NCBI GenBank assembly: GCA_903899985.1 | Contig: CAIULL010000164.1 | Span: 1-64,000, forward strand | Length of the DNA stretch: 64,000 nt | Direction of reading: 5' to 3' | Source of the DNA: an uncultured Schlesneria sp. | GTDB lineage: Bacteria > Planctomycetota > Planctomycetia > Planctomycetales > Planctomycetaceae | Shown: positions 1 to 64,000 of the stretch, piece by piece | How the letters are laid out: each line of letters opens with the position of its first letter | How positions within the stretch are numbered: the stretch's first letter is position 1 | Notes under the pieces: generated by a model | Seen by the model: the letters and a program-made list of their open reading frames with translations, nothing else | Told to the model about the DNA's origin: nothing | The model's database searches: none | Made by a program: the position numbers and the translations under genes

Positions 1-697
1 AAGTTGGCCGAGTTCCTATTTTCATAGGCTTTCGTGAGGTTCGAAGTTGGCCAACTTCGTCAACTTGACCAAAACCATTCAGGCTCTCACGATCTTCTGA
101 AGAGCGAGACACCACCTCAAGTCACCTTTCCGTCACGTCTGAAATTCGCAGGGTAGCGTCGAGTCTCCGTGCCCCACCAAAACCCGAAAAAAACGAGTTG
201 GCAAAGTTGGTCAAGTTGGCCGAGTTCCTTTTTTCATAGACTTTTGTGAGGTTCGAAGTTGGCCAACTTCGTCAACGTGATCAAAACCATTCAGGTGCTC
301 ACGATCTTCTGAAGAGAGTGACTCAACCCAATCCACCTTTACGTCACGTCTGAAATTCGCAGGGTGGCGTCGAGTCTTCGAGCCCCACCAAAACCCCGAA
401 AAAAACAAGTTGGTAAAGTTGGCCGAGTTCCTATTTTCATTGGCTTTTGTGAGGTTCGAAGTTGGCCAACTTCGTCAACGTGATCAGAACCATTCAGGTT
501 CTCACGATCTTCTGAAGAGAGAGACTCAACCCAATCCACCTTTCCGCCACGTCTGAAATTCGCAGGGTGGCGTCGAGTCTTAGAGCCCCACAAAACCCCG
601 ACAAAAAAGAGTTGGCAAAGTTGGTCAAGTTGGCCGAGTTCCTATTTTCATAGGCTTTCGTGAGGTTCGAAGTTGGCCAACTTCGTCAACGTGATCC
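1..697. repeat. Tandem satellite, ~3.3 copies of a 203-212 bp unit
   Basis: Each unit opens with AAGTTGGCCGAGTTCC (at 1, 213, 416 and 627), followed by a conserved 18-bp perfect palindrome CGAAGTTGGCCAACTTCG (42-59, 254-271, 457-474, 668-685), and then about 140 bp of related unique sequence with a GTTGGCAAAGTTGGTC tail. Unit lengths are 212, 203 and 211 bp, not multiples of three, so a shared reading frame is not kept and coding is unlikely. The array starts at or before the left edge of the window, so its full size is unknown. Confidence 0.9.
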
Positions 698-837
698 GTG
701 GTGACAGCACCCCGACAGCGATGAAAAGGACTTTCTCAACGATCGCGATTTTCTTCACTTCGTTACCTTTGTGTCCTTTTGTTCACGAATCTTTTCTTCG
801 GATTTGCCATCATCCGGCCGTTGTGATATCTGCTGTC

Positions 838-966
838 AAAGTTCGATCAAGTTCGACCGACTTCGATCATTCCTCGTAATTCATAGGGTTCTGGCGATTG
901 TTTCCCCGCTTTTTTGGGGTGTTCGAGTTCGATCGAGTTCGACACAGTTCGACCGACTTCGAATCC
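838..966. repeat. TTCGA-rich short repeat cluster
   Basis: AGTTCGACCGACTTCGA occurs twice (850-866 and 946-962), and the second copy is preceded by reiterated GAGTTCGA/GTTCGATCGA units. These are short imperfect direct and inverted repeats. No protein could be assigned here. Confidence 0.6.
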
Positions 967-1095
967 CTTCATTCCCGGCAAACGAGCCGGGCGGTTACAA
1001 ACCGCAGATTCTTCGTCGCTTCCATTCACTAATGACGACTCTCAAACTTTTCGCCACTTCAGCACCCAGCCCCCTCAATCCAAACAACGAACCCC

Positions 1096-1149
1096 ACGGA
1101 CCAGCCCGCTCCGGATTATAGAAGCGGGGGCGGTCCGTTTTCACTTTTT
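1096..1149 (+). terminator. Orphan rho-independent terminator
   Basis: ACGGACC and GGTCCGT arms (1096-1102 and 1132-1138), extended by GCCCGCT pairing with AGCGGG inside, form a GC-rich stem followed by TTTT and then a run of seven T. It reads in the plus direction, yet no recognisable gene lies upstream on that strand within the window, so the transcript it ends is unknown. Confidence 0.55.
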
Positions 1150-1526
1150 TTCCGAGATGTCAAAGATCAATTCTTATCGTCGTCGGGTTTGGATGCCTGA
1201 AAATCCAGGCGAACCGTGGAAGTCATTCTTTGAATTCTTCCTCTTCGTCCCCAGCAGCAAAGGCCGCTGAAAAACAATCCTTCCCAGATGCGCAGAAAAC
1301 ACGATCCCCCGCATTTTCCCGACCAGACCTACGACCTCCCTTCAACACACACAACAATACGTCAAAATATTATGAGATTATTTTCATATAGTCAACAATA
1401 ACACACGATCCGTTTCTTAACGTTTGGAAGATGCTGATGAAATAAATCTTGAAACTCACAAAATGCTTTGGGGACCCCAATCGGACAGCATTCGGTTCAC
1501 ACCGTCTCAAAAATCGATTTTGGTTT

Positions 1527-1806
1527 CCTTTGGGCTTGCCCCAATGGGACCAACAACTGCAAGCTACATCATGGCAAACCTTTGAAAGCAGCTCTCCGTC
1601 CGGCTTGCCCGGATGGAAGTCGACAGCTAGCCCGCAGGAACCGCACGACATGACACCAATCTGCCTATCCGCAGGAAATGAAGCCTGCCCACCGTTTTGG
1701 TGATCATGTTGGGACGTTCGGAACGTACGACTCGAACTCGATTCAATGGCGAGTATCGCCGAAGTAGCTGACCAGTCGTTGCTTCCATTGGGGCAAGCTC
1801 AAAGGA
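1527..1806. repeat. MITE-like segment with ~33-bp inverted ends
   Basis: CCTTTGGGCTTGCCCCAATG near 1528 is matched by its near-perfect reverse complement at 1771-1805 (core CATTGGGGCAAGCTCAAAGG); similarity continues inward through CCAACAACTG against CAGTCGTTG. The ~210 bp between the arms encodes nothing recognisable. The gene-free stretch 1150-1903 otherwise shows nothing I can name. Confidence 0.55.
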
Positions 1807-1903
1807 GAGCAGGCCAACGCGCTTCGCTCATTGTCGCTGACCAGTTGTGATCCCGCCGAGTCAAGCTCAGCGGAAATCGGAGAGACACAAGGATTCGATT
1901 CGT

Positions 1904-2434
1904 TCATCGGCTAACAACATTATTCAGCACTTCGCAATCGCAGTATCCCCCTCGATTGCGAAGTGCGTCCATAACTGATTTCGGTTTCGCAATACTCAGT
2001 GCTTTGAGCCATTCTTGAGTGCAACGAAGAGTATGGTCGCAACCTTCTTCCAAAAGTTTTTGGTTCAAATGATCGCCCAATGCCTGAAGCTGAGCGGGAG
2101 TGAGGTTGAGATCCTTCCAATCCGCCTCGTATTCCTTGAGCAAAGCCAGTCTCCTCAGATCTTTCTTGTCACGCTGTCCAGAAAGATTCATCGCCCTTTC
2201 CAGACAATCGAGCGCGGCAGAGTAATTAAGCAGGCATTCTTCCGCTTGGGAAAGTGATCGCCACGCTTTAGCATCCTGCCCATTTACTTCGACATACGTT
2301 TTCAATCCCGACCGAGCCTCAAGCAAAAACGGTATAGCAGCTTTTGCGGGACTTCGTCGCTGGTATGAACCTTGCATCGATCGGCGTTGACCTTCAACTA
2401 AAATGCGTTGAAGTTCTTCAAGGTCTTGGATCAT
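1904..2434 (-). CDS. DUF2695-type protein with TPR-like region
   Basis: A 176-residue soluble protein. Residues ~25-100 look like a helical TPR-like stretch (alternating Ala, Leu and aromatic positions, for example around AWRSLSQAEECLLNYSAALD). The C-terminus carries CDHTLRCTQEWL and then GGYCDCEVLNNV, which matches what I recall of the DUF2695 signature; that domain often ends with clustered cysteines and has no known function. The start ATG has no strong ribosome binding site. It lies between repeat-rich DNA and other accessory minus-strand genes, with no obvious operon partner. Role unknown. Confidence 0.75.
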   Translation of the reverse strand: MIQDLEELQRILVEGQRRSMQGSYQRRSPAKAAIPFLLEARSGLKTYVEVNGQDAKAWRSLSQAEECLLNYSAALDCLERAMNLSGQRDKKDLRRLALLKEYEADWKDLNLTPAQLQALGDHLNQKLLEEGCDHTLRCTQEWLKALSIAKPKSVMDALRNRGGYCDCEVLNNVVSR

Positions 2435-2477
2435 GTTAAGTTCTCACGCTCAGTATATCACCTGAATTTCAGGCTCG

Positions 2478-2969
2478 TTACCGCAAATCACCAAAAAGAA
2501 CGACCATCCAAAGGATCATCCCGGAGACCAGCAGAAACAGGAAAAAGAACACAACCAAACCGCATCCGAGATTGCTCAGAAAACCACTTCTGGCAATGCG
2601 ACGGCCATCCCGGTCAATAGACTCTTCCGTCAGCTTTTCGCTTGGCACACGCCGTATCCAACCGATTCCAACACAGTTTTTCGGGTGAAGCACTTGCGAC
2701 AGCGGGTCGCCCATGAGATTAACGGGTTTCCCGCCAACGTCATTTGCATGGGTGACTTCGGGTGCAATTGCGGCAGCCAGAAAGTGGCGACCTAAACGAA
2801 TCAATGCCCCCTTGTTCGCCTCCACGAACACAAATCCTGGCGGATGACCTGGGACAATCCGTGATCGAGGTTCATCCTCTTGAGGAATCCGGTCGATCTC
2901 GTCGATGAATCGTTGAATTGTTTCGTCATCCACGCTGGGGCAGTCCTCATCTGCACTGGACTCTTTCAT
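2478..2969 (-). CDS. Hypothetical protein with C-terminal membrane anchor
   Basis: About 163 residues from the start at 2969; an upstream in-frame start at 3008 is possible. The N-terminal half is acidic (many Asp/Glu). The middle contains GHPPGFVFVEANKGALIRLG and LHPKNCVGIGWIRRVPSEKL, and residues near the end form one very hydrophobic helix (GCGLVVFFFLFLLVSGMILW). It is probably a tail-anchored inner-membrane protein facing the cytoplasm. I recognise no family. No strong ribosome binding site supports either start. Confidence 0.55.
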   Translation of the reverse strand: MKESSADEDCPSVDDETIQRFIDEIDRIPQEDEPRSRIVPGHPPGFVFVEANKGALIRLGRHFLAAAIAPEVTHANDVGGKPVNLMGDPLSQVLHPKNCVGIGWIRRVPSEKLTEESIDRDGRRIARSGFLSNLGCGLVVFFFLFLLVSGMILWMVVLFGDLR

Positions 2970-3159
2970 GCGTCTGATATACGCCGTTGGCGGCGACCGA
3001 GGGAACACGACTTTTTTGTCGGGTCCACATGTGCCTCATTCAATCCTTTGTCGTTTCAAATCATCCTGGCCGAAGGTTCGAGCGAGACACCTGAAGGGTG
3101 TGCTTCCGTCAGGAGCAGCACGGATAGAATCGCGCGCCCCGACTGATCAACATGTTCTT

Positions 3160-3405
3160 TCACTTCGTTTGCATTCCAAAATGAATCGCTGCTCGATGTC
3201 CGATGCGAAACGTGTGTACGAGCCGCTGGGGATATTTGCCTCGGGAAGATCCGATTGCATCGCTCAACGTGTCACCCAAAAAGTACTCGCCAGAAATTGG
3301 CTCAATGGCAACAAATTGATTCAGATGCGAGACATCCAGCGTGCTTCGGATCGCATCAAAGATCGGCCTCGCAGGTTCGGCAACGGATTCTCCTTTATTC
3401 ATCAT
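3160..3405 (-). CDS. Small conserved planctomycete-type protein
   Basis: An 81-residue protein preceded by AAGGAG 4-7 bp before the two adjacent ATG codons, which supports translation. Its sequence runs VAIEPISGEYFLGDTLSDAI and then HTFRIGHRAAIHFG. I recall small proteins of this layout in planctomycetes and cyanobacteria, often next to a retropepsin-like gene, but none is visible here. Function unknown; no catalytic motif is seen. Confidence 0.6.
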   Translation of the reverse strand: MMNKGESVAEPARPIFDAIRSTLDVSHLNQFVAIEPISGEYFLGDTLSDAIGSSRGKYPQRLVHTFRIGHRAAIHFGMQTK

Positions 3406-3570
3406 TCAACTCCTTGGCGATTTGTAACCATGAATTCTACACTCGCAATGAACCCGGTAATAAGTCCAAAAGTCTTTTCGAGTCCAATTGGGGCACAGCT
3501 TTTTCGTGGCTGCGGACGGTTGCAACCGTCTCCTTCTCCGCGACAAAACGGTGAGACAGCTAGATGCAGA

Positions 3571-3672
3571 ACAACATTCCCATACTGACGTCTGAAAAAG
3601 TCTTCTGAAAACCCTCGGCCCTAATCCGTTGTGCCGTTCTTGAAAAAGTAAGTGTTCCCGTAGTTTCTCGCA
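3571..3672. repeat. ~100-bp direct repeat, left copy (flanks TIR gene)
   Basis: Core CTCGGCCCTAATCCGTTGTG and GTTCTTGAAAA match the copy at 5447-5545 in the same orientation at roughly 70% identity by eye. The two copies bracket the TIR-domain gene. Confidence 0.6.
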
Positions 3673-3743
3673 AATGAAGGCAGTCATTCCCGAGAACTAA
3701 TTTGCGCGTACGCATTTTCGCCTAGGGCATCACCTACTCGCTA

Positions 3744-5015
3744 CTACCGATCCGCTGACCACCTTTGCAAGATCAGATTTGCGATGCCTTGAGCGTCTTT
3801 TCCGGCAACATCAATGTAGCCGTCTATGGTCAGCATTCCTTCAATAGCAGCATCATCAAGCCGCAGAAACATTACGTCCTCATCTAAACGTTTTTTTGTT
3901 TTGATCAGCTCACGGACAGCTCGCCACTCGATACCGCACCATTCTTTCTCATCATATTTACCACAGATAAACACGACAATGAGATCGGACTCGTCGCGGT
4001 AAAATCGATGTAATTTCAAATCTAAATTCGGAGCAGCCAGCTCTACTTCATGGAACTTGTCATAAAAGACCCTTTCTTCCCGCAGTACATTTTTGAGGGA
4101 TTCGGCTACTTTCGAAATCATCTCCCGATGTTCTCCTGGAAACGAGAGTGCCACTTTGAACCTTCGCTGAAGTTGAATCTCTTCCTCATTTCCCGATTCT
4201 TCCATCTTTGCTGACGGTTGCTCAACAGGTGCCGCAGCGTTATTGATCGGAAATGAGGGCATGGCCGAGACATTATTTGGCGATAGTTCTCCAAGCAAAT
4301 AATCAAGCGCGTCGATCGAAGCTACGACAATATCGTCGATTTCACTTGCCCAAGCGTCAGGTAGTCTTTTCAGCCAATTCTCCGGGACTTTTAATTGATT
4401 GCCAAAGCCAGAAGCCACGAGAGCATTTAGTGCCTTAAGGTTATATGGTATATATCCATTCGGTTTCTCAGCCGGCAGCCACAGTCGCTTGTCAGCGCAA
4501 AGCAACAGATAATCTTTCGACCAAGCCAATTCGAACACATACGCCCACCACAAATCGCTTGAGGTACTAAACTGCCATGCGGCAAGCCGTTCGCAGGACG
4601 GGAGATGAATTGCTGAAATTGCTTTGCCAGCGCGAATCGCAATAGCTGCTAACAGAGCGAAATTCTGATTGTCGCCAGTAAAAATGACCGACCGGAATGC
4701 TGGCATCACGACGTCAAGCGACTCGCCAACAACATTGACAATCGGCACTCCTTTAACGTCGAGGATTGGGTCGTCACGAAGTCGTGGTTGCCCATTAGAT
4801 TCCATTTTTTGCTGGAAGTCTCGATGACCTGCGCCGTGCATAGCAATCATTTGGCCGATAGGCTCAGGCAAGCCAAGCACACCGTCGGCTTCGGCATTTG
4901 TTGCTCTATGAATAAGGAAGGCACCGATGGGTTTGGATTGCCAGCGTAACCGATCAAATTCGGAGCGGATTTGAGTGAGAAGTCGAATAACCAGCCCAAT
5001 CCTTGGGTTTTGCAT
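3744..5015 (-). CDS. TIR-domain protein with unknown N-terminal domain
   Basis: 423 residues from the ATG at 5015, chosen because AAAGGA precedes it; an in-frame ATG at 5057 has no ribosome binding site. Residues ~284-423 form a TIR domain: RRFKVALSFPGEH (first strand), VFYDKFHE, then DLIVVFICGKYDEKEWCGIEWRA, where Glu363 sits at the position of the catalytic glutamate of TIR NADases, and a C-terminal FLRLDD...IDGYIDV. Residues 1-250 are a domain I cannot name (motif VIFTGDNQNFALLAAIAIRAG), joined by an acidic, Pro/Ala-rich linker. TIR domains of this kind in bacteria often act as NAD-consuming effectors in phage defence or as signalling modules; that role here is inference. It stands alone on its strand and is bracketed by ~100-bp direct repeats. 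Confidence 0.8.
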   Translation of the reverse strand: MQNPRIGLVIRLLTQIRSEFDRLRWQSKPIGAFLIHRATNAEADGVLGLPEPIGQMIAMHGAGHRDFQQKMESNGQPRLRDDPILDVKGVPIVNVVGESLDVVMPAFRSVIFTGDNQNFALLAAIAIRAGKAISAIHLPSCERLAAWQFSTSSDLWWAYVFELAWSKDYLLLCADKRLWLPAEKPNGYIPYNLKALNALVASGFGNQLKVPENWLKRLPDAWASEIDDIVVASIDALDYLLGELSPNNVSAMPSFPINNAAAPVEQPSAKMEESGNEEEIQLQRRFKVALSFPGEHREMISKVAESLKNVLREERVFYDKFHEVELAAPNLDLKLHRFYRDESDLIVVFICGKYDEKEWCGIEWRAVRELIKTKKRLDEDVMFLRLDDAAIEGMLTIDGYIDVAGKDAQGIANLILQRWSADR

Positions 5016-5561
5016 CGAGTTCCTTTCATTCAATGTGTCTGTCGAATCGAATGACATAATAGCATATAGACTTCACACACATGCGAAAATGGGCTGTCGC
5101 CTTTCGTTGTATCCAAAAGAAGCGCCATCGCGAGACCACGCGCGCAGGTTCGCCTCAACCCAGGTCGCGTATTTTCGCGAGGTGCGATCTTCGAATGTAA
5201 TTGGATCTAACGAGGATTTTCGCGGACGTCTAAATTATGATCCGCGTGGGAAACACAGGGGCACAAAGACTTCCTCCTTTTGTAGACTCCAAGGGCACAA
5301 CTTTTCCTGCAGGTAGTGCATCAGTACTCAAAACATTTTGGTGGCGGGGACGATCACACGGATGCAGCTCTTTCGTGAGGCCAACAAGGTACGGTCATGG
5401 GCGAGGACGCACGCCGTTTGCCTCGCGCTGACGCAGTCAAACGTGTAACTCTTGTTCCATATTGGCGGAAAAATTCTTTTGCAAACTCTCGGCCCGAACC
5501 CGTTGTCCGGTTCTTGAAAAGATCAGCATCCCCGACGTTTTGCCAGCAATCGACCAGTGAT
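5016..5561. other. Gene-free stretch upstream of TIR gene
   Basis: No convincing reading frame. It holds the promoter region of the TIR gene and, at 5447-5545, the right copy of the direct repeat. The segment 5060-5440 shows nothing else I can identify. Confidence 0.5.
5447..5545. repeat. ~100-bp direct repeat, right copy (flanks TIR gene)
   Basis: Contains CTCGGCCCGAACCCGTTGTC and GTTCTTGAAAA; aligns over its length with 3571-3672 in the same orientation. Confidence 0.6.
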
Positions 5562-6200
5562 TCACTCCGACGCAATCACATTTTGAAAGGCGGCAAGAAA
5601 CACTTCTGCCGCTTGTGCCCCAGACAACGTGATCTCGTTGTTGATGATAAAGAATGGAACGCCATTCACCTGATGCTGTCGTGACAATTTTTCGGCTTGC
5701 TTGATGGCTTCCATCCCTTCATCGCTGTTCAACAGCGACTCGGCCTGTTGCCGATCCAGGCCCGCTTCGGTAACCACATCAAGAAGTGTACTACGATTGC
5801 TGATGTCCCGGCCCGTGGAAAAATATCCACGGAATAATCCCTCCATGATCGCGTCCTGACAATGATTCTTGTCGGCAAGCCAGATCAGCCGATGAGCGTC
5901 CAAAGTGTTTGGTGTCCGTTCCATTCGGTCAAAAGCGAAATGGATCCCTTCTGTTTCGCCCACCGCAATCAGTCTGGCATCAAGTTCCTGCGACCGTTCC
6001 CAACTGCCGAACTTTTTGATCCGATATTCCTGACGGCTGACACCTTCCGTGGGCATGTCGGGATTCAATTGGAACGGGTGCCAGTGAACCTGAACTTCGT
6101 GCTTGCCATCAAGATCAGAGATAGCCTTTTCAAGCCGCCTTTTGCCGATATAGCACCAGGGACAAATGACATCAGAGATCACATCAACGGTGAGATTCAT
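5562..6200 (-). CDS. DsbA-family oxidoreductase, FrnE-like
   Basis: 212 residues from the ATG at 6200, which has AGGAG 6 bp upstream; the longer in-frame start at 6233 is less likely. The thioredoxin-fold active site is Cys13-Pro-Trp-Cys16 within SDVICPWCYIGKRRL; HPFQLNP, the helical insertion and the cis-Pro loop VNGVPFFIIN follow as in the FrnE/2-hydroxychromene isomerase-like group. There is no signal peptide, so it acts in the cytoplasm, probably as a thiol-disulfide oxidoreductase. It is last in a minus-strand run after alkB and a secreted protein (35 bp gap). Confidence 0.9.
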   Translation of the reverse strand: MNLTVDVISDVICPWCYIGKRRLEKAISDLDGKHEVQVHWHPFQLNPDMPTEGVSRQEYRIKKFGSWERSQELDARLIAVGETEGIHFAFDRMERTPNTLDAHRLIWLADKNHCQDAIMEGLFRGYFSTGRDISNRSTLLDVVTEAGLDRQQAESLLNSDEGMEAIKQAEKLSRQHQVNGVPFFIINNEITLSGAQAAEVFLAAFQNVIASE

Positions 6201-6234
6201 TTCAACTCCTGTCCGAGAAATGCCCGGGCTCAAC

Positions 6235-6768
6235 TTAACGATAAAAGTCGATCCAGTTGATTGTGATCGATTTCGGATTGTCTTCGAAGAACGCCTTTGG
6301 CAATTGTATCTGAAAGTATCCCTTCTTCAGCGGAATGGTCTTCACATGTTTGCCATCATCGCCAATCATACTGATCTCCATCCAGAAGGGACTTTTGATG
6401 TCCAGTGGCGCATCTTCCTTTCCGTCCTTCCATATTCGTACCCTTTGCCTGTCGTCGTGACTCGACACGGACGCCTCGATCGTGACCGTGCCATTCGAAA
6501 CTTGAAAGCTTTCCAGCCCCTTCAGATGAAGTCGGAGCACAATTACATCAGGCCATTTCTCGTTCACTGGCTCGATAACAGCCTGGCTGATTCCAGATGG
6601 ACTTTGAACCTTGAAAAGTGTCTGGCCCTTCTCGACTTTGACTTCAACTTTATCGTTGTCACGCTTCGTTGAAATCTTGAACGGTGGTGAATCGTTATCG
6701 GCAGCTACGACACCGCATACGATGGCGAGCACCACCACAATGAAAGCAACGATGAAAAGTTTCGACAT
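6235..6768 (-). CDS. Secreted hypothetical protein
   Basis: 177 residues starting with a clear signal peptide or anchor (MSKLFIVAFIVVVLAIVCGVVAA). The rest is beta-rich and charged, without cysteines after the leader, and reads like a periplasmic beta-sandwich domain. I recognise no family. The start has AAGGGA upstream that lies inside the 3' end of alkB, so translation is probably coupled to it (5 bp between stop and start). Confidence 0.7.
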   Translation of the reverse strand: MSKLFIVAFIVVVLAIVCGVVAADNDSPPFKISTKRDNDKVEVKVEKGQTLFKVQSPSGISQAVIEPVNEKWPDVIVLRLHLKGLESFQVSNGTVTIEASVSSHDDRQRVRIWKDGKEDAPLDIKSPFWMEISMIGDDGKHVKTIPLKKGYFQIQLPKAFFEDNPKSITINWIDFYR

Positions 6769-6773
6769 GGTGG

Positions 6774-7340
6774 CTATCCCTTTTCAATCTTCCTGAAGGT
6801 CAAGTTGATACGCTCGCCAACAGGTTCCTTTGTCTTGGGAATTTCGTGTTTCCAAAACTGCTGCATCGTTCCCGCCATGATGATGAGCGTCCCATGACTG
6901 ACCTTGAACTCCATTTTTTCTTTCGTTTTGTTGTGCTTGATGCGAAATGTCCGAGTTGCTCCGAGCGACAACGAACCGATCACGTCTCCCATCTCAGGTT
7001 CGTCGTCGGCGTGCATTCCCATACTGTCCTGGCCGTTTCGATAGAGGTTGAGCAGGCAGTAATTGTAATCCCCTTGAATCGCTTCAACCTTAGCTTTGAT
7101 CTCCAGCAAAGTCGGGGTCCAAGGCAACGCTACGTTGTCTCGACCGGAATAGCGATAGACGATCCCTGACTCTCCATAAGAGGCGATCAGGCGCGGTTGC
7201 ATGTGACCAAACACGCCCGGCTTCTGTTCCCAGGCACATTCGTTTCGCAACTTGGCGAAGTATTGGTCGGCAAGGTTTGAAGGGAGGAAGTGAGGGTCGT
7301 GAAGCAGGATGCCGCCATCAGTCAGTTCAATGGTTTGCAT
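6774..7340 (-). CDS. alkB: AlkB-like 2-oxoglutarate/Fe(II) dioxygenase
   Basis: 188 residues. Iron ligands are visible as His110-Ala-Asp112 (MGMHADDE) and His165 (FWKHEIPK); Arg177 and Arg183 in RINLTFR match the 2-oxoglutarate-binding arginine and the partner arginine of the AlkB family, and NLYRNGQDSMGMHAD is the usual nucleotide-recognition-lid run-in. The family oxidatively removes alkyl groups from DNA or RNA bases (1-methyladenine, 3-methylcytosine). The length and the NLY-RNG-D pattern resemble the compact ALKBH2/3-like group rather than E. coli AlkB. It is followed closely by a secreted protein gene, an unexpected partner. Confidence 0.9.
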   Translation of the reverse strand: MQTIELTDGGILLHDPHFLPSNLADQYFAKLRNECAWEQKPGVFGHMQPRLIASYGESGIVYRYSGRDNVALPWTPTLLEIKAKVEAIQGDYNYCLLNLYRNGQDSMGMHADDEPEMGDVIGSLSLGATRTFRIKHNKTKEKMEFKVSHGTLIIMAGTMQQFWKHEIPKTKEPVGERINLTFRKIEKG

Positions 7341-7387
7341 GAATCACCGATCAGCCGGGCTGTCCCTTTATCTCTTCCGTATGTTCT

Positions 7388-7484
7388 GGGGTCGGGCGTT
7401 CAAATTTCAAAATTGGCCAGACAGGTTCCTCGGCTCTTAATCTTGGTCACAAGGCAATTTTTGAAATTTGAACACCCGACCCCC
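7388..7484. repeat. ~97-bp palindromic element, family A copy 1
   Basis: Begins GGGGTCGGGCGTTCAAATTT CAAAATTGGCC and ends with the near-perfect inverse CAATTTTTGAAATTTGAACA CCCGACCCC. About 30-bp terminal inverted repeats flank a ~36-bp variable centre. Further copies lie at 26965-27061, 60373-60467 and 60645-60740. This copy is between the amidohydrolase gene end and alkB. Confidence 0.9.
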
Positions 7485-7487
7485 TCT

Positions 7488-9233
7488 TCAATCGGCTGCA
7501 AAAACACGTCGACCTCCGACGTACGTTTCGCTGACCGACATGTCCCTGAGTTCCTCCAGCGAACATGTCAGAAGGTCTGACTTCAACACGACAAAGTCGG
7601 CCAGCTTGCCTCGTTCGAGAGATCCCTTTTGCCGCTCCTCAAACGTCAGCCAGGCGTTGTTGATCGTGTACAGCCTCAACATCTGTTCGCGAGTCAGTGC
7701 CTGCTCCAGATGCAGCGGCTGGTCTGTCCGGCGAGGTTGTCGGGTCAGCACCGTCCACATCCCCAGGAAGGGATTGTAGGGATTAACCGACCGCAGGCTG
7801 CCGATCCGTTGCATGTGGTCGGAACCTCCGCCGATGATCACTCCGTGATCGAACAGAGTTTTATACGGCTGGAAGTACGCCAGGCGTTCGTCACCAAACT
7901 GCTTTCGTAATGTCGCTCCATCCAGCCACAGCCATGCGGGTTGCAGGTCGGCGACGATCCCCAGCTGCTTCATTTGCTGAATCGCTTCAAGACTCATGAA
8001 ATTGCAATGAGTGATACAGGGCCGACATCGCTTGACCGGAAGCTCTTTATTGATTTCCGCATAGGCATCAATCAACGCCTGAACGGCTCCGTCGCCAACG
8101 GAGTGTGCTGTGAACTGAAGGTCTCGTTGAAGAGCGGACTTTGCCATCTGAACCAGGTTTTCCTGCTCGATGAAGCGAATGCCGCGATAGTCGGGATCGG
8201 TGATCGAATAGATGCTGCTCACCCCCCACGGAGTTTTCAGATAGGCACTCCCTGTCAGCATCCCTCCGTCGAGAAAGACTTTGATCCCCCTCAGCCACAG
8301 CATCGAATTGTATTCATGCAGCGGATGTTTTGAGGCTTTTTCGATTCCCTTCAGTGCTTCTTCCAGCCGACCGCCCCCTTCGACGGAATACGAAAGAAAG
8401 ACGCGGCAGTTCAGTTCACCCCGTCGCTTCAATTCTGAATAGGCTTCAATCCCCTCATCTTTGGCTGCGCGATCGGCGACACTGGTCAGGCCCACTGCGT
8501 TATAGTCGGCAAACAGTTGCTTCAGTCGCTGCATCCGTTCTTCAACGGTCGGCGATTTCTCGTTCGGCTTTGACTTCACGAACCGGGAGGCATTGCGAAG
8601 GATGCCGGTTAATTCACCGGTCACCGGATCACGCTCGATCTTTCCCGCCTGACCATCGGTAATCTGAAAATCTTTATCGATTCCGCTGAGTTCTAAAGCG
8701 AGCGAATTACAGACGCAGTCGGGACCGGTGCTGAACATCACGGGGTTCTTCGGTGAGACCGCATCGAATTCTTTTCGAGTCGGATAACGCTGATCCCGCA
8801 GTCGCGTGATGAAGACTTGCCGGACGACAATCCATTCGCCGTCAGGTAACAATTCCGCCCGCGCTGCCACGTACTTCAGCACATCGGCGACGGTGTCCAT
8901 TTCAGGAACCGGATGGTCGAACTCATACATCGAAGCGGCCGGAGCATGGACGTGAGAATCGCATAAGCCCGGAATGACCGTGTGACCATGCAGATCAACA
9001 ATAACCGTCTTAGGCCCGGCCAATTTCAGGATGTCATCATTTGTGCCGACATCCTGTATCCGATCACCTCGTACGGCGATCGCCTGGGCAATCGAGAAGG
9101 CGGGATCAACAGTGACGATTTTTCCGTGATGGAAAATCGTGTCCGGCTGTGCGATGGCCTGTGATGATGCGAGCAAGAGGATCAATAACGGGAGGGCGAG
9201 GCTCCTGCCGAGCCGCGAAGTAGGTACACGCAT
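7488..9233 (-). CDS. Secreted amidohydrolase (YtcJ-like)
   Basis: About 581 residues from the ATG at 9233; the frame stays open to 9386, so the start is uncertain. With this start the protein has a signal peptide MRVPTSRLGRSLALPLLILL..AIAQ. The metal-dependent hydrolase barrel is shown by DSHVH (first metal site), FLDGG, TAHSVGDGA, THCNF and GGSDHM, in the order typical of the YtcJ/Amidohydro_3 group, whose substrates are mostly unknown. N- and C-terminal small beta-sandwich segments (DTIFHHGKIVTVD; GKLADFVVL) are present. Odd: a 78-bp palindromic repeat shared with another site in the window encodes, in frame, 26 residues including this start and the signal-peptide n-region. Function on a cyclic amide or similar in the periplasm is inferred. 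Confidence 0.85.
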   Translation of the reverse strand: MRVPTSRLGRSLALPLLILLLASSQAIAQPDTIFHHGKIVTVDPAFSIAQAIAVRGDRIQDVGTNDDILKLAGPKTVIVDLHGHTVIPGLCDSHVHAPAASMYEFDHPVPEMDTVADVLKYVAARAELLPDGEWIVVRQVFITRLRDQRYPTRKEFDAVSPKNPVMFSTGPDCVCNSLALELSGIDKDFQITDGQAGKIERDPVTGELTGILRNASRFVKSKPNEKSPTVEERMQRLKQLFADYNAVGLTSVADRAAKDEGIEAYSELKRRGELNCRVFLSYSVEGGGRLEEALKGIEKASKHPLHEYNSMLWLRGIKVFLDGGMLTGSAYLKTPWGVSSIYSITDPDYRGIRFIEQENLVQMAKSALQRDLQFTAHSVGDGAVQALIDAYAEINKELPVKRCRPCITHCNFMSLEAIQQMKQLGIVADLQPAWLWLDGATLRKQFGDERLAYFQPYKTLFDHGVIIGGGSDHMQRIGSLRSVNPYNPFLGMWTVLTRQPRRTDQPLHLEQALTREQMLRLYTINNAWLTFEERQKGSLERGKLADFVVLKSDLLTCSLEELRDMSVSETYVGGRRVFAAD

Positions 9234-9267
9234 CGACTTAACGGCTCGGCGGGAGCCTCGCCCTCCC
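9190..9267. repeat. 78-bp palindromic element, copy 1 (inside coding frame)
   Basis: GGGAGGGCGAGGCTCCTGCC GAGCCG at one end is the inverse of CGGCTCGGCGGGAGCCTCGC CCTCCC at the other. It is the same length as the copy at 36034-36111. Exactly 26 codons long, it is open in the amidohydrolase frame. Confidence 0.9.
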
Positions 9268-9462
9268 ATTTGGTTTCGGGCAGTGACGACACCCAGGGAC
9301 CAGTATTCTCTCGAAGACAAATGCTTCATAGCGCAGCCTATACTGGTTCTACGTTCCTTGCACGAGCGATCATTCACGACGCACAATATCCAGGCAAATT
9401 CCTAGGGCAAAGGCCCGTTAACCACTGCCGCAGGGGCAGTGGGGTTGGGACTTTGTAAAAGC

Positions 9463-11223
9463 CTATGACGGCTCCTCGTTTTTCGTCCCTCGAGTCATCA
9501 ATGACACAACAATCAGAGTGAGAAAACCGAGCGGAATCGTCACCAGCCCCGGTTGGCTGAACGGGACCTGTGCCAGTTTTGCGGCCTGATCTGCAGTATA
9601 GCCGTAAACTTTCTGGAACGTATCGGCACTCAGCAGGATCCAGCCTAACGAGCTGAACAGACCCACAAAGATTGCGGCCGTAATCCCCTGCTTGGTTGTC
9701 CGTTTCCAGAACAATAGCATTACCAGCGATGGCAGGTTCGCCGACGCCGCCACACTGAAGGCCCACCCGACGAGGAAACCGGCATTCATATCCTTGAACA
9801 GAATTCCCAGCAGGATCGCAATGATCCCAACCACCACGGCAGCGATCTTGCCGACCCGTACTTTTTCGTGATCGGGCATATTCCACTGCAGCACGCTGGT
9901 CAGCAGGTCGTGAACGACCGCACCACTGGAAGCGACAATCAACCCACTGACTGTTCCCAGGACTGTGGTAAAGGCAATCGCGGAAATCACTGCGAACAGG
10001 GTCTCGCCGAAACTTTTCGCCAGCAGCGGTGCTGCCATATTGGAATCAGTGAGATCCAGCGTGCCGCTCGTCATCGCTCCTAATCCCAGAAACAACGTCA
10101 GGACATAGAACACGCCGATGGTGCCGATGCCGACGACGGTACTCAAACGAGCTGCCGCCTGATCCTTGACCGTGTAGTATCGAATCAAAATATGAGGCAG
10201 CGACGCTGTCCCGCAGAACAACGCCAGCATCAGCGAAATGAAATCAAGCCGGGCAAACAACTGATCCTTTTGCAGACCTTTGAACAGCGGGCTGTTTCCC
10301 GGACGCAAGACTTTGGCTCCGGCGGTTGGTTGAGGTGACCAGGTGGTCGTCTTATCCCCATTGTCATCGGTCACTTCTTTTTTCGACCAAAGGACCACTT
10401 CGCTGTTCTGCAGAGTCGCAAGATATTCAATGGGCCCCAGTGGACCTGTCTCCGTTTTCCCGCCGGGAAGTTTACTGAGATGCCCAACCGGTCGCAGATC
10501 GGCCTGACCCTCGTTCTTCCCGTGCGGCGTTCCGTTGACCAGCTTGGTACCGTCTTTTTTCACAACCATTGTTTGAGGCGAATTCGCCAGCTCGCTGGTA
10601 TCGACTTTTAAACCTCGGTTCAGAATCATCACGGTCAGGATGCCGCTGAACAGAACAAGCAATGATCCTTTGATGAACTGGACATAAGTGGTGCTGACCA
10701 TTCCCGCTGTCGCGACGATCAGCACGACGACGATCCCGACCATCACCACACCGACTTCATGGGGAAACCCGAGTAACGGCTTGATCAGCGAACCGGCGCC
10801 GACCATTTGGGGAATCAGGTAGAACACACTGACAACCAGCGTGCTGATCCCTGCAGCCAGAGTAATCCCTCGCGACTGGAACTGGCTGTTGAGTGCGTCG
10901 GCAAACGTGTATTTCCCCAATCGCTTCAGCGGTTCGGCGACAACGAACAGTGCCACGACCCAGCCGGCCAGGAATCCAATCGAGTACAAAAATCCATCGT
11001 ACCCGAAAAAGGCGATCGTCCCGCAGATCCCCAGGAACGAGGCAGCGGACAGGTAATCACCGGCGAACGCCACGCCGTTTACGAACCAGTGGATCTGGCC
11101 ACCGGCAGCGAAATATCCTGCGGCGGATTTGGTTTTCGCAGCAAAATAGAAACTCAATCCCAGTGTGATGGCAACGAAGACACCAAACACGATCACAGAC
11201 AGGAAGGACGGATTATGAATCAT
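9463..11223 (-). CDS. actP: Sodium:solute symporter, ActP (acetate permease) type
   Basis: 586 residues, about 13 membrane helices of the SSS family. The N-terminus has FYFAAKTKSAAGYFAAGGQI and FAGDYLSAASFLG, the hallmark of cation/acetate symporters; GTASLPHILIRYYTVKD later is also typical. It would import acetate or another short carboxylate with sodium. Odd: a soluble insertion of about 80 residues (~220-305, with many Lys, Gly and Asp) sits between two helices. It follows, 86 bp downstream, a DUF485 protein, the usual partner. Confidence 0.88.
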   Translation of the reverse strand: MIHNPSFLSVIVFGVFVAITLGLSFYFAAKTKSAAGYFAAGGQIHWFVNGVAFAGDYLSAASFLGICGTIAFFGYDGFLYSIGFLAGWVVALFVVAEPLKRLGKYTFADALNSQFQSRGITLAAGISTLVVSVFYLIPQMVGAGSLIKPLLGFPHEVGVVMVGIVVVLIVATAGMVSTTYVQFIKGSLLVLFSGILTVMILNRGLKVDTSELANSPQTMVVKKDGTKLVNGTPHGKNEGQADLRPVGHLSKLPGGKTETGPLGPIEYLATLQNSEVVLWSKKEVTDDNGDKTTTWSPQPTAGAKVLRPGNSPLFKGLQKDQLFARLDFISLMLALFCGTASLPHILIRYYTVKDQAAARLSTVVGIGTIGVFYVLTLFLGLGAMTSGTLDLTDSNMAAPLLAKSFGETLFAVISAIAFTTVLGTVSGLIVASSGAVVHDLLTSVLQWNMPDHEKVRVGKIAAVVVGIIAILLGILFKDMNAGFLVGWAFSVAASANLPSLVMLLFWKRTTKQGITAAIFVGLFSSLGWILLSADTFQKVYGYTADQAAKLAQVPFSQPGLVTIPLGFLTLIVVSLMTRGTKNEEPS

Positions 11224-11309
11224 GAACCGGCTTTCGCGGGAAGAAGAGACTCGTCAGAAACGCATGCGGTGGAAAACAATCACCAGACAGGGAAGTTCGG
11301 TTGACGACT

Positions 11310-11585
11310 TCAACCAATCGGCTTTCCTCGGCAAAGCCAGCTATAAACCAGAGCCAGCACCATCGCGATGACAATCAACGCCAAACCGTAAAGGACAGCC
11401 AGATTCAGGCCCCAGGCGGGTGTCCATTCCATGACATCGGGCCGGAAGGCATTCAAACCAACGAACCCCGCATAGATCACAAGGTAAATCAAAAAAAGTC
11501 GCATCCCATACCGCGCATTGCGAGCGGCGATGACCGGGTCTTCGACTTCCTTGGGATGCATCGACCCATGATCTAAACCTGCCAT
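11310..11585 (-). CDS. yjcH: DUF485 membrane protein (YjcH-like)
   Basis: About 91 residues. ACAGGA lies 8 bp before the ATG at 11585; a second ATG at 11591 is too close to it. Two membrane helices (LFLIYLVIYAGFVGLNAF and LAVLYGLALIVIAMVLALVY) follow a short cytoplasmic head with HPKEVEDPVIAARNARYGMRL. This is the DUF485 pattern, typically co-transcribed with actP and thought to assist the symporter. No other function can be read. Confidence 0.85.
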   Translation of the reverse strand: MAGLDHGSMHPKEVEDPVIAARNARYGMRLFLIYLVIYAGFVGLNAFRPDVMEWTPAWGLNLAVLYGLALIVIAMVLALVYSWLCRGKPIG

Positions 11586-11918
11586 CAACATGATCCTGTA
11601 AGAATAACGTCACCGATTCGATGACAACAAATATCTCTGATGTGAACAGCACAGCAGAAATATCACGCGGCCAATGCCATCGCAACCATTCGGTCGCATG
11701 TTTGCGAGACGATGCGCGATTGAAGTTCGATGCTCCGGTAAAAATGCACCGTTTCCGCAGAAAAAGGCGGACAAGAATCAGGTGTTTCAAACCAACTCGA
11801 ATGCCATCAGTCCGAGACGTCCCATAAGTCGTATAGGTCCTATACGTCCCATTCTTCTCGTTTGATTAACCTTGATAATCACCAACCGGGTCACGCCTTT
11901 GAGGCGTCGCCAGTGCAT

Positions 11919-12575
11919 TCAGCACCTTCGGACGATGGCTTTGGAATCAATGCGCCTTGATGGTGCCAATCGCTCAATAACGAGTTGTGAGACTTGCGGG
12001 CTCCAAGGCATCGCGGAGTGAATCGCGGGGACAAGTAATTCTTCTGTAATCCAATCCGCAGTCACTTCTGAATGGGAGACGATGCTGTCGTTAATCTCGT
12101 CGCCGAACAGGCGTGAGAGTCCAAACAGGGTCCGTGTCCCGACGATGCTGGTGGTTGGTATCGGACTCGGTGGAACATTGTTCATCCGTTCTTCCGAGGC
12201 CAGCAACTGGCCGCAATCTTGCGTTGCCAGACGATAGAGCAGATTGTGTCGTAACGCCGTTGCAATCCGCGAGGCGTGAATCGGTGAACCGAGTAGAAAA
12301 ACCCGTTCGGGCAATTTCGTTCCTGCGGGCAATGATGCCAGAGCTTCCCGAATCAGGACACCCCCCAGCGAATGACCAATCAGAACGTAATCACCCTTCT
12401 GGGCAATCGCCACAATTTTCTTTTGCAACCGCTGACTGATCGCTGGGAAGTTTTGGAACGTGACGCTGTAGAAAAACCACGATGGCGAAATGTGTTGTCG
12501 CTTCAATCGCCAGAGCAGCGGGATTGCCGAAATGGGAGAGCGGCCCATTCCATGAACAAACAGCGCTTGCATCAT
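11919..12575 (-). CDS. Alpha/beta-hydrolase, lipase-like
   Basis: About 217 residues. An N-terminal VHGMGR oxyanion-hole motif and GHSLGG nucleophile elbow are clear; acid and His are likely in GDEINDSIVSHSEV and IHSAMPW. No signal peptide. It begins 6 bp after the carbonic anhydrase stop, so the two form an operon. Substrate is unknown; lipase/thioesterase or PGAP1-like activity is possible. The first or second of two adjacent ATG codons may be the start (GGGGAG just upstream). Confidence 0.8.
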   Translation of the reverse strand: MMQALFVHGMGRSPISAIPLLWRLKRQHISPSWFFYSVTFQNFPAISQRLQKKIVAIAQKGDYVLIGHSLGGVLIREALASLPAGTKLPERVFLLGSPIHASRIATALRHNLLYRLATQDCGQLLASEERMNNVPPSPIPTTSIVGTRTLFGLSRLFGDEINDSIVSHSEVTADWITEELLVPAIHSAMPWSPQVSQLVIERLAPSRRIDSKAIVRRC

Positions 12576-12581
12576 CTCCCC

Positions 12582-13478
12582 TCAGGCATGCACAGTCAGC
12601 ATATAACCTGCTTCACGTTCGTCATCTTCCATCGACATAATAGCGTCGACGACTTCCAGAGCGTAGTCCGCTAATTCTTGTGCATTTCGTGGTGCAGACC
12701 GCAGACGTGGTGATTCAGAATCGATGGCCGGACTGCTTTGAACTCGTAACGAGTCAAAATCATAGACACCGAAAACAACCTTCGGGCCATTCTTGTCATA
12801 CAAGTCAAGCTCCCTTTGTAACTCGAATGCCGAGACCGCGGCATTCACATACGAGGTGACCCCAACCAGGATCGACCGAAACATGGACTTATTCGCCATC
12901 GGCATCCCCAGGTACGTTTCCAATGCGTGTGTTGCTCCTCGCACAGCGATCTGGATCTGGTCGATCAATGATCTCAAGGGAAACGTACACGCAATGTTCG
13001 CGTAGGCATCTGGGGACATGTGCGTGTCGACCGCAGCCGTGACCGCTCCGCACTTGGCATGCCCCAGAACCACGACCACCTTCAAACTGTCTTTGAGTTG
13101 CCTTAGCGCGTAATGAAGGGAACCCAGGCATTCGGAACCAAGCACGTTGCCCGCAATGCGAAGAACAAACAGATCATTAAACGATTGATCAAAAATGGCT
13201 TCCGTCGGGACCCGCGCGTCCGAACAACCAAGCACTGCCGCAAACGGAGCCTGGTTCGGCATCGTGCCCGGAATCAGTGGCAAACCCGATGTGATCGGAC
13301 TTTTTTGAATCACAATCGGATCACCCGCATCACCCCCCATTGTTCGCTCCTGCATCCGAGTTACGAGCCGCTTAAATTGATCGTTCCCCTGAATCAGCGC
13401 GTCGATCGCGGCATTCGCGTTAGGAATCTGTCGGGCAACAACCGGAGCAAAGGGGTCGTAACGATAGATGACGTCCAT
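12582..13478 (-). CDS. Beta-class carbonic anhydrase
   Basis: 298 residues, longer than the usual ~220. Zinc ligands Cys85 and Asp87 (CSDARVP) and His140/Cys143 (GHAKCGA) are in place, with Arg89 beside Asp87. It interconverts CO2 and bicarbonate in the cytoplasm. The extra length comes from an N-terminal segment (~1-75) and a C-terminal tail after VVFGVYDFDS. Upstream of the lipase gene in the same transcript. Confidence 0.92.
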   Translation of the reverse strand: MDVIYRYDPFAPVVARQIPNANAAIDALIQGNDQFKRLVTRMQERTMGGDAGDPIVIQKSPITSGLPLIPGTMPNQAPFAAVLGCSDARVPTEAIFDQSFNDLFVLRIAGNVLGSECLGSLHYALRQLKDSLKVVVVLGHAKCGAVTAAVDTHMSPDAYANIACTFPLRSLIDQIQIAVRGATHALETYLGMPMANKSMFRSILVGVTSYVNAAVSAFELQRELDLYDKNGPKVVFGVYDFDSLRVQSSPAIDSESPRLRSAPRNAQELADYALEVVDAIMSMEDDEREAGYMLTVHA

Positions 13479-13775
13479 TGATCAGAATTCCATGAGGTGA
13501 GCGGCGAAAACCATGCGGAATACACGATAAAAACTTCATTGTTTCAAGGGGGCCAGGCACATTCAAGAAGGCTGTCGCGACACTTCGGAAAACCCAAGTT
13601 TAACACCTGAAAAACCATGCCGACCAGAACAGTAGTATCGTGATTTTGAAACAAGAGCCAGTCAACAGACGTTCCTCACCCTAAGGACGATGACAGATTT
13701 GAAATTCCGTTTTTATTTCCCAAAAAACACTTGCGTCACTGTTGTATGTGTTGTACAACAGTGAACACTGTCATC
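13479..13775. other. Divergent intergenic region before GntR operon
   Basis: About 300 bp without a gene between divergent transcripts. It contains the promoter and palindromic operator of the regulator gene at its right end (13737-13763); nothing else was recognised. Confidence 0.5.
13737..13763. promoter_or_regulatory. Palindromic operator upstream of GntR-type gene
   Basis: CACTGTTGTA and TACAACAGTG form 10-bp perfect inverted arms separated by 7 bp; a nested 12-bp palindrome TGTTGTACAACA lies at 13749-13760. It sits 13 bp before the regulator ATG at 13776, a position that fits autorepression by the encoded YtrA-like regulator. Confidence 0.7.
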
Positions 13776-14162
13776 ATGCATATTTCACTTAACCATCATT
13801 CGGGCGATCCACTCTATCGGCAGGTTGTCGAGGCGATCCGGTTGCGCATTGCCAAAGGGGAGATCGAAGCTGGCGAGCAGTTGCCGAGCATTCGTGACCT
13901 GGCGGCGCAACTGCAGATTAACTCACGAACGGTCGTGAAGGCCTATGAAGAACTGGACCGGGCGGGTCTGGTCGTCATGCAACAGGGACGAGGGGTATTT
14001 GTCGCATCGAACCGGGCCGCATTGCCTGCCAGCGAGCGGCGTAAGCGGCTGCGTGAACTGGCTGTCAAGCTGCTGGTCGAGGCGACGCAGGTCGGTTCGA
14101 ATCTTGATGAAGTGATCGACATTATTCACGAGACAGCGAAGGAACTGGAGACGAAACAATGA
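13776..14162 (+). CDS. GntR-family regulator, YtrA subfamily
   Basis: 128 residues from the ATG at 13776; the frame is open upstream to a TTG at 13731, but that would overlap the operator. The winged helix runs DPLYRQVVEAIRLRIAKGEI, EQLPSIRDLAAQLQINSRTVVKAYEELDRAGLVVMQQGRGVFVA; the short C-terminal helical part (~50 residues) is that of the YtrA subfamily, which regulates adjacent ABC transporter operons. Its stop overlaps the start of the ATPase gene by 4 bp (ATGA). Confidence 0.92.
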   Translation: MHISLNHHSGDPLYRQVVEAIRLRIAKGEIEAGEQLPSIRDLAAQLQINSRTVVKAYEELDRAGLVVMQQGRGVFVASNRAALPASERRKRLRELAVKLLVEATQVGSNLDEVIDIIHETAKELETKQ

Positions 14163-15088
14163 CCGAGTCAAACATCGTCATGAAAACCATCGATCTCACT
14201 CGTGACTTCGGGGGAAAGGTTGTTTTAGAGGACGTTTCGCTGACGGTTGGTCCAGGCGAGATTCTCGCGTTACTGGGTCCTAACGGCGTCGGCAAAAGCA
14301 CTCTCATGAAACTGATTTCAGGGTTGCTGATGCCATCTCGTGGTGAAGCGAGATTATGGGGCGAATCATGCTGGCCCCCGTCACCCGAGATGTATCGTGT
14401 CGCCTGCGTTCTCGACGGAATGTCGCCTCCTTCGGGGACGCGAGTGCGCGAAATCATGTCTCTGAAATCATGCGTGTCGCATCGCTTCGACTGGAAACTG
14501 GCGACGTCGCTATGTGAACAACATCAGATTTCTACCGCCAGCCGCTGGCGGGCATTAAGCAAAGGTCAGAAGCGCTGGACATTGCTTGTCGCCGCATTGG
14601 CCAGCGGTGCGGATCTGCTGGTGCTGGATGAACCGGCTGACGGATTAGACGTGGCAACTCGGCGCGAGTTGTATGGATTGTTACGGGAACAGGCAAACGA
14701 CCGAGGGGTCACTTCGATTGTTGCGTCACATATTATCGCGGATGTCGAACGAATCGCCGACGACGTGGTGATTCTGGTCGATGGCCGAGTGCGATTGCAT
14801 TCACCTTTGGAGCAACTTCGCGATGAAGTCTTCGAGGTCGAATTGCCTCTCGAAGCAGATAATTCCGTCGTCACATCTTTGGCCGAAGTGATTTCTTCAC
14901 GAAAGACAGACGACACACTGATCGCCGTGATCCGGTTCCGCAGTCTGCAACTTACGGAGCAGGAACTCCCCGGAGAAATCAGCCGACGGCGAGTCAGCCT
15001 GGAAGATCTTTATCTGGCTTATACCCAGCCATCACAAATTCAAGCACCGGAAGAACGTCACGAACTTGCCAGTGAGAGGAGTCGCTAA
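14159..15088 (+). CDS. ABC transporter ATP-binding protein
   Basis: 309 residues. Walker A GPNGVGKST (Gly40-Thr48, Lys46), a weakened signature LSKGQ (133-137), Walker B LLVLDEP (Asp157, Glu158), D-loop and switch His191 are present. A C-terminal ~80-residue extension carries further beta strands. The layout resembles YtrB/EcsA-type exporters paired with a GntR regulator. Stop and next start overlap as TAATG, so it is translated together with the membrane protein. Confidence 0.92.
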   Translation: MTESNIVMKTIDLTRDFGGKVVLEDVSLTVGPGEILALLGPNGVGKSTLMKLISGLLMPSRGEARLWGESCWPPSPEMYRVACVLDGMSPPSGTRVREIMSLKSCVSHRFDWKLATSLCEQHQISTASRWRALSKGQKRWTLLVAALASGADLLVLDEPADGLDVATRRELYGLLREQANDRGVTSIVASHIIADVERIADDVVILVDGRVRLHSPLEQLRDEVFEVELPLEADNSVVTSLAEVISSRKTDDTLIAVIRFRSLQLTEQELPGEISRRRVSLEDLYLAYTQPSQIQAPEERHELASERSR

Positions 15089-15750
15089 TGTCCATCCAAT
15101 GGCCGTTGTTTTTCTGGGTCTTTCGCCCGCTGCGTTTGCTGACGCTGGTCAGTTCGTCACTCGCCACATCATACGTCCTGCTTCATGACAAACCGCTGGA
15201 GTTTTTCCTGGACTTGAACGCGGTCGTGTTTGTTATTTCGCATAGCTTTTTGATCAGTCTCTTTCTCGGACGCGTTCGGTCAGAATCGTTCGCGTTCCTG
15301 TATTCGCAAGGTTTTTCGCGAGATCTTCTGTGGAGGCATGTCTGGCTGGCGACGCTGGCATCGGTTCTGGCGACGTGGTTGCCCTGCGCCGTGCTGATCC
15401 TGACTCCATTACGAAGCCAGTTCCAGGACTGGATGCAGAATCCGTGGTTTCCCTTGATGGCCTCCACGGAATCGCGATTCCTGACAAGGTCTTTACTGTT
15501 CTATGGAATGCTGCTTCCGATCTTCCATTATGAATGGATTCGATCATCGATGCCGTTTCGAGACCAGGTCAGCGGTCACCTGCTCGTGATCGCCTATTTC
15601 GTGATTGGATTGTTTCTGAATGAGCGACTCTGGTACTTCGGAGCGGATCTCACTCGATCAGCCATGTTTCTTGGATTCATCACCATTTCGGTAATTCTCG
15701 GGCTGTTCGGCTATTGGCTGCACAAAAGACTGGAGGTCGGCGCGTCATGA
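15088..15750 (+). CDS. Putative ABC permease (membrane protein)
   Basis: 220 residues with about six hydrophobic helices; strong ribosome binding site GAGGAG before ATG. It has no recognisable family motif, but its place directly after the ATPase makes it the likely permease. Four bases overlap with the next gene (ATGA). Substrate unknown. Confidence 0.75.
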   Translation: MSIQWPLFFWVFRPLRLLTLVSSSLATSYVLLHDKPLEFFLDLNAVVFVISHSFLISLFLGRVRSESFAFLYSQGFSRDLLWRHVWLATLASVLATWLPCAVLILTPLRSQFQDWMQNPWFPLMASTESRFLTRSLLFYGMLLPIFHYEWIRSSMPFRDQVSGHLLVIAYFVIGLFLNERLWYFGADLTRSAMFLGFITISVILGLFGYWLHKRLEVGAS

Positions 15751-18116
15751 TTGAGATATTTTTCCTGGCGGCGATCGTCATATTGCCAATCTACCTCACT
15801 CTTAAAGCGTGGCGATGGTCTGCGTCAACTTCGAAGATCAATGGAAAAGCTCCCTGGTCAGTCAACTTGGTTGAAGCATCGACACTGGCGATCCTCACGA
15901 GCGTGATGGTGATTCATGTGGCGTCAGGGGGAACGGGATTGGTAACAAGCCCTTTGCAAGAATTCATTATCCGCGAACGAATCCTGGCCTGTGCGATCAT
16001 GATTGCTGTTGCAGGGTGCTGGATTCTTCTGGGCCTTTGGAAATCGATTTCACTCGCGGCTGTGGGCATGCTCATCTCGATATCGATGGCGATGACCTTT
16101 GCCAGCGCAAAGCCCGTGTACGAACGCTTCGAGAAAGAGATCCGGCAGATCCCCGTTCCGATTGAATTTACCATCCGGGAAGAAATCGACGAAATCGACG
16201 TCGTGATCAATGGAGTTCAAATGGGGAAGGCACCGCTGCACACAACGATCGACGAGCTTGAGAAGAAAGCCCCACCGATTGAGGTCCCAAAGGACGAATA
16301 CAGCAAAGGCTGGAAAAACTTTGGAAATTCAACCTATCTGCCACGAGCAAAGACCCGACTCGACCGTGCGGATCGCGTTGGGATTCGTGGAGACCGTGAA
16401 AAATCCGAACCAATGGAACTTTATGTTCAATTAGAGCGGCATGGTCAACCAGTCATGATCTCCGGCAGTTTGGGACATTCTGGCCCGTCACGGATGTTCG
16501 GGAATATTCAACCAGCAATACTTCCGCTGGGCGTCATGACGGAAGAATGGCATCGCGATACCACAATATTATTGGAAAAAGCCCGACTGATGGATTACAG
16601 AGTTGATGCCGACTGGATCAGTGCTGCAGACACACATTTCCATTTTGTCCGCAACGCACTGATTGCGGCAATTCCGAAAGAACCCCAATTTCGGCAGGTG
16701 CTGACCGACTGGGCAAAAGCTCGCTATCATCTGGAGCAGGTCACCGACATGGTCAGTGCCTGGAGTGCATTGGAAAGGATTCAGGCACAGGTCAACAAAG
16801 CCGGTGCCTATCAGACAAACTCCATTACGGGTGAAGCGGTCGAATACCTGATCGATCACCTCGATTCAGATCGGGTGATTGCGATCGCAAAAACAAAACT
16901 GAAAAGCCTACCAACCATCAGTGCTGGCGGGTTCGGTTATGGATGGGGCAGTGAACTGGGCAAACCTTGTTTCTCGACATCGTTCCTGACACCTCAGACA
17001 GATCGAAAGCCGAGTGACTTCGTGATGGCGCATGTGATCTGGAAACTCGATCAGAAATGGGACAGTGAGTCGGACGACCAGGATAACCCGGTCGAAAAAG
17101 AAATTGTTCCGGAACTGATCAGACTCAGTTACCTCGATCCGCAGGCAATGAAACTGGCAACCGTCCTGGGTGGTTCTACGTTGAATGAGTTTAACCGTCG
17201 ACAACAACGTCAGGTGTACTCATTCAAAGAGAGCAGCGACCCGATGCAGAATGAGTATATCGAGGGTCAATACGTCTCGCGCGACTTCTGGCAATCACTC
17301 AACGCCGTTGGTCCCGCAGGTGCGAAATTCCGCAAAGAACATTCGTACCAGGCATTAGAGCTGGCCGAACAGTTCCTGAACAAATCGTTTTCACTGACGT
17401 CATTACCAAACTGGACAGACTTTCTTTTCCTGGAAGTGGAAGGCCGCGAACCGCTGGCTCGCAATTTCTGGAAATCGTTTCGCGATAAGGTTGAGGCCGA
17501 TAAAACCCACCGGCCTTGGGCGCTGGGTGTGTTGTGGAGCTACCTGGCCCGGATTCGGCCAATGCCGCCAGCGTCCGACTTTGTCGCGGCGTTTCCAAAA
17601 AAGTCGCCCTCCTACGGTGATTTTGGAAATCCCGAACAAACTCTTTCACTGCTTCCCGTCGACCTTCGTCTACAAGTCACACAAGATTGCATTGCTGAAG
17701 CGGTGAGAGGGAAATCGATCCTTCAGCCCAATTCTGAGCCCTACGGTGCCTTCAATCAGATTGAAAATCAACTCATTCGGTATATTCCATCGATTCCATC
17801 TGACGCGGCGGCTGATGTCGCGATGCAATCTCTGGAAAAGACAAACCCGAAATCGACAGAAGTCAGCAGGCTATTGAAAGATCAGGGGACCTATGGCCAA
17901 CTGACGGGCCACATGCTGGCCCGGCTGGCGACATCGTCCGACCCCGAACATCGCCATTGGGTGATCCCTCAAATCAAAATCCTTCCGAACTCAGAAAACC
18001 GCGATACTCTGGCTCGCCTGCTGAACGACGAAGATCCCTCGGTCCGTGAATCCGCCGAAAAAGTCGCTGCAGAATTGGAGGAACTTCGTCGACTTCCGTA
18101 CCCGAAACTGAAATGA
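15747..18116 (+). CDS. Large membrane-anchored protein of the ABC operon
   Basis: 789 residues from the ATG that overlaps the previous stop. Residues 1-~125 contain four membrane helices; the remaining ~660 residues are soluble and mostly helical, ending in a HEAT-like segment (LARLLNDEDPSVRESAEKVAAELEEL). No catalytic motif is visible. It is the third gene of a regulator-ATPase-permease operon, so it may be a partner or second membrane subunit, but I do not recognise the family. The soluble part probably includes helical repeats. Confidence 0.75.
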   Translation: MIEIFFLAAIVILPIYLTLKAWRWSASTSKINGKAPWSVNLVEASTLAILTSVMVIHVASGGTGLVTSPLQEFIIRERILACAIMIAVAGCWILLGLWKSISLAAVGMLISISMAMTFASAKPVYERFEKEIRQIPVPIEFTIREEIDEIDVVINGVQMGKAPLHTTIDELEKKAPPIEVPKDEYSKGWKNFGNSTYLPRAKTRLDRADRVGIRGDREKSEPMELYVQLERHGQPVMISGSLGHSGPSRMFGNIQPAILPLGVMTEEWHRDTTILLEKARLMDYRVDADWISAADTHFHFVRNALIAAIPKEPQFRQVLTDWAKARYHLEQVTDMVSAWSALERIQAQVNKAGAYQTNSITGEAVEYLIDHLDSDRVIAIAKTKLKSLPTISAGGFGYGWGSELGKPCFSTSFLTPQTDRKPSDFVMAHVIWKLDQKWDSESDDQDNPVEKEIVPELIRLSYLDPQAMKLATVLGGSTLNEFNRRQQRQVYSFKESSDPMQNEYIEGQYVSRDFWQSLNAVGPAGAKFRKEHSYQALELAEQFLNKSFSLTSLPNWTDFLFLEVEGREPLARNFWKSFRDKVEADKTHRPWALGVLWSYLARIRPMPPASDFVAAFPKKSPSYGDFGNPEQTLSLLPVDLRLQVTQDCIAEAVRGKSILQPNSEPYGAFNQIENQLIRYIPSIPSDAAADVAMQSLEKTNPKSTEVSRLLKDQGTYGQLTGHMLARLATSSDPEHRHWVIPQIKILPNSENRDTLARLLNDEDPSVRESAEKVAAELEELRRLPYPKLK

Positions 18117-18169
18117 TGAAAGGGCGTTATTGAATTACTCGATGTCTGATTTAAAACACGGATAACAGA

Positions 18170-18556
18170 ATGAGCGAACTCGTCCGAAAACCAAGAATCG
18201 CACTTGGTCTGATCGCCGCAGCAATCGCGGGATGTGTCGGTTACTTCGCATTCTTCTGGATTACCAGCCAGGGCTTTTACGCGTTGATCCTGCCCCCTGC
18301 ACTCCTGGGCCTGGCGGCAGGTTATGCTGTCGGAGCCAGATCCCAACCTTTTGCGATCGCATGCGGAGCAGCCGGATTGGCACTCGGCGTATTCACGGAA
18401 TGGAAATTTGCGCCGTTTAAGGCAGACCCGAGTTTTGTCTACTTCGTCACACACATTCAGGAAACGCGACAATTAACGCAGATTCTGTTAGCAGTCGGAA
18501 CGGTGATCTGCTATCGGATGGCACTGGGGATGGATCAAAGGCCGACGAACAGTTAG
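18170..18556 (+). CDS. Small membrane protein, hypothetical
   Basis: 128 residues with four predicted membrane helices (for example IALGLIAAAIAGCVGYFAFF and PPALLGLAAGYAVGA). It follows the operon above by 53 bp in the same direction and could be its last gene. No family recognised. Confidence 0.65.
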   Translation: MSELVRKPRIALGLIAAAIAGCVGYFAFFWITSQGFYALILPPALLGLAAGYAVGARSQPFAIACGAAGLALGVFTEWKFAPFKADPSFVYFVTHIQETRQLTQILLAVGTVICYRMALGMDQRPTNS

Positions 18557-18610
18557 TTCGAATCTGAACACCGACGGGTAACGCCGTAAAGAAGTTTTCT
18601 GCGGGAAAAC

Positions 18611-18622
18611 GGGGGGGGGGGG
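18611..18622. repeat. G12 homopolymer
   Basis: Twelve consecutive G in the convergent intergenic region just before a palindromic element. The length may vary between cells or reads. It lies in no gene. Confidence 0.8.
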
Positions 18623-18634
18623 CGAACGGATTTT

Positions 18635-18734
18635 TGTGCCACTGAATGACCGTCTTCGGTCACTCAGTGTCTTTCAATTGCGTGTTTAGATGGCGAAGAC
18701 ACTGCGTCGGAGAAGACTCCGATGCAGTGGCACA
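18635..18734. repeat. BIME-like ~100-bp element, copy 1
   Basis: Starts TGTGCCACTG and ends CAGTGGCACA. Two hairpins, one at each end (TGACCGTCTTCGGTCA and CGGAGAAGACTCCG), enclose a short spacer. The same structure occurs at 23097-23194 and, decayed, at 21596-21692. It lies between two convergent genes. Confidence 0.9.
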
Positions 18735-18748
18735 AGACGTCAAAGCAA

Positions 18749-20110
18749 TCAATCCACCAGTTCGGAAATCGGCTTGCCGTTATCAAGCAACTGCATTGGT
18801 CGACCGGCGAAATTATTGATCTGCTGGTGATAGTCGATCCCTAACGTGTGATAGATCGTGCCAATCACGTTTTGGGCGCTGACAGCCCGCGTCGTCGGGC
18901 GTTCGCCACGGACGTCTGTCTCGCCGATCACCTGACCCGTGTTGACCGCACCCGCGAACAGGGCAAAGCTCGCATCGGGCCAATGGTCACGACCTGCTAA
19001 CGAAATCTTCGGGGTCCGGCCAAATTCGCCCCAGACGAGAACCAGGACTTCGTTTTCAAGTCCCCGTTCATGCAGATCCGTGACCAGCGCATGAATCGAA
19101 CGATCCAGAAGGGGCAATGTACTTCTGAGGCTGTGCCAGATACTGATCCCGCCGACCTGCTGGATCACATTTCCGTGGTGATCCCATAACCCCATCCGCA
19201 AGGTGACGATCGGGACCCCTGCCTCAACCAGTCGGCGAGCGAGCAAGAACTTCTGGCTGTCCCAGATCGAATCGGGCTCTTTCCCCACGTAGGTAAATTT
19301 ATCGTCCCGTTTTCCGTATCGCTTTAGCGTCTCGTCAGACTCCTTCGTCAGATCAAACGCATCCCGAGCCTTCGATGAAGTAATGATGTCTAACGCTCTT
19401 GCGGTGTAGGGATCGACGTCTTGAACCTCACGTCGTGCATCCACGTTTCGTCGAACGGAATCAAACGTCTCTAAAAGGGAGCGTCGATCGCCCAGCCGAT
19501 TGAGATTCATCCCATGCTGGATGCCAAGGTTACGAACCCCTTCTCCCCCCGAGACATGCAACGGTGCATGACTCATACCGGCATATTGAGGATGCTCGTA
19601 ACTCGTGAGGCCGTTGCTGTATTCCAGGCTGACGTACGATGGCACATCACCGCCGCTATGGAAACGACTGATGATCGACCCCAAGGCAGGTCGTTTGGCT
19701 GATTTGGGGTAACCGGTGTAGACCTCTTCCAGCTCGTGCTGCATCGGTTCGACGAATTGAACCGTGCGAACAAGAGCCAACTTGTCGGCGATGGTCGCCT
19801 GTAACGGCAGATGCTCACAAAGGTCGAAACCGGGAACGTTGCTATGGATCGGTTTGAACTCGCCGCGATACTCCGACGGAGCATCGGGTTTCAGATCGTA
19901 CATATCCAGATGGCTGGGACCACCTGCCAGACAGACCATGATGACTGACCGAGGTTTTTTCGTCATCGCCGAGGGCGTTTTGGCTTCGGCTCGCAGCCGC
20001 AGAATGTCCGCCAGGGAGAGACCAGTCAGACCGAGTGCTCCGACGCGAAGGAATTCGCGTCGTCCGATTTGATCGCAGAATCTGTGTTCGCTGCCCCAAC
20101 ACGTTAGCAC
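18749..20110 (-). CDS. DUF1501 Tat-exported protein
   Basis: About 453 residues from a GTG at 20110, preceded by AAAAGG; the frame extends to 20152. It begins VLTCWGSEHRFCDQIGRREF with a twin-arginine leader (GRREFLRVGALGLTGLSLAD). The body has the DUF1501/sulfatase-like alkaline phosphatase fold pattern: CLAGGPSHLDMYDLKPDAP, MGLWDHHGN, VWGEFGRTPKI, GRDHWPDA. Planctomycetes encode dozens of these, usually beside DUF1549/DUF1553 cytochrome-domain genes, but none adjoins this one. Role unknown; periplasmic location inferred. Confidence 0.9.
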   Translation of the reverse strand: MLTCWGSEHRFCDQIGRREFLRVGALGLTGLSLADILRLRAEAKTPSAMTKKPRSVIMVCLAGGPSHLDMYDLKPDAPSEYRGEFKPIHSNVPGFDLCEHLPLQATIADKLALVRTVQFVEPMQHELEEVYTGYPKSAKRPALGSIISRFHSGGDVPSYVSLEYSNGLTSYEHPQYAGMSHAPLHVSGGEGVRNLGIQHGMNLNRLGDRRSLLETFDSVRRNVDARREVQDVDPYTARALDIITSSKARDAFDLTKESDETLKRYGKRDDKFTYVGKEPDSIWDSQKFLLARRLVEAGVPIVTLRMGLWDHHGNVIQQVGGISIWHSLRSTLPLLDRSIHALVTDLHERGLENEVLVLVWGEFGRTPKISLAGRDHWPDASFALFAGAVNTGQVIGETDVRGERPTTRAVSAQNVIGTIYHTLGIDYHQQINNFAGRPMQLLDNGKPISELVD

Positions 20111-20524
20111 GGCCAATGCCTTTTCAACCCGAGGATTTCCAGCAACATGCAAAAGAGTCAGGCAACCATCTGTCCGACAACCATCCTGAAATCACGACCG
20201 ACTTCCGATCAGCGGCGCAAGGCAATCGGTTCACATCATCAGAGCCAAACTAACAACAAGCAGAAGTGAACTCAAGAACGGAATTCGCTCCTCTGTATCT
20301 GTGTGGTTCAGTGTGCATCTGTGGCTAAACTCTTTTTATTAGAAACGAATGTCGACACATCATAAACGGTTGGAATCGAGTCATTGATTTGACATGTTCT
20401 GCAGGTTTCACCCGTTAATGCAAGTGGCATTCGATTGCGTCATGAGTTGAATTCGTTGCTGCTTACTTTATGCTGGCGAATGTGACCGCTGCTTCAATCC
20501 AGAATCGCTTCCCGGAGATGCCGA
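20111..20524. other. Divergent intergenic region
   Basis: About 410 bp between the divergent DUF1501 and beta-propeller genes. It contains promoters by position only; I saw no convincing motif, RNA or repeat. Confidence 0.4.
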
Positions 20525-21433
20525 ATGTCCCGACTGATGTTGCCGTGCCTGTTACTACTCCTGATTCCAGCCGGACTTGTTCAAGGTCAAGCGCCGAAAA
20601 CGATCCCCGTCGGGAAGAACCCGGAAAGTGTTTGCCGCGGGTTTGGTGGAAAACTCTATCTCACCATGATTAACGACGAGGTCCCCGGCGATGGGACGAT
20701 CGTGTCGCTGGATGGTGACGCGGTCACGGTCTTTGCCAAAGGTTTCAATTCACCGAAAGGGATTGTCTTTGTTGGAGACTATCTCGTGACGGCCGACGAA
20801 ACCACGCTGTGGAAAGTTGACAAGAATGGTACAGCCACCAAGCTTGCCGAGGCGAAAGACTTCCCAAAACCGATTGAGTTTCTGAACGATGTGGCTGTGG
20901 CCAGAGATGGAAGCAGCGTGTACGTCTCGGAGATGAGCAGTCCTCAGCCGATGTTTGATTCGAGCGGCGAGCGAAAGCTGTGGGATATCGATGGCAAAGA
21001 AGCAAAAGCATTGCCGAATAAAGGCTGCATTTACCAAGTGAACCTGAAGGGTCAAGTGACGCTTGCTGTTCCCGCAGGTGACCCATCCGTCCGGTTTCCA
21101 AATGGAGTGGCCGTGAGCGAAGTGGCAGACGAAGAGGGAATTTTTATCGGCGATTTCTTCGCTGGCGACATCATCCGCTATCACGATGGAAAGTACGTGA
21201 AGCTTGCCAGTGGCATGCGCGGTATCGACGGGCTGACGGTCACCAAAGACACGTTTTATGCATCAAGCTGGACGCAGGGAAAGGTTTGGCAGGTTGATCG
21301 CAAAAGTCGCGAAGCCAAGGTGATTCTGGACGGACTGAAAACAGCCGCCGACTTTTACTATGACAGCAAAAACAAGCAACTGATCGTGCCCGACATGGTG
21401 GGTGGCACGCTCACATTTCTGCCAATCAAGTAG
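20525..21433 (+). CDS. Secreted beta-propeller (SMP-30/NHL-like)
   Basis: 302 residues; GGAG lies 7 bp before the ATG. The signal peptide is MSRLMLPCLLLLLIPAGLVQG. Repeated blade-like strands (NSPKGIVFVGDYLVTADETTLWKVDKNG; RFPNGVAVSEVADEEGIFIGDF; YYDSKNKQLIVPDMVGG) fit a gluconolactonase/SMP-30-like propeller. The substrate, if it is an enzyme, cannot be read. Confidence 0.8.
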   Translation: MSRLMLPCLLLLLIPAGLVQGQAPKTIPVGKNPESVCRGFGGKLYLTMINDEVPGDGTIVSLDGDAVTVFAKGFNSPKGIVFVGDYLVTADETTLWKVDKNGTATKLAEAKDFPKPIEFLNDVAVARDGSSVYVSEMSSPQPMFDSSGERKLWDIDGKEAKALPNKGCIYQVNLKGQVTLAVPAGDPSVRFPNGVAVSEVADEEGIFIGDFFAGDIIRYHDGKYVKLASGMRGIDGLTVTKDTFYASSWTQGKVWQVDRKSREAKVILDGLKTAADFYYDSKNKQLIVPDMVGGTLTFLPIK

Positions 21434-21595
21434 CGACAATTGACTCTCACCCCACCCCCTCCACGGGGGTGGTTAGCGGTCCTTTGCCCTACAGAAACTT
21501 AACGCAACAACAACCATCGGCGTTGGTGCAAAGGCTCTTCAACCCAACGCCGTGACGTATTATTCTTCGAGAAAACACGGGTTTGTCTGAAAACC

Positions 21596-21692
21596 GTAGC
21601 ACTGCTTGATGGTCTTCCTTCACGCTGTGCCGAGCGAACGCCGATTTCAAGACACTGCTTCTTCGAGGACCTCCGAAGCTGTGGCATATCAA
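21596..21692. repeat. BIME-like element, decayed copy 3
   Basis: GTAGCACTGCTTGATGGTCT and CAAGACACTGCTTC...GAAGCTGTGGCAT match the two halves of the elements at 18635 and 23097 with many mismatches. Between convergent genes. Confidence 0.65.
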
Positions 21693-21766
21693 GATGAAGA
21701 AGGATGAAAAATCCTTCTCACCGTTGCCCTTAACTTCCCCGTGATGGGGTAGGGTTTCGGCCCGAT

Positions 21767-22390
21767 TTAAACCGGCGCCCGTTCTCTGGCGGCACGCAAA
21801 GCCAGTGAATTTAACGAAGCGGCAAGCGAACAATCTTCGGTTTCATCGACAAGCGTGATACTTCGAAACGGCGAACGGTCCAGTTTGACCATCCGCTTCC
21901 GTGCCGAAATGGATCGAATGAATTTTCGTTCTGCAAAGAAGGCACCGGGAGAATCCAGCAATCGATCGGGAAGTGACGTGGGAATTGGTTCTGGTTCCCC
22001 TCCCTTGGCTGGATCAAAGACCTGCACCCCGCTTGGCCGACGCAGCCAGTCTAGAAACTTTGGTGATGTGTGATCTCCACGAAACGGCCACCACGCTGGT
22101 AGCCGTGTCGACGCGACACCTTCCCAGGCACCGTTCAACCGGCGATGTAACCGGGGGAGAAATAAGACCCCTTCCGTTGTTCCAATCAATTCCCCGAAAC
22201 TGGGCAATGCCAAACGTTCGACACGTGCGGCACCCAGGAACATCAGGGGCGTACCCATCATCCTGGCGAGAGTATCACGATCCGGATCGGGCTGGTCCAA
22301 AACGACGGGACACCCGCATTCGGGACATAATTCCGATTGCGGCTCGATCCATGCGAGACATTGTTGGCAAAAGACGATCAAGTTCTGCAT
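21767..22390 (-). CDS. Zinc-ribbon hypothetical protein
   Basis: 207 residues from the ATG at 22390; a TTG at 22426 is in frame upstream. The N-terminus has a zinc ribbon CQQC...CPECGCP. The rest has no motif I know; GTTEGVLFLPRLHRRLNGAW and an LDRSPFRSITLVDETE stretch are candidate conserved blocks. Cytoplasmic, function unknown. Confidence 0.65.
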   Translation of the reverse strand: MQNLIVFCQQCLAWIEPQSELCPECGCPVVLDQPDPDRDTLARMMGTPLMFLGAARVERLALPSFGELIGTTEGVLFLPRLHRRLNGAWEGVASTRLPAWWPFRGDHTSPKFLDWLRRPSGVQVFDPAKGGEPEPIPTSLPDRLLDSPGAFFAERKFIRSISARKRMVKLDRSPFRSITLVDETEDCSLAASLNSLALRAARERAPV

Positions 22391-22600
22391 TGCGACCGCC
22401 GTGGTACAGAGAAATACTTTCACCAATTATGGAAGATGTCCAAGGAATTATGAAGTGCGAGAACAATCGTTTTTGAATCAACCAGGCAAGCTGCGGTGAA
22501 CCAGCAATCGAATCGACGGCGAAAACGGATTTGATGTGATGGTCAAGTAGAAACCGGGTTTGACTTGACCCTTGTTCATCCATCAATCATTGTTCGCCGC

Positions 22601-23056
22601 ATGAGTTCCCCAGAGACAATCATTGTTGTTCATCCACGCGAACGTCGCTCCAAGTGCACCGTCCAGCCCTTGCGCCAGCGCCCGGGATTTGTCTTTTACA
22701 AACATCCGCGAGCCCCTCAACAGCTTGATGGTTATGTCCGCTTGGGATTAGGGGGTCCGATCCTCAGCGAAGCAGACGAGGAATGTGGCTTGCTTGTGCT
22801 TGATGGGACTTGGCGCTGGGTTGAGCCGATGGAACGGTTGGCAGCGACAATTCCCGTTCGCAGCCTGCCGCCGCTATCGACCGCCTATCCACGGTCTTCA
22901 AAAGTGAGTGAAAACCCTGACGGAGGCCTGGCCACAATCGAAGCGATCTATGCCGCGTACCGGTTGCTCGGCCGCGATACGACTGGATTGCTCGACCATT
23001 ACCGTTGGGGAGCCGCGTTCGTCGAACAAAATGCTGCATTCTGGCCGGAAAGCTGA
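22601..23056 (+). CDS. Tsr3/DTW-like protein (DUF367 family)
   Basis: 151 residues from the ATG at 22601; a TTG at 22565 is in frame. [12 protein letters not shown] followed by [14 protein letters not shown] and [20 protein letters not shown] is the pattern of the SPOUT-like DUF367/Tsr3 family, which in eukaryotes and archaea transfers an aminocarboxypropyl group from SAM to rRNA; bacterial members are little known and the related DTW family (TapT) modifies tRNA uridine. Substrate here is uncertain. No strong ribosome binding site. Confidence 0.7.
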
Positions 23057-23096
23057 AATTCGCCGACATCGGCATCAGCAATCAAAGCGAGAAAAT

Positions 23097-23194
23097 TGTG
23101 CCACTGCATCGGAGTCTTCGGAGACGCAGTGTCTTCTGTTTTTTGAGACAATCAAAAAGCACTGCTTGACGGAAGACCGTCAAGCAGTGGCACA
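23097..23194. repeat. BIME-like ~100-bp element, copy 2
   Basis: TGTGCCACTGCATCGGAGTC TTC ... CAAGCAGTGGCACA. Two hairpins (CGGAGTCTTCGGAG; CTTGACGGAAGACCGTCAAG) back to back, same ends as copy 1. Lies between convergent genes. Confidence 0.9.
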
Positions 23195-23220
23195 GGACTG
23201 CTATTACAACGATGAGCGTA

Positions 23221-24147
23221 CTACGAAAGTTCGCTGCGGACCGTTTCCAGCAGCTTCTTGGTCAACTTGATCCCATCGGCTTCGCTGTGCTTTGAACCTT
23301 CGTATTCGACGCCAATCCATCCGCGGTATCCGTAGGCCAGGACGATCGGAATCATCCGGCGATAGTCGGTCTTGGTTTCATTCCCAGCGTCGTCAAACTC
23401 ATGCGACTTCGCGCTGACACCCTTGGCGAAAGGCATCAGTTCTTCCGTCCCTTTGTAACGGTCGTAATTGACGTTATTTGCAACCCGGAAATTGCCGAAG
23501 TCGGGCAACGTTCCGCAGTTGGGGTTGTTCACCGTATGAATGGTTGACGACAGCCACGTTCCATTGGAAGACAGGCCGCCGTGGTTCTCGACGATGACGC
23601 CGATATTGTGCGTGGCACCGAATTCACTCAGCCGGCGAAGACCATCGGCGGCGAGTTTCATTTGTTCCCAGTAGCTTCCGCTCGACTGAGCGTTCACGCG
23701 AATCGAATGACAACCGAGGAACTTAGCCGCTTCGACCCATTTCTTGTGATTGTCGACCGCAGCAAGCCGTTTCGTTTCGTCGGGGTCACCCAACGCACCT
23801 TCGCCATCACACATGATCAGGACACTTGTCACCCCATGATCATCAGCCCGCTTTTTGAGCTCGCTCAGATAGGCCTGGTCCTTGGCTTTGTCTTTAAAGA
23901 ACTGGTTCACGTATTCGACCGCTTCAATCCCGAATTCGGTCTTGCTGATCTTGGCGAAATCGAGCGGATCGGCCTTCTTGTCAAAAAATGTCCGATGCAA
24001 GGACCACTGAGCCAGCGAAATCTTGAACAGCGGAGCTTTACCAGCGGGGGCATCAGCGGCCATCAAGCCCTGTGCCAACGAAGAGACGCTTGCGGAAGCA
24101 ACTAATCCGGCAGACGCGGATAAAAAATCACGACGAGAGAGTGACAT
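23221..24147 (-). CDS. Tat-exported sugar-phosphate isomerase/epimerase-like TIM barrel
   Basis: 308 residues; AGAGGA upstream of the start. Tat leader [20 protein letters not shown]. The barrel has [46 protein letters not shown] and the final WIGVEYEG, the xylose isomerase-like arrangement with metal-binding Glu, Asp and His. Expected to act on a sugar in the periplasm; substrate unknown. Typical of planctomycetes. Confidence 0.88.
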
Positions 24148-24327
24148 CGGGGAAATCCTCTGTTGATCAATAAAAAGTTAGGAAGCGAGTTAATTCTATA
24201 TCGAATGCGGCAAGGTTTTGAAACCGTGCATTGGCATGGACAACGTTTGCCGCCCATTTTGACGGAATGATCTCGCCATCACCCAAGTGACGTGTTACGA
24301 TTCCTCACGAAAATAAGGAACGACGAC

Positions 24328-24561
24328 ATGATTCACGCTTACGACGAAATCATCGACTTCATTGCAGCGGGGACGACGCCAGATGCGGTCGCCCATTTCG
24401 AACCCTCTCAGCAAACCAAGGATTTGGTCGCAAATCTCATTCACAAAGAAAAAACAACTGGACTAACACCGACTGAATCCAACGAGTTGGAACATTTCAT
24501 GAATCTTGAACATTTGATGCGCCTGGCAAAAGCGCGTGCTCGAAGGTTCTGCCTGAAATGA
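24328..24561 (+). CDS. Antitoxin-like small protein
   Basis: 77 residues; AAGGA 8 bp before the ATG. Sequence MIHAYDEIIDFIAAGTTPDAVAHF then SQQTKDLVANLIHKEKTTGL TPTESNELEHFMNLEHLMRLAKARA: helical and charged, a pattern I recall as a partner gene of HNH-nuclease genes in cyanobacteria and planctomycetes. It overlaps the next gene by 4 bp (ATGA). No DNA-binding motif is certain. Confidence 0.7.
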   Translation: MIHAYDEIIDFIAAGTTPDAVAHFEPSQQTKDLVANLIHKEKTTGLTPTESNELEHFMNLEHLMRLAKARARRFCLK

Positions 24562-24995
24562 CGAGTTACGTCAGTGCCGCACTTCGTCGTTTCGTTGGGC
24601 AACGAGCAAATTACGTGTGCGAGTATTGTTTGATCCATGAACGTGACACGTATTTCGGATGTCAGGTTGAGCACATTATTTCCGAAAAGCATGGCGGACC
24701 AACGAACGAGGATAATCTGGCCTACGCCTGCACCTATTGCAATCGCGCCGAGGGTACTGATATCGGCGCGTTTGCAGCAAGCACCGGTGAAGTGACGCGA
24801 TTCTTTAATCCACGCGTCGACCGCTGGACTGATCACTTCTCACTGAATGGAGTGATTATTGAATCTCAAACAGCTATTGGTGAGGCAACCGCCAAGATTC
24901 TTCGTTTCAACGACGACGATCGACTTTTTGAACGACAAACATTGGAAAGCGTCGGTCGATATCCGCCTGGCGAGGCCATTGAGTTATTGAACTGA
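24558..24995 (+). CDS. HNH endonuclease
   Basis: 145 residues. Zinc-binding Cys21-x2-Cys24 (CEYC), the HNH core VEHIISEKHGGPTNEDNLAYAC with His39, and Cys58-x2-Cys61 (CTYCN) are complete, so an active metal-dependent nuclease is likely. Start overlaps the stop of the small upstream gene. The pair may be a toxin-antitoxin or a defence/mobile nuclease unit; the sequence alone does not decide. Confidence 0.88.
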   Translation: MTSYVSAALRRFVGQRANYVCEYCLIHERDTYFGCQVEHIISEKHGGPTNEDNLAYACTYCNRAEGTDIGAFAASTGEVTRFFNPRVDRWTDHFSLNGVIIESQTAIGEATAKILRFNDDDRLFERQTLESVGRYPPGEAIELLN

Positions 24996-25147
24996 CATTC
25001 CCCACCTTTCACAATTCTTCTAGATTTCCGCTCATCGATTCAAACAAGTTTGAGAATCGATGAAGTGTTGGCAGTGCTTGATCAAAAGAAGCGATCGCTG
25101 ATTAACATGCTATTCTTCCTGTAAGTAAATCGATGGAGCGATGAACC

Positions 25148-25858
25148 TTGAAGATCCGAAGTCGCTGGTTGACGAAAGTTGCTGCATTCAGCGCGGTTGC
25201 AGTCTGTCGTCTGCTGTTTTGGACCTGCCGTAAGAAATTTGTGGGCGAAACGCTCGAACGTGGCATGCACCCGAGTGTTGACGACGAATACTTTGTCCTG
25301 TGCGTCTGGCACGATGCATTGCTGTTGCCGACGTTTGCCGCGCCACGCTGGCTTCGCAAGCGTTGCTGTTGCCTCGTCAGCCAGCATCAGGATGGTTCTT
25401 ACCTGGCAGATGCGATGGCCTGGATGGATTACACAACCGTGCGGGGTTCCACCAAACGGGGTGGAGTTGAAGCGCTTCGGCAACTGGTCAATGATACAGC
25501 CGGCAAACATATTATCGTGACCCCTGATGGCCCTCGCGGACCGAGGCGAAAGTTGAAACACGGCGCCGCGTTCGTCGCCGCTCAAACAGGACGACGACTC
25601 CTTCCAGGCGCGTTCGTCGTGAATCGTGGATGGCGAATTCCCGGAAGCTGGACGGATCTGCTGGTCCCCATGCCGTTCACAACCGTCTACATCATGACAG
25701 GCGAACCGATCTCGATTCCCGAGGGGATTTCACGGGCCGAACTCGGTGATTACGTCATGGCGGCACAACAGGCCATGGATGTTTTGAACGCAGAGGCTGA
25801 CCGAATGGTCAACGGCCAACAACCTCCCGAGGTCATCAGACATGCGAAAGCGGCATGA
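25148..25858 (+). CDS. Lysophospholipid acyltransferase-like (DUF374)
   Basis: 236 residues from a TTG with GGAG upstream; an ATG at 25141 is out of frame. DUF374 pattern: His55-Asp56 of VWHDALLLP, SQHQDGSYLADAM, RGSTKRGGVEALRQL, and VTPDGPRGPRRKLKHGAAFV. Known relatives acylate lipid A or lysophospholipids at the inner membrane. A hydrophobic N-terminal segment fits membrane association. Confidence 0.85.
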   Translation: MKIRSRWLTKVAAFSAVAVCRLLFWTCRKKFVGETLERGMHPSVDDEYFVLCVWHDALLLPTFAAPRWLRKRCCCLVSQHQDGSYLADAMAWMDYTTVRGSTKRGGVEALRQLVNDTAGKHIIVTPDGPRGPRRKLKHGAAFVAAQTGRRLLPGAFVVNRGWRIPGSWTDLLVPMPFTTVYIMTGEPISIPEGISRAELGDYVMAAQQAMDVLNAEADRMVNGQQPPEVIRHAKAA

Positions 25859-25940
25859 GGCTGGTATCATGCACCATTGATGTTCAGATTCGTGTTGGTA
25901 TGGTGGACCTCCCAACAGACTTGATGGAGGTTTCTCGCCG

Positions 25941-26933
25941 ATGCGTATTGGTCATGTTTCTGTTGCTCATCCGATCACGCTCGCTCCGATGGAAGAGCAC
26001 ACAAATCCCCCGTTTCGACTGCTGATGAAGCAGCACGGGGCCAGTCTTGTCTGCGGTGAACGAATCGATGCCTGCGATGTGGCCAAGCGGGATCGTCGAG
26101 CCATGCGATTGCTGTCGACAACCCCCGGTGAACGCCCCTCCGTCGGTCAAATCAGTGGACGCGATCCCCACGAAATGAGCGAAGCCGCCAAGATTGTTGA
26201 GGCCGAGGGGTTTTCGATCGTCGATCTGAATTTCGAGTGTCCGATCCGACGGCTGATTGGGCGAGGTGAAGGTGGGGCCCTGATGGCTGACCCCACAGCA
26301 ATTGCGAAGATCGTCGAGTCAGTGGTCAAAGCGGTCTCGATCCCTGTGACACTGAAAATTCGCTCGGGGCCGGACGGCGAAAATGAAACGGCACCGGAAA
26401 TCGCCCGATTGGCAGAAAAAGCAGGGGCTGCTGCCGTCGACGTCCACGCACGAAGTGTCGCACAGTCGTATGTTGGTGGCCCGGACTGGTCAGTGGTGAC
26501 CCGCGTGAAACAGGCCGTATCGATTCCCGTTCTGGGAAGTGGCGGAATCCGCGAAGCGACGGATACCGTTCGATTTTTGAAAGAGACAGGAGCGGACGGC
26601 GTGGCGATCGGGCGTGGTTGCCTCGGTAACCCCTGGATCTTTCAACAGGCACGATCGCTGGTCCTGGGAGGCGCCGCCATCGCACCCCCTTCTCCAACCG
26701 AACGAGCCAGAGTGCTGCTCACTCTTGTGGAAGGTGAGTTCGACTACTACGGAAATCATCTTGCGCTGAAGCGATTACCTCGCACGAGTTGCTACTTTGC
26801 CAAGTTTCTGACGGATTTTGCGGGTTTTCGCACAGCCGTCCAACAGGTGAAGAACTTCGCAGACTTCCGCCGACTTGTGCGGGATCATTTCAATTCGGCC
26901 AGCCCGCAGTCTGTGGTTGATACGACGAACTGA
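25941..26933 (+). CDS. dus: tRNA-dihydrouridine synthase
   Basis: 330 residues; strong GGAGG ribosome binding site. FMN-dependent barrel: TLAPMEEHTNPPFR, DLNFECPIRR with catalytic Cys100, Lys139 (VTLKIRSG), His169/Arg171 (VDVHARSVAQSY) and the phosphate-binding GSGGIREA and IGRGCLGNPW. It reduces uridine in the D-loop of tRNA. Unusual: the Cys motif is NFECP rather than the common NxGCP. Which of DusA/B/C it equals cannot be told; layout is closest to DusB. Confidence 0.93.
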   Translation: MRIGHVSVAHPITLAPMEEHTNPPFRLLMKQHGASLVCGERIDACDVAKRDRRAMRLLSTTPGERPSVGQISGRDPHEMSEAAKIVEAEGFSIVDLNFECPIRRLIGRGEGGALMADPTAIAKIVESVVKAVSIPVTLKIRSGPDGENETAPEIARLAEKAGAAAVDVHARSVAQSYVGGPDWSVVTRVKQAVSIPVLGSGGIREATDTVRFLKETGADGVAIGRGCLGNPWIFQQARSLVLGGAAIAPPSPTERARVLLTLVEGEFDYYGNHLALKRLPRTSCYFAKFLTDFAGFRTAVQQVKNFADFRRLVRDHFNSASPQSVVDTTN

Positions 26934-26964
26934 CTGCTGTTGCTTCCTGGAAGGAATTGACGAG

Positions 26965-27061
26965 GGGGTCGGGCGTTCCCATTTCAAAATTGGCCCAATG
27001 GATCACATTGTCATTGCAAATCGCGTGACTGGCTAATTTTGAAATTTGAACACCCGACCCC
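26965..27061. repeat. ~97-bp palindromic element, family A copy 2
   Basis: GGGGGTCGGGCGTTCCCATT TCAAAATTGGCC ... GCTAATTTTGAAATTTGAAC ACCCGACCCC. Same ends as copies at 7388, 60373 and 60645. Between convergent dus and rpe. Confidence 0.9.
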
Positions 27062-27070
27062 GCAACCTGC

Positions 27071-27751
27071 CTAACTGGCCTTTGTTGCCAACCGCGTGAG
27101 ATTTTCGATCGCAACTCGATAGTCCGGCTCGTCGAAAATGGAACTTCCCGCGACAAAAATCTGACAACCCGCCTCCGCCGCTGATGAAATTGTTGAGGCT
27201 CCGATCCCCCCATCAATCGACAACAGCGTCTTCGGAGCGACCAGAGATTTCAGCGTTCGAACTTTTTCCAGCACTTCCGGCTTAAACTTTTGCCCGCCAA
27301 AACCTGGTTCAACACTCATCACTAATACCAGATCGCATTCCGCCAGAAAGGGTTCGATCCGTGTGACAGCCGTACCGGGATTGATTGCTAACCCGGCTTG
27401 TCGCCCCGCCGCTCGAATTCGCTTTAACAACGCGGTTGGCTCCGGGACCGCCTCAATGTGGATTGTAATCGCATCGCAGCCCGCCTTGAGGTAGTCGTCC
27501 AGATATTTCTCCGGATCGCTGATCATCAGATGAGCGTCAAAAAAAGCCTTCGTACGCGCCCGGACACTCTGGATCACCATCGCTCCGTAAGAAAGATTCG
27601 GTACGAAATGACCGTCCATCACATCCCAATGTAACCAGTTCGATCCCGCACCAGTCAGCCGATCGATCTCGCGGTTCAAATCCCCGAAATCACACTTGAG
27701 CATCGAAGGAGCGATGATGGGTGGCTGATATAATTCGGTCGAAATGGTCAT
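27071..27751 (-). CDS. rpe: Ribulose-phosphate 3-epimerase
   Basis: 226 residues, standard length. Metal ligands His41, Asp43 (HWDVMDG), His74 (DAHLMI) and Asp180 (LSIDGGIG) are present, with PSMLKCDF and VEPGFGGQ loops. It interconverts ribulose-5-phosphate and xylulose-5-phosphate in the pentose phosphate pathway. No strong ribosome binding site. Confidence 0.96.
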   Translation of the reverse strand: MTISTELYQPPIIAPSMLKCDFGDLNREIDRLTGAGSNWLHWDVMDGHFVPNLSYGAMVIQSVRARTKAFFDAHLMISDPEKYLDDYLKAGCDAITIHIEAVPEPTALLKRIRAAGRQAGLAINPGTAVTRIEPFLAECDLVLVMSVEPGFGGQKFKPEVLEKVRTLKSLVAPKTLLSIDGGIGASTISSAAEAGCQIFVAGSSIFDEPDYRVAIENLTRLATKAS

Positions 27752-28218
27752 TTTAATCTCGCGTCCCCGCTTTCCGTTGAACCGGGATTAACGGGGATGA
27801 TGGTGTGAAAAAGAACTTAGATCACGCGTAAGTTTAACTGCCAAGCTCAGACACTTGGAGCGACCGACCTGAATTTTCTCGAATATACAGGCAGATTCAG
27901 ACTCATCGAACCTTGTCCGCCCTGCTGAAATGACAATTGCCGATGAAAGGGGTCCGCAATTTTTTCGGGTCATTCAATCTCAAAACGCGTCACAATCGGC
28001 ATCAAACGTCTTCTTCCGAGTGCGCGAGTCAAATTCATTATGCACGTTGACATCCGCCGTCGCTGACTCCCGCGTTTCAATGTCGACGACAAAAAACGGA
28101 CCGAGACGACACCGTCCCGGTCCGCAAGTCATGGTTTTTTCCGGTTCAGGCCCCCGCAACGCGCGGGTGACACACCAACCTCAACCCATCGTCGTCGCGC
28201 ACAAGCCGCCCGCGGCGG
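27752..28218. other. Intergenic stretch after glutamine synthetase
   Basis: About 470 bp between rpe and the GSIII gene, both minus strand. It holds the GSIII terminator near 28091-28124; the rest shows no gene or repeat that I recognise. Confidence 0.5.
28091..28124 (-). terminator. Rho-independent terminator of GSIII gene
   Basis: CGGACCGAGACG (28097-28108) pairs with CGTCCCGGTCCG (28113-28124) around an ACAC loop; AAAAAA at 28091-28096 reads as a T-tract on the minus strand. Confidence 0.85.
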
Positions 28219-30420
28219 TTACTTGATGAAGAGCATTTCCTGGTAGGTGGGGAGAGGCCAATGGTCGTCGGCGACGATTGACTCAAGTTCGTCTACGACG
28301 GCTCGAACGGCTTCCATCGCTGGCTTGACCTGTTTTGCACAACGCTCGGCAGCCTGCTTTGGATTGCTGACACCGTGTCCCCCGTGGCCACCTTCTTCGT
28401 TCAAGTGTTCGAGCGCTGCAGTCTTTTCGCTGAGTGATTTAATCAAACTGCTCAGCTTAATCAGCAGCGAGGCATCAAAATCAACGCCCGCAGCCTTGCA
28501 GTTGGCTGACGCCGCCGCCAGTTCACTTTGATATCGGACAGCAGCGGGATAAATAATTGTCTTGGCGATTTCATGCGTCTGTCGCGCCTCAACATTGATC
28601 GTCAGGACGTATTGCTCGAAATAGATTTCTTCGCGGCTGGCGACTTCGCGTGGAGTCAAGACCTTGTACTTTTCCATCATGGATACGACGGCGGGATCAG
28701 TAATTGCGGGCAATGCGTCAATCGTCTGCTTCAGATTAGGAAGGCCTCGCTTGGCCGCCTCAACCTGCCATTCTTCGGAATAACCATCTCCATTGAAGAC
28801 GACCGAACCATGCTCATTGATAATCGACTTGAGCAGTGTCTGGACCGCGCCCGCGAGTTTTGATGAATCACCACCCGTTGCTTTTTCAAGCTCGGTTGCG
28901 ATGTAGTCAAGAGATTCGGTCATGATCGTATTCAGTGCGACCAACGGCCCCGACAACGATTGACTGGCCCCGACAGCACGGAATTCGAACTTGTTTCCCG
29001 TAAACGCAAACGGGCTTGTTCGATTGCGGTCACCAGCGTCTTTTGGCAAAGCGGGCAGCGTGTCGACGCCAACAGTCATCACGCCCGCTTGCTTACTGGT
29101 TGCCGCCGTACCGCTCTTCTTGATCTGTTCAAACACATCGGCCAACTGATCTCCGAGAAAGATCGAGATAATCGCTGGTGGTGCTTCGTTTGCACCGAGA
29201 CGATGATCATTGCCAGCGTGAGCGACAACGGCTCGCAGCAACTTGCTGTGCTTGTGAACGGAACGGATCACGGCCGCACAGAAGACGAGGAATTGCATGT
29301 TTTCGTGGGGTGTCTTACCTGGATCAAGCAAGTTCCCCTGGGCGGAATTCCCCAGCGACCAGTTGCAGTGTTTACCTGAACCATTGACGCCAGCAAACGG
29401 CTTTTCGTGCAGCAGGCACTCCATCCCGTACTTTGCCGCCACCTTCTTCAGAGTCAGCATGAGTAATTGCTGATGGTCTGCGGCAACGTTGGCGTTTTCA
29501 TAGATTGGGGCAACTTCGTACTGGCCAGGCGCCACTTCGTTATGCCGCGTCTTGACTGGTACACCAAGCTTGAACAGATCGCGTTCGCATTCCAGCATGA
29601 AGGCGAGGACACGTTCAGGAATGGCACCGAAATACTGGTCGCAGAATTCTTGACCCTTTGGAGGCTTCGCACCGAAGAGAGTTCGACCGGCACTGATCAG
29701 GTCTGGCCGAGCAAAAAAGAAGTTCCGGTCAATCAAGAAGTATTCTTGCTCGGGGCCGCATGAAGCGGTAACGAGTGGAATATTCTTATGTCCGAACAAT
29801 TTCAGGACGCGTTGAGCCTGTGTGTTCAACGCCTTCATCGACCGCAAGAGCGGGGTCTTCTTATCGAGGGCTTCGCCCGTCCATGAGAAAAACGCCGTTG
29901 GAATAACAAGTGTCGTTCCGTTCGGATTTTCCAGAATGAATGCGGGGCTGGTGACGTCCCAGGCCGTATATCCCCGGGCTTCAAAGGTCGCTCGAATTCC
30001 ACCGGAAGGGAAGCTGGACGCATCAGGTTCGCCCTGAGTCAACGCCGATCCGCTAAACTCATTGACCGCCCCACCGGTACCATCGGGGGTCAGAAAGCTA
30101 TCGTGTTTTTCGGCACTCATCCCCGTCAGGGGATAAAACATGTGAGCGTAGTGTGTCGCTCCCTTTTCAATGGCCCAGTCTTTCATCGCCGCCGCGACAG
30201 TATCAGCCACGGTGGAATCGAGCGGTTCACCCAACTCAATCGTTTTCATGACCGACTTGAAAATGCTTTTCGGCAAGCGATCTTTCATCACCTTGACGCT
30301 GAAGACATTCGTCCCGAACAGTTCGCTGCTTGGCGTTTCAGCGAAATTGAGGGGAGCCGAAATCGGCGCGTAATTCGTGACTGCCTGGATTGCCTGAAAT
30401 CGAGCTGTGCTACCACTCAT
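28219..30420 (-). CDS. glnN: Glutamine synthetase type III
   Basis: 733 residues from the ATG at 30420; the frame is open to 30492. Length and motifs are those of [67 protein letters not shown] and [14 protein letters not shown]. It makes glutamine from glutamate, ammonia and ATP; GSIII is a hexameric ring pair distinct from GSI and GSII. It is divergent to the GSII gene and ends at a terminator. Confidence 0.96.
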
Positions 30421-31113
30421 AAAGTGTACTTTCAAACGAGGAAACAAAGGGTGAGCGCGAAAATGCCTTTGCCGTGCGAACTTCGCACGCAATCAGAATG
30501 CTAAAACCAAAATGTCGATTCGGAGAAATAGCGTATCTGAAAGGTCAGCAGAGAAAACGACCCAATGGCCGAGCTCTACCGCAAGCCGATTTTTGCATTC
30601 TTCTCCTTTGAATACAACGATATGCGTCGCTCGATCCCAACTTCTGCCCGTTATTTCTACATTTCAGTTGTTGAGCGAGAATTCGCAAGCACGTGAAAGG
30701 AGAACCTTCCGTCGCGGAAACAGATTCTGGTATGCCTTTTCTTCCCATGAAATCGGGAGATACAAACAACACAAACACCAATGGCTCCGATGGTTTCGCC
30801 TACGCCACACTCACAAAAATGACGCTTTTTGCAACACGCAATCCATGCGAAGTGAAGTTGAGAGGCAATTCACGCAAACCATCGAAATGCCCGAATTCGG
30901 GCAATAAATCCCAAACATTAGGCATAACTATGATTTTTGGTCATGACAATTTCGATTTCCGAAGAACAGAAACTGCTGTGGCAGAATGATTTCCAACATT
31001 CATCCCTCCACCCTAATTCGATGCGCGGAATACGATTTGCTGAATGGTGGTGCCTGATCCCGAACAACTTATGTCGCGGACTGCTTAAGAGAACGAAGGA
31101 CGAGGAGAATTTG
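30421..31113. other. Divergent promoter region between two glutamine synthetases
   Basis: About 690 bp without a supported gene; an in-frame extension of GSII to 30937 exists but lacks a good start. No sigma-54 or PII-linked motif could be recognised by eye. Promoters for both genes must lie here. Confidence 0.5.
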
Positions 31114-32136
31114 ATGGCAAAGTTTAAGTTGGAATACATTTGGCTCGACGGTTACACACCGGTTCCTAACATCCGAGGCAAGACCCTCATCAAGGAATTT
31201 GACAAAGAGCCAACGCTGGAACAGCTTCCGAATTGGGGTTTTGACGGAAGTTCCACGAAACAGGCCGAAGGGCATTCTTCGGATTGCGTGCTTAAACCTG
31301 TTGCCAGCTTTCACGATGCATCTCGAACAAACGGCGTGATTGTTCTTTGCGAAGTTCTCCTTCCAGATCTCACACCGCACCCCACCAACGCACGTGCGAC
31401 GATCCTTGACGATCCCGATACATGGTTCGGCTTCGAGCAAGAATACTTCCTCTATAAAGATGGCCAGCCACTTGGCTTCCCTGCAGAAGGTTTCCCCAAA
31501 GAAGGCCAGGGACGATACTACTGTGGCGTTGGCTACAGCCAGATGGGTGACATTGCCCGCGAGATCGTCGAAGAACATCTCGACCTTTGCCATGCTGCCG
31601 GTATTAACCACGAAGGGATTAACGCCGAAGTGGCCAAAGGGCAGTGGGAATTCCAGGTCTTCGGCAAAGGCTCAAAACGCGCTGCCGATGAAATGTGGGT
31701 CGCCCGATATATCCTTGCCCGTCTGTGCGAAAAATACGGAGTGGACGTCAACTTCCACTGTAAGCCGCTTGGTCAAACGGACTGGAACGGCTCAGGTATG
31801 CACACCAACTTCTCGACGAAATATCTCCGCGAAGTCGGTGGCAAGGCCTACTTCGAGGCATTGATGGCAGCTTTCGACAAACACAAAGCCGATCATATTG
31901 CCGTCTACGGGCCAGACAATCATCTGCGTCTCACCGGCCTCCACGAAACTCAGTCGATTCATAAATTCAGCTGGGGCGTTGCCGATCGCGGTGCTTCGAT
32001 CCGCGTTCCGAACTCATTCCCGAAGAATGACTGGAAAGGTTACCTGGAAGACCGCCGCCCCAATTCTCAGGGCGACCCATACCAGATCGCCAGCCGGATT
32101 CTGGAGACAATCGCGAGTGTACCGCTCCCGAAATAA
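31114..32136 (+). CDS. glnII: Glutamine synthetase type II
   Basis: 340 residues; GAGGAG 7 bp before the ATG at 31114. Eukaryote-like GSII: IWLDGYTPVPNIRGKT, NWGFDGSSTKQAEGHSSD, FGFEQEYFLY, GINAEVAKGQWEFQVF, DWNGSGMHTNFSTK, HKFSWGVADRGASIRVP. A smaller eight-to-ten-subunit enzyme with the same reaction as its neighbour. Followed by a clear terminator. Confidence 0.96.
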   Translation: MAKFKLEYIWLDGYTPVPNIRGKTLIKEFDKEPTLEQLPNWGFDGSSTKQAEGHSSDCVLKPVASFHDASRTNGVIVLCEVLLPDLTPHPTNARATILDDPDTWFGFEQEYFLYKDGQPLGFPAEGFPKEGQGRYYCGVGYSQMGDIAREIVEEHLDLCHAAGINHEGINAEVAKGQWEFQVFGKGSKRAADEMWVARYILARLCEKYGVDVNFHCKPLGQTDWNGSGMHTNFSTKYLREVGGKAYFEALMAAFDKHKADHIAVYGPDNHLRLTGLHETQSIHKFSWGVADRGASIRVPNSFPKNDWKGYLEDRRPNSQGDPYQIASRILETIASVPLPK

Positions 32137-32200
32137 ATCGTCTCCACTCCTTTTCGTCGCGGCATTTTAATGTCGTGATGAGGGAAATGACCTTTAAAAG

Positions 32201-32236
32201 ACATCGCCGCCCCTTGCCGGGCGGCGGTGTTTTTTC
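32201..32236 (+). terminator. Rho-independent terminator of GSII gene
   Basis: ACATCGCCGCCC and GGGCGGCGGTGT pair around a short loop, followed by TTTTTT. Confidence 0.88.
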
Positions 32237-32732
32237 GTTTCGAAACATTTGATTTACTTGGACGGCGCGAAGATCCGTATATTGGAACAGAACGCTGTGG
32301 GCTGATGAAACGTCCTAAAGAAGGGAGAGATAGGCTGCTGGCGACGAATTGTGTTTGGAAGAAACTCCAGGAAAAGGGGGCACGATTTAACGACTTCGGT
32401 TAAGTCGTGCTCTTCGACTACGCCGCCTATCGCGAGGAAGTCACGGCCTTGTCGAAGACTCCAGCGAGGATCTTGCTCAAACCAACGTAGCCGTCCGCCT
32501 CCGCCGAGACGATAGCCGAATTGCAGCAGACCTCGACTGACACTTGAAAGCTCCGAAAAATTACGAGGTTGTTGGCAATTCGGCTTTCTTCTTGCAGAGC
32601 TAGAAGGCGACTTTTGCGGAGACGCAGAAACTTGGCTCATCGAGTCAAGTTTCGGACCCGAAGGAGTCCAAAACCGTGGCACCCCGAGTTTTCGACCGGT
32701 AATAGCGCTCGTAAAACGAGTGATGCCAGATT
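32237..32732. other. Gene-free stretch
   Basis: About 500 bp. A hairpin of GCACGATTTAAC with GTTAAGTCGTGC occurs at 32380-32411. A 160-codon open frame on the minus strand (32254-32736) has no family resemblance and lacks a ribosome binding site, so it is not called. Confidence 0.4.
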
Positions 32733-33464
32733 TCATGACTGGCGTCGTTGGACTGCCGATCCAAATGCTTTCCAGATGCGTAAATTCCCAGCAGGTTCTT
32801 CTGGCATCCGTTCAGGATGAAACTGAAGCCCGACAATAAAATCGCATTTTGGATCGTAGTAACCCTCAATCAACCCGTCGTCTGCCCGAGCCATCGGAAT
32901 GAATCGGGGCGCCAATTCCCGCACTCCCTGATGATGGTAGCTATTCACAGGCAGTTCGGTTCGACCGTACCACTTGTGTAGCGGCGTACCCGGAATGATC
33001 TCGACCCCATGACGATAGGTATCGTAATGGTCGTTATCGATGTGCTTCAGCCGGGATTTCTTTTCCTTCTGCACGTCGCCGAACAGGGTCCCTCCGCAAA
33101 CGACATTCAGCAATTGCGAACCGCGACAAATCCCGAAAATCGGAAGCTTCTTTCGCAGCGCGGTACGGATGAGCCGAATTTCGATTTCATCCTTGAGCGG
33201 ATGGATTTGCTCGACGTACCGATGATTGGCGTCCGTCGCCTCATAATGGATTGGCTCGACGTCCTCCCCTTCGACAATCAACAGCCCGCTCATATTGGCC
33301 ATATAATCGGAGAGGCAAGCGAGCGTCCCTTCGACGACAGGAACCATTACTGGCAGAAGCTTCAATTGAATCAGAAGCCGGAGATGCGCTTCGGACACGT
33401 AATCAATATACTTTTCCTTGCGGAGCGTCCTGCGAGTCACCACGACGACAGAAGGGCGATTCAT
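32733..33464 (-). CDS. Class I glutamine amidotransferase / peptidase C26
   Basis: 243 residues; AAGGAG 9 bp upstream, inside the end of the preceding gene (ATGA overlap). Nucleophile elbow GICRGSQLLN with the catalytic Cys, and QFHPERMP with the His-x-Glu of the triad. VNSYHHQGV is the substrate-loop motif of the PuuD-like group that hydrolyses gamma-glutamyl bonds. It is translated together with the aminotransferase, so the two act in one pathway, possibly on gamma-glutamyl or amidated substrates near the glutamine synthetases. Confidence 0.85.
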   Translation of the reverse strand: MNRPSVVVVTRRTLRKEKYIDYVSEAHLRLLIQLKLLPVMVPVVEGTLACLSDYMANMSGLLIVEGEDVEPIHYEATDANHRYVEQIHPLKDEIEIRLIRTALRKKLPIFGICRGSQLLNVVCGGTLFGDVQKEKKSRLKHIDNDHYDTYRHGVEIIPGTPLHKWYGRTELPVNSYHHQGVRELAPRFIPMARADDGLIEGYYDPKCDFIVGLQFHPERMPEEPAGNLRIWKAFGSAVQRRQS

Positions 33465-34588
33465 CCGAGCAACTCCTTCAGGGCTTCGACCAGCTGACTA
33501 TCTTTTTCATGACCTTGCGATGCAACACGGATGTGGTACCTGTCCATGCCGATCTTGTTCGAGCAATCGCGGACGTACATTCGATGTTCTTTCAAAAGTC
33601 GCGTCTGAAGTTCCAGGGCTGTCATCCCCCCGTTGACCTTGAACAGGATAAAATTCGCGCCTGTCGGGTAAACGGAGATCCCCTTAAGCTCGATCAGGCG
33701 ATCGTAAAGCCAGCGAACGTCGTTAATGAGTCGTATCCGTCCCTCGTGGTAAGCCGCATCTGTCGACGCCAGCAACGAAAGGAAATACTGGGCAAAGGAA
33801 TTGACGTTCCAGGTCGGAATGAACCGGCGCATGCGGTTAAGGACATAAAGGTTTTCGCTATAGCAATAACCCAGTCGCAGGCCGGGGACTCCACAATGTT
33901 TGCTCATACTGCGGACCAGCAGCAGGTTGGAAAAATGCTTTGCCACCGGAAGCAGACTGGGCACCGACTCACCGGCAAAATCGATGAACGATTCATCGAC
34001 AACGATGAGTTCCATATCTTTGGCTCGTTTAAGAAATTCGAACATGGAATCCAGCGAGTGGAGCTGGCCAGTCGGATTTCCGGGATTGATGATCAGCAAC
34101 GAGGTGAGTCCGCGTGAGCGCACCCAACTAATGTAGTCGTCCAGATCCAGCCGATAATTATCTTCCGCTTTTAAAAAATAGAGTTCCGCATCGCGTTGTT
34201 GCCTCAGCTTTTCGATATATTCGCCAAAGGTCGGGACCGGCACAGCGATTCTTTCGATGAGCGTTGCGTTCATCGCGACAATCAGTTCGGTGGCTCCGTT
34301 TCCCACGATCAGGTTTTCGGGTTTCAGCTGGAACAATTCCGCCAGATACTTCTGGCCCAGAATCGGATTGCTTGAAGGATAAGACTTAAGAAGATTGACG
34401 AAGTTCTCCTTGATCAGATCCAGCATTTCCGGTGTCGGATAATAGGGATTAGAAATGAAACAGAAATCGATAATGTCTTTTGATTTTTCATATCCAACCA
34501 GGTCGGTCAGTGATGGCGAATGTGAGGTCTCATTAAAAAGATGCTTGCTCGAATCGAGCGTCGCAGCATCGGGATTTGCGCCTTCCAC
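33461..34588 (-). CDS. PLP-dependent aminotransferase, HisC-like
   Basis: 375 residues from a GTG at 34588, preceded by AAGGAG 5 bp away; the frame continues to 34741. Fold type I: NPYYPTPEML, GNGATELIVAMN, INPGNPTGQLH, VVDESFIDFAG, and SMSKHCGVPGLRLGYC with the PLP-binding Lys. Similar to histidinol-phosphate aminotransferase or CobD-like enzymes; it is far from any his genes, so the substrate is open. Overlaps the amidotransferase gene by 4 bp. Confidence 0.8.
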   Translation of the reverse strand: MEGANPDAATLDSSKHLFNETSHSPSLTDLVGYEKSKDIIDFCFISNPYYPTPEMLDLIKENFVNLLKSYPSSNPILGQKYLAELFQLKPENLIVGNGATELIVAMNATLIERIAVPVPTFGEYIEKLRQQRDAELYFLKAEDNYRLDLDDYISWVRSRGLTSLLIINPGNPTGQLHSLDSMFEFLKRAKDMELIVVDESFIDFAGESVPSLLPVAKHFSNLLLVRSMSKHCGVPGLRLGYCYSENLYVLNRMRRFIPTWNVNSFAQYFLSLLASTDAAYHEGRIRLINDVRWLYDRLIELKGISVYPTGANFILFKVNGGMTALELQTRLLKEHRMYVRDCSNKIGMDRYHIRVASQGHEKDSQLVEALKELLG

Positions 34589-34919
34589 GATCACTCCTTG
34601 ACAACATGAAACAGTCGATCGCAACAACTTGGCGAAGGTCTGGCGGAAGTTGCCCCACCGCAAAACGGCCGTCCCCGGATCGACCTCCAGACCAACACGT
34701 GAAATTATAGAGCCTGAAGGTGAGATCCAATAGCCGACCATCGGAACGACGGCTCATTCGACGCGATTTCAATGCGAAACTCAATTCACCTTACAGAACG
34801 CCACGAGCGAGTTGTTGCCGGTCATCAACGTCGTTGCTACAACTCAGTAAAACATCGACTTCGAGTTTTTTAGTTCCAGAAAAAACCAGGTCAAAGCCTG
34901 GACACCAACGAAACGAGAA

Positions 34920-35993
34920 ATGGAAATGCTGACAGAAACTGAGTTGCTGCAACGAATCCGCGTCCTGAAAGACCCTGAAATTGGCCGGACTCTGCAAGAA
35001 CTCGATATGCTGAAAGGGGTTCGTCTCAGCGGCAACGTCCTGAAGGTCAGTATCGAACTTCCAACTCATGCTTATCCCCGGCGAGAACGAATCACCGAGG
35101 CCATCCGGTCTGCTGCACAACAAGGAAATTCAGAACTCGGAACGGTTGACGTCGAATTCAGTGCCGTTGTTCGAGGCAGTATGTCGGGTGGTGCGATCGG
35201 CCTGAGAGCCAAGAATGTGATCGCTGTCGGAAGTGGCAAAGGGGGCGTGGGTAAAAGTACCGTGGCAGCGTCACTTGCTTACGGTCTGAAGACCCTTGGC
35301 TCCAAGGTTGGACTGATGGATGCCGACGTCTATGGACCAAGCATCCCACACATGGTTGGTTCGATCGATCGCCCCACTGCCATGAAAGTGACCACGGAAT
35401 CTGGCGAGGAAATCGAGCGAATCCAGCCCGCTATGGTTGACGGTATCAAAGTGATCTCGATGGGTTACTTCCTGAAGCCCGATCAGGCGGTCATCTGGCG
35501 CGGCCCCCTGCTCCATCGCGCAATCACACAATTCCTGAAAGATACCGATTGGGGTGAACTGGATTACCTGATCATCGATCTGCCCCCCGGTACGGGCGAT
35601 GTTTCGTTGACGTTGTCTCAACTGCTCGGACTGGCTGGCGCTGTCGTCGTCTGCACGCCACAACAGGTTGCCTTGCTCGACGCCATCAAGGCCATCAGCA
35701 TGTTCAACCAAGTGAAGATTCCGCTGCTCGGCATTGTGGAAAACATGACGGGCGAAATCTTTGGGCGAGGTGGAGCCAAGTCGAAAGCGGAAGAGCTTGG
35801 CGTCCCGTTCCTGGGTGAATTGCCAATTGAAGTTGGCATCCGCATGCGAGGCGATGCCGGACGTATTGCAACGCTCTTTTCCGAAGAGAATCCTTCACGG
35901 GCGCCACTCATCAACATCTGTGAGCAAGTCGCGATGCAGGTGGCGAAGCAATTACTGATTGCGCCAAAAATGCCCACGCTCGAGATTCTTTGA
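34920..35993 (+). CDS. mrp: Mrp/NBP35-type ATPase, Fe-S carrier family
   Basis: 357 residues. Residues 1-~95 form the MIP18-like DUF59 domain (ELLQRIRVLKDPEIGRTLQELDMLKGVRL), then a P-loop with deviant Walker A GSGKGGVGKST (Gly104-Thr114, Lys112), LMDADVYGPSIPHM, IDLPPGTGDVSLTL. Homologues carry and transfer iron-sulfur clusters. Odd: between IVENMT and FGRGG the usual CxxC cluster-binding pair is missing, so it may bind a cluster differently or not at all. Confidence 0.88.
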   Translation: MEMLTETELLQRIRVLKDPEIGRTLQELDMLKGVRLSGNVLKVSIELPTHAYPRRERITEAIRSAAQQGNSELGTVDVEFSAVVRGSMSGGAIGLRAKNVIAVGSGKGGVGKSTVAASLAYGLKTLGSKVGLMDADVYGPSIPHMVGSIDRPTAMKVTTESGEEIERIQPAMVDGIKVISMGYFLKPDQAVIWRGPLLHRAITQFLKDTDWGELDYLIIDLPPGTGDVSLTLSQLLGLAGAVVVCTPQQVALLDAIKAISMFNQVKIPLLGIVENMTGEIFGRGGAKSKAEELGVPFLGELPIEVGIRMRGDAGRIATLFSEENPSRAPLINICEQVAMQVAKQLLIAPKMPTLEIL

Positions 35994-36033
35994 CCCATGC
36001 GTCAATGTGGCGATGACGGTGTATGAAAGACTT

Positions 36034-36111
36034 GGGAGGGCGAGGCTCCCGCTGAGCCGCGAAGTGAGTTCGTGTACCCGCTTCGGGGCTCAGCAGGAGC
36101 TTCGCCCTCCC
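36034..36111. repeat. 78-bp palindromic element, copy 2
   Basis: GGGAGGGCGAGGCTCCCGCT GAGCCG ... GGGGCTCAGCAGGAGCTTCG CCCTCCC. Same length and ends as 9190-9267. Between the convergent Mrp and GspE-like genes. Confidence 0.9.
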
Positions 36112-36140
36112 AGCATTAAAGCAATCGTATCAACGATTTT

Positions 36141-37367
36141 TTACAGGTCTAAACCCAACTGATCCGTGGGCAATTCCCGAAGTATTTCTTCGGTACTGGT
36201 CACGCCCATCGCCACCTTGACCATTGCCGAACGTCGGAATTCGAGCATCCCTTGCTGAATCGCGAATGTTTGCAGTTCTTCACTACTGCAGCCTTTGGCA
36301 ACCAGTTGTCTGAGTGCCTTGTTAAACACCATCAGCTCAACAATCGCGGTACGCCCCGAATAACCCTGCTGCAAGCAGGCTTCACAGGCACCCGGGCCGA
36401 AAATGTATGTCCCGAATCCAGGCTCAAGGAATGATTGAATATCGCTAAACGTGTCGGGTGACTCACTGATATCATACGCGACACGGCATTTCTGGCAGAG
36501 AGTCCGCACCAACCGCTGGGCAACAACACCAAGTAAACAGTTTGAGAGGAAATAACGATTGACGCCTAAAGCGGCCATGCTTTGTACTGCACCTGCGGCG
36601 ACTGGCGAATGCAATGTCGAGAGGACGACAGTTCCGCTGTTCGCTGCACGCACTGCCGTTGCAGCGGTCTCTTCGTCTCGAATTTCACCGATCATAATCA
36701 CATCGGCTGATTGCCTGAGAACATTGCGCAGCAGTTCGGGGAAATCGAGCCCGACCTTGGTATTCGCCTGAGATTGGCGCAACCCCGGCACGGCATATTC
36801 GACAGGATCTTCCAGCGTGTTAATTTTTCGAGTGCCGTCATTCAAGTACTGAACAGCAGCATAAAGCGTCGTCGTCTTCCCGGTCCCTGTTGGCCCAGTC
36901 ACGAGAATCAGTCCGCTTGGATTATTGAGCATTGCCTGCATTTTGTTTAACTCGATCCGAGTTAAACCGATTTGTTCCAGCGTCCTCAGACCAAATTTAC
37001 GGTCAAGCAACCGCGCGGTGACGTCTTCCCCGTAAAGCGTCGGAATGATGTTAATGCGGAGATCGATGACACGGTCACCAACGGTCTGAATCCGGCGTCC
37101 TTCGTGCGGCCTTCGACGGTCACCCAAATCAATTCCGGCTTCTGCCTTCAGCAAGGTGACGACCGAACGTCCAGTTTCCAGCGGCAGCGCCGCCACAGTT
37201 TCGATCCCACCCATCCGCCGGAAGGCGACACGAAGTCCTGCTTCTTCCGCTAAGAGGAAAAGGTCACTCACGTGCAGGTCTGCCGCCCGTTCGATAATGG
37301 CAGACAGAACCTCGCCGGGAGCCATGTTTGTAAAAAAATCACCCGAGAAGCGACCGTCATAACCCAT
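36141..37367 (-). CDS. GspE/PilB-type secretion ATPase
   Basis: 408 residues; shorter N-terminus than GspE (no N1E-like domain of normal size). Walker A GPTGTGKTT (158-166, Lys164), IGEIRDEETA (Walker B, Glu228), THLHSP-like TLHSPVAAGA, and a four-cysteine zinc site Cys291/294 and Cys328/331 as in the C-terminal region of type II and IV pilus ATPases. It drives pseudopilus or pilus assembly. Its start abuts the STAS gene stop (TAA immediately followed by ATG on the minus strand). No other secretion genes are in the window. Confidence 0.9.
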   Translation of the reverse strand: MGYDGRFSGDFFTNMAPGEVLSAIIERAADLHVSDLFLLAEEAGLRVAFRRMGGIETVAALPLETGRSVVTLLKAEAGIDLGDRRRPHEGRRIQTVGDRVIDLRINIIPTLYGEDVTARLLDRKFGLRTLEQIGLTRIELNKMQAMLNNPSGLILVTGPTGTGKTTTLYAAVQYLNDGTRKINTLEDPVEYAVPGLRQSQANTKVGLDFPELLRNVLRQSADVIMIGEIRDEETAATAVRAANSGTVVLSTLHSPVAAGAVQSMAALGVNRYFLSNCLLGVVAQRLVRTLCQKCRVAYDISESPDTFSDIQSFLEPGFGTYIFGPGACEACLQQGYSGRTAIVELMVFNKALRQLVAKGCSSEELQTFAIQQGMLEFRRSAMVKVAMGVTSTEEILRELPTDQLGLDL

Positions 37368-37724
37368 TTAGGCAACCTCTCCTTGAACCAGTTGCAACGC
37401 CTGACTCGCATCGGCTGCAATTTGCAGAATACCATTCAGTTTGAGCAGTGAAATCACATTCGATGCCACAGGTTGCAAGGAATGAATCACCAGCTTGCCA
37501 CCCTGTTCACGAAAACGCTTGTGAGAACCAAGAAGCCAGCCAATGCACATCGAGTCGAGATAGTTCGAATCCTGCATGTCTAACAGAACCGTTTTCTGAT
37601 AGGCATTGGCCCCCAGAATCGCTCGAAAAGGATCCAGTGGAGGCGCAATGTCCGCTTGTACCAAGCATCCATTAATTGCGACCTGCACGACCTGTCCCTG
37701 GTCTTCCTTAATAGAAAACTTCAT
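37368..37724 (-). CDS. STAS-domain protein (anti-sigma antagonist-like)
   Basis: 118 residues. A STAS fold with VLLDMQDSNYLDSMCIGWLL: Asp57-Ser58 match the phosphoacceptor region of SpoIIAA-type proteins, then GGKLVIHSLQPVASNVISLL. Probably binds a kinase or sigma regulator, phosphorylation dependent. Co-transcribed with the secretion ATPase, an unusual pairing that suggests regulation of the motor or of its genes. Confidence 0.82.
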   Translation of the reverse strand: MKFSIKEDQGQVVQVAINGCLVQADIAPPLDPFRAILGANAYQKTVLLDMQDSNYLDSMCIGWLLGSHKRFREQGGKLVIHSLQPVASNVISLLKLNGILQIAADASQALQLVQGEVA

Positions 37725-38215
37725 AAAGGATGAGTCCGAGAAAATGAAAAAATTGCGGTGGAATTGAATTGATCAATCTACAGGCGACAGATCCCTCCTT
37801 CAAGACATCAAGCGAATCACTCTTCCAATCTTCATAAAACAACCAAGGCCCGAATTGCTGCAACAATCTGGTGCGATCATTGATGATCTCGCCCAAGTCC
37901 TTTTCGAAATCCAACCACCAGATCTTTCGCGTGATTCATTTCGGCAAAATCGATCACCAGGTCCCGCTCACGATCGTCCGGATGCGATCACGAATGCCTC
38001 GTTCGCAGAACGATACAACAGTGGCTGAAAGCGAAATCACGCGCGGTCGTTCTTGCCTCGCTCACATGCGACGAAGTCGTTCGCGATGGACAGCTTCGGC
38101 TTCGGGATAAGTGTCGATCAACATCAAATGACCTTCCGGAGATCCAACACCTCGTTCGAATTTCGCTGTGTCTGGAGAGTGAACGCCAACGATCAGAAGA
38201 CCACGGCGAGCGGCA
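37725..38215 (-). pseudogene. Possible remnants of minus-strand gene(s)
   Basis: About 490 bp without an intact gene. On the minus strand 38215-38066 reads NDAARRGLLIVGVHSPDT... LMLIDTYPEAEAVHRERLRRM and stops, and further along a different frame reads IWWLDFEKDLGEIINDRTRL LQQFGPWLFYEDW (~37930-37780). Both look protein-like but are short and lack starts. They may be decayed fragments, but I cannot assign a family. Confidence 0.3.
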
Positions 38216-39058
38216 TCATTGGCCGAGTAGCACTTCGACCGCCTCGTTTACCCATCCACTATGCCAGTCGTGCTTGCGTTCAGGACCGTCCCGATATTCG
38301 TGAGCGATTTTCCGTTCGTCCATGAAGGCATGGGCCTGCACATGTTCGGCTCGGAAATTCCCGTAGCCGATGAGGACCAAACGTTTCTCGTTCTCGTTTG
38401 AGAACTTTTTCGCGTTTTCCTCCAGGAGCTTGCTCACCCGATAGTGTTCGAAGTTGTCGACGGTGCCGAAGATTTCGCCGCTGCCGTACATCCCCGGCTT
38501 GTCCATCATCAATGGAGCGTCCCAAGCAATCGCTTTTCCGAACAGGTCCGGATGACGCAGAAGCAACGACCACGCCCCCCAGCCAGACTTGCTGAAACCG
38601 AGTAACAACCGCCCCCCGGCCTCGCCCCGCACCGGGTAGTGCTGATCAATGAACGGAACGACGATTTTAATAAAGTAACTCTCCTGGCGGATCAATTGAT
38701 TCGTCGGATGGTTGGCGTACCACGGCAAATGTGAAAACGTTGGTGCCACAAATACGGCACCAAACTTGTTGTGAAGATCAAGCTTCTTGACCTCACTCAG
38801 CCCGTCCCCGTACCGACTCTCGGTTCTGGCTTCGACCGGCAGAACGTAAATCACCGGGTATTTTTTGCCGTTTAAGAGCGTATCCGGCTGCAGTACGCGA
38901 ATCAGCGTAGTCCCGGCCTGATACGGCGATTGAACCTCGTGGACAAGAATGCCGGTGACATCCGGCTTCACTTCGGAAATCGTTAACGCCTCGTCAGCCA
39001 GCAGATTGGAAACCACTAGAACGCCAACGATCAACGGCAATGTGATTGCGCGGCTCAT
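38216..39058 (-). CDS. Secreted alpha/beta-hydrolase (esterase-like)
   Basis: 280 residues from the ATG at 39058 with AGGAAG upstream; a GTG at 39061 precedes it. Signal peptide MSRAITLPLIVGVLVVSNLLA. Nucleophile elbow GFSKSGWG, with catalytic His likely in KHDWHSGW; YPVIYVLPV early on resembles Esterase D/IroE-like enzymes. Periplasmic ester hydrolase, substrate unknown. 5 bp after the OsmC gene stop. Confidence 0.82.
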   Translation of the reverse strand: MSRAITLPLIVGVLVVSNLLADEALTISEVKPDVTGILVHEVQSPYQAGTTLIRVLQPDTLLNGKKYPVIYVLPVEARTESRYGDGLSEVKKLDLHNKFGAVFVAPTFSHLPWYANHPTNQLIRQESYFIKIVVPFIDQHYPVRGEAGGRLLLGFSKSGWGAWSLLLRHPDLFGKAIAWDAPLMMDKPGMYGSGEIFGTVDNFEHYRVSKLLEENAKKFSNENEKRLVLIGYGNFRAEHVQAHAFMDERKIAHEYRDGPERKHDWHSGWVNEAVEVLLGQ

Positions 39059-39066
39059 CACTCTTC

Positions 39067-39555
39067 CTACTCAACCGATCTCGAAGTTGACTGAACGACA
39101 GGTTCACAACGCACGTCCGATTTGACTGAATTTGCGATAAAGCACTCTTGATGTGCCTCGTCGTGCATTTGGAGGATTTCTTCGTTCGAAGGAATCCTGT
39201 TCCCGCCGAACAAGGCTGTTGGACGAAGAGTCACAACCGTGATCGCCACTTTACCGTCAACGTTTCTTCCCATGATCGCTTCCGGATTATCTCGGTAACG
39301 CTCAACCAGGAACCTTTGCTTTGCAGCAATGGAAAGAAACCACAGCATGTGGCAACTCGATAGACTGGCAACGAACGCTTCTTCCGGGTCTACGCTTGAA
39401 GCATCTGACATGGGGACCGGCACAACGTGCGGCGAAGACGATGCGGGAACGACCGCTCCACCATCAAAACACCACTCATGCCTTCTGCTGTATTTGTTAT
39501 CAGTAAAGACTTCCCCTCGCCGCTCCCAGCTTATCGACAGCGTGAATTTCGTCAT
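39067..39555 (-). CDS. OsmC-family peroxiredoxin-like protein
   Basis: 162 residues. Cys68 (SLSSCHML) and Cys138 (HQECFIANSVK) are the peroxidatic and resolving cysteines of Ohr/OsmC proteins; VDPEEAFVASLSSCHML is typical. Reduces organic or hydroperoxides in the cytoplasm. ATGA overlap with the membrane protein gene upstream, so they are translated together. Confidence 0.92.
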   Translation of the reverse strand: MTKFTLSISWERRGEVFTDNKYSRRHEWCFDGGAVVPASSSPHVVPVPMSDASSVDPEEAFVASLSSCHMLWFLSIAAKQRFLVERYRDNPEAIMGRNVDGKVAITVVTLRPTALFGGNRIPSNEEILQMHDEAHQECFIANSVKSDVRCEPVVQSTSRSVE

Positions 39556-40475
39556 GATCCTACTTCTAATACGTCATAGATGATGGACAGCAAGGGAGCC
39601 ATTTCACGATCAAAAGCTTGCTTCGCCAACGTCACGACCACCATCAGGGGAATTGCGACCAGCAAGACTTTAATTGATCCGACGAGCCATGGCTTTCGAT
39701 GCTTCAGAAAGGGCATTTCTGAGACCCAGAGTAAGAGGGGTGCCAGCAGCAGCGTCAGCGCACAGGCGGTTGAAAGGCGGCCAAAAAATCGGCCGATGAA
39801 CAGGATGCCGAATAAACCGACCACTCCGATTCCAATCGCCCCTGACAGACTGATCCTGTTCCTCATCAGGTACGTTGCGACCGTCGTTCCCACGAGCGCA
39901 GCCGCTAACGGGATTGTCGCAGCCCCCCCTTTGATGTAACCCGCCATCATGATCGTCAGCCCCGCGGATTGGGTCGTCATGGCGAGAGCCATGGGAATCG
40001 AAATCCCCGGTGAACGCGCGGATAACAACGTCAGTAGTCGCCACGTTCCTATCAACAAACTGCTCCATAACACCAGTTCAGCCCCGGACAACCACAGATC
40101 CCGGTCGCTACCAGGGCTGCTCAAGTAAACGGAACCGCGTAGAAGAATTCGCGGAGCTGCGACAGCCAGGCAGGTTCGCATCAGCCAGGCAACCGATCGC
40201 GGGATGCACGGGAACCCGGCAATCAGCTCAATCCCAATCGTTGCCGGAACAATGATCAGTAACAACCGGTCGAGACCCTTCACGGGAGGCCAAGCCAATC
40301 TCAACGCCAGGACATTGTAACCGACTGCGAGACCCAAACCGATCCCCAGGATGGAAGCAACATTCCGCCGCGTCGTACTGGTGGGACGTACCACCGCAGT
40401 GGCTGCCAGTACGAACAACAGGCTGGCGATGGCGGAAGCCGCCATCGCCAGCAGATAGAGCTTTGGATCAGGCAT
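39552..40475 (-). CDS. Polytopic membrane protein, unknown
   Basis: 307 residues, about nine hydrophobic helices and little soluble sequence; no motif recognised. It overlaps the OsmC gene by 4 bp and follows the YceI gene by 3 bp, forming one transcript YceI - membrane protein - OsmC - esterase. Confidence 0.7.
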   Translation of the reverse strand: MPDPKLYLLAMAASAIASLLFVLAATAVVRPTSTTRRNVASILGIGLGLAVGYNVLALRLAWPPVKGLDRLLLIIVPATIGIELIAGFPCIPRSVAWLMRTCLAVAAPRILLRGSVYLSSPGSDRDLWLSGAELVLWSSLLIGTWRLLTLLSARSPGISIPMALAMTTQSAGLTIMMAGYIKGGAATIPLAAALVGTTVATYLMRNRISLSGAIGIGVVGLFGILFIGRFFGRLSTACALTLLLAPLLLWVSEMPFLKHRKPWLVGSIKVLLVAIPLMVVVTLAKQAFDREMAPLLSIIYDVLEVGS

Positions 40476-40478
40476 CTG

Positions 40479-41069
40479 TTACTTACGCATACCTTCGCAA
40501 TCAATCAGAATGATTGCCTCGTCGCCAATCGGCCCGATCGCATTCTTATCAAAACCGAAGTCGCTGCGTTTGAGTGTCAGTTCGGTCGAGAAGGCGACTC
40601 GCTTGATGTCCTTGAATTGGTGCTCCTTACCACCTTTCAGCACGAAGGTAATTTTCTTGGTCGTGCCGTGCATTGTGAAGTCGCCGGTGACTTCATATCC
40701 CCCCTCAACGGGCTTTGTGCTCGTGCTCTTGAATTCGATGGTGGGGAACTGCTTCGTATCGAAGTAGTCGGGTTGACGCAGATGTTCGTCTCGGGCCTTA
40801 TTGGCCGTATCAACACTGTCGGTTTTGATGACCAGGTGGAATGTTGATTTGGAAGGGTTTTCACGGTCGATCGAAAATTTTCCGTCGACGTCATTGAATC
40901 GCCCATGAATCCAGCTGATATCGAGGTGCCGTGCTTTAAACGTCACGGATGAATGAACGAGGTCATAGGCATATTCGTCAGCCGCAAATCCAGACTGCCC
41001 CGCAGTCCAGACCGCCGCTCCGATGATAAATGCTCGAACCAGTCCAAAGAAACAATTTCGCATGCGCAT
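40479..41069 (-). CDS. YceI-family periplasmic protein
   Basis: 196 residues with signal peptide (RAFIIGAAVWTAGQSGFAA). DLVHSSVTFKARHLDISWIHGRF, TDSVDTANKARDEHLRQPDYFD and FTMHGTTKKITF are the YceI lipocalin-like fold, which binds polyisoprenoid or similar hydrophobic ligands. First gene of the operon leading to OsmC. Confidence 0.92.
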   Translation of the reverse strand: MRMRNCFFGLVRAFIIGAAVWTAGQSGFAADEYAYDLVHSSVTFKARHLDISWIHGRFNDVDGKFSIDRENPSKSTFHLVIKTDSVDTANKARDEHLRQPDYFDTKQFPTIEFKSTSTKPVEGGYEVTGDFTMHGTTKKITFVLKGGKEHQFKDIKRVAFSTELTLKRSDFGFDKNAIGPIGDEAIILIDCEGMRK

Positions 41070-41218
41070 GATCTTGTGCCTTCACTCACGAGTAATGGTA
41101 TCATTTTGTATTACGCCACCGAATGGCGACACGACATCGTATGACCCCAGGAATCGTGAGTAAAGCGGCTCGTGATCCAGTCACTCCCCATCTCCACCGT
41201 CTCGCGCAGGAATCAATC

Positions 41219-41638
41219 ATGAGTCTCTCCTCATCGTTTCAACTCGATACTGAGACATTGGTCGCTGATTCAGAATCCACTTTTCGAGACCGCTGGGCGT
41301 CGACGGCGGCGGCGTTCGTGATCGCCGTCCATTTTATTGTGTTTGTCGTTGTGGGTGGATGGTGGTACTTCATCGCTCCCCGGTTGAAACAAGCGCTTGA
41401 TCAACCCGGCCAGATCGTCACAAGCAGCCAGATTTTTTTGATTATGCAGAGCGATTTTATCGTCAACTACTGGTACGTATTTGCCGTTGCTGTGCCTCTT
41501 CTGCTCGTGTTTGACTTTCAGCTTATTCGATACATCGGGAAAGAGTATCGACTGAGTGCGGCGATCGCCTCAGGCGTCGCCATCGCGATGCTCTACCTCG
41601 CATATCCGCTGGCGGGATCTTATATTTTGAGTCATTGA
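41219..41638 (+). CDS. Small membrane protein, hypothetical
   Basis: 139 residues from the ATG at 41219 (CAGGA upstream; the frame opens further to 41123). Three hydrophobic helices (FVIAVHFIVFVVVGGWWYFI; YWYVFAVAVPLLLVFDF; AIASGVAIAMLYLAYPLAG). No family recognised. Confidence 0.65.
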   Translation: MSLSSSFQLDTETLVADSESTFRDRWASTAAAFVIAVHFIVFVVVGGWWYFIAPRLKQALDQPGQIVTSSQIFLIMQSDFIVNYWYVFAVAVPLLLVFDFQLIRYIGKEYRLSAAIASGVAIAMLYLAYPLAGSYILSH

Positions 41639-41777
41639 TCTTGCGGCTGACCGCACGCACACCAAGTGGCTTTCGGTTTTTGTCGAGTCGGTGTCACGCC
41701 TGCACAGATCGTTTTTGCACGGGCTGAAGCCCATGCAACGGACGTTTGCCATTTTCAATTTCGTGATTGGTCACACC

Positions 41778-43259
41778 ATGCTTTCTCGTCGCGATCTTCT
41801 GTGGCAATACGGTGGAGGTTTGGGCGGTCTGGCGTTGGCCAGCTTGCTCGGACGCGATGAATCTCTGACCAGAGCAGAATCGTCGGCAACTACACATCAA
41901 ATTCACGACGGCGTGCTGGAAGTTCTGCACGTTCCGCCGAAAGCGACTCGCGTGGTGCAGCTTTTTATGGCGGGTGCTGCCAGCCATATTGATCTTTACG
42001 ACCACAAGCCGGAACTCACGAAGCGGGACGGGCAACCTTGGGACCCTGGTGAGAAAGTGGAGCTGTTCCAGAATGGCCACGGTGCGACGTTCGCCTCACC
42101 CTGGAAATGGCAATCGTACGGTCAGTGTGGAAAACCCCTTTCGGAAATAAGTGCTCCGTTAGGAGCCGTGGTCGACGAAATGGCCTTCATTCACAATCTT
42201 GTTGGCAAAACAGGAGTTCACAGTTCGGCCACGTTGCTGCAAGCCACCGGCTTTCAAATGCCTGGCTTCCCCGGTATGGGAGCGTGGGTCAGTTATGGTC
42301 TGGGAAGCATGAATGACAACCTTCCGACATTCATCGTAATGCCTGACCATCGAGGCTTCCCCTCGAACGGCCAGAAGAATTGGGATTCGGCATTCCTGCC
42401 GGCTCGTCACCAGGGGACACTCATTCGCCCCGGTGCCGCCAACCCGATTGAGGACCTGTTCCCATCTCGCGAAGGGATCGTGACAAAGGGATCAGACGCC
42501 GCCGGGCTGGATGTGATGAATCGGTTGAATCGTCGGCATGCGGAAACCCGGCCGGGGGACAGCAGGCTCGAGGCACGAATCAAATCTTACGAACTCGCTG
42601 CACGAATGCAGTTGGCTGCACCTGAGGCGATGGACATTTCTGGTGAACCAAAACACATACTCAAGATGTACGGGCTCGATCATGGCTCGGGCGAATTTCC
42701 CAAGGAGATCAACGCGGAAGAAGAGACCGACATTTTCGGACGGAAATGCCTGATCGCTCGACGAATGCTGGAACGGGGAGTGCGATTCGTGCAAATCTGG
42801 TCGGGCTGCGACAACGGATTCCCTCGACGTAACTGGGACTCACACGAAGACGTCCCACGCGATCATGGTCCTCTCGCCCTGGGCATGTCACACGGAGCGG
42901 CCGCACTGATCGCCGACCTGAAACAACGTGGGATGCTCGAAGATACAATTATCCATTGGACGACCGAGTTTGGTCGTATGCCGTGTGCTCAAGGGGGGAA
43001 AGGGCGTGACCACAATCCGTTCGTGTTCACGAACTGGTTGGCAGGAGGTGGAATTCGTGGAGGAACAACTTACGGCCCCAGCGACGAATGGGGCTATAAA
43101 CCGCTGGACCGAGCCAATCCGACGCAAGTCTATGACATCCACGCGACGATGCTTCATCTGCTTGGCATTGACCATACGAAACTGACGTTCCGTCACAACG
43201 GGATTGACCGACGATTGACCGACGTGCATGGTCACGTCATCCGCGACATCATCGTGTGA
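41778..43259 (+). CDS. DUF1501 protein
   Basis: 493 residues from the ATG at 41778; in-frame ATG at 41733 gives 15 more residues. Leader LSRRDLLWQYGGGLGGLALA SLLG is Tat-like. FMAGAASHIDLYDHKPELTK, WSGCDNGFPRRNWDSHEDVP, WTTEFGRMPCAQGGKGRDHN and a final [13 protein letters not shown] match the DUF1501 group. No DUF1553/PSD1 partner adjacent. Its stop is 18 bp from the convergent Hsp70 gene end. Confidence 0.9.
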   Translation: MLSRRDLLWQYGGGLGGLALASLLGRDESLTRAESSATTHQIHDGVLEVLHVPPKATRVVQLFMAGAASHIDLYDHKPELTKRDGQPWDPGEKVELFQNGHGATFASPWKWQSYGQCGKPLSEISAPLGAVVDEMAFIHNLVGKTGVHSSATLLQATGFQMPGFPGMGAWVSYGLGSMNDNLPTFIVMPDHRGFPSNGQKNWDSAFLPARHQGTLIRPGAANPIEDLFPSREGIVTKGSDAAGLDVMNRLNRRHAETRPGDSRLEARIKSYELAARMQLAAPEAMDISGEPKHILKMYGLDHGSGEFPKEINAEEETDIFGRKCLIARRMLERGVRFVQIWSGCDNGFPRRNWDSHEDVPRDHGPLALGMSHGAAALIADLKQRGMLEDTIIHWTTEFGRMPCAQGGKGRDHNPFVFTNWLAGGGIRGGTTYGPSDEWGYKPLDRANPTQVYDIHATMLHLLGIDHTKLTFRHNGIDRRLTDVHGHVIRDIIV

Positions 43260-43277
43260 CAATTCGTTGACATTTGA

Positions 43278-45446
43278 TTACTCCTGACCAACCGCCTCCC
43301 AGAATGCACTATCGTCGTCCGGCTCTGACGGAGATGAATTCAACGGCTTTCCTGGGATCAGCTTGACCTGCGCAGCGCCGCCGGAAGGGATCGGCGGAGG
43401 CTTGATTTTTGCTTTGGCTGGAGGTGTTGTAGAAGGAGTGGCTTGCTTCAACTGCGATTTTTCAGGGCCTTCAGGCCCATCCAGCAATTCAACGATCGAA
43501 TCTTCGTCGTACAAAAGAACTTCCGATTTTGAAGGCTTTTTCGGGACTGCTGGCAACGGTACTGATTTACTCGATTGATTCGATGAAACCTTAGCCATTC
43601 CCGTTGTGGTCCGACCGGGAGCACCCGGTTTTGCTGCAGGCTTTTCGGGACTGAACTTGGCATCACAGCTGACACAATTTCCCGTTGTATCGATCGGCTC
43701 GCCACACTGATTGCAAAGCGGTATCGGCTGAAACGAACTCTCAATTTTCGACAAGCTTGGATTAAATGGCTTTGCTGCCGAAAGGGAAGTCGTGGGAACA
43801 CTTGGCTTGACATTGGCCTTAGGCGGAACGACTGCGGCAGACGACAAAGCAGGGGCAACGGATGGAACCTGCTGCACTTCAGGCTCCGACTTCACGACGA
43901 CAGAGGCGGCTTCCACTTCTTCGTTCAGAGCACTGACAACAAGGTTTTCGGGGCGGATAATTTCCGTTTGAGTCTCTTGCCCTGTCGCCAGCACTTTTGC
44001 CCCGACATGAATCCGGGCCTGCTCATCATAAGTAATTGTCACTTCGATCTCGGTACTTTGCGGCAAGTTCTCGGGTAATGGCTCAATCAGGCATGTTCCG
44101 AGTTCGACATACGTGGCATCTGCAGCAGTACCGCTTTCTACAATTCGCAGATGGACACGTCGCTGATCATCCTTGACAGTGCCGTAAATCTGCGAGACTG
44201 ACGTCGGAAGCTGCGTGTGGGCAGGAAGTATGTAGTGAGGGATACGCGTCCCCGTATCCTGATCACGAATCAGAATACCGAATGCGCGGGCATTCGTACT
44301 TTTTTGTTTGAATTGTGCCAGACGCGCCGCTGCAGTCGGATTGAGAATCGACTTGGCAAACGCACTGTTGGTCAGCAGCATCCCTGCATAATAGGTCGCC
44401 CCGTGAGCGATCGATTGATCAGGCGAGAGTGACGTATTGAGTGTTCGTCCGCTCAATCGCTTGAGCATCGAGCGGACCATCGGCATTCTCGAAGAACCAC
44501 CCGTGGTTAACACGACGTCGACCTTGGCCCAGCCCATCTTCCGTTCTTCCAAAAGGCCGACGGTCAGCTTTTCCATGCGATCGACGAGATCTTTCGTCAG
44601 TCGTTCGAATTGTTCCACTTCGACCTGATATGTTTTGCGTTGGCCTCCTGCGGCGACCGTCAACGCGGCTTTCGGACGTACTGACAAGCTTCGTTTCGTC
44701 TGTTCGGCTTCGAGCGAGAGCGCCTGGGCACTCTCGCGATCCTTCATCGGATCGATACCAAACTCTTTATGAAACTGTTTCCCGATGGCGACTTCGAGAG
44801 CCTTATTCCAGTCGAGACCGCCCAGGTGAAGATCACCACCGCTTGCCAGCACGCTGACTTCGTTCTTCTGATATTTGACGAGAGAAAGATCGAACGTACC
44901 ACCACCAAGGTCAACGACCATGACTGTCTGAGTTGTCGCAAGTTCGGTGAACCAGATTCCTTCGGTTCCCAGCACGAAACATAAGGCTGCAGCAACAGGT
45001 TCATTGATAATATCGACATTCGTCAGACCGGCTCGTTTACCCGCTTCGGCTGTTGCCTGACGCTGAATATCGCTGAACTGAGCGGGCACGGTAATGACGG
45101 CACTCGTAACCGGACCAATCTTTTCCCGGGCCGAATCGAGCATCGATTTCAGAATGTACGTACTGATGTCGATCGGAGAATAGCTTTTGCCAGCGATCTT
45201 CCAACGATGAGAAGGGCTGCCCATATAGCGTTTGGCATGGACAACAACTCGATCGGAATGCCGGATGGAATTTCGCATCGCCTCGGTACCAACGATGACA
45301 TCGTTACCGTCGAACAACACAGCCGACGGGGTCGAGAGTTCACCATCTTTGTTTGGAATCGAAATCGGCTCGCCATGCTCATTCAAGTAGGCAATGCAGG
45401 AATAAGTCGTTCCCAAGTCGATGCCGACGGCGTGTGTCGGAAGCAT
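43278..45446 (-). CDS. Hsp70/DnaK-like ATPase with zinc-ribbon tail
   Basis: 722 residues. The ATPase domain (1-~380) has VGIDLGTTYSCIAY, VITVPAQFSDIQRQATAEAG, NEPVAAALCF, VVDLGGGTFDLSLV and TTGGSSRMPMV. A beta-rich substrate-binding-like part follows (~400-510), but instead of the helical lid comes a Pro/Ala/Ser-rich disordered tail with a four-cysteine zinc ribbon (Cys578, 581, 591, 594) and an acidic C-terminus (DDDSAFWEAVG). A DnaK-related ATPase is certain; folding or signalling role is inferred. No grpE or dnaJ nearby. Confidence 0.88.
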   Translation of the reverse strand: MLPTHAVGIDLGTTYSCIAYLNEHGEPISIPNKDGELSTPSAVLFDGNDVIVGTEAMRNSIRHSDRVVVHAKRYMGSPSHRWKIAGKSYSPIDISTYILKSMLDSAREKIGPVTSAVITVPAQFSDIQRQATAEAGKRAGLTNVDIINEPVAAALCFVLGTEGIWFTELATTQTVMVVDLGGGTFDLSLVKYQKNEVSVLASGGDLHLGGLDWNKALEVAIGKQFHKEFGIDPMKDRESAQALSLEAEQTKRSLSVRPKAALTVAAGGQRKTYQVEVEQFERLTKDLVDRMEKLTVGLLEERKMGWAKVDVVLTTGGSSRMPMVRSMLKRLSGRTLNTSLSPDQSIAHGATYYAGMLLTNSAFAKSILNPTAAARLAQFKQKSTNARAFGILIRDQDTGTRIPHYILPAHTQLPTSVSQIYGTVKDDQRRVHLRIVESGTAADATYVELGTCLIEPLPENLPQSTEIEVTITYDEQARIHVGAKVLATGQETQTEIIRPENLVVSALNEEVEAASVVVKSEPEVQQVPSVAPALSSAAVVPPKANVKPSVPTTSLSAAKPFNPSLSKIESSFQPIPLCNQCGEPIDTTGNCVSCDAKFSPEKPAAKPGAPGRTTTGMAKVSSNQSSKSVPLPAVPKKPSKSEVLLYDEDSIVELLDGPEGPEKSQLKQATPSTTPPAKAKIKPPPIPSGGAAQVKLIPGKPLNSSPSEPDDDSAFWEAVGQE

Positions 45447-45508
45447 GATGTGGCGGCTCTTCTTTTCAAGGGTAAATTCGTCAAACTTTTTCAGTAATTC
45501 GCGACGCT

Positions 45509-45524
45509 AAACAACCGGTTGTTT
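45509..45524. promoter_or_regulatory. Perfect 16-bp palindrome upstream of Hsp70-like gene
   Basis: AAACAACCGGTTGTTT, 62 bp before the Hsp70-like start in a divergent intergenic region. Suitable for a dimeric regulator; not matched to a known operator. Confidence 0.5.
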
Positions 45525-45703
45525 TATTGGTTGCAAAACCGTTGATTCATCCGTGATCAGATGCCACAAATCCTAACGTGACGCAATTTCAAGACTTCGA
45601 TTTTGATGAACAGACAGAGAATTCATGCATGATCATGATAACATTGGATTTTAGCATTCGCCACGCGGGATTTTGACCGAACGGAAATGACGGAGATTTG
45701 GAC

Positions 45704-46855
45704 GTGTTTGTTCCTTTTACCATATTGCTGGTTGTTGCGTCGCTTAACCAGATTGAACCCCCGTCGAAAGAAACAGGACCAACAAATTGGTTGACCGGCG
45801 CAAATTTTCGCCAGGAATTGGAACGCCCGTTCTCTGGAAGCTGGTCGAGCATTGAATTTCGTCAACTTTTAAAAGAAGTCATGGCAGATCGGCATATCTC
45901 GATCATACTCGATCGACGGCTGGACCCGTCTGTCGAGGTCCCAATCGATGTGAGTAATGTCTCGTTGAGAACGGGCCTGACGGTAATTGCTCGGCAAGTC
46001 AACGGCGACGCGACGGTCCCCGACAACATCGTTTTTCTGGGCCCCAAACCCGCAACGAAACGCTTGCGAACTCTGATTGAGCTTCGAGAACTCGATTTAC
46101 AGTCGAAAGAATTCTCCGTATCCAAGCCGCGTCGATCCGAATTAATGCAACGGCAATCGTTCGAATCTGAAGACCTGGCTTCACCGCGAGAGATTCTGGA
46201 GGCGTTCGCTCGCCAGGGTCTGTTAAAGATTTCGAATGAGCAAATCATACCACACGATTTATGGGCCGGTATGACCTTGCCAGACGTCACAATCGTTGAA
46301 GCATTATCTGTGATCCTGATTCAATTCGACCTGACATTCCGCTGGATCGATAAAGGGACGGCCATCGAGCTGATTCCGATCCCCGATCTTGTCGTTCTGG
46401 AACGAAAGCATCATTCGAAACAAAAACCGGCGGAAGCAATCGTTCAGATTCGTGAACGCTTTCCTCAAATTGAGGCCGAAGTCTGGAAAACCGAGATTTC
46501 CGTTAAAGGGTTGCTGGAAGAACACGAAGCGTTGGCCGCCTTCCTTCTGGGCGACGGAGCAAAAAGTCCCATCAAAATCGACCCACCACAACCGTTGCAA
46601 AAACAATTATTCACATTGAAAGCCGAACGAGTCCCGCTAATCACGTTGATCAAGAAACTCGAAGAATCGGCGATCAACTTTGAATACGACCCTGACGAAC
46701 TGGCAGAGGCAGGGGTGAATCTCGATCAAAGGGTCCAGATCGACGTAAAAAAAGCATCTGCAAAAGAGTTCTTTAAACTCCTGTTTGATCCCGTTGGTCT
46801 GGAGTTTCAGATTGACCACCTGACAGTAAAACTGAAACCAAAGAAGCAGTGCTAG
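45704..46855 (+). CDS. Secreted STN/secretin-N-like protein
   Basis: 383 residues from the GTG at 45704 (GGAG 8 bp upstream); a TTG at 45698 is in frame but too close to it. Signal-like N-terminus MFVPFTILLVVASLNQIEPP. Three repeated modules of the STN type, e.g. SSIEFRQLLKEVMADRHISIILDRRL, and the C-terminal QIDVKKASAKEFFKLLFDPV GLEFQIDHLTVKLKPK. Such domains normally precede secretins or TonB receptors; here they stand alone, as in several planctomycete proteins. Function unknown. Confidence 0.6.
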   Translation: MFVPFTILLVVASLNQIEPPSKETGPTNWLTGANFRQELERPFSGSWSSIEFRQLLKEVMADRHISIILDRRLDPSVEVPIDVSNVSLRTGLTVIARQVNGDATVPDNIVFLGPKPATKRLRTLIELRELDLQSKEFSVSKPRRSELMQRQSFESEDLASPREILEAFARQGLLKISNEQIIPHDLWAGMTLPDVTIVEALSVILIQFDLTFRWIDKGTAIELIPIPDLVVLERKHHSKQKPAEAIVQIRERFPQIEAEVWKTEISVKGLLEEHEALAAFLLGDGAKSPIKIDPPQPLQKQLFTLKAERVPLITLIKKLEESAINFEYDPDELAEAGVNLDQRVQIDVKKASAKEFFKLLFDPVGLEFQIDHLTVKLKPKKQC

Positions 46856-47034
46856 TTAGTCATTTTTCGCCGACAAAACAAAAACAAATGCGTATCGGTG
46901 AAGTGAAAGCTTCCTCGCTTCTGTTCGACAAGCTATTGTCGAAGGGTCGTCGAACCTTGTTTGAAACAATCATGTCAGCAACAATACTTCTGCGGCATAA
47001 TGCTTGACCGTTCCTACGAAAGAATTCAATTAAA

Positions 47035-48057
47035 ATGATCAATGTCGGCATCCTGGGAGCAACAGGTTATACGGCTCTTGAACTGATTCGGATCATCGTA
47101 AATCACCCCAAAGTCAAGCTCACGGCCCTGACCTCCCGACAAGAGGGGTCTCCACACGTTTCTGATGTTCATCCGAGTCTGACGGGGCGAATTGATATTC
47201 GCTGTGAAGACTTGAAACCGTCGGAAGTTGCCAAAAGGGCTCAGTACGTCTTCTGTGCGTTGCCGCATGTTGCAAGTATGGCGGTTGTCCCGGAGTATCT
47301 GGCCGCTGGTTGCCGAGTGATCGACTTGAGTGCCGACTATCGACTGACTGATCCCGACGTCTACGCCCAGTGGTACGGACACGTTCATACAGACCCGACG
47401 CGACTGGCCACAACGCCATACGGACTTCCAGAATTGTTCGCCGACCGGATTAAGACAGCGAACCTCGTGGCAAACCCGGGATGCTATACGAGCACTTCAA
47501 TCCTCGCCTTGGCTCCAGCAATTTGTGGTGGATTTGTTGAGCCGACAGGGATCATCGTTGACGCCAAAAGTGGTGTCAGTGGTGCGGGGCGAACACCGAA
47601 ATTGAATACTTTGTTCGCTGAATGCAACGAGAATTTCTCGGCTTATAGTGTGGGAACCCATCGTCACATGCCCGAGATCGAGCAAGTTCTGACAACCGCT
47701 TCCGGAAAAAGCGTAGAAGTTCTGTTCACGCCTCATCTGGTTCCCATGGACCGCGGTATCCTGGCAACGATCTATGCCAAGCCAACGCGAACGGTCACTC
47801 AGGAGGAATTGCTGGCGGAATATCGCCGATTCTATGAGGGCAAGCCCTTTATCCGCATCGTTGATCATTTGCCTGCAACGAAGGACTGTACCTACACGAA
47901 CTTTTGCGATATCACAGTTCGGGTCGTCAAAGGGCGAATTGTCATCATCGCTTGCCTCGACAACCTTATTAAAGGGGCATCAGGGGTCGCCATTCAGAAT
48001 CTCAACCTGATGGCAGGCTTCCCAGAGACGATGGGTTTGCTGCCGTGTGGCAAATGA
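47035..48057 (+). CDS. argC: N-acetyl-gamma-glutamyl-phosphate reductase
   Basis: 340 residues. NADPH motif GATGYT at 8-13, catalytic Cys150 in [25 protein letters not shown] and HLVPMDRGI. Third step of arginine synthesis, cytoplasmic. No other arg gene adjacent. ATG directly supported by length. Confidence 0.96.
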
Positions 48058-48211
48058 AGCTCGCCGGTCGCTCATTCGCCTTGACGAGCATAAAATCGAG
48101 TGCATTGTCACACAAAAGTTTGCATTGTGGCTCACTAACGTTCGTCGTCGCTCGCCACGCCTGATTCAAACGCAAAGTGCTCGTGAATTAATGAACACGA
48201 CACCTGAATGT

Positions 48212-48236
48212 GCTTGATCCCGTAAATGGATCAAGC
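48212..48236. terminator. Hairpin between convergent argC and rimI
   Basis: GCTTGATCC and GGATCAAGC, 9-bp perfect arms with a 7-base loop; overlaps the stop codon of the acetyltransferase gene. It has no T-tract in either direction, so a terminator role is tentative. Confidence 0.4.
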
Positions 48237-48797
48237 TGCTTCGGCGTCCGAGTCCGGCTGCTCGATGGCTTTTTTACGCGACGCAAATGGAATGATCTGC
48301 TCATCACAGGGATAGAGATTATAAGACATCACATAAGCGTCTTCGTCCGTGTCTTCATAGTGGCCTCGAAGAACCGAACTGGCACATAGTCCTTGCTGCT
48401 TGAAGAAGAGCTGAGCGGCGAGGTTCGTTTCACGAACTTCAAGCGTGATTTCTTCGCGTCGCTGCTGTGACAGTTTGTTAACAAGTTTTTCGACCATCTG
48501 GCGGCCGACGCCTTGACGACGCGACCAGGGAGCGACGGCGAAATTCAAAACGTGAAGTTGAGACTTCAACAATTCATAGATCATGAAGCCAACGATGCGT
48601 TCCTGACGCTCGGCGACCATTCCGATGCAGTTGCGCTGGCGCAAGCAGCAAAGAAAATCCTCTTCGGTCCACGCGAACTCAAAACTGAGCCGCTCGATAT
48701 CCAGGACCTCGGGCATGTCCCTGCGGATCATCCAGCGGATTTGAACGTCACATTGAGATCGGCGCAAGCCGGATCTGGAAGTATTCCCTGAGCTCAT
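48231..48797 (-). CDS. rimI: GNAT acetyltransferase, RimI-like
   Basis: 188 residues from the ATG at 48797, which has a consensus AAGGAGG 6 bp upstream. GNAT fold: MPEVLDIERLSFEFAWTEED, LNFAVAPWSRRQGVGRQMVEKL (acetyl-CoA loop), LEVRETNLAAQLFFKQQGL. Members acetylate the ribosomal protein S18 N-terminus. A longer start at 48836 is unlikely. Confidence 0.85.
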   Translation of the reverse strand: MSSGNTSRSGLRRSQCDVQIRWMIRRDMPEVLDIERLSFEFAWTEEDFLCCLRQRNCIGMVAERQERIVGFMIYELLKSQLHVLNFAVAPWSRRQGVGRQMVEKLVNKLSQQRREEITLEVRETNLAAQLFFKQQGLCASSVLRGHYEDTDEDAYVMSYNLYPCDEQIIPFASRKKAIEQPDSDAEAA

Positions 48798-49125
48798 GCG
48801 GACCTCCTTGTCCTTCTGATTGCTGGGGCCAAGCATTTCTCATGTACAGGAATGCAATGGTCAATGGAAAATAGCTTATGTTAGTTTTCGATGCTAGTCG
48901 AATACGCCAGGAAAATTCACAAAAAATTCTTCGTCATGGCCTCGGTGACAAATTTGGACGGACTGACTCGACCCGATTCACTCGATTCTGAAGCTCTTCT
49001 GATCCGGTTATTCACCCTGTCAAACCGCAAGTTATTGGTGGTAAATCGGGCTTTGCGTGAATACGATCCCCGCAGACAAAAGGTGCGTCCTCATTGAAAT
49101 CAATCCTGGATTATTTGGATACGAC

Positions 49126-49836
49126 ATGTTGACGTTGGCGACAAAATTTAAACCCGATCGACCAGCGTTTGAGACGGCTCTGGCGGCCGGTTTTCAGGCC
49201 GTCGAATTCTGGCTTGATGCCGAGTTACTCACACATGCCGATGCGATTGCAGACCTCGCCAGCAATTATCCTTTCCGATACGCACTGCATTTCCCAAATG
49301 GCGGTTCGATCTCTGATGATGCGTTGAAATCGGCTGTAACGCTTTACCATCGACTGAACTGTACCGCGATGGTCATTCACCAACCGATGTTTGATCGATA
49401 CAACACCGCGCTGTTGAAGCTGGATCAAAAACTCGATCTGGCGATTGAAAATCACATTCTCGAACTGGACCGATTCGAACAGTGGGCTGAACGAAGCCCA
49501 GGGCTGACTCTGGATGTCGAACATCTATGGAAATTCACATTACATAACGTACCCTTCGCGACGTTGATGGACCACGTCGAACGCTTCTTAGCCAAGCACG
49601 CCAGCAAGCTTCAACATGTTCATCTTCCCGGTTATCAAGCGGGCGGCGAAGAACATCAGCCCGTTCATTTTAACGAGGAACTGGCGACTGAAGTCATGAC
49701 ACGACTGACAGACCATGGTTTCACAAAACTGGTCGTCAGCGAGCTGGATTCATCATTCCAGTCTCTTGAATATTTGAAAAAGGACGTAGAGATGTTCGAC
49801 CGTTGGAAAACGTCCCCTAAGACGACTCCCGTTTAA
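49126..49836 (+). CDS. Xylose isomerase-like TIM barrel protein
   Basis: 236 residues from an ATG at 49126; a GTG at 49057 in frame would add 23 residues. Barrel pattern AGFQAVEFWLDAELL, YALHFPNGGS, VIHQPMFDRY, LTLDVEHLWKF, HVHLPGY, LVVSELDSS suggests an endonuclease IV/xylose isomerase-like fold with metal ligands. Enzymatic substrate unknown; cytoplasmic (no leader). Confidence 0.75.
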   Translation: MLTLATKFKPDRPAFETALAAGFQAVEFWLDAELLTHADAIADLASNYPFRYALHFPNGGSISDDALKSAVTLYHRLNCTAMVIHQPMFDRYNTALLKLDQKLDLAIENHILELDRFEQWAERSPGLTLDVEHLWKFTLHNVPFATLMDHVERFLAKHASKLQHVHLPGYQAGGEEHQPVHFNEELATEVMTRLTDHGFTKLVVSELDSSFQSLEYLKKDVEMFDRWKTSPKTTPV

Positions 49837-49926
49837 GAAGTTGGTCCCGATCACTTTCGCAGCGACCATCCGAGTCTTATCGTATCGAACCCTCATGGAT
49901 TTATTACTCTTACTGGAGTCTTCGCC

Positions 49927-51405
49927 GTGCGTTTGCTCACCGCCAGCCTGCTGTTCCTTACGCTGATGATCGTATCGACGTTGTCTGCACAGTCGGAAAA
50001 GCCGCTTGAACCTCAAAAATACGAACTCGGCCCGGACTCAAACCCCATCGCGGGTGTCCCTGAAGGGAAAGTGACCAAGTATTCCTGGACCAGCCAGGTC
50101 TTTGAGGGAACTGTTCGAGACTATTACGTCTATGTTCCCGCACAGTATGACGCCGCGAAGCCGACTGCTGTCATGGTTTTTCAGGACGGTCATGCTTATG
50201 TCAACAAAACTGGTGAATACCGTGCCCCCGTTGTGTTCGACAACCTGATCCACGGGAAGGAAATTCCCCCGATCATTGGGATCTTCATCGACCCAGGACA
50301 TAGGGGCGAGAAGCTTCCAGAATCGCGTTGGCAAGCCAATAACCGCAGCTTCGAATACGACACACTCAGCGATCAGTACTCGAAACTGATCATCGATGAA
50401 ATCCTTCCTGAAGTCGCGAAAAGTTACAATCTGACAAAAGACCCTGTGCAACGAGCCATCTGTGGTGCGTCGTCAGGCGGCATCTGTGCCTGGACAGTGG
50501 CCTGGGAACGACCTGATGTCTTCCGTAAAGTTCTCAGCCATATCGGAAGCTTTACCAATATCCGTGGTGGTCACAATTACCAGGCCTTAATCCGCAAAAC
50601 ACCACGCAAGCCAATTCGAGTCTTCCTGCAGGACGGCGATCGCGATCTGAACAACGAACACGGAAACTGGTGGCTTGCCAACCTCGAAATGGAATCCTCA
50701 CTCCAGTTCGCGAAATACGACGTCAAGACGGTCTGGGGACACGGCGGACACAGTGGAAACCATGGCGGTGCAACGCTGCCTGACGCACTGCGATGGCTCT
50801 GGCGTCCGATGGATGGCCCCTACAAATTTGATAACGAAATTCTCGCCTTTCTTGCCGCTGACAAAATCAAACCTCCTCCATCAGGCGCAATCCTTTTCGC
50901 CGGCGCATCAAGCATCCGATTGTGGAAAACCCTCGCTCAAGATTTTCCACAGCACACTGTCTTTAACCGAGGCTTCGGTGGTTCAACACTTGCAGACAAT
51001 ATCTTTTTCGCCGATCAGATCGCACTTCCCTACAAACCCAAATTGATCCTGATCCAGGCCGGCGGCAACGACATTAATAATGGCAAGTCCCCCGAACAAG
51101 TGTTTGCCGACTTCAAGACCTACGTTGCCAAAGTTCGTTCGAAACTTCCCGAGACGCGGATCGTCTACCTGGGAATCAACGCCAGCCCCGCAAGATGGTC
51201 ACAGGCCGAGAAACAGAAAGAAGCGAATCGATTGATCAAGGATTACTGCAGCTCAGGCCCGAACCTCGGCTTCGTCGACTTATTTGACGCAATGCTCGGC
51301 CCCGACGGCTTGCCACGTACCGACATCTTTGTCGAAGACAAACTCCATCCGAATGAGGCGGGCTATAAAATCCGCACACAACTCATCCTCCCTCATCTCA
51401 ACTGA
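49927..51405 (+). CDS. Two-domain secreted esterase (CE1-like + SGNH)
   Basis: 492 residues; GTG start, signal peptide MRLLTASLLFLTLMIVSTLSA. Residues ~25-305 form an enterochelin-esterase/CE1-like hydrolase with nucleophile Ser182 in GASSGG and a likely His in GHSGNHGG. Residues ~315-492 are an SGNH (GDSL) hydrolase: FAGASSIRLW with Ser329 as nucleophile, RGFGGS, QAGGNDI, DKLHPNEAGY with the Asp-His pair. Fusions of this sort deacetylate or deferuloylate polysaccharides. Substrate is inferred only. Confidence 0.88.
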   Translation: MRLLTASLLFLTLMIVSTLSAQSEKPLEPQKYELGPDSNPIAGVPEGKVTKYSWTSQVFEGTVRDYYVYVPAQYDAAKPTAVMVFQDGHAYVNKTGEYRAPVVFDNLIHGKEIPPIIGIFIDPGHRGEKLPESRWQANNRSFEYDTLSDQYSKLIIDEILPEVAKSYNLTKDPVQRAICGASSGGICAWTVAWERPDVFRKVLSHIGSFTNIRGGHNYQALIRKTPRKPIRVFLQDGDRDLNNEHGNWWLANLEMESSLQFAKYDVKTVWGHGGHSGNHGGATLPDALRWLWRPMDGPYKFDNEILAFLAADKIKPPPSGAILFAGASSIRLWKTLAQDFPQHTVFNRGFGGSTLADNIFFADQIALPYKPKLILIQAGGNDINNGKSPEQVFADFKTYVAKVRSKLPETRIVYLGINASPARWSQAEKQKEANRLIKDYCSSGPNLGFVDLFDAMLGPDGLPRTDIFVEDKLHPNEAGYKIRTQLILPHLN

Positions 51406-51551
51406 ATCCATCGAACCCGATTCTCTTATCGAACAAAATCGCGGAAACTGTTGAACGGGCCAGGAAAATGTTTCGGTTTTCGAAATCGAAGGAGTAGACT
51501 AAGACGTAGTGCTAGGGAGTGAATTCATCCTTCAACACAAGGAAGACTCGG

Positions 51552-51854
51552 ATGACACAGCGCTCTGAAACTTTGTCTGACGTCAGCTCGGTCGACGCTT
51601 CGAAGGCCCCTGCGACTCTGCCGATGCGCCATGATGGGCCGCATGACCTGGAATGCCTGATTCAGCGAACCTTGCAGGCACAACCAGGCCTCCGGTTTGC
51701 CAGGCTGACGGTACACAAATGCCCTCAAGGTGTTTGTCTGGAAGGCTTGCTCGAGGCCAACGAAGATGGCATCGACCTTGTCGAATTGGTCAATGAAATC
51801 GCTGGCGTTCAAGCCATCAACCATGTGGTAAACCGACCTAAAACGCCGAAGTAA
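51552..51854 (+). CDS. BON-domain-like small protein
   Basis: 100 residues; AAGGAAG upstream of the ATG at 51552. The C-terminal ~70 residues match a BON-type beta-alpha-beta fold (LRFARLTVHKCPQGVCLEGL LEANEDGIDLVELVNEIAGV QAINHVV). No signal peptide, unlike most BON proteins. Role unknown. Convergent with the HAD-like gene, 10 bp apart. Confidence 0.65.
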   Translation: MTQRSETLSDVSSVDASKAPATLPMRHDGPHDLECLIQRTLQAQPGLRFARLTVHKCPQGVCLEGLLEANEDGIDLVELVNEIAGVQAINHVVNRPKTPK

Positions 51855-51864
51855 GCGCTACTTT

Positions 51865-52821
51865 TCACGCTTGAAGTATGTTCCGCAATTGAATTAATTC
51901 CGTGATCAGCCTGTCAGGCCGAGTTTCAGGGTTTTTCAGGTCGGCACCCGTCGCCTGCAGGCTGATTCTGTCGCCAGCAAACAGCACCGTTCGGAATCCA
52001 TATGACTTGGCCACAGCCAGATCATCATTCATGCGCGTGCCCACGTGCAGGATCTGGCTTGGCTCAATCCCGATTTCCTTAAAGCGAAGTATCGCCTGCG
52101 CATACAGCGACGGCGACGGCTTACGAACGCCCCATTCGTACGAAAGTGTATTCAAGTTCTCAGGCAACAGGGCTTCCATGTCGGGGAGACTTCCCTGAGT
52201 CCGCAATGCTCGAGTCAATTGCACCAGCGTGAAGCATTGTGCATCCGCCAGTGCGGCCTGCCGATACCCCGCCTCGCTCAGCATCGACATCGTCGTCAGT
52301 GCGCCTGGTGCGGCTTCCGTTCCCTGTAGCGAACTATGAAAGAAGTACGCGACTTTCTGAGCAAGCTCGTTCAGGTCACCATAAAGAGATTCGTCGTATC
52401 GATACTCTTTCTTGTCGAGCAACCCAAGCATGGTCCTCCATGTCGAAGCCGAATCGATCTCGGGGATGTCCCCCTTCCGATTATTTGACCTCAGTCGCGC
52501 GTCTTCGAGAATATTCACGTACTTGGGCAACAACAGATCCGCGGGCTTTCCGGGTCGCCGCGTCATGCTGTTCCACATGTTAAATTCGTGGATTGTCTTT
52601 TCAATCGCCACTTCCATCCGGATCGCTTGAGGATGTCGAAATAAAAGTTCGCCGTCTGTGATCCGTAATAACGTGCCATAGATCGACCAGGTCACCGCTC
52701 GAATACCCTCCATCGGCTTCATCGACGGCGCAGCACTCACGACCTCAATTTTTGGCGGCGCAGGCCAAAGGAGTTTCCTTTCGTCCAGTAAATCAGCGTA
52801 TTCAAGGAGTGATTTAGGCAT
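51865..52821 (-). CDS. HAD-superfamily-like protein, nucleophile replaced
   Basis: 318 residues. Motif I reads AVTWSIYGTLL where active members have DxxGT; Ser46 occupies the nucleophilic Asp place, so phosphotransfer activity is doubtful. The remaining motifs are kept: WGVRKPSPSLY (motif III Lys) and HVGTRMNDDLAVAKSYGFRT (motif IV). The cap is large and helical. It probably binds rather than hydrolyses, or acts by another residue. No operon partner. Confidence 0.75.
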   Translation of the reverse strand: MPKSLLEYADLLDERKLLWPAPPKIEVVSAAPSMKPMEGIRAVTWSIYGTLLRITDGELLFRHPQAIRMEVAIEKTIHEFNMWNSMTRRPGKPADLLLPKYVNILEDARLRSNNRKGDIPEIDSASTWRTMLGLLDKKEYRYDESLYGDLNELAQKVAYFFHSSLQGTEAAPGALTTMSMLSEAGYRQAALADAQCFTLVQLTRALRTQGSLPDMEALLPENLNTLSYEWGVRKPSPSLYAQAILRFKEIGIEPSQILHVGTRMNDDLAVAKSYGFRTVLFAGDRISLQATGADLKNPETRPDRLITELIQLRNILQA

Positions 52822-53094
52822 AATTCGGTAGATAAGCGATTGTAAACGTCGTCAGGAGATGTTCGTATAAATACAGGATCAGCAGCATCATATTGTCGCA
52901 ACACCGCTTGTCGCTGCAACCCAAGTACCGCTGTCTCGTCCAAATCGAGCAGAAGCGTGCATGAAACAGACCGTTTTCATGCATCAAAAATCGACCGTGT
53001 CGAGTCACTGTTTCCGGCACGGTCCTTCGACAAGGTTTGAATGCCGATTCGTTCCCCTGTATATTTCCCTAAATCAAGAGCGGTCAATGAGATC

Positions 53095-53976
53095 ATGTTG
53101 AAAACGACAGTCATTTGTTTTCTGGCAAGCTATGGACTGGCGTTCGCATGCGAACTGAGCCAGTTAAAGCGTCGGCACGCACTGGCCCGAATTGTTTCGT
53201 TACTTCTCGCCGTCGCCGGCCTCGTCGCTCACACGTTCTATCTCCTGCGACGGTCGAATCAGTCAGATCTTCCTCCCCTGCTGAGCTCCGCTCATGACTG
53301 GCTGCTGGTCGTCGCCTGGCTCGCCGTACTCGTCTATTTATTTGTCACCATGGCGGACGGCGAACTGGCAACAGGCCTGGTGATGTGGCCAGTGATTCTG
53401 ACGCTGGTCATCACCTCCCGTTTTGTCACCGACTCACCAAGCCATCGGCTTGATTATCACCGTGGCTGGAAGATGCTGCACGCTTCGATGCTCGGACTGG
53501 GAACGACATTTGTCTTACTTGGATTTGTTTCAAGCCTTCTCTATTTGTGGCAGCATCGACGTCTTAAAAAGAGATCGATGAAGACGGGCGCCGTGAAATT
53601 GCCGAACCTTGAACTGATCGAACGTTTGAATCGATGGGCCATTTTGACTGCGGTCCCCTTCCAGGCGTTTGGAATTGCGACGGGATTTGGTCTGTCAATT
53701 TTCGCCAAAGGGGGCGAATTGCCCATGACCTGGACTGATCCAGTCGTCATCGGCGGAGCGATCACGGGCCTGTTGATGGGAGTTCTGTTTGTTTGGCTGC
53801 TTACACAAAAACGATCTCCTGGACGGCAGGTGGCCCTTCTGACGGCATGGGCCTGCGGCTTTCTGCTTGTGACAATGATTGGGTTACAGATGCTGACCGC
53901 TGCTGTTGGCATGCGGTCCATCCACGGTTCAGCACCTGTCGCAGCTGAAACAGCTGCAGAAGGACGGGCACCGTGA
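53095..53976 (+). CDS. hemX: HemX/CcsA-like membrane protein
   Basis: 293 residues from the ATG at 53095; in-frame ATG at 53041 adds 18. Eight hydrophobic helices, with RGWKMLHASMLGLGTTFVLL GFVSSLLYLW, typical of the cytochrome c assembly protein domain (CcsA/HemX). The gene overlaps hemA by 4 bases (53973-53976), as in many bacteria, where HemX influences HemA abundance or haem handling. Start uncertain. Confidence 0.85.
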   Translation: MLKTTVICFLASYGLAFACELSQLKRRHALARIVSLLLAVAGLVAHTFYLLRRSNQSDLPPLLSSAHDWLLVVAWLAVLVYLFVTMADGELATGLVMWPVILTLVITSRFVTDSPSHRLDYHRGWKMLHASMLGLGTTFVLLGFVSSLLYLWQHRRLKKRSMKTGAVKLPNLELIERLNRWAILTAVPFQAFGIATGFGLSIFAKGGELPMTWTDPVVIGGAITGLLMGVLFVWLLTQKRSPGRQVALLTAWACGFLLVTMIGLQMLTAAVGMRSIHGSAPVAAETAAEGRAP

Positions 53977-55244
53977 ACTTGCTCGCTCTTTACTGCACCC
54001 ATCAAACGACCCCTCTGGCCATTCGTGAGCGGTTGGCGTTTGCCACACCCGAACGACTGGCGGCCGCATACACACGGCTGAAAGAACGTTTCCCGGAAAC
54101 CGAATCGGTCGTCCTTTCGACGTGCAACCGAGTCGAATTGTACGTCGCTCGACCCTCCGACGCCGAACCGCTGACGCCACCCCTTCTCGCGCAGTTCCTT
54201 TCGGAGTTTCACGATGTTCCGCTGGACGAGTTTGTCGGGGAGCTGCGAGCCGCAACCGGGTCAGAAGCGGTCAGACACCTGTTCGAAGTGATCTCGTCGC
54301 TCGATAGCATGGTCCTGGGTGAACCTCAAATCGTGAATCAGGTCCGTGAAGCCTACCGCGTCGCGGAAGCTCAAGGTTCGTGTGGGTCCGTCGCTCATGC
54401 TTTGTTCCAGGGTGCCATCCGAACATCCGGTCGAGTCCGTTCGGAAACGCGACTGGCGGAAGGAAAGGTTTCGATCGCCAGCGTTGCCGTTGGCGACTTC
54501 GCAAAAAGTATTTTCGATCATTTCGCTGACAAACTCGTTCTGGTCATCGGTGCCGGAGAAATGGCGGAAGAAACCCTGCGGTATCTGAAAGACGAAGGGG
54601 TTCGCGACATCGTCGTCATCAATCGAAGCCCGGAACGTGCAGAACGAGTCGCTGCTGAATGGGGTGGACGAACTGCTCCCTGGTCCGATCTCAACAAGTG
54701 GCTCGGCCAGGCCGATGTCATCGTCAGTACGACCGGTGCAGACAAGCCGATCGTCGATGCAAAACTCTTCAAACAAGTCCGCTCCGCCAACCCCGGCCGC
54801 ACCGCATTCATCCTCGACCTGGGCGCGCCCCGCGATTTCGACACGAATGTCGGCGACCTGGATAACGTCTTCCTGTACGACATCGACAGCCTCAGAAACA
54901 CCTGTGAAGAAAACCGAAAAGCTCGTGTCCGCGAGATCGATAAGGCACGAGAAGTCATCGACGAAGAAACCGCCAAGTTCATGGCGGAGTACTACCATCG
55001 GGCAAGCGGCGAAGTCGTCTCCCGACTGATGCAGGACTGGCATGGAGTCAGTCGAGAAGAACTCGATCGCCTGTTCAATAAACTCCCCCATCTGAACGAA
55101 AAAGACCGCGAACAGATCGAACGAACCGTCGAACGAATCGTCAACAAGCTGCTGCATCCCCCGCTGGAAGCTCTGAAGGACGAAGCTCGTGAAGGAACCC
55201 CGCATGGGTTAATCAACGCGTTGAAGAAGCTGTTCGGTTTATAA
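53973..55244 (+). CDS. hemA: Glutamyl-tRNA reductase
   Basis: 423 residues; GTG start overlapping hemX. Active-site Cys51 in LSTCNRVE, SLDSMVLGEPQIVNQVREAY, GAIRTSGRVRSETRL, NADPH-binding VIGAGEMAEETL, STTGA and the C-terminal dimerisation helices. First step of tetrapyrrole synthesis by the C5 pathway. Long antisense frames in the same region are shadows. Confidence 0.96.
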   Translation: MNLLALYCTHQTTPLAIRERLAFATPERLAAAYTRLKERFPETESVVLSTCNRVELYVARPSDAEPLTPPLLAQFLSEFHDVPLDEFVGELRAATGSEAVRHLFEVISSLDSMVLGEPQIVNQVREAYRVAEAQGSCGSVAHALFQGAIRTSGRVRSETRLAEGKVSIASVAVGDFAKSIFDHFADKLVLVIGAGEMAEETLRYLKDEGVRDIVVINRSPERAERVAAEWGGRTAPWSDLNKWLGQADVIVSTTGADKPIVDAKLFKQVRSANPGRTAFILDLGAPRDFDTNVGDLDNVFLYDIDSLRNTCEENRKARVREIDKAREVIDEETAKFMAEYYHRASGEVVSRLMQDWHGVSREELDRLFNKLPHLNEKDREQIERTVERIVNKLLHPPLEALKDEAREGTPHGLINALKKLFGL

Positions 55245-55281
55245 GATCGAAATCTTTCATCGACAAAAAACCAAGACTGAC

Positions 55282-55356
55282 TCACGCGAAGGCGCGAAGC
55301 CTCGAAGGGAAGAATTCAATTGCGTTGTCTTCTTCGCGACTCCGCGCCTTCGCGTG
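55282..55356. repeat. ~75-bp palindromic element, family D
   Basis: TCACGCGAAGGCGCG at one end and CGCGCCTTCGCGTGA at the other, with a second CGAAG/CTTCG pair inside. Between convergent hemA and DUF1501 genes. No second copy was found in this window. Confidence 0.8.
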
Positions 55357-55392
55357 AAACATCTTTTCTTAGAATCTCGCCCAAATTCTCTC

Positions 55393-56880
55393 TTACGTCA
55401 AAATGTCGTGCAAAACATGCCCGTGAACGTCGGTCAGCCGACGTTCAATCCCGTTGTGATAAACCGACAGCCGTTCATGGTCCAGACCCAGCAGATGCAG
55501 GATCGTGGCGTGCAGGTCGTAGATCGTCGTCGGTTGAGTCACCGCAGTGTGACCAAAATCATCGGTCGCACCGTAACTGAAGGCGCGCTTCACTCCCGCC
55601 CCGGCCAGCCAGCAGGTGAACCCTTTCGGGTTATGATCGCGGCCACTGGCCCCTTTCTGAAACGTCGGCATCCGGCCGAATTCGGTCACCCACACGACGA
55701 GAGTATCCTCAAGCAATCCCGTGCGCTTCAGATCCTTCAGCAGCGCGGCCGCAGGCTGATCGAGAATCGGTGCATGAACTTCATACTGTGATTTCAATGT
55801 CTTGTGCCCGTCCCAGTTCCCGACCCCTTCCCCCATCGCATAAGAACCGTTGAACAGCTGCACAAACCGAACCCCTCGTTCAAGCAGCCGCCGTGCGAGC
55901 AGGCAATTACGCCCGAAACCCGCCTTCAGCGGGCTGGCGTCCAGCATGCCGTATAACGACTGGGTCTCTTGACTCTCCTGCGCTAATTCCGAAACCTCAG
56001 CCGCTCGAAGCTGCAGTCGACCAGCCAGTTCATAACTGGCAATTCGAGCCGCCAGGTTTGAATCTCCCTGATGCCGCTCCAGATGACGAGCGTTCATCCG
56101 CTTGAGAAAACTCAGCGTGGCCGCCTCCGTCGCTTCCGAAATCTCCGGTGGACGAGAAAGATTGGCGATCGGCTTGTCCGCGTTAAACGCAGTCCCCTGA
56201 AACACCGCCGGAAGGAACGCACTGTTCCAGTTGTTCGAAGCTGCTTGAGGAACTCCGCGAGGATCGGGAATCGCCACGAAGCTGGGAAGATCAGCTGACT
56301 CACTTCCCAGAGCGTAACTGACCCAGGCACCGATACTCGGGAAACCGTCCAGGGTATACCCGGTACTCATCTGATTTTCGGCAGGACCATGAGTATTACT
56401 CTTGGCCGTCATCGAATGAATAAAGCACATCTCGTCGGCCATTTCGGCCAGATTCGGCAAAAGATCAGAAATCATCTTGCCCGACTCGCCGCGCGGTTTG
56501 AACGGCCATTGCGGCGCGACAAGACTCCCCTGCTCTCCCTGAAACGTGACAAGCTTATCGGCCCCCGGCAACGGCTGACCATCACGCTTAATCAGCTCCG
56601 GCTTGTAATCAAAACTGTCGACATGACTGAGTGCTCCCGAACAGAAAATCATCAGGACGCGAGAGGCACGAGGAGTAAAATGAGCCAATCGCTGAGCCAG
56701 CGGAGCCTCAGGCCGGATCAAAGGACGAATCGGTCCGTTCGATTCATCGCTCGCCTGAATCCGTCCCTCGCCAGCCAGCAACGAAGCAAGCGCCAGAGAA
56801 CCCAGTCCAGACGCCGCATCAAACAGGAACTCGCGACGCCCCAGCGGATGTACTCGTTGTCTGGAAAAATCAGATCTCAT
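55393..56880 (-). CDS. DUF1501 protein
   Basis: 495 residues from the ATG at 56880; the frame is open to 57000. Tat-like leader [65 protein letters not shown] and [13 protein letters not shown] are as in the protein at 41778, its closest relative here. No DUF1553 partner adjoins it. Confidence 0.9.
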
Positions 56881-57457
56881 CGGAAGTGAACCCTGCAACA
56901 AATCGAAAGCCCAATTCGTCACCCGGAGCGGCGACTTCCAGCCGCTGATGGGTGCGATGATCCGCAAAAGCCAATCTCTGTCCGCCCGGCGATCAATCAT
57001 TCAATGTAACGTAACGGGAAATTGAGATCTCGCTGAAGTCCGAAAAAAGTTGGCCATTTTCGCCACGATTAACCAACGTCAGTCTTTATCGTAATATTTG
57101 TCCATTGGACGTTGGCCAACCTGTCCAACGACATTCATTTCTTACCGTCGTTCCCGACGCGGCCTGATACATGAGATTAATGTGACTCGTGGTAAAAAAC
57201 TCTTTTGCCCTGCTTTGTTCTTTGCATCAATCCGCATGCATCAGGTTGATCAGTGGCAAAATATCTGCGCTTTCGCATTGCCATCGGCTTGAGTAAACCC
57301 ATCTCGCCGCATTTCTCAAATAGATTCGACTTACCTGGAGTCGAATCGGTATTGGCCGGACCGTCTGTCTTGATAGACTCATACTGTGAGTCACGCCGAC
57401 AAACTGAATAGAAGCATGTCCACGAAGCACATCGTCAAATCCAAAAGGAGCGAAGAC
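56881..57457. other. Gene-free stretch with GTTGGCCAA motifs
   Basis: About 570 bp between divergent genes. Around 57046-57125 there is AAAGTTGGCCATTTTCG and TTGGACGTTGGCCAACCTGT, related in wording to the palindrome of the left-edge satellite. No gene recognised. Confidence 0.5.
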
Positions 57458-57691
57458 ATGAAATGGCAAGATCGAATTAGCATTAAACCGGACGTCTGCC
57501 ACGGAAAAGCCTGCATCAAAAATACGCGGGTTATGGTCAGCGTGATCCTTGCAAACTTAAGCGAAGGCGAGACCTACGAATCGATCATGTCGAATTACCA
57601 CGTGGAGCGGGAAGATATTGAAGCGGCAATCGCGTTCGCGGCGGAGATGGCGGAGGACCGTTTTTTGCCGTTGGGTGAGGAGGCGGCATGA
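57458..57691 (+). CDS. DUF433 antitoxin
   Basis: 77 residues; AAGGAG before the ATG at 57458. SIKPDVCHGKACIKNTRVMV SVILANLSEGETYESIMSNY is the DUF433 helix-turn-helix antitoxin pattern. ATGA overlap with the toxin gene. Likely autoregulates the pair. Confidence 0.9.
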   Translation: MKWQDRISIKPDVCHGKACIKNTRVMVSVILANLSEGETYESIMSNYHVEREDIEAAIAFAAEMAEDRFLPLGEEAA

Positions 57692-58092
57692 TCTCGTTCA
57701 AACTCGACGAGAATCTGCCACCCGTCATCGGCGATTTCCTTCGGGCTTCGGGCCATGATATCATGACCGGTTATGAGCAAGGTCTTCGAAGCTGTTCGGA
57801 CCCCGTTGTCCTGCAGGCTTGTCAAGCTGAAGGCCGGGCACTGATGTCACTCGACCTCGACTTCTCAAATATCCTGCAGTTTCCACCAGAAAACTATTCC
57901 GGATTAATTGTGCTGCGGCTTCATCAATCCGGGCCACGCTCAATCTTGTCGTTACTTCGTAGATTACTTCCGCATTTTAGCGTCGTGCCTGTCGCGGGGC
58001 GTCTGTGGATCGTTGATGAACATGGCATTCGCATACACCGTGTAGGCGATATTGACCTCGGTCCCGATGCCAACGAAGTGCCTTTATCGTGA
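57688..58092 (+). CDS. DUF5615 PIN-like toxin
   Basis: 134 residues. MISFKLDENLPP with Asp7/Glu8 and SLDLDFSN with Asp56/Asp58 are the acidic metal-binding residues of PIN-like ribonucleases in the DUF5615 family (Mut7-C/VapC relatives). Expected to cleave RNA and be neutralised by the preceding DUF433 protein. Complete-looking. Ends 6 bp from the convergent sufS end. Confidence 0.88.
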   Translation: MISFKLDENLPPVIGDFLRASGHDIMTGYEQGLRSCSDPVVLQACQAEGRALMSLDLDFSNILQFPPENYSGLIVLRLHQSGPRSILSLLRRLLPHFSVVPVAGRLWIVDEHGIRIHRVGDIDLGPDANEVPLS

Positions 58093-58098
58093 CACTTT

Positions 58099-59451
58099 TC
58101 AACTCGTTCCTCGCGTTGGCGGCGCGACATCCGGTTGTTCCGTTTTTCCAGCCCGCGCCTTTCGTGCATCGGATCGACGACGCTTCGCTTCAGCCCCGAA
58201 AACGTTTTTTGAATCCATGATTGCCTCTGCCAAACAGTCGACCTCGCCTTTGGTATTATAAAACGCGAGGCTCGCGCGGGTTGAAGATGTCAAACCCAAC
58301 AAACGATGGAGGGGCATTGTGCAATGGTGGCCAACACGAACCGCTACTCCTTTTCGTTCGTAAAACGCCGAAAGGTCATGCGAATGCACATCATCGGGAT
58401 TAATTTCATCGACGACAAAGCTTAGGATCGCCCCCTTGTACTCAACCTTCGGCCCAAGGACTCGCACGCTGGGAATTTCACCAATTTTTTTATGGGCATA
58501 GGCTGACAATTCGTGTTCGTAAGCACTGATTCGATCAACACCTAACATCCCCACATAGTCAATCGCGGTCCCAAGTGCGACGGCCTCGACAAACGGAATG
58601 GTCCCGGCTTCAAACTTCGCAGGTGCCGGTTTCCACGTTGACGTTTGCTCAAATACCTCGTTAACCATGTTGCCCCCGGTCAAAAGTGGGTCCATAGATT
58701 CGAGCAATTCTTTTCGGGCCCAAAGAACCCCGATTCCTGTTGGACCGTAAAGCTTGTGCCCCGAGAAGGCTAAGAAGTCGATATTCAATGCCCGCACGTT
58801 CGTCGAACCGTGTGGGACACTTTGGGCTCCGTCCACGCAGATCAAGGCTCCGACATCGTGCGCACGTTGAGCCAGTTCCGAAATTGGGTTGATGGTCCCG
58901 AGAACATTCGACATGGCGGTGACGGCAACCATCTTCGTACGCGCCGTCAGCAATTGATCGAGGTGGCTGAGATCAAGCCGACCGTCGTCTGTCAGCGGAA
59001 TGTACTTGAGAACCGCTCCCGTTGCCTTCGCGGCTAACTGCCAGGGGACGAGATTTGCGTGATGCTCCATCGGGTTGACGAGAACTTCGTCGCCTGGCTT
59101 CAGAAATTTTCTTGCCCAGCCATGTGCAACCGTGTTGAGCGACATCGTGGTTCCCGAGGTGAAGACGATTTCGTCGACTTCCTTCGCCCCGATAAATCGC
59201 TGGACGGTCGCGCGTGCGTTTTCCAACTCCGTCGTCATCCGATCAGTGAACTCGTGAAATCCACGATGCACGTTAGCATTATATTGTTCGTAACATTCGA
59301 CAACTTTGTCGATCACGACACGTGGTTTTTGCGAGCTCGCTGCAGTATCCAAATACGCAAGGGGCGCGCCGTTTGATAGTCGTCGTGCGAGGATCGGAAA
59401 GTCACGTCGAACGGATTCGACATCGAACGGCAGTTCGCCAGAAGTGGTCAT
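58099..59451 (-). CDS. sufS: Cysteine desulfurase, SufS type
   Basis: 450 residues, ~40 longer than usual because of a basic, Pro-rich C-terminal tail (~420-450). PLP Lys233 in SGHKLYGP, His130/His131 in MEHHANLVPW, and catalytic Cys377 in VRVGHHCTMP, with RASLAFYNT. Supplies sulfur for iron-sulfur clusters; no other suf genes lie next to it. Confidence 0.94.
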   Translation of the reverse strand: MTTSGELPFDVESVRRDFPILARRLSNGAPLAYLDTAASSQKPRVVIDKVVECYEQYNANVHRGFHEFTDRMTTELENARATVQRFIGAKEVDEIVFTSGTTMSLNTVAHGWARKFLKPGDEVLVNPMEHHANLVPWQLAAKATGAVLKYIPLTDDGRLDLSHLDQLLTARTKMVAVTAMSNVLGTINPISELAQRAHDVGALICVDGAQSVPHGSTNVRALNIDFLAFSGHKLYGPTGIGVLWARKELLESMDPLLTGGNMVNEVFEQTSTWKPAPAKFEAGTIPFVEAVALGTAIDYVGMLGVDRISAYEHELSAYAHKKIGEIPSVRVLGPKVEYKGAILSFVVDEINPDDVHSHDLSAFYERKGVAVRVGHHCTMPLHRLLGLTSSTRASLAFYNTKGEVDCLAEAIMDSKNVFGAEAKRRRSDARKARAGKTEQPDVAPPTRGTS

Positions 59452-59491
59452 AAGTCAATCTGTTTCTTAGCGTCAAATTCTTGGCCGTGAA

Positions 59492-60292
59492 CTAAAGACC
59501 CAGTGCATCATTCATCGTGTAAAGTCCCGCCGATTGCGTGACCAGGAACTTGGCTGCGGTGAGTGCCCCCAACGCGTAACTGTCACGTGACTGGCCACGC
59601 ACCGCCACTTCGAGAGTTTCACCCAACATGCCGAACACGATGGTATGCTCGCCCACGTTGTCACCGACGCGTAATGCATGGTAACCGATTTCCTGTCGCG
59701 GCCGCTGGCCGGTTCGGCCCTCGCGACCGTGAACGTGATTCGTCTGTCCCATTTCCCGGGCAACAATTTCACCGAACTTGAGCGCCGTTCCGCTCGGTGC
59801 ATCCTCTTTATAGCGATGATGTCGCTCGATGATCTCCACATCGACGCCACTGGAATGGTCTTTCAGTGCCCGGCCGGCGTCCGCGACGAGTTTCATTGCG
59901 ATGTTGACGGCCAGACTCATGCTCGGCGCCATCAGGATCGGGGTCGTCTGAGCGGCAGAGGCCACCGCAGCCTTCTGATGTTCGGTCAGACCTGTCGTTG
60001 CGATGACCAGCGGAATTTGCCTTGACTCACACAGCGAGAGGATGTGCATCGCCCCTTCCGGGGTCGAGAAATCGATAATGACATCCACGGGATGCTCGAT
60101 CGCCGATGTCACGGGGACATGCAGCTTGCCGACACCCGCCAGTTCGCCGGCGTCCTGACCAAGTCGAGGCGAGGCTGCTGATTCGTAGGCGGCAGTGACT
60201 TTCAGCGCATTATCCTGAGTCGCCAGAGCAACCACGCGCTGGCCCATTCGCCCTGCAGCACCGTTCACACCCAGCTTTAACGCGTTCGACAT
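59492..60292 (-). CDS. dapB: 4-hydroxy-tetrahydrodipicolinate reductase
   Basis: 266 residues. NAD(P)H motif GVNGAAGRMGQRV at 8-20, IDFSTPEG, ATTGLTEHQ, APSMSLAVN, and His158-His159-x-x-Lys162 (ERHHRYKEDAPSGTA). Lysine and peptidoglycan precursor synthesis, cytoplasm. Confidence 0.96.
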   Translation of the reverse strand: MSNALKLGVNGAAGRMGQRVVALATQDNALKVTAAYESAASPRLGQDAGELAGVGKLHVPVTSAIEHPVDVIIDFSTPEGAMHILSLCESRQIPLVIATTGLTEHQKAAVASAAQTTPILMAPSMSLAVNIAMKLVADAGRALKDHSSGVDVEIIERHHRYKEDAPSGTALKFGEIVAREMGQTNHVHGREGRTGQRPRQEIGYHALRVGDNVGEHTIVFGMLGETLEVAVRGQSRDSYALGALTAAKFLVTQSAGLYTMNDALGL

Positions 60293-60372
60293 TCCACAAA
60301 CCCTTGCTCAACGAATATCTGATTTGATTGTCTCGTTAAGGCATTGTAGGAAAATCGGCGCGTTTCGAAGAG

Positions 60373-60467
60373 GGGGTCGGGTGTTCAAATTTTAAAATTG
60401 GTGATTGTCCGATCCTCATTTTGAAAATCGGTCGATTCGCAGATTTTGAATTTTGAACGCCCGACCT
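60373..60467. repeat. ~95-bp palindromic element, family A copy 3
   Basis: GGGGGTCGGGTGTTCAAATT ... TTTTGAATTTTGAACGCCCG ACC, related to 7388-7484. A second copy of the family lies 180 bp further on. Confidence 0.85.
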
Positions 60468-60644
60468 CGCCAGAGGGTACCTCGATCGCGAAAACTGCCG
60501 CCAGAGGCACACCGTCACGACCCTTAATGCTTAGGGCTTTTGCACCTCAAATGAAGAAGGCTTCGATCCCTTTTTACGTTTTACTCCGAAGTCGAGCGAC
60601 GACAAATCGCGACCTGATCAGGAAAATCGTGAGGTTTTGAAGAG

Positions 60645-60740
60645 GGGTTCGGGTGTTCAAATTTCAAAATTGGCCAAATTAGCGATTCTCAAAATTGCGT
60701 CCAGACGACGGCGAATTTTGAAATTTGAACGCCCGACCCC
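60645..60740. repeat. ~96-bp palindromic element, family A copy 4
   Basis: GGGGTTCGGGTGTTCAAATT TCAAAATTGGCC ... GCGAATTTTGAAATTTGAAC GCCCGACCCC. The region 60468-60644 between copies 3 and 4 holds no gene. All of 60293-60748 is gene-free apart from these repeats. Confidence 0.9.
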
Positions 60741-60748
60741 AGAGCCGC

Positions 60749-61024
60749 CTAGATCAACGGTTCAACGTCATCCGCCTTAAGACTGGCCATTAAGTGGTAG
60801 AGCTGTTGGGACTCACATTTTTCGAGGTAGACTTTGGGCATGGCGGCCAATGTCGGACCGTCCCACTCGACAATAACATTCTGTGCCGGGGCTTTGCCCG
60901 AGGTCTCAACGACTGAGCCGGTCCATCCTGCCATGGAAATTTCGGGAAACTCGGGCGAATTGACGCCTGGCTTGACACGGATGCGAGAACCTTCAAGCCC
61001 TCCCGTGGCTTTCTTTTTTGCCAT
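60749..61024 (-). CDS. Small SH3-like conserved protein
   Basis: 91 residues from the ATG at 61024, with GAGG upstream. MAKKKATGGLEGSRIRVKPGVNS begins a probable SH3-like/KOW-type barrel: GWTGSVVETSGKAPAQNVIV EWDGPTLAAMPKVYLEKCE. No catalytic residue apparent. Function unknown, possibly nucleic acid or protein binding. Confidence 0.6.
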   Translation of the reverse strand: MAKKKATGGLEGSRIRVKPGVNSPEFPEISMAGWTGSVVETSGKAPAQNVIVEWDGPTLAAMPKVYLEKCESQQLYHLMASLKADDVEPLI

Positions 61025-61435
61025 TAAGTACCTCGTCAATCTGAGCGATCGAATGCTGGCTCGCAGAGTCACTTGGGCGAACCATTTCAGGTGGACAATA
61101 TCGGACGCACCTGATGAAAATCAAGTAGCGGCAACCGCTTCCGCTCATCTTCGCCATTTACACAGGCTGTGCCACGAATCTTGCCGTGCCAACGAACAGT
61201 CGTCGATACCTTCCGACAACTCACCTTCGACGATGACAGGAGTCTCATTTTCAAGGGTTTTCTGCCTGAAATTTGCAATGCTCCCGGCCACAGAATGACA
61301 AGATCGTCACCTGCGAAAGTCTTCCCATTCGTGGGAATGGCGTCGAAAGAAGGGCGGCTCGCTTGAATCGTTAATACCCATCTGGCATAGTTGCCCCGCC
61401 TCGGGCCAATCTGGCACTTGTGGGCTTGTATTCGA
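61025..61435. other. Gene-free stretch before nuoH
   Basis: About 410 bp. A minus-strand open frame (61087-61572) overlaps the start of nuoH and has no family resemblance, so it is treated as spurious. Promoter of the nuo genes expected here; nothing seen that decides it. Confidence 0.4.
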
Positions 61436-62716
61436 ATGGACACACCCATGCACGGCTTGTTTGCCGCTCTCACATTAGAAGACTTTATTGCCAGGACAAT
61501 CTCGTCGCTGACGAAGATCCCTGCCGACTCGGATACGTTGCTGCTAATCGCCTTTTTAGCCGCAGCGTTCACTCACGCAGGACTGTTACTTGGCCTGTTC
61601 GGTGGCTTGCCAGTCTTCTATATCTGGCTTGAACGTAAGGTTGCAGGTCGAATTCAGGACCGCCTCGGCCCGACACGTGTCGGTGGCAGCTTCGGCTGGC
61701 TGCAGACCATCGCCGACGGGATCAAGCTGATCCAGAAAGAGGACCTTGTTCCCAAGGACGCCGACGCTCTGGTTTTCCGCATGGCCCCATATCTGGCAAC
61801 GATTGCCTCGTTTGCGGCCTTCATGGTGCTGCCGATTTCTGATGGCTGGATTGCTGTCACGGCCGAATGTGGAGCCTTCCTGATTCTGGCGCTGATGTCA
61901 CTGGAAGTGCTGGGGATCATTCTCGCGGGCTATTCCAGCGGTTCGAAATGGGCCTTGTTCGGTGCGATGCGAGAAGCCGCCCAGATGGTCAGCTACGAAA
62001 TCCCGATGGCCATTTGTGCCTTGATCCCGCTGATGATTGCCGGATCACTGAATTTTCAGGTAATCGGCCGCATGCAGTCAGGTGGCTTCTGGAACTGGTT
62101 CATCCTGCATGACCCATTCACGTTCCTCGCCTTCTTCTGCTATTTCACCGTCGCCACAGCGAGCGTGAAGCGAGCTCCTTTCGACCTGGCGGAAGCCGAG
62201 AGCGAACTGGTGGCCGGTTTCCATACAGAATACAGCGGTTTTCGCTGGTCGATTTTCTTCCTGGCCGAATACTCCAGCATGTTTGCCGTCAGTGCTGTCG
62301 CCGCGATTCTGTTCCTGGGTGGCTGGCACGATGGACTGGGAATCGACTCGGTGATTGACAGCCTGTTTCGCGGGACGGGAACCGGGATTATCGAAGGTTT
62401 CTCGCTGGGATCATACGTGGCCAATGTATTTGGTGCCGTCGTCCTGATCACCAAAGCGTGTCTGCTGGTTTTTGTGCAAATCTGGGTACGCTGGACGCTG
62501 CCTCGCCTGCGTATCGATCAGGTGATGACCACCTGTTTGAAATATCTGGTCCCCATCAGTTGTTTCCTGTTCCTGGCAGCTGTCCTGTGGCCTTTGACCT
62601 TGGTAACCATGTTCTCACGTCCCGTCATCGCAGGCCCGGCTTTAGGCGAAAGAGCGTTGTCGCAACAAAAGGGGTCATCGATTGATGCGTCAGAACGATT
62701 GGGGGCAGCACGATGA
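61436..62716 (+). CDS. nuoH: NADH dehydrogenase subunit H
   Basis: 427 residues from the ATG at 61436 (another at 61448). WLERKVAGRIQDRLGPTRVGG, ADGIKLIQKEDLVPKDAD, SYEIPMAICALIPLM, KRAPFDLAEAESELVAGFHTEYSG are the quinone-site loops of complex I NuoH. About nine membrane helices; longer than the ~325 of E. coli because of inserted and C-terminal sequence. nuoJ follows with a 4-bp overlap. Confidence 0.95.
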   Translation: MDTPMHGLFAALTLEDFIARTISSLTKIPADSDTLLLIAFLAAAFTHAGLLLGLFGGLPVFYIWLERKVAGRIQDRLGPTRVGGSFGWLQTIADGIKLIQKEDLVPKDADALVFRMAPYLATIASFAAFMVLPISDGWIAVTAECGAFLILALMSLEVLGIILAGYSSGSKWALFGAMREAAQMVSYEIPMAICALIPLMIAGSLNFQVIGRMQSGGFWNWFILHDPFTFLAFFCYFTVATASVKRAPFDLAEAESELVAGFHTEYSGFRWSIFFLAEYSSMFAVSAVAAILFLGGWHDGLGIDSVIDSLFRGTGTGIIEGFSLGSYVANVFGAVVLITKACLLVFVQIWVRWTLPRLRIDQVMTTCLKYLVPISCFLFLAAVLWPLTLVTMFSRPVIAGPALGERALSQQKGSSIDASERLGAAR

Positions 62717-63405
62717 TTGAACAGCTGCTGTTCTATACGTTTGCGATTCTGACCTGTGGCGGAGCAGTCGCCGTCGTGGCCACGCAAAATGTGGTGCGAA
62801 TGGCCTTCTGGCTCGTGGTTTCCCTCGGTTCTGTCGCAGCACTGTTTTTCCTGCTGCATGCCGACTTCCTGGGTGCGGCCCAATTACTGATTTATGTCGG
62901 TGGTACGGTAGTTTTGCTGGTGTTCGGCGTGATGCTGACAGCCAGTGGCCCCTATACCACGATCAAGACGTCCCCTGCTGAAGGGATTATCGGCGCAGCC
63001 GTCGGGATCATGCTGCTGTTGGTGCTGCTCTCTTCAATCGGTGGCGTCGACTGGGTTTCCGTTTCAGGTCGGTTGCCCTCGACTCCGCAATCGCCGTTCA
63101 CCGCGGACTCGGTTCGCGAAGCACATGCAGAAGAATCACTGGTCAATTCTGGCTCGACGAAAGCCAAAACGGATCTCGCGGCAGTGCAGCAGCAAGGCCG
63201 GACGGTACGTCAACTTGGCTTAAGCTTCCTCGGATTACGGCCGGATCGAAACTTAAAAGAAGGTGGGGCAAACGGACTGGCACCAGCCTACTTCCTTCCG
63301 TTTGAAATTGTCTCGGTCCATCTATTGGTGGTCCTGATCGGGGCGGCCTATCTGGCACGAGCGAAACGGCGAGCCGTTTCCGAAGACCGGGTAAGCCTCG
63401 ATTGA
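62713..63405 (+). CDS. nuoJ: NADH dehydrogenase subunit J
   Basis: 230 residues; five-helix NuoJ pattern starting FYTFAILTCGGAVAVVATQN VVRMAFWLVVSLGSVAALFF LL and GGTVVLLVFGVML. Longer than the ~170-185 of most bacteria by a ~70-residue hydrophilic insert before the final helix (EIVSVHLLVVLIGAAYLAR). Directly after nuoH; nuoI is not between them. Confidence 0.93.
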   Translation: MIEQLLFYTFAILTCGGAVAVVATQNVVRMAFWLVVSLGSVAALFFLLHADFLGAAQLLIYVGGTVVLLVFGVMLTASGPYTTIKTSPAEGIIGAAVGIMLLLVLLSSIGGVDWVSVSGRLPSTPQSPFTADSVREAHAEESLVNSGSTKAKTDLAAVQQQGRTVRQLGLSFLGLRPDRNLKEGGANGLAPAYFLPFEIVSVHLLVVLIGAAYLARAKRRAVSEDRVSLD

Positions 63406-63459
63406 TGTGATTTTGGTCAGCAGTAAGAATCTCGGCGTACGAGAGAAAGAAATTCGATC

Positions 63460-63771
63460 ATGGGTGAAGTTGGCCTCAACGCCTATTTAACGGTTGGTGC
63501 TGTGCTGTTTGTCTGCGGCGTCGTCTGCATGGCAACCAAGCGCAACGGCATCGGCGTCTTGATGGGTGTCGAGTTGGTTTTGAATGGTGCGAATGTCAAT
63601 TTCGTTGCCTTCTCCCGATTCACTTCACTTGGCTTGGACGGACAGACAATCGCGCTGTTTGTCATTGTGCTCGCTGCGGCAGAAGCAGCGGTCGCATTGG
63701 CAATTGCACTCAACTTCTACAACAATCACCTGACGATTGATGTGGATCGCGGAAACGAATTGCAGGGATAG
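63460..63771 (+). CDS. nuoK: NADH dehydrogenase subunit K
   Basis: 103 residues, three membrane helices, with GVLMGVELVLNGANVNFVAF (conserved Glu in the membrane) and VIVLAAAEAAVALAIALNF (second Glu) as required for proton pumping. Confidence 0.95.
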   Translation: MGEVGLNAYLTVGAVLFVCGVVCMATKRNGIGVLMGVELVLNGANVNFVAFSRFTSLGLDGQTIALFVIVLAAAEAAVALAIALNFYNNHLTIDVDRGNELQG

Positions 63772-63857
63772 ATCAGAACTTTTCACGGACGAGACCGTAC
63801 GTGTTTCGGAAATAATTGGCGAACGGTTCTCTGACGCACACATTCAGTGACGGAATT

Positions 63858-64000
63858 ATGCCTGAGACTGGCGATATCTTGATGTTCCTGTTGACGGTGG
63901 CCTGGTTACTGCCACTCGCAGGGTTCGTCGTTGAAGTTTACTGGCTGTGCTATTCGCATCGGCTGAATAAAGGTGCGGCGTATGTCGCCGTTGCGTGCAT
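63858..64000 (+). CDS. nuoL: Partial NADH dehydrogenase subunit L
   Basis: First ~47 residues, MPETGDILMFLLTVAWLLPL AGFVVEVYWLCYSHR..., then the window ends. Position after nuoK and the hydrophobic N-terminus point to NuoL; the definitive motifs are beyond the edge. Confidence 0.75.
   Translation, partial: MPETGDILMFLLTVAWLLPLAGFVVEVYWLCYSHRLNKGAAYVAVAC

Follow-up and report, generated by a model that had tools for sequence, protein, structure and literature searches.

In one Schlesneria-like species, the front of the leader of an amidohydrolase gene is, as judged from alignment with its relatives, replaced by a palindromic repeat, with the hydrophobic core and the cleavage region kept. The explanation that we favour, and consider rather probable, is that a composite, REP/MITE-like repeat landed at the 5' end of this exported amidohydrolase gene and replaced the front of its leader; a RAYT transposase probably mobilises the family in trans, or did so formerly. 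Translation would now begin at one of two repeat-derived ATGs, 9233 or, bordering the core, 9269; the repeat would encode a new basic n-region, MRVPTSRLGRSLALP, with three arginines, ahead of the retained hydrophobic core, and export of the enzyme would continue. The window, by which we mean the whole stretch of 64,000 nucleotides that was analysed, lies on contig 164 of a draft assembly of 8.0 Mb in 296 contigs (genome G000).

The repeat at the front of the amidohydrolase gene

The amidohydrolase gene (Amidohydro_3; PF07969, E 1.5e-77) lies downstream of the repeat at 7488..9188 on the minus strand. Its frame is open back to a TTG at 9386, the palindrome at 9190-9267 included, and its leader is signal-peptide-like. 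The 78-bp core palindrome (9190..9267, minus strand) encodes GGRGSRRAVKSMRVPTSRLGRSLALP within this frame, and the position in the frame and the translation given by the earlier note both held on the minus-strand reading, which across the repeat runs NQ-MGGRGSRRAVKSMRVPTSRLGRSLALP-LLILLLASSQAIA. The inverted-repeat arms measure 35 nt each (9187-9221 and 9236-9270) with a complementarity of 89%. The predicted RNA fold of the palindrome reached -67.5 kcal/mol (z -10.6), and 0 of 200 shuffles folded equally well. When the genome was searched with the arm pattern, allowing at most 3 mismatches, there were 130 matches, and none for the reversed-pattern control. Arms, fold and matches together bear out the 78-bp palindromic repeat that had been described at 9190-9267.

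The repeat is longer than had been thought. Positions 9268-9281 equal the right flank of the family, ATTGGGTTGCGGGC, at 12 of 14 positions, and CCAGG follows at 9293-9297. The right flank of the composite repeat was placed at 9268..9297 on the minus strand (end approximate), upstream of the core in the direction of the gene. A 12/14 match to the flank had a frequency of 5e-6 among 200,000 random 14-mers, with two orientations tried per copy. The left family flank was not present at the window copy (8/24 positions), and gene sequence directly abuts the core. Since the right flank matched and the left did not, the repeat-derived DNA spans 9190 to about 9297, and because the composite repeat reaches about 9297, the second candidate start (ATG, 9269-9267) would also be repeat-derived. 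The window copy differs at 2 positions from the consensus built on 40 full cores, and by this measure the insertion is young. The second core copy that had been reported at 36034 was confirmed (36034..36111); it stands between genes that end at 35993 and 36141, has neither the left nor the right flank, and is 78% identical to the window core in direct and 85% in inverted comparison.

To compare the leader with its relatives, we fetched 80 orthologous loci, one of which had too little upstream DNA. In the 79 that were scanned, the repeat was not found within 400 nt upstream with up to 3 substitutions allowed. The orthologues of the three sister genomes (G001, G004 and G005) are 94-96% identical to the window gene, and homology begins about where the repeat ends. 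Their leaders are MYLRTQSRLACLILLLASTQVIA, MHLRTQSCLLSLILLLATSQVVA and MHLRTRFCLPCIILFLASSQVVA, short leaders of 23 residues with the pattern M(H/Y)LRT..., and in all three AGAGGA or AAAGGA stands a few bases 5' of the ATG. In the window genome the sisters' start, their Shine-Dalgarno-like site and about ten codons of the n-region are missing, and the repeat stands there instead, in frame. In the sisters, the same hydrophobic core and cleavage region, LLILLLASSQAIA (9150..9188, minus strand), is thus preceded by another start and another n-region; this part of the leader is common to the orthologues. The alignment of orthologues that the earlier note had proposed therefore did yield a leader lacking the insert, and its suggestion that the repeat rebuilt the front of the leader is supported. 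The same leader in a species without the repeat, which would have told against that suggestion, was not seen, as the three closest orthologues differ in start and n-region.

The only closely aligning flank at the window gene is the downstream one. The 90 bases just upstream gave no significant alignment with the three sisters (p 0.51, 0.18 and 0.48). Farther upstream, the end of a symporter-like gene aligns in all four genomes, and the intergenic DNA aligns with G001 in an alignment that involves a second repeat family. This second high-copy repeat, at 9360-9446 upstream of the amidohydrolase, gave at least 63 matches in G000, 58 in G001, 48 in G004 and 57 in G005, each figure being a lower bound; among the matches listed, there was none at E 0.001 from the 11 remaining genomes of the genus.

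Several further repeats were observed in the window. A third palindromic family, GGGGTCGGGCGTTCAAATTTCAAAATTGGCC, with paired arms 34 nt apart, occurs at 7383-7491, 26965-27066 and 60348-60743; its copy at 7453-7491 shares bases with the amidohydrolase stop codon, so that repeats mark both ends of the gene. The inverted repeat pair GAAGACACTGCGTCGGAGAAGACTCCGATGCAGTGGCACAA lies at 18695-18735 and 23096-23136, and by eye G004 and G005 have a stretch resembling it upstream of their amidohydrolase gene. Direct repeats with a spacing of 203-212 nt, up to 93% alike, occupy the left edge of the window (1-742).

Candidate starts and the state of the gene

Three ATG codons on the minus strand are candidate starts. 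The first (9327..9329) lies in sequence that has no relative among the matches listed. The second (9267..9269) stands at the edge of the core and would be repeat-derived, with the flank giving its AT. The third (9231..9233) falls in the hairpin loop and would give MRVPTSRLGRSLALPLLILLLASSQAIA, a leader of 28 residues. The first start codon after the repeat is a TTG that already lies within the hydrophobic core; none precedes it in the intervening bases. The predicted local structure from -35 to +35 was -14.2 kcal/mol for the ATG at 9329, -22.9 for that at 9269 and -38.3 for that at 9233, and ranged from -10.3 to -18.9 kcal/mol for nine orthologue starts in the same interval. By eye, no good Shine-Dalgarno-like site was found before any of the three, 9329 having AGG only. 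The ATG at 9269 was also considered as the ancestral start and rejected, as the match in G001, CCTGGGTGTCG, was not significant (p 0.48) and its bases belong to the repeat flank.

A repeat-derived start, at 9233 or at 9269, is favoured by us over one at 9329 because the leader from 9233, at 28 residues, is close to the 23 of the sisters. Were translation to begin at 9329 (MKHLSSREYW...), the repeat would be translated inside an extended n-region about 47 residues long. We regard this as unlikely, yet as the best placed of the alternatives: the open frame extends past this codon as far back as the TTG at 9386, its predicted local structure is the weakest of the three candidates, and a second gene of G000 on contig C151, described below, seems alike in having a Shine-Dalgarno-like site and a start upstream of an in-frame copy. 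Against it, 9271-9359 matched only itself among the matches listed in 15 genomes, the codon is without a good Shine-Dalgarno-like site, and the leaders of the sisters are less than half as long.

It is less likely still, and in our judgement improbable, that the insertion crippled the gene, leaving a pseudogene in the making with its start and ribosome-binding site lost and its message in a hairpin. The ancestral Shine-Dalgarno-like site and start are indeed lost, the hairpin of -67.5 kcal/mol covers two of the three remaining starts, and the insertion is recent. Yet the frame is intact and keeps an in-frame ATG, dN/dS against the three sister genomes is 0.043-0.060, and there is no acceleration, dN to G001 being 0.030 both for G000 and for G004; the insertion might nevertheless be too recent for decay to be visible. 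On the evidence of these substitution rates, the amidohydrolase gene is intact and under purifying selection. As the repeat is young, most of this selection on the mature part may have acted before the insertion. With the start at a repeat-derived ATG, expression of the amidohydrolase would perhaps be lower, because the start sits in a very stable hairpin.

A false join of draft contigs at the repeat is very improbable: many contigs of this 296-contig draft do start or stop near the element, but the gene on the far side is the same in the three sisters and the intergenic DNA aligns with G001, and with gene order kept on both sides such a join is unlikely.

The repeat family, other N-terminal copies and a possible mover

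We surveyed the copies of the element in G000 at 71 loci, forming 77 distinct clusters, drawn from the arm matches listed. The core was exactly 78 bp long in 40 of the 77 clusters among these matches. Several copies are composite, with a left flank TTCGCGCGCCGCGAAGATTTTTCG preceded by GTAGTACTAACGTTTTGTTTC and a right flank ATTGGGTTGCGGGC...CCAGG, and others are bare cores. A slightly shorter arm pattern was matched in 12 of 15 genomes of the genus and in none of the remaining three; the matches numbered 122 in G000, 105 in G012, 97 in G011, 35 in G001, 29 in G003, 26 each in G004 and G013, 19 in G005, 10 in G008, 6 in G009, 3 in G006 and 1 in G010. The repeat is probably mobile. In G000, an arm lies within about 60 bases of a contig end on C23, C30, C63, C80, C102, C120, C130, C140, C165, C171, C225, C243 and C266. 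Contigs that break at the arms of the element mark it as an assembly breakpoint, and the true copy number is therefore probably higher.

The element is a high-copy palindrome that appears to lie mostly outside genes in the 77 clusters among the matches listed. When these were read by eye, long frames mostly touched the element at one end only and started after it. The description of the repeat as intergenic fits many copies in this way, but not all of them, since two other copies in G000 lie in frame in probable leaders. The claim that the core is a multiple of three in length and open in the coding orientation was true but not special, for 5 of the 6 frames of the consensus core lack a stop; the keeping of the frame was for the same reason rejected as evidence of selection. 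The full-length cores were open in the frame of the window in 29 of 40 cases as stored and in 30 of 40 when all were turned one way. In that single orientation an in-frame ATG was open to the end of the core in 30 of the 40.

For the 77 clusters, we read the frames that run from the element into at least 100 downstream codons, and compared two of those that by eye had no plausible start after the element with their orthologues. One (C113) is a PHA-depolymerase-like protein (NF050058) with 50 extra codons relative to G001, G004 and G005, between parts found in all three; the corresponding 150 nt were taken from the alignment together with the translations, and the sisters are without the element. 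There is no ATG, GTG or TTG from the element to its hydrophobic core, and the basic stretch before that core, RRNSSRRGKKQ, is the left flank of the repeat. The other (C151) is a frame of 4505 codons in which a copy with one well-kept arm stands in the n-region between MSSLRFEWLIQRR and GFRWLTLCC. Here too the flanks of the copy are homologous to the three sisters, which have no element. The start, AGGAGG...GTGATG, lies upstream of the element; G000, G004 and G005 agree in it letter for letter, and G001 keeps the GTG but has AGA for the ATG. Both proteins carry probable signal peptides. The genome search for other in-frame copies thus found two in probable leaders, but both are read in another frame than that of the window and have no ATG of the window kind.

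Three genes of G000 with probable signal peptides carry the repeat before a hydrophobic segment. A repeat landing there could provide the front of such a leader by different routes: in the frame of the window gene, 30 of 40 copies have a core ATG with a basic stretch like MRVPTSRLGRSLAL after it, and in another frame the left flank gives the basic RRNSSRRGKKQ. That the repeat is a portable leader cassette, a RAYT-linked and recurrent source of new secretion signals, nevertheless seems doubtful to us. When 150 genomes of the family were searched with the 41-residue leader of the window gene, 21 had matches, its own genome included. No second leader built in the frame of the window was found in the 150 genomes, and by eye none of the 12 match loci read had a hydrophobic core right after the element.

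An old copy of the repeat was also seen at the N-terminus of a gene, acyltransferase-like by eye, in G004 (L306, about 1950-2090, on G004:C162) and G001 (L311, on G001:C83), with a remnant in G005 and no copy in G000. From the sequence, the acyltransferase of G004 and G001 may start inside the repeat. Between these two genomes, the repeat-derived N-terminal codons showed pN 0.183 and pS 0.129, with no purifying selection, and the first 150 codons of the conserved part showed pN 0.074 and pS 0.471. The pN of 0.183 against a pS of 0.129 indicates that the repeat-derived N-terminus of the acyltransferase is unconstrained or untranslated.

A gene for a RAYT, a REP-associated tyrosine transposase, on contig C295 (17001-17477; NF047646, 84.4 bits against a cut-off of 80) is flanked by repeat arms in opposite orientation at 16826 and 17592, with one recognisable arm per copy. 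Elsewhere in the genus the match with the highest score shares 32% identity with it, and short stretches reach 43%. Fetched flanks of up to about 1.5 kb around 11 other Y1_Tnp matches of G000 contained no element, and neither did those of 22 further loci, 21 of them from other genomes of the genus. In a set of 30 RAYT loci from six genomes, drawn from 66 matches in total and overlapping the 11 and 22 loci above, the C295 gene was the only one with the element nearby (1/30). The arrangement at C295 is suggestive of a link between this RAYT and the movement of the repeat.

Relation to known elements and meaning

In-frame palindromic repeats as such are already known. PMC10969869 describes RPEs as palindromic repeats of about 150 bp that form in-frame fusions with protein genes, and according to PMC3733652 R. 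conorii expresses RPE-1 proteins decorated at the N-terminus. The Rickettsia palindromic elements share with the present family the in-frame palindrome in genes, and the insert of C113 also measures 150 nt; as with those elements, the inserts of C113 and C151 have flanks homologous to three sisters without the element. As differences, the repeat here takes the place of the start and n-region of a leader, a RAYT stands beside copies, and the host belongs to the Planctomycetota. MITEs, non-autonomous inverted-repeat elements able to fuse with host ORFs according to PMC10969869, are alike in being inverted-repeat elements fused in frame with host ORFs. By eye, no consistent target-site duplication was found in the flanks of 44 copies.

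The REP/BIME and RAYT systems (TnpA-REP, 'REPtron') have in common with the present family many palindromic copies and a RAYT of NF047646 between opposite arms. REPs are given lengths of 20-40 bp in PMC3733652 and of 21-65 nt in PMC6006769, whereas the core here has 78 bp; copies lie near only 1 of 30 RAYT loci; and by eye there is no GT(A/G)G directly at the foot of the core or of the small hairpin. In several composites, by eye, a GTAG precedes the left small hairpin by about 20 nt. PMC6006769 places TnpA-like class 3 principally in Planctomycetes and describes classes 2.6 and 3 as without the foot tetranucleotide. REPs have been reported at the NH2 termini of ORFs, and many such copies may be untranslated, according to PMC3733652.

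No palindromic repeat that supplies the start of a signal peptide appeared in the literature that we searched by title and abstract opening, a search limited in its words and its collection. As far as searched, the traced replacement of a signal-peptide start and n-region is new, as is a core whose ATG begins, in 30 of 40 copies, a frame without a stop up to the end of the core. The amidohydrolase offers a before-and-after case, with sisters that have the old leader and one genome with a leader built by the repeat, from a palindrome that is probably mobile. DNA that looks selfish seems to have been turned into part of a protein's export signal. Since the n-regions of signal peptides tolerate change, in-frame repeats may be easily kept there, and the genus provides a natural experiment for whether they are.
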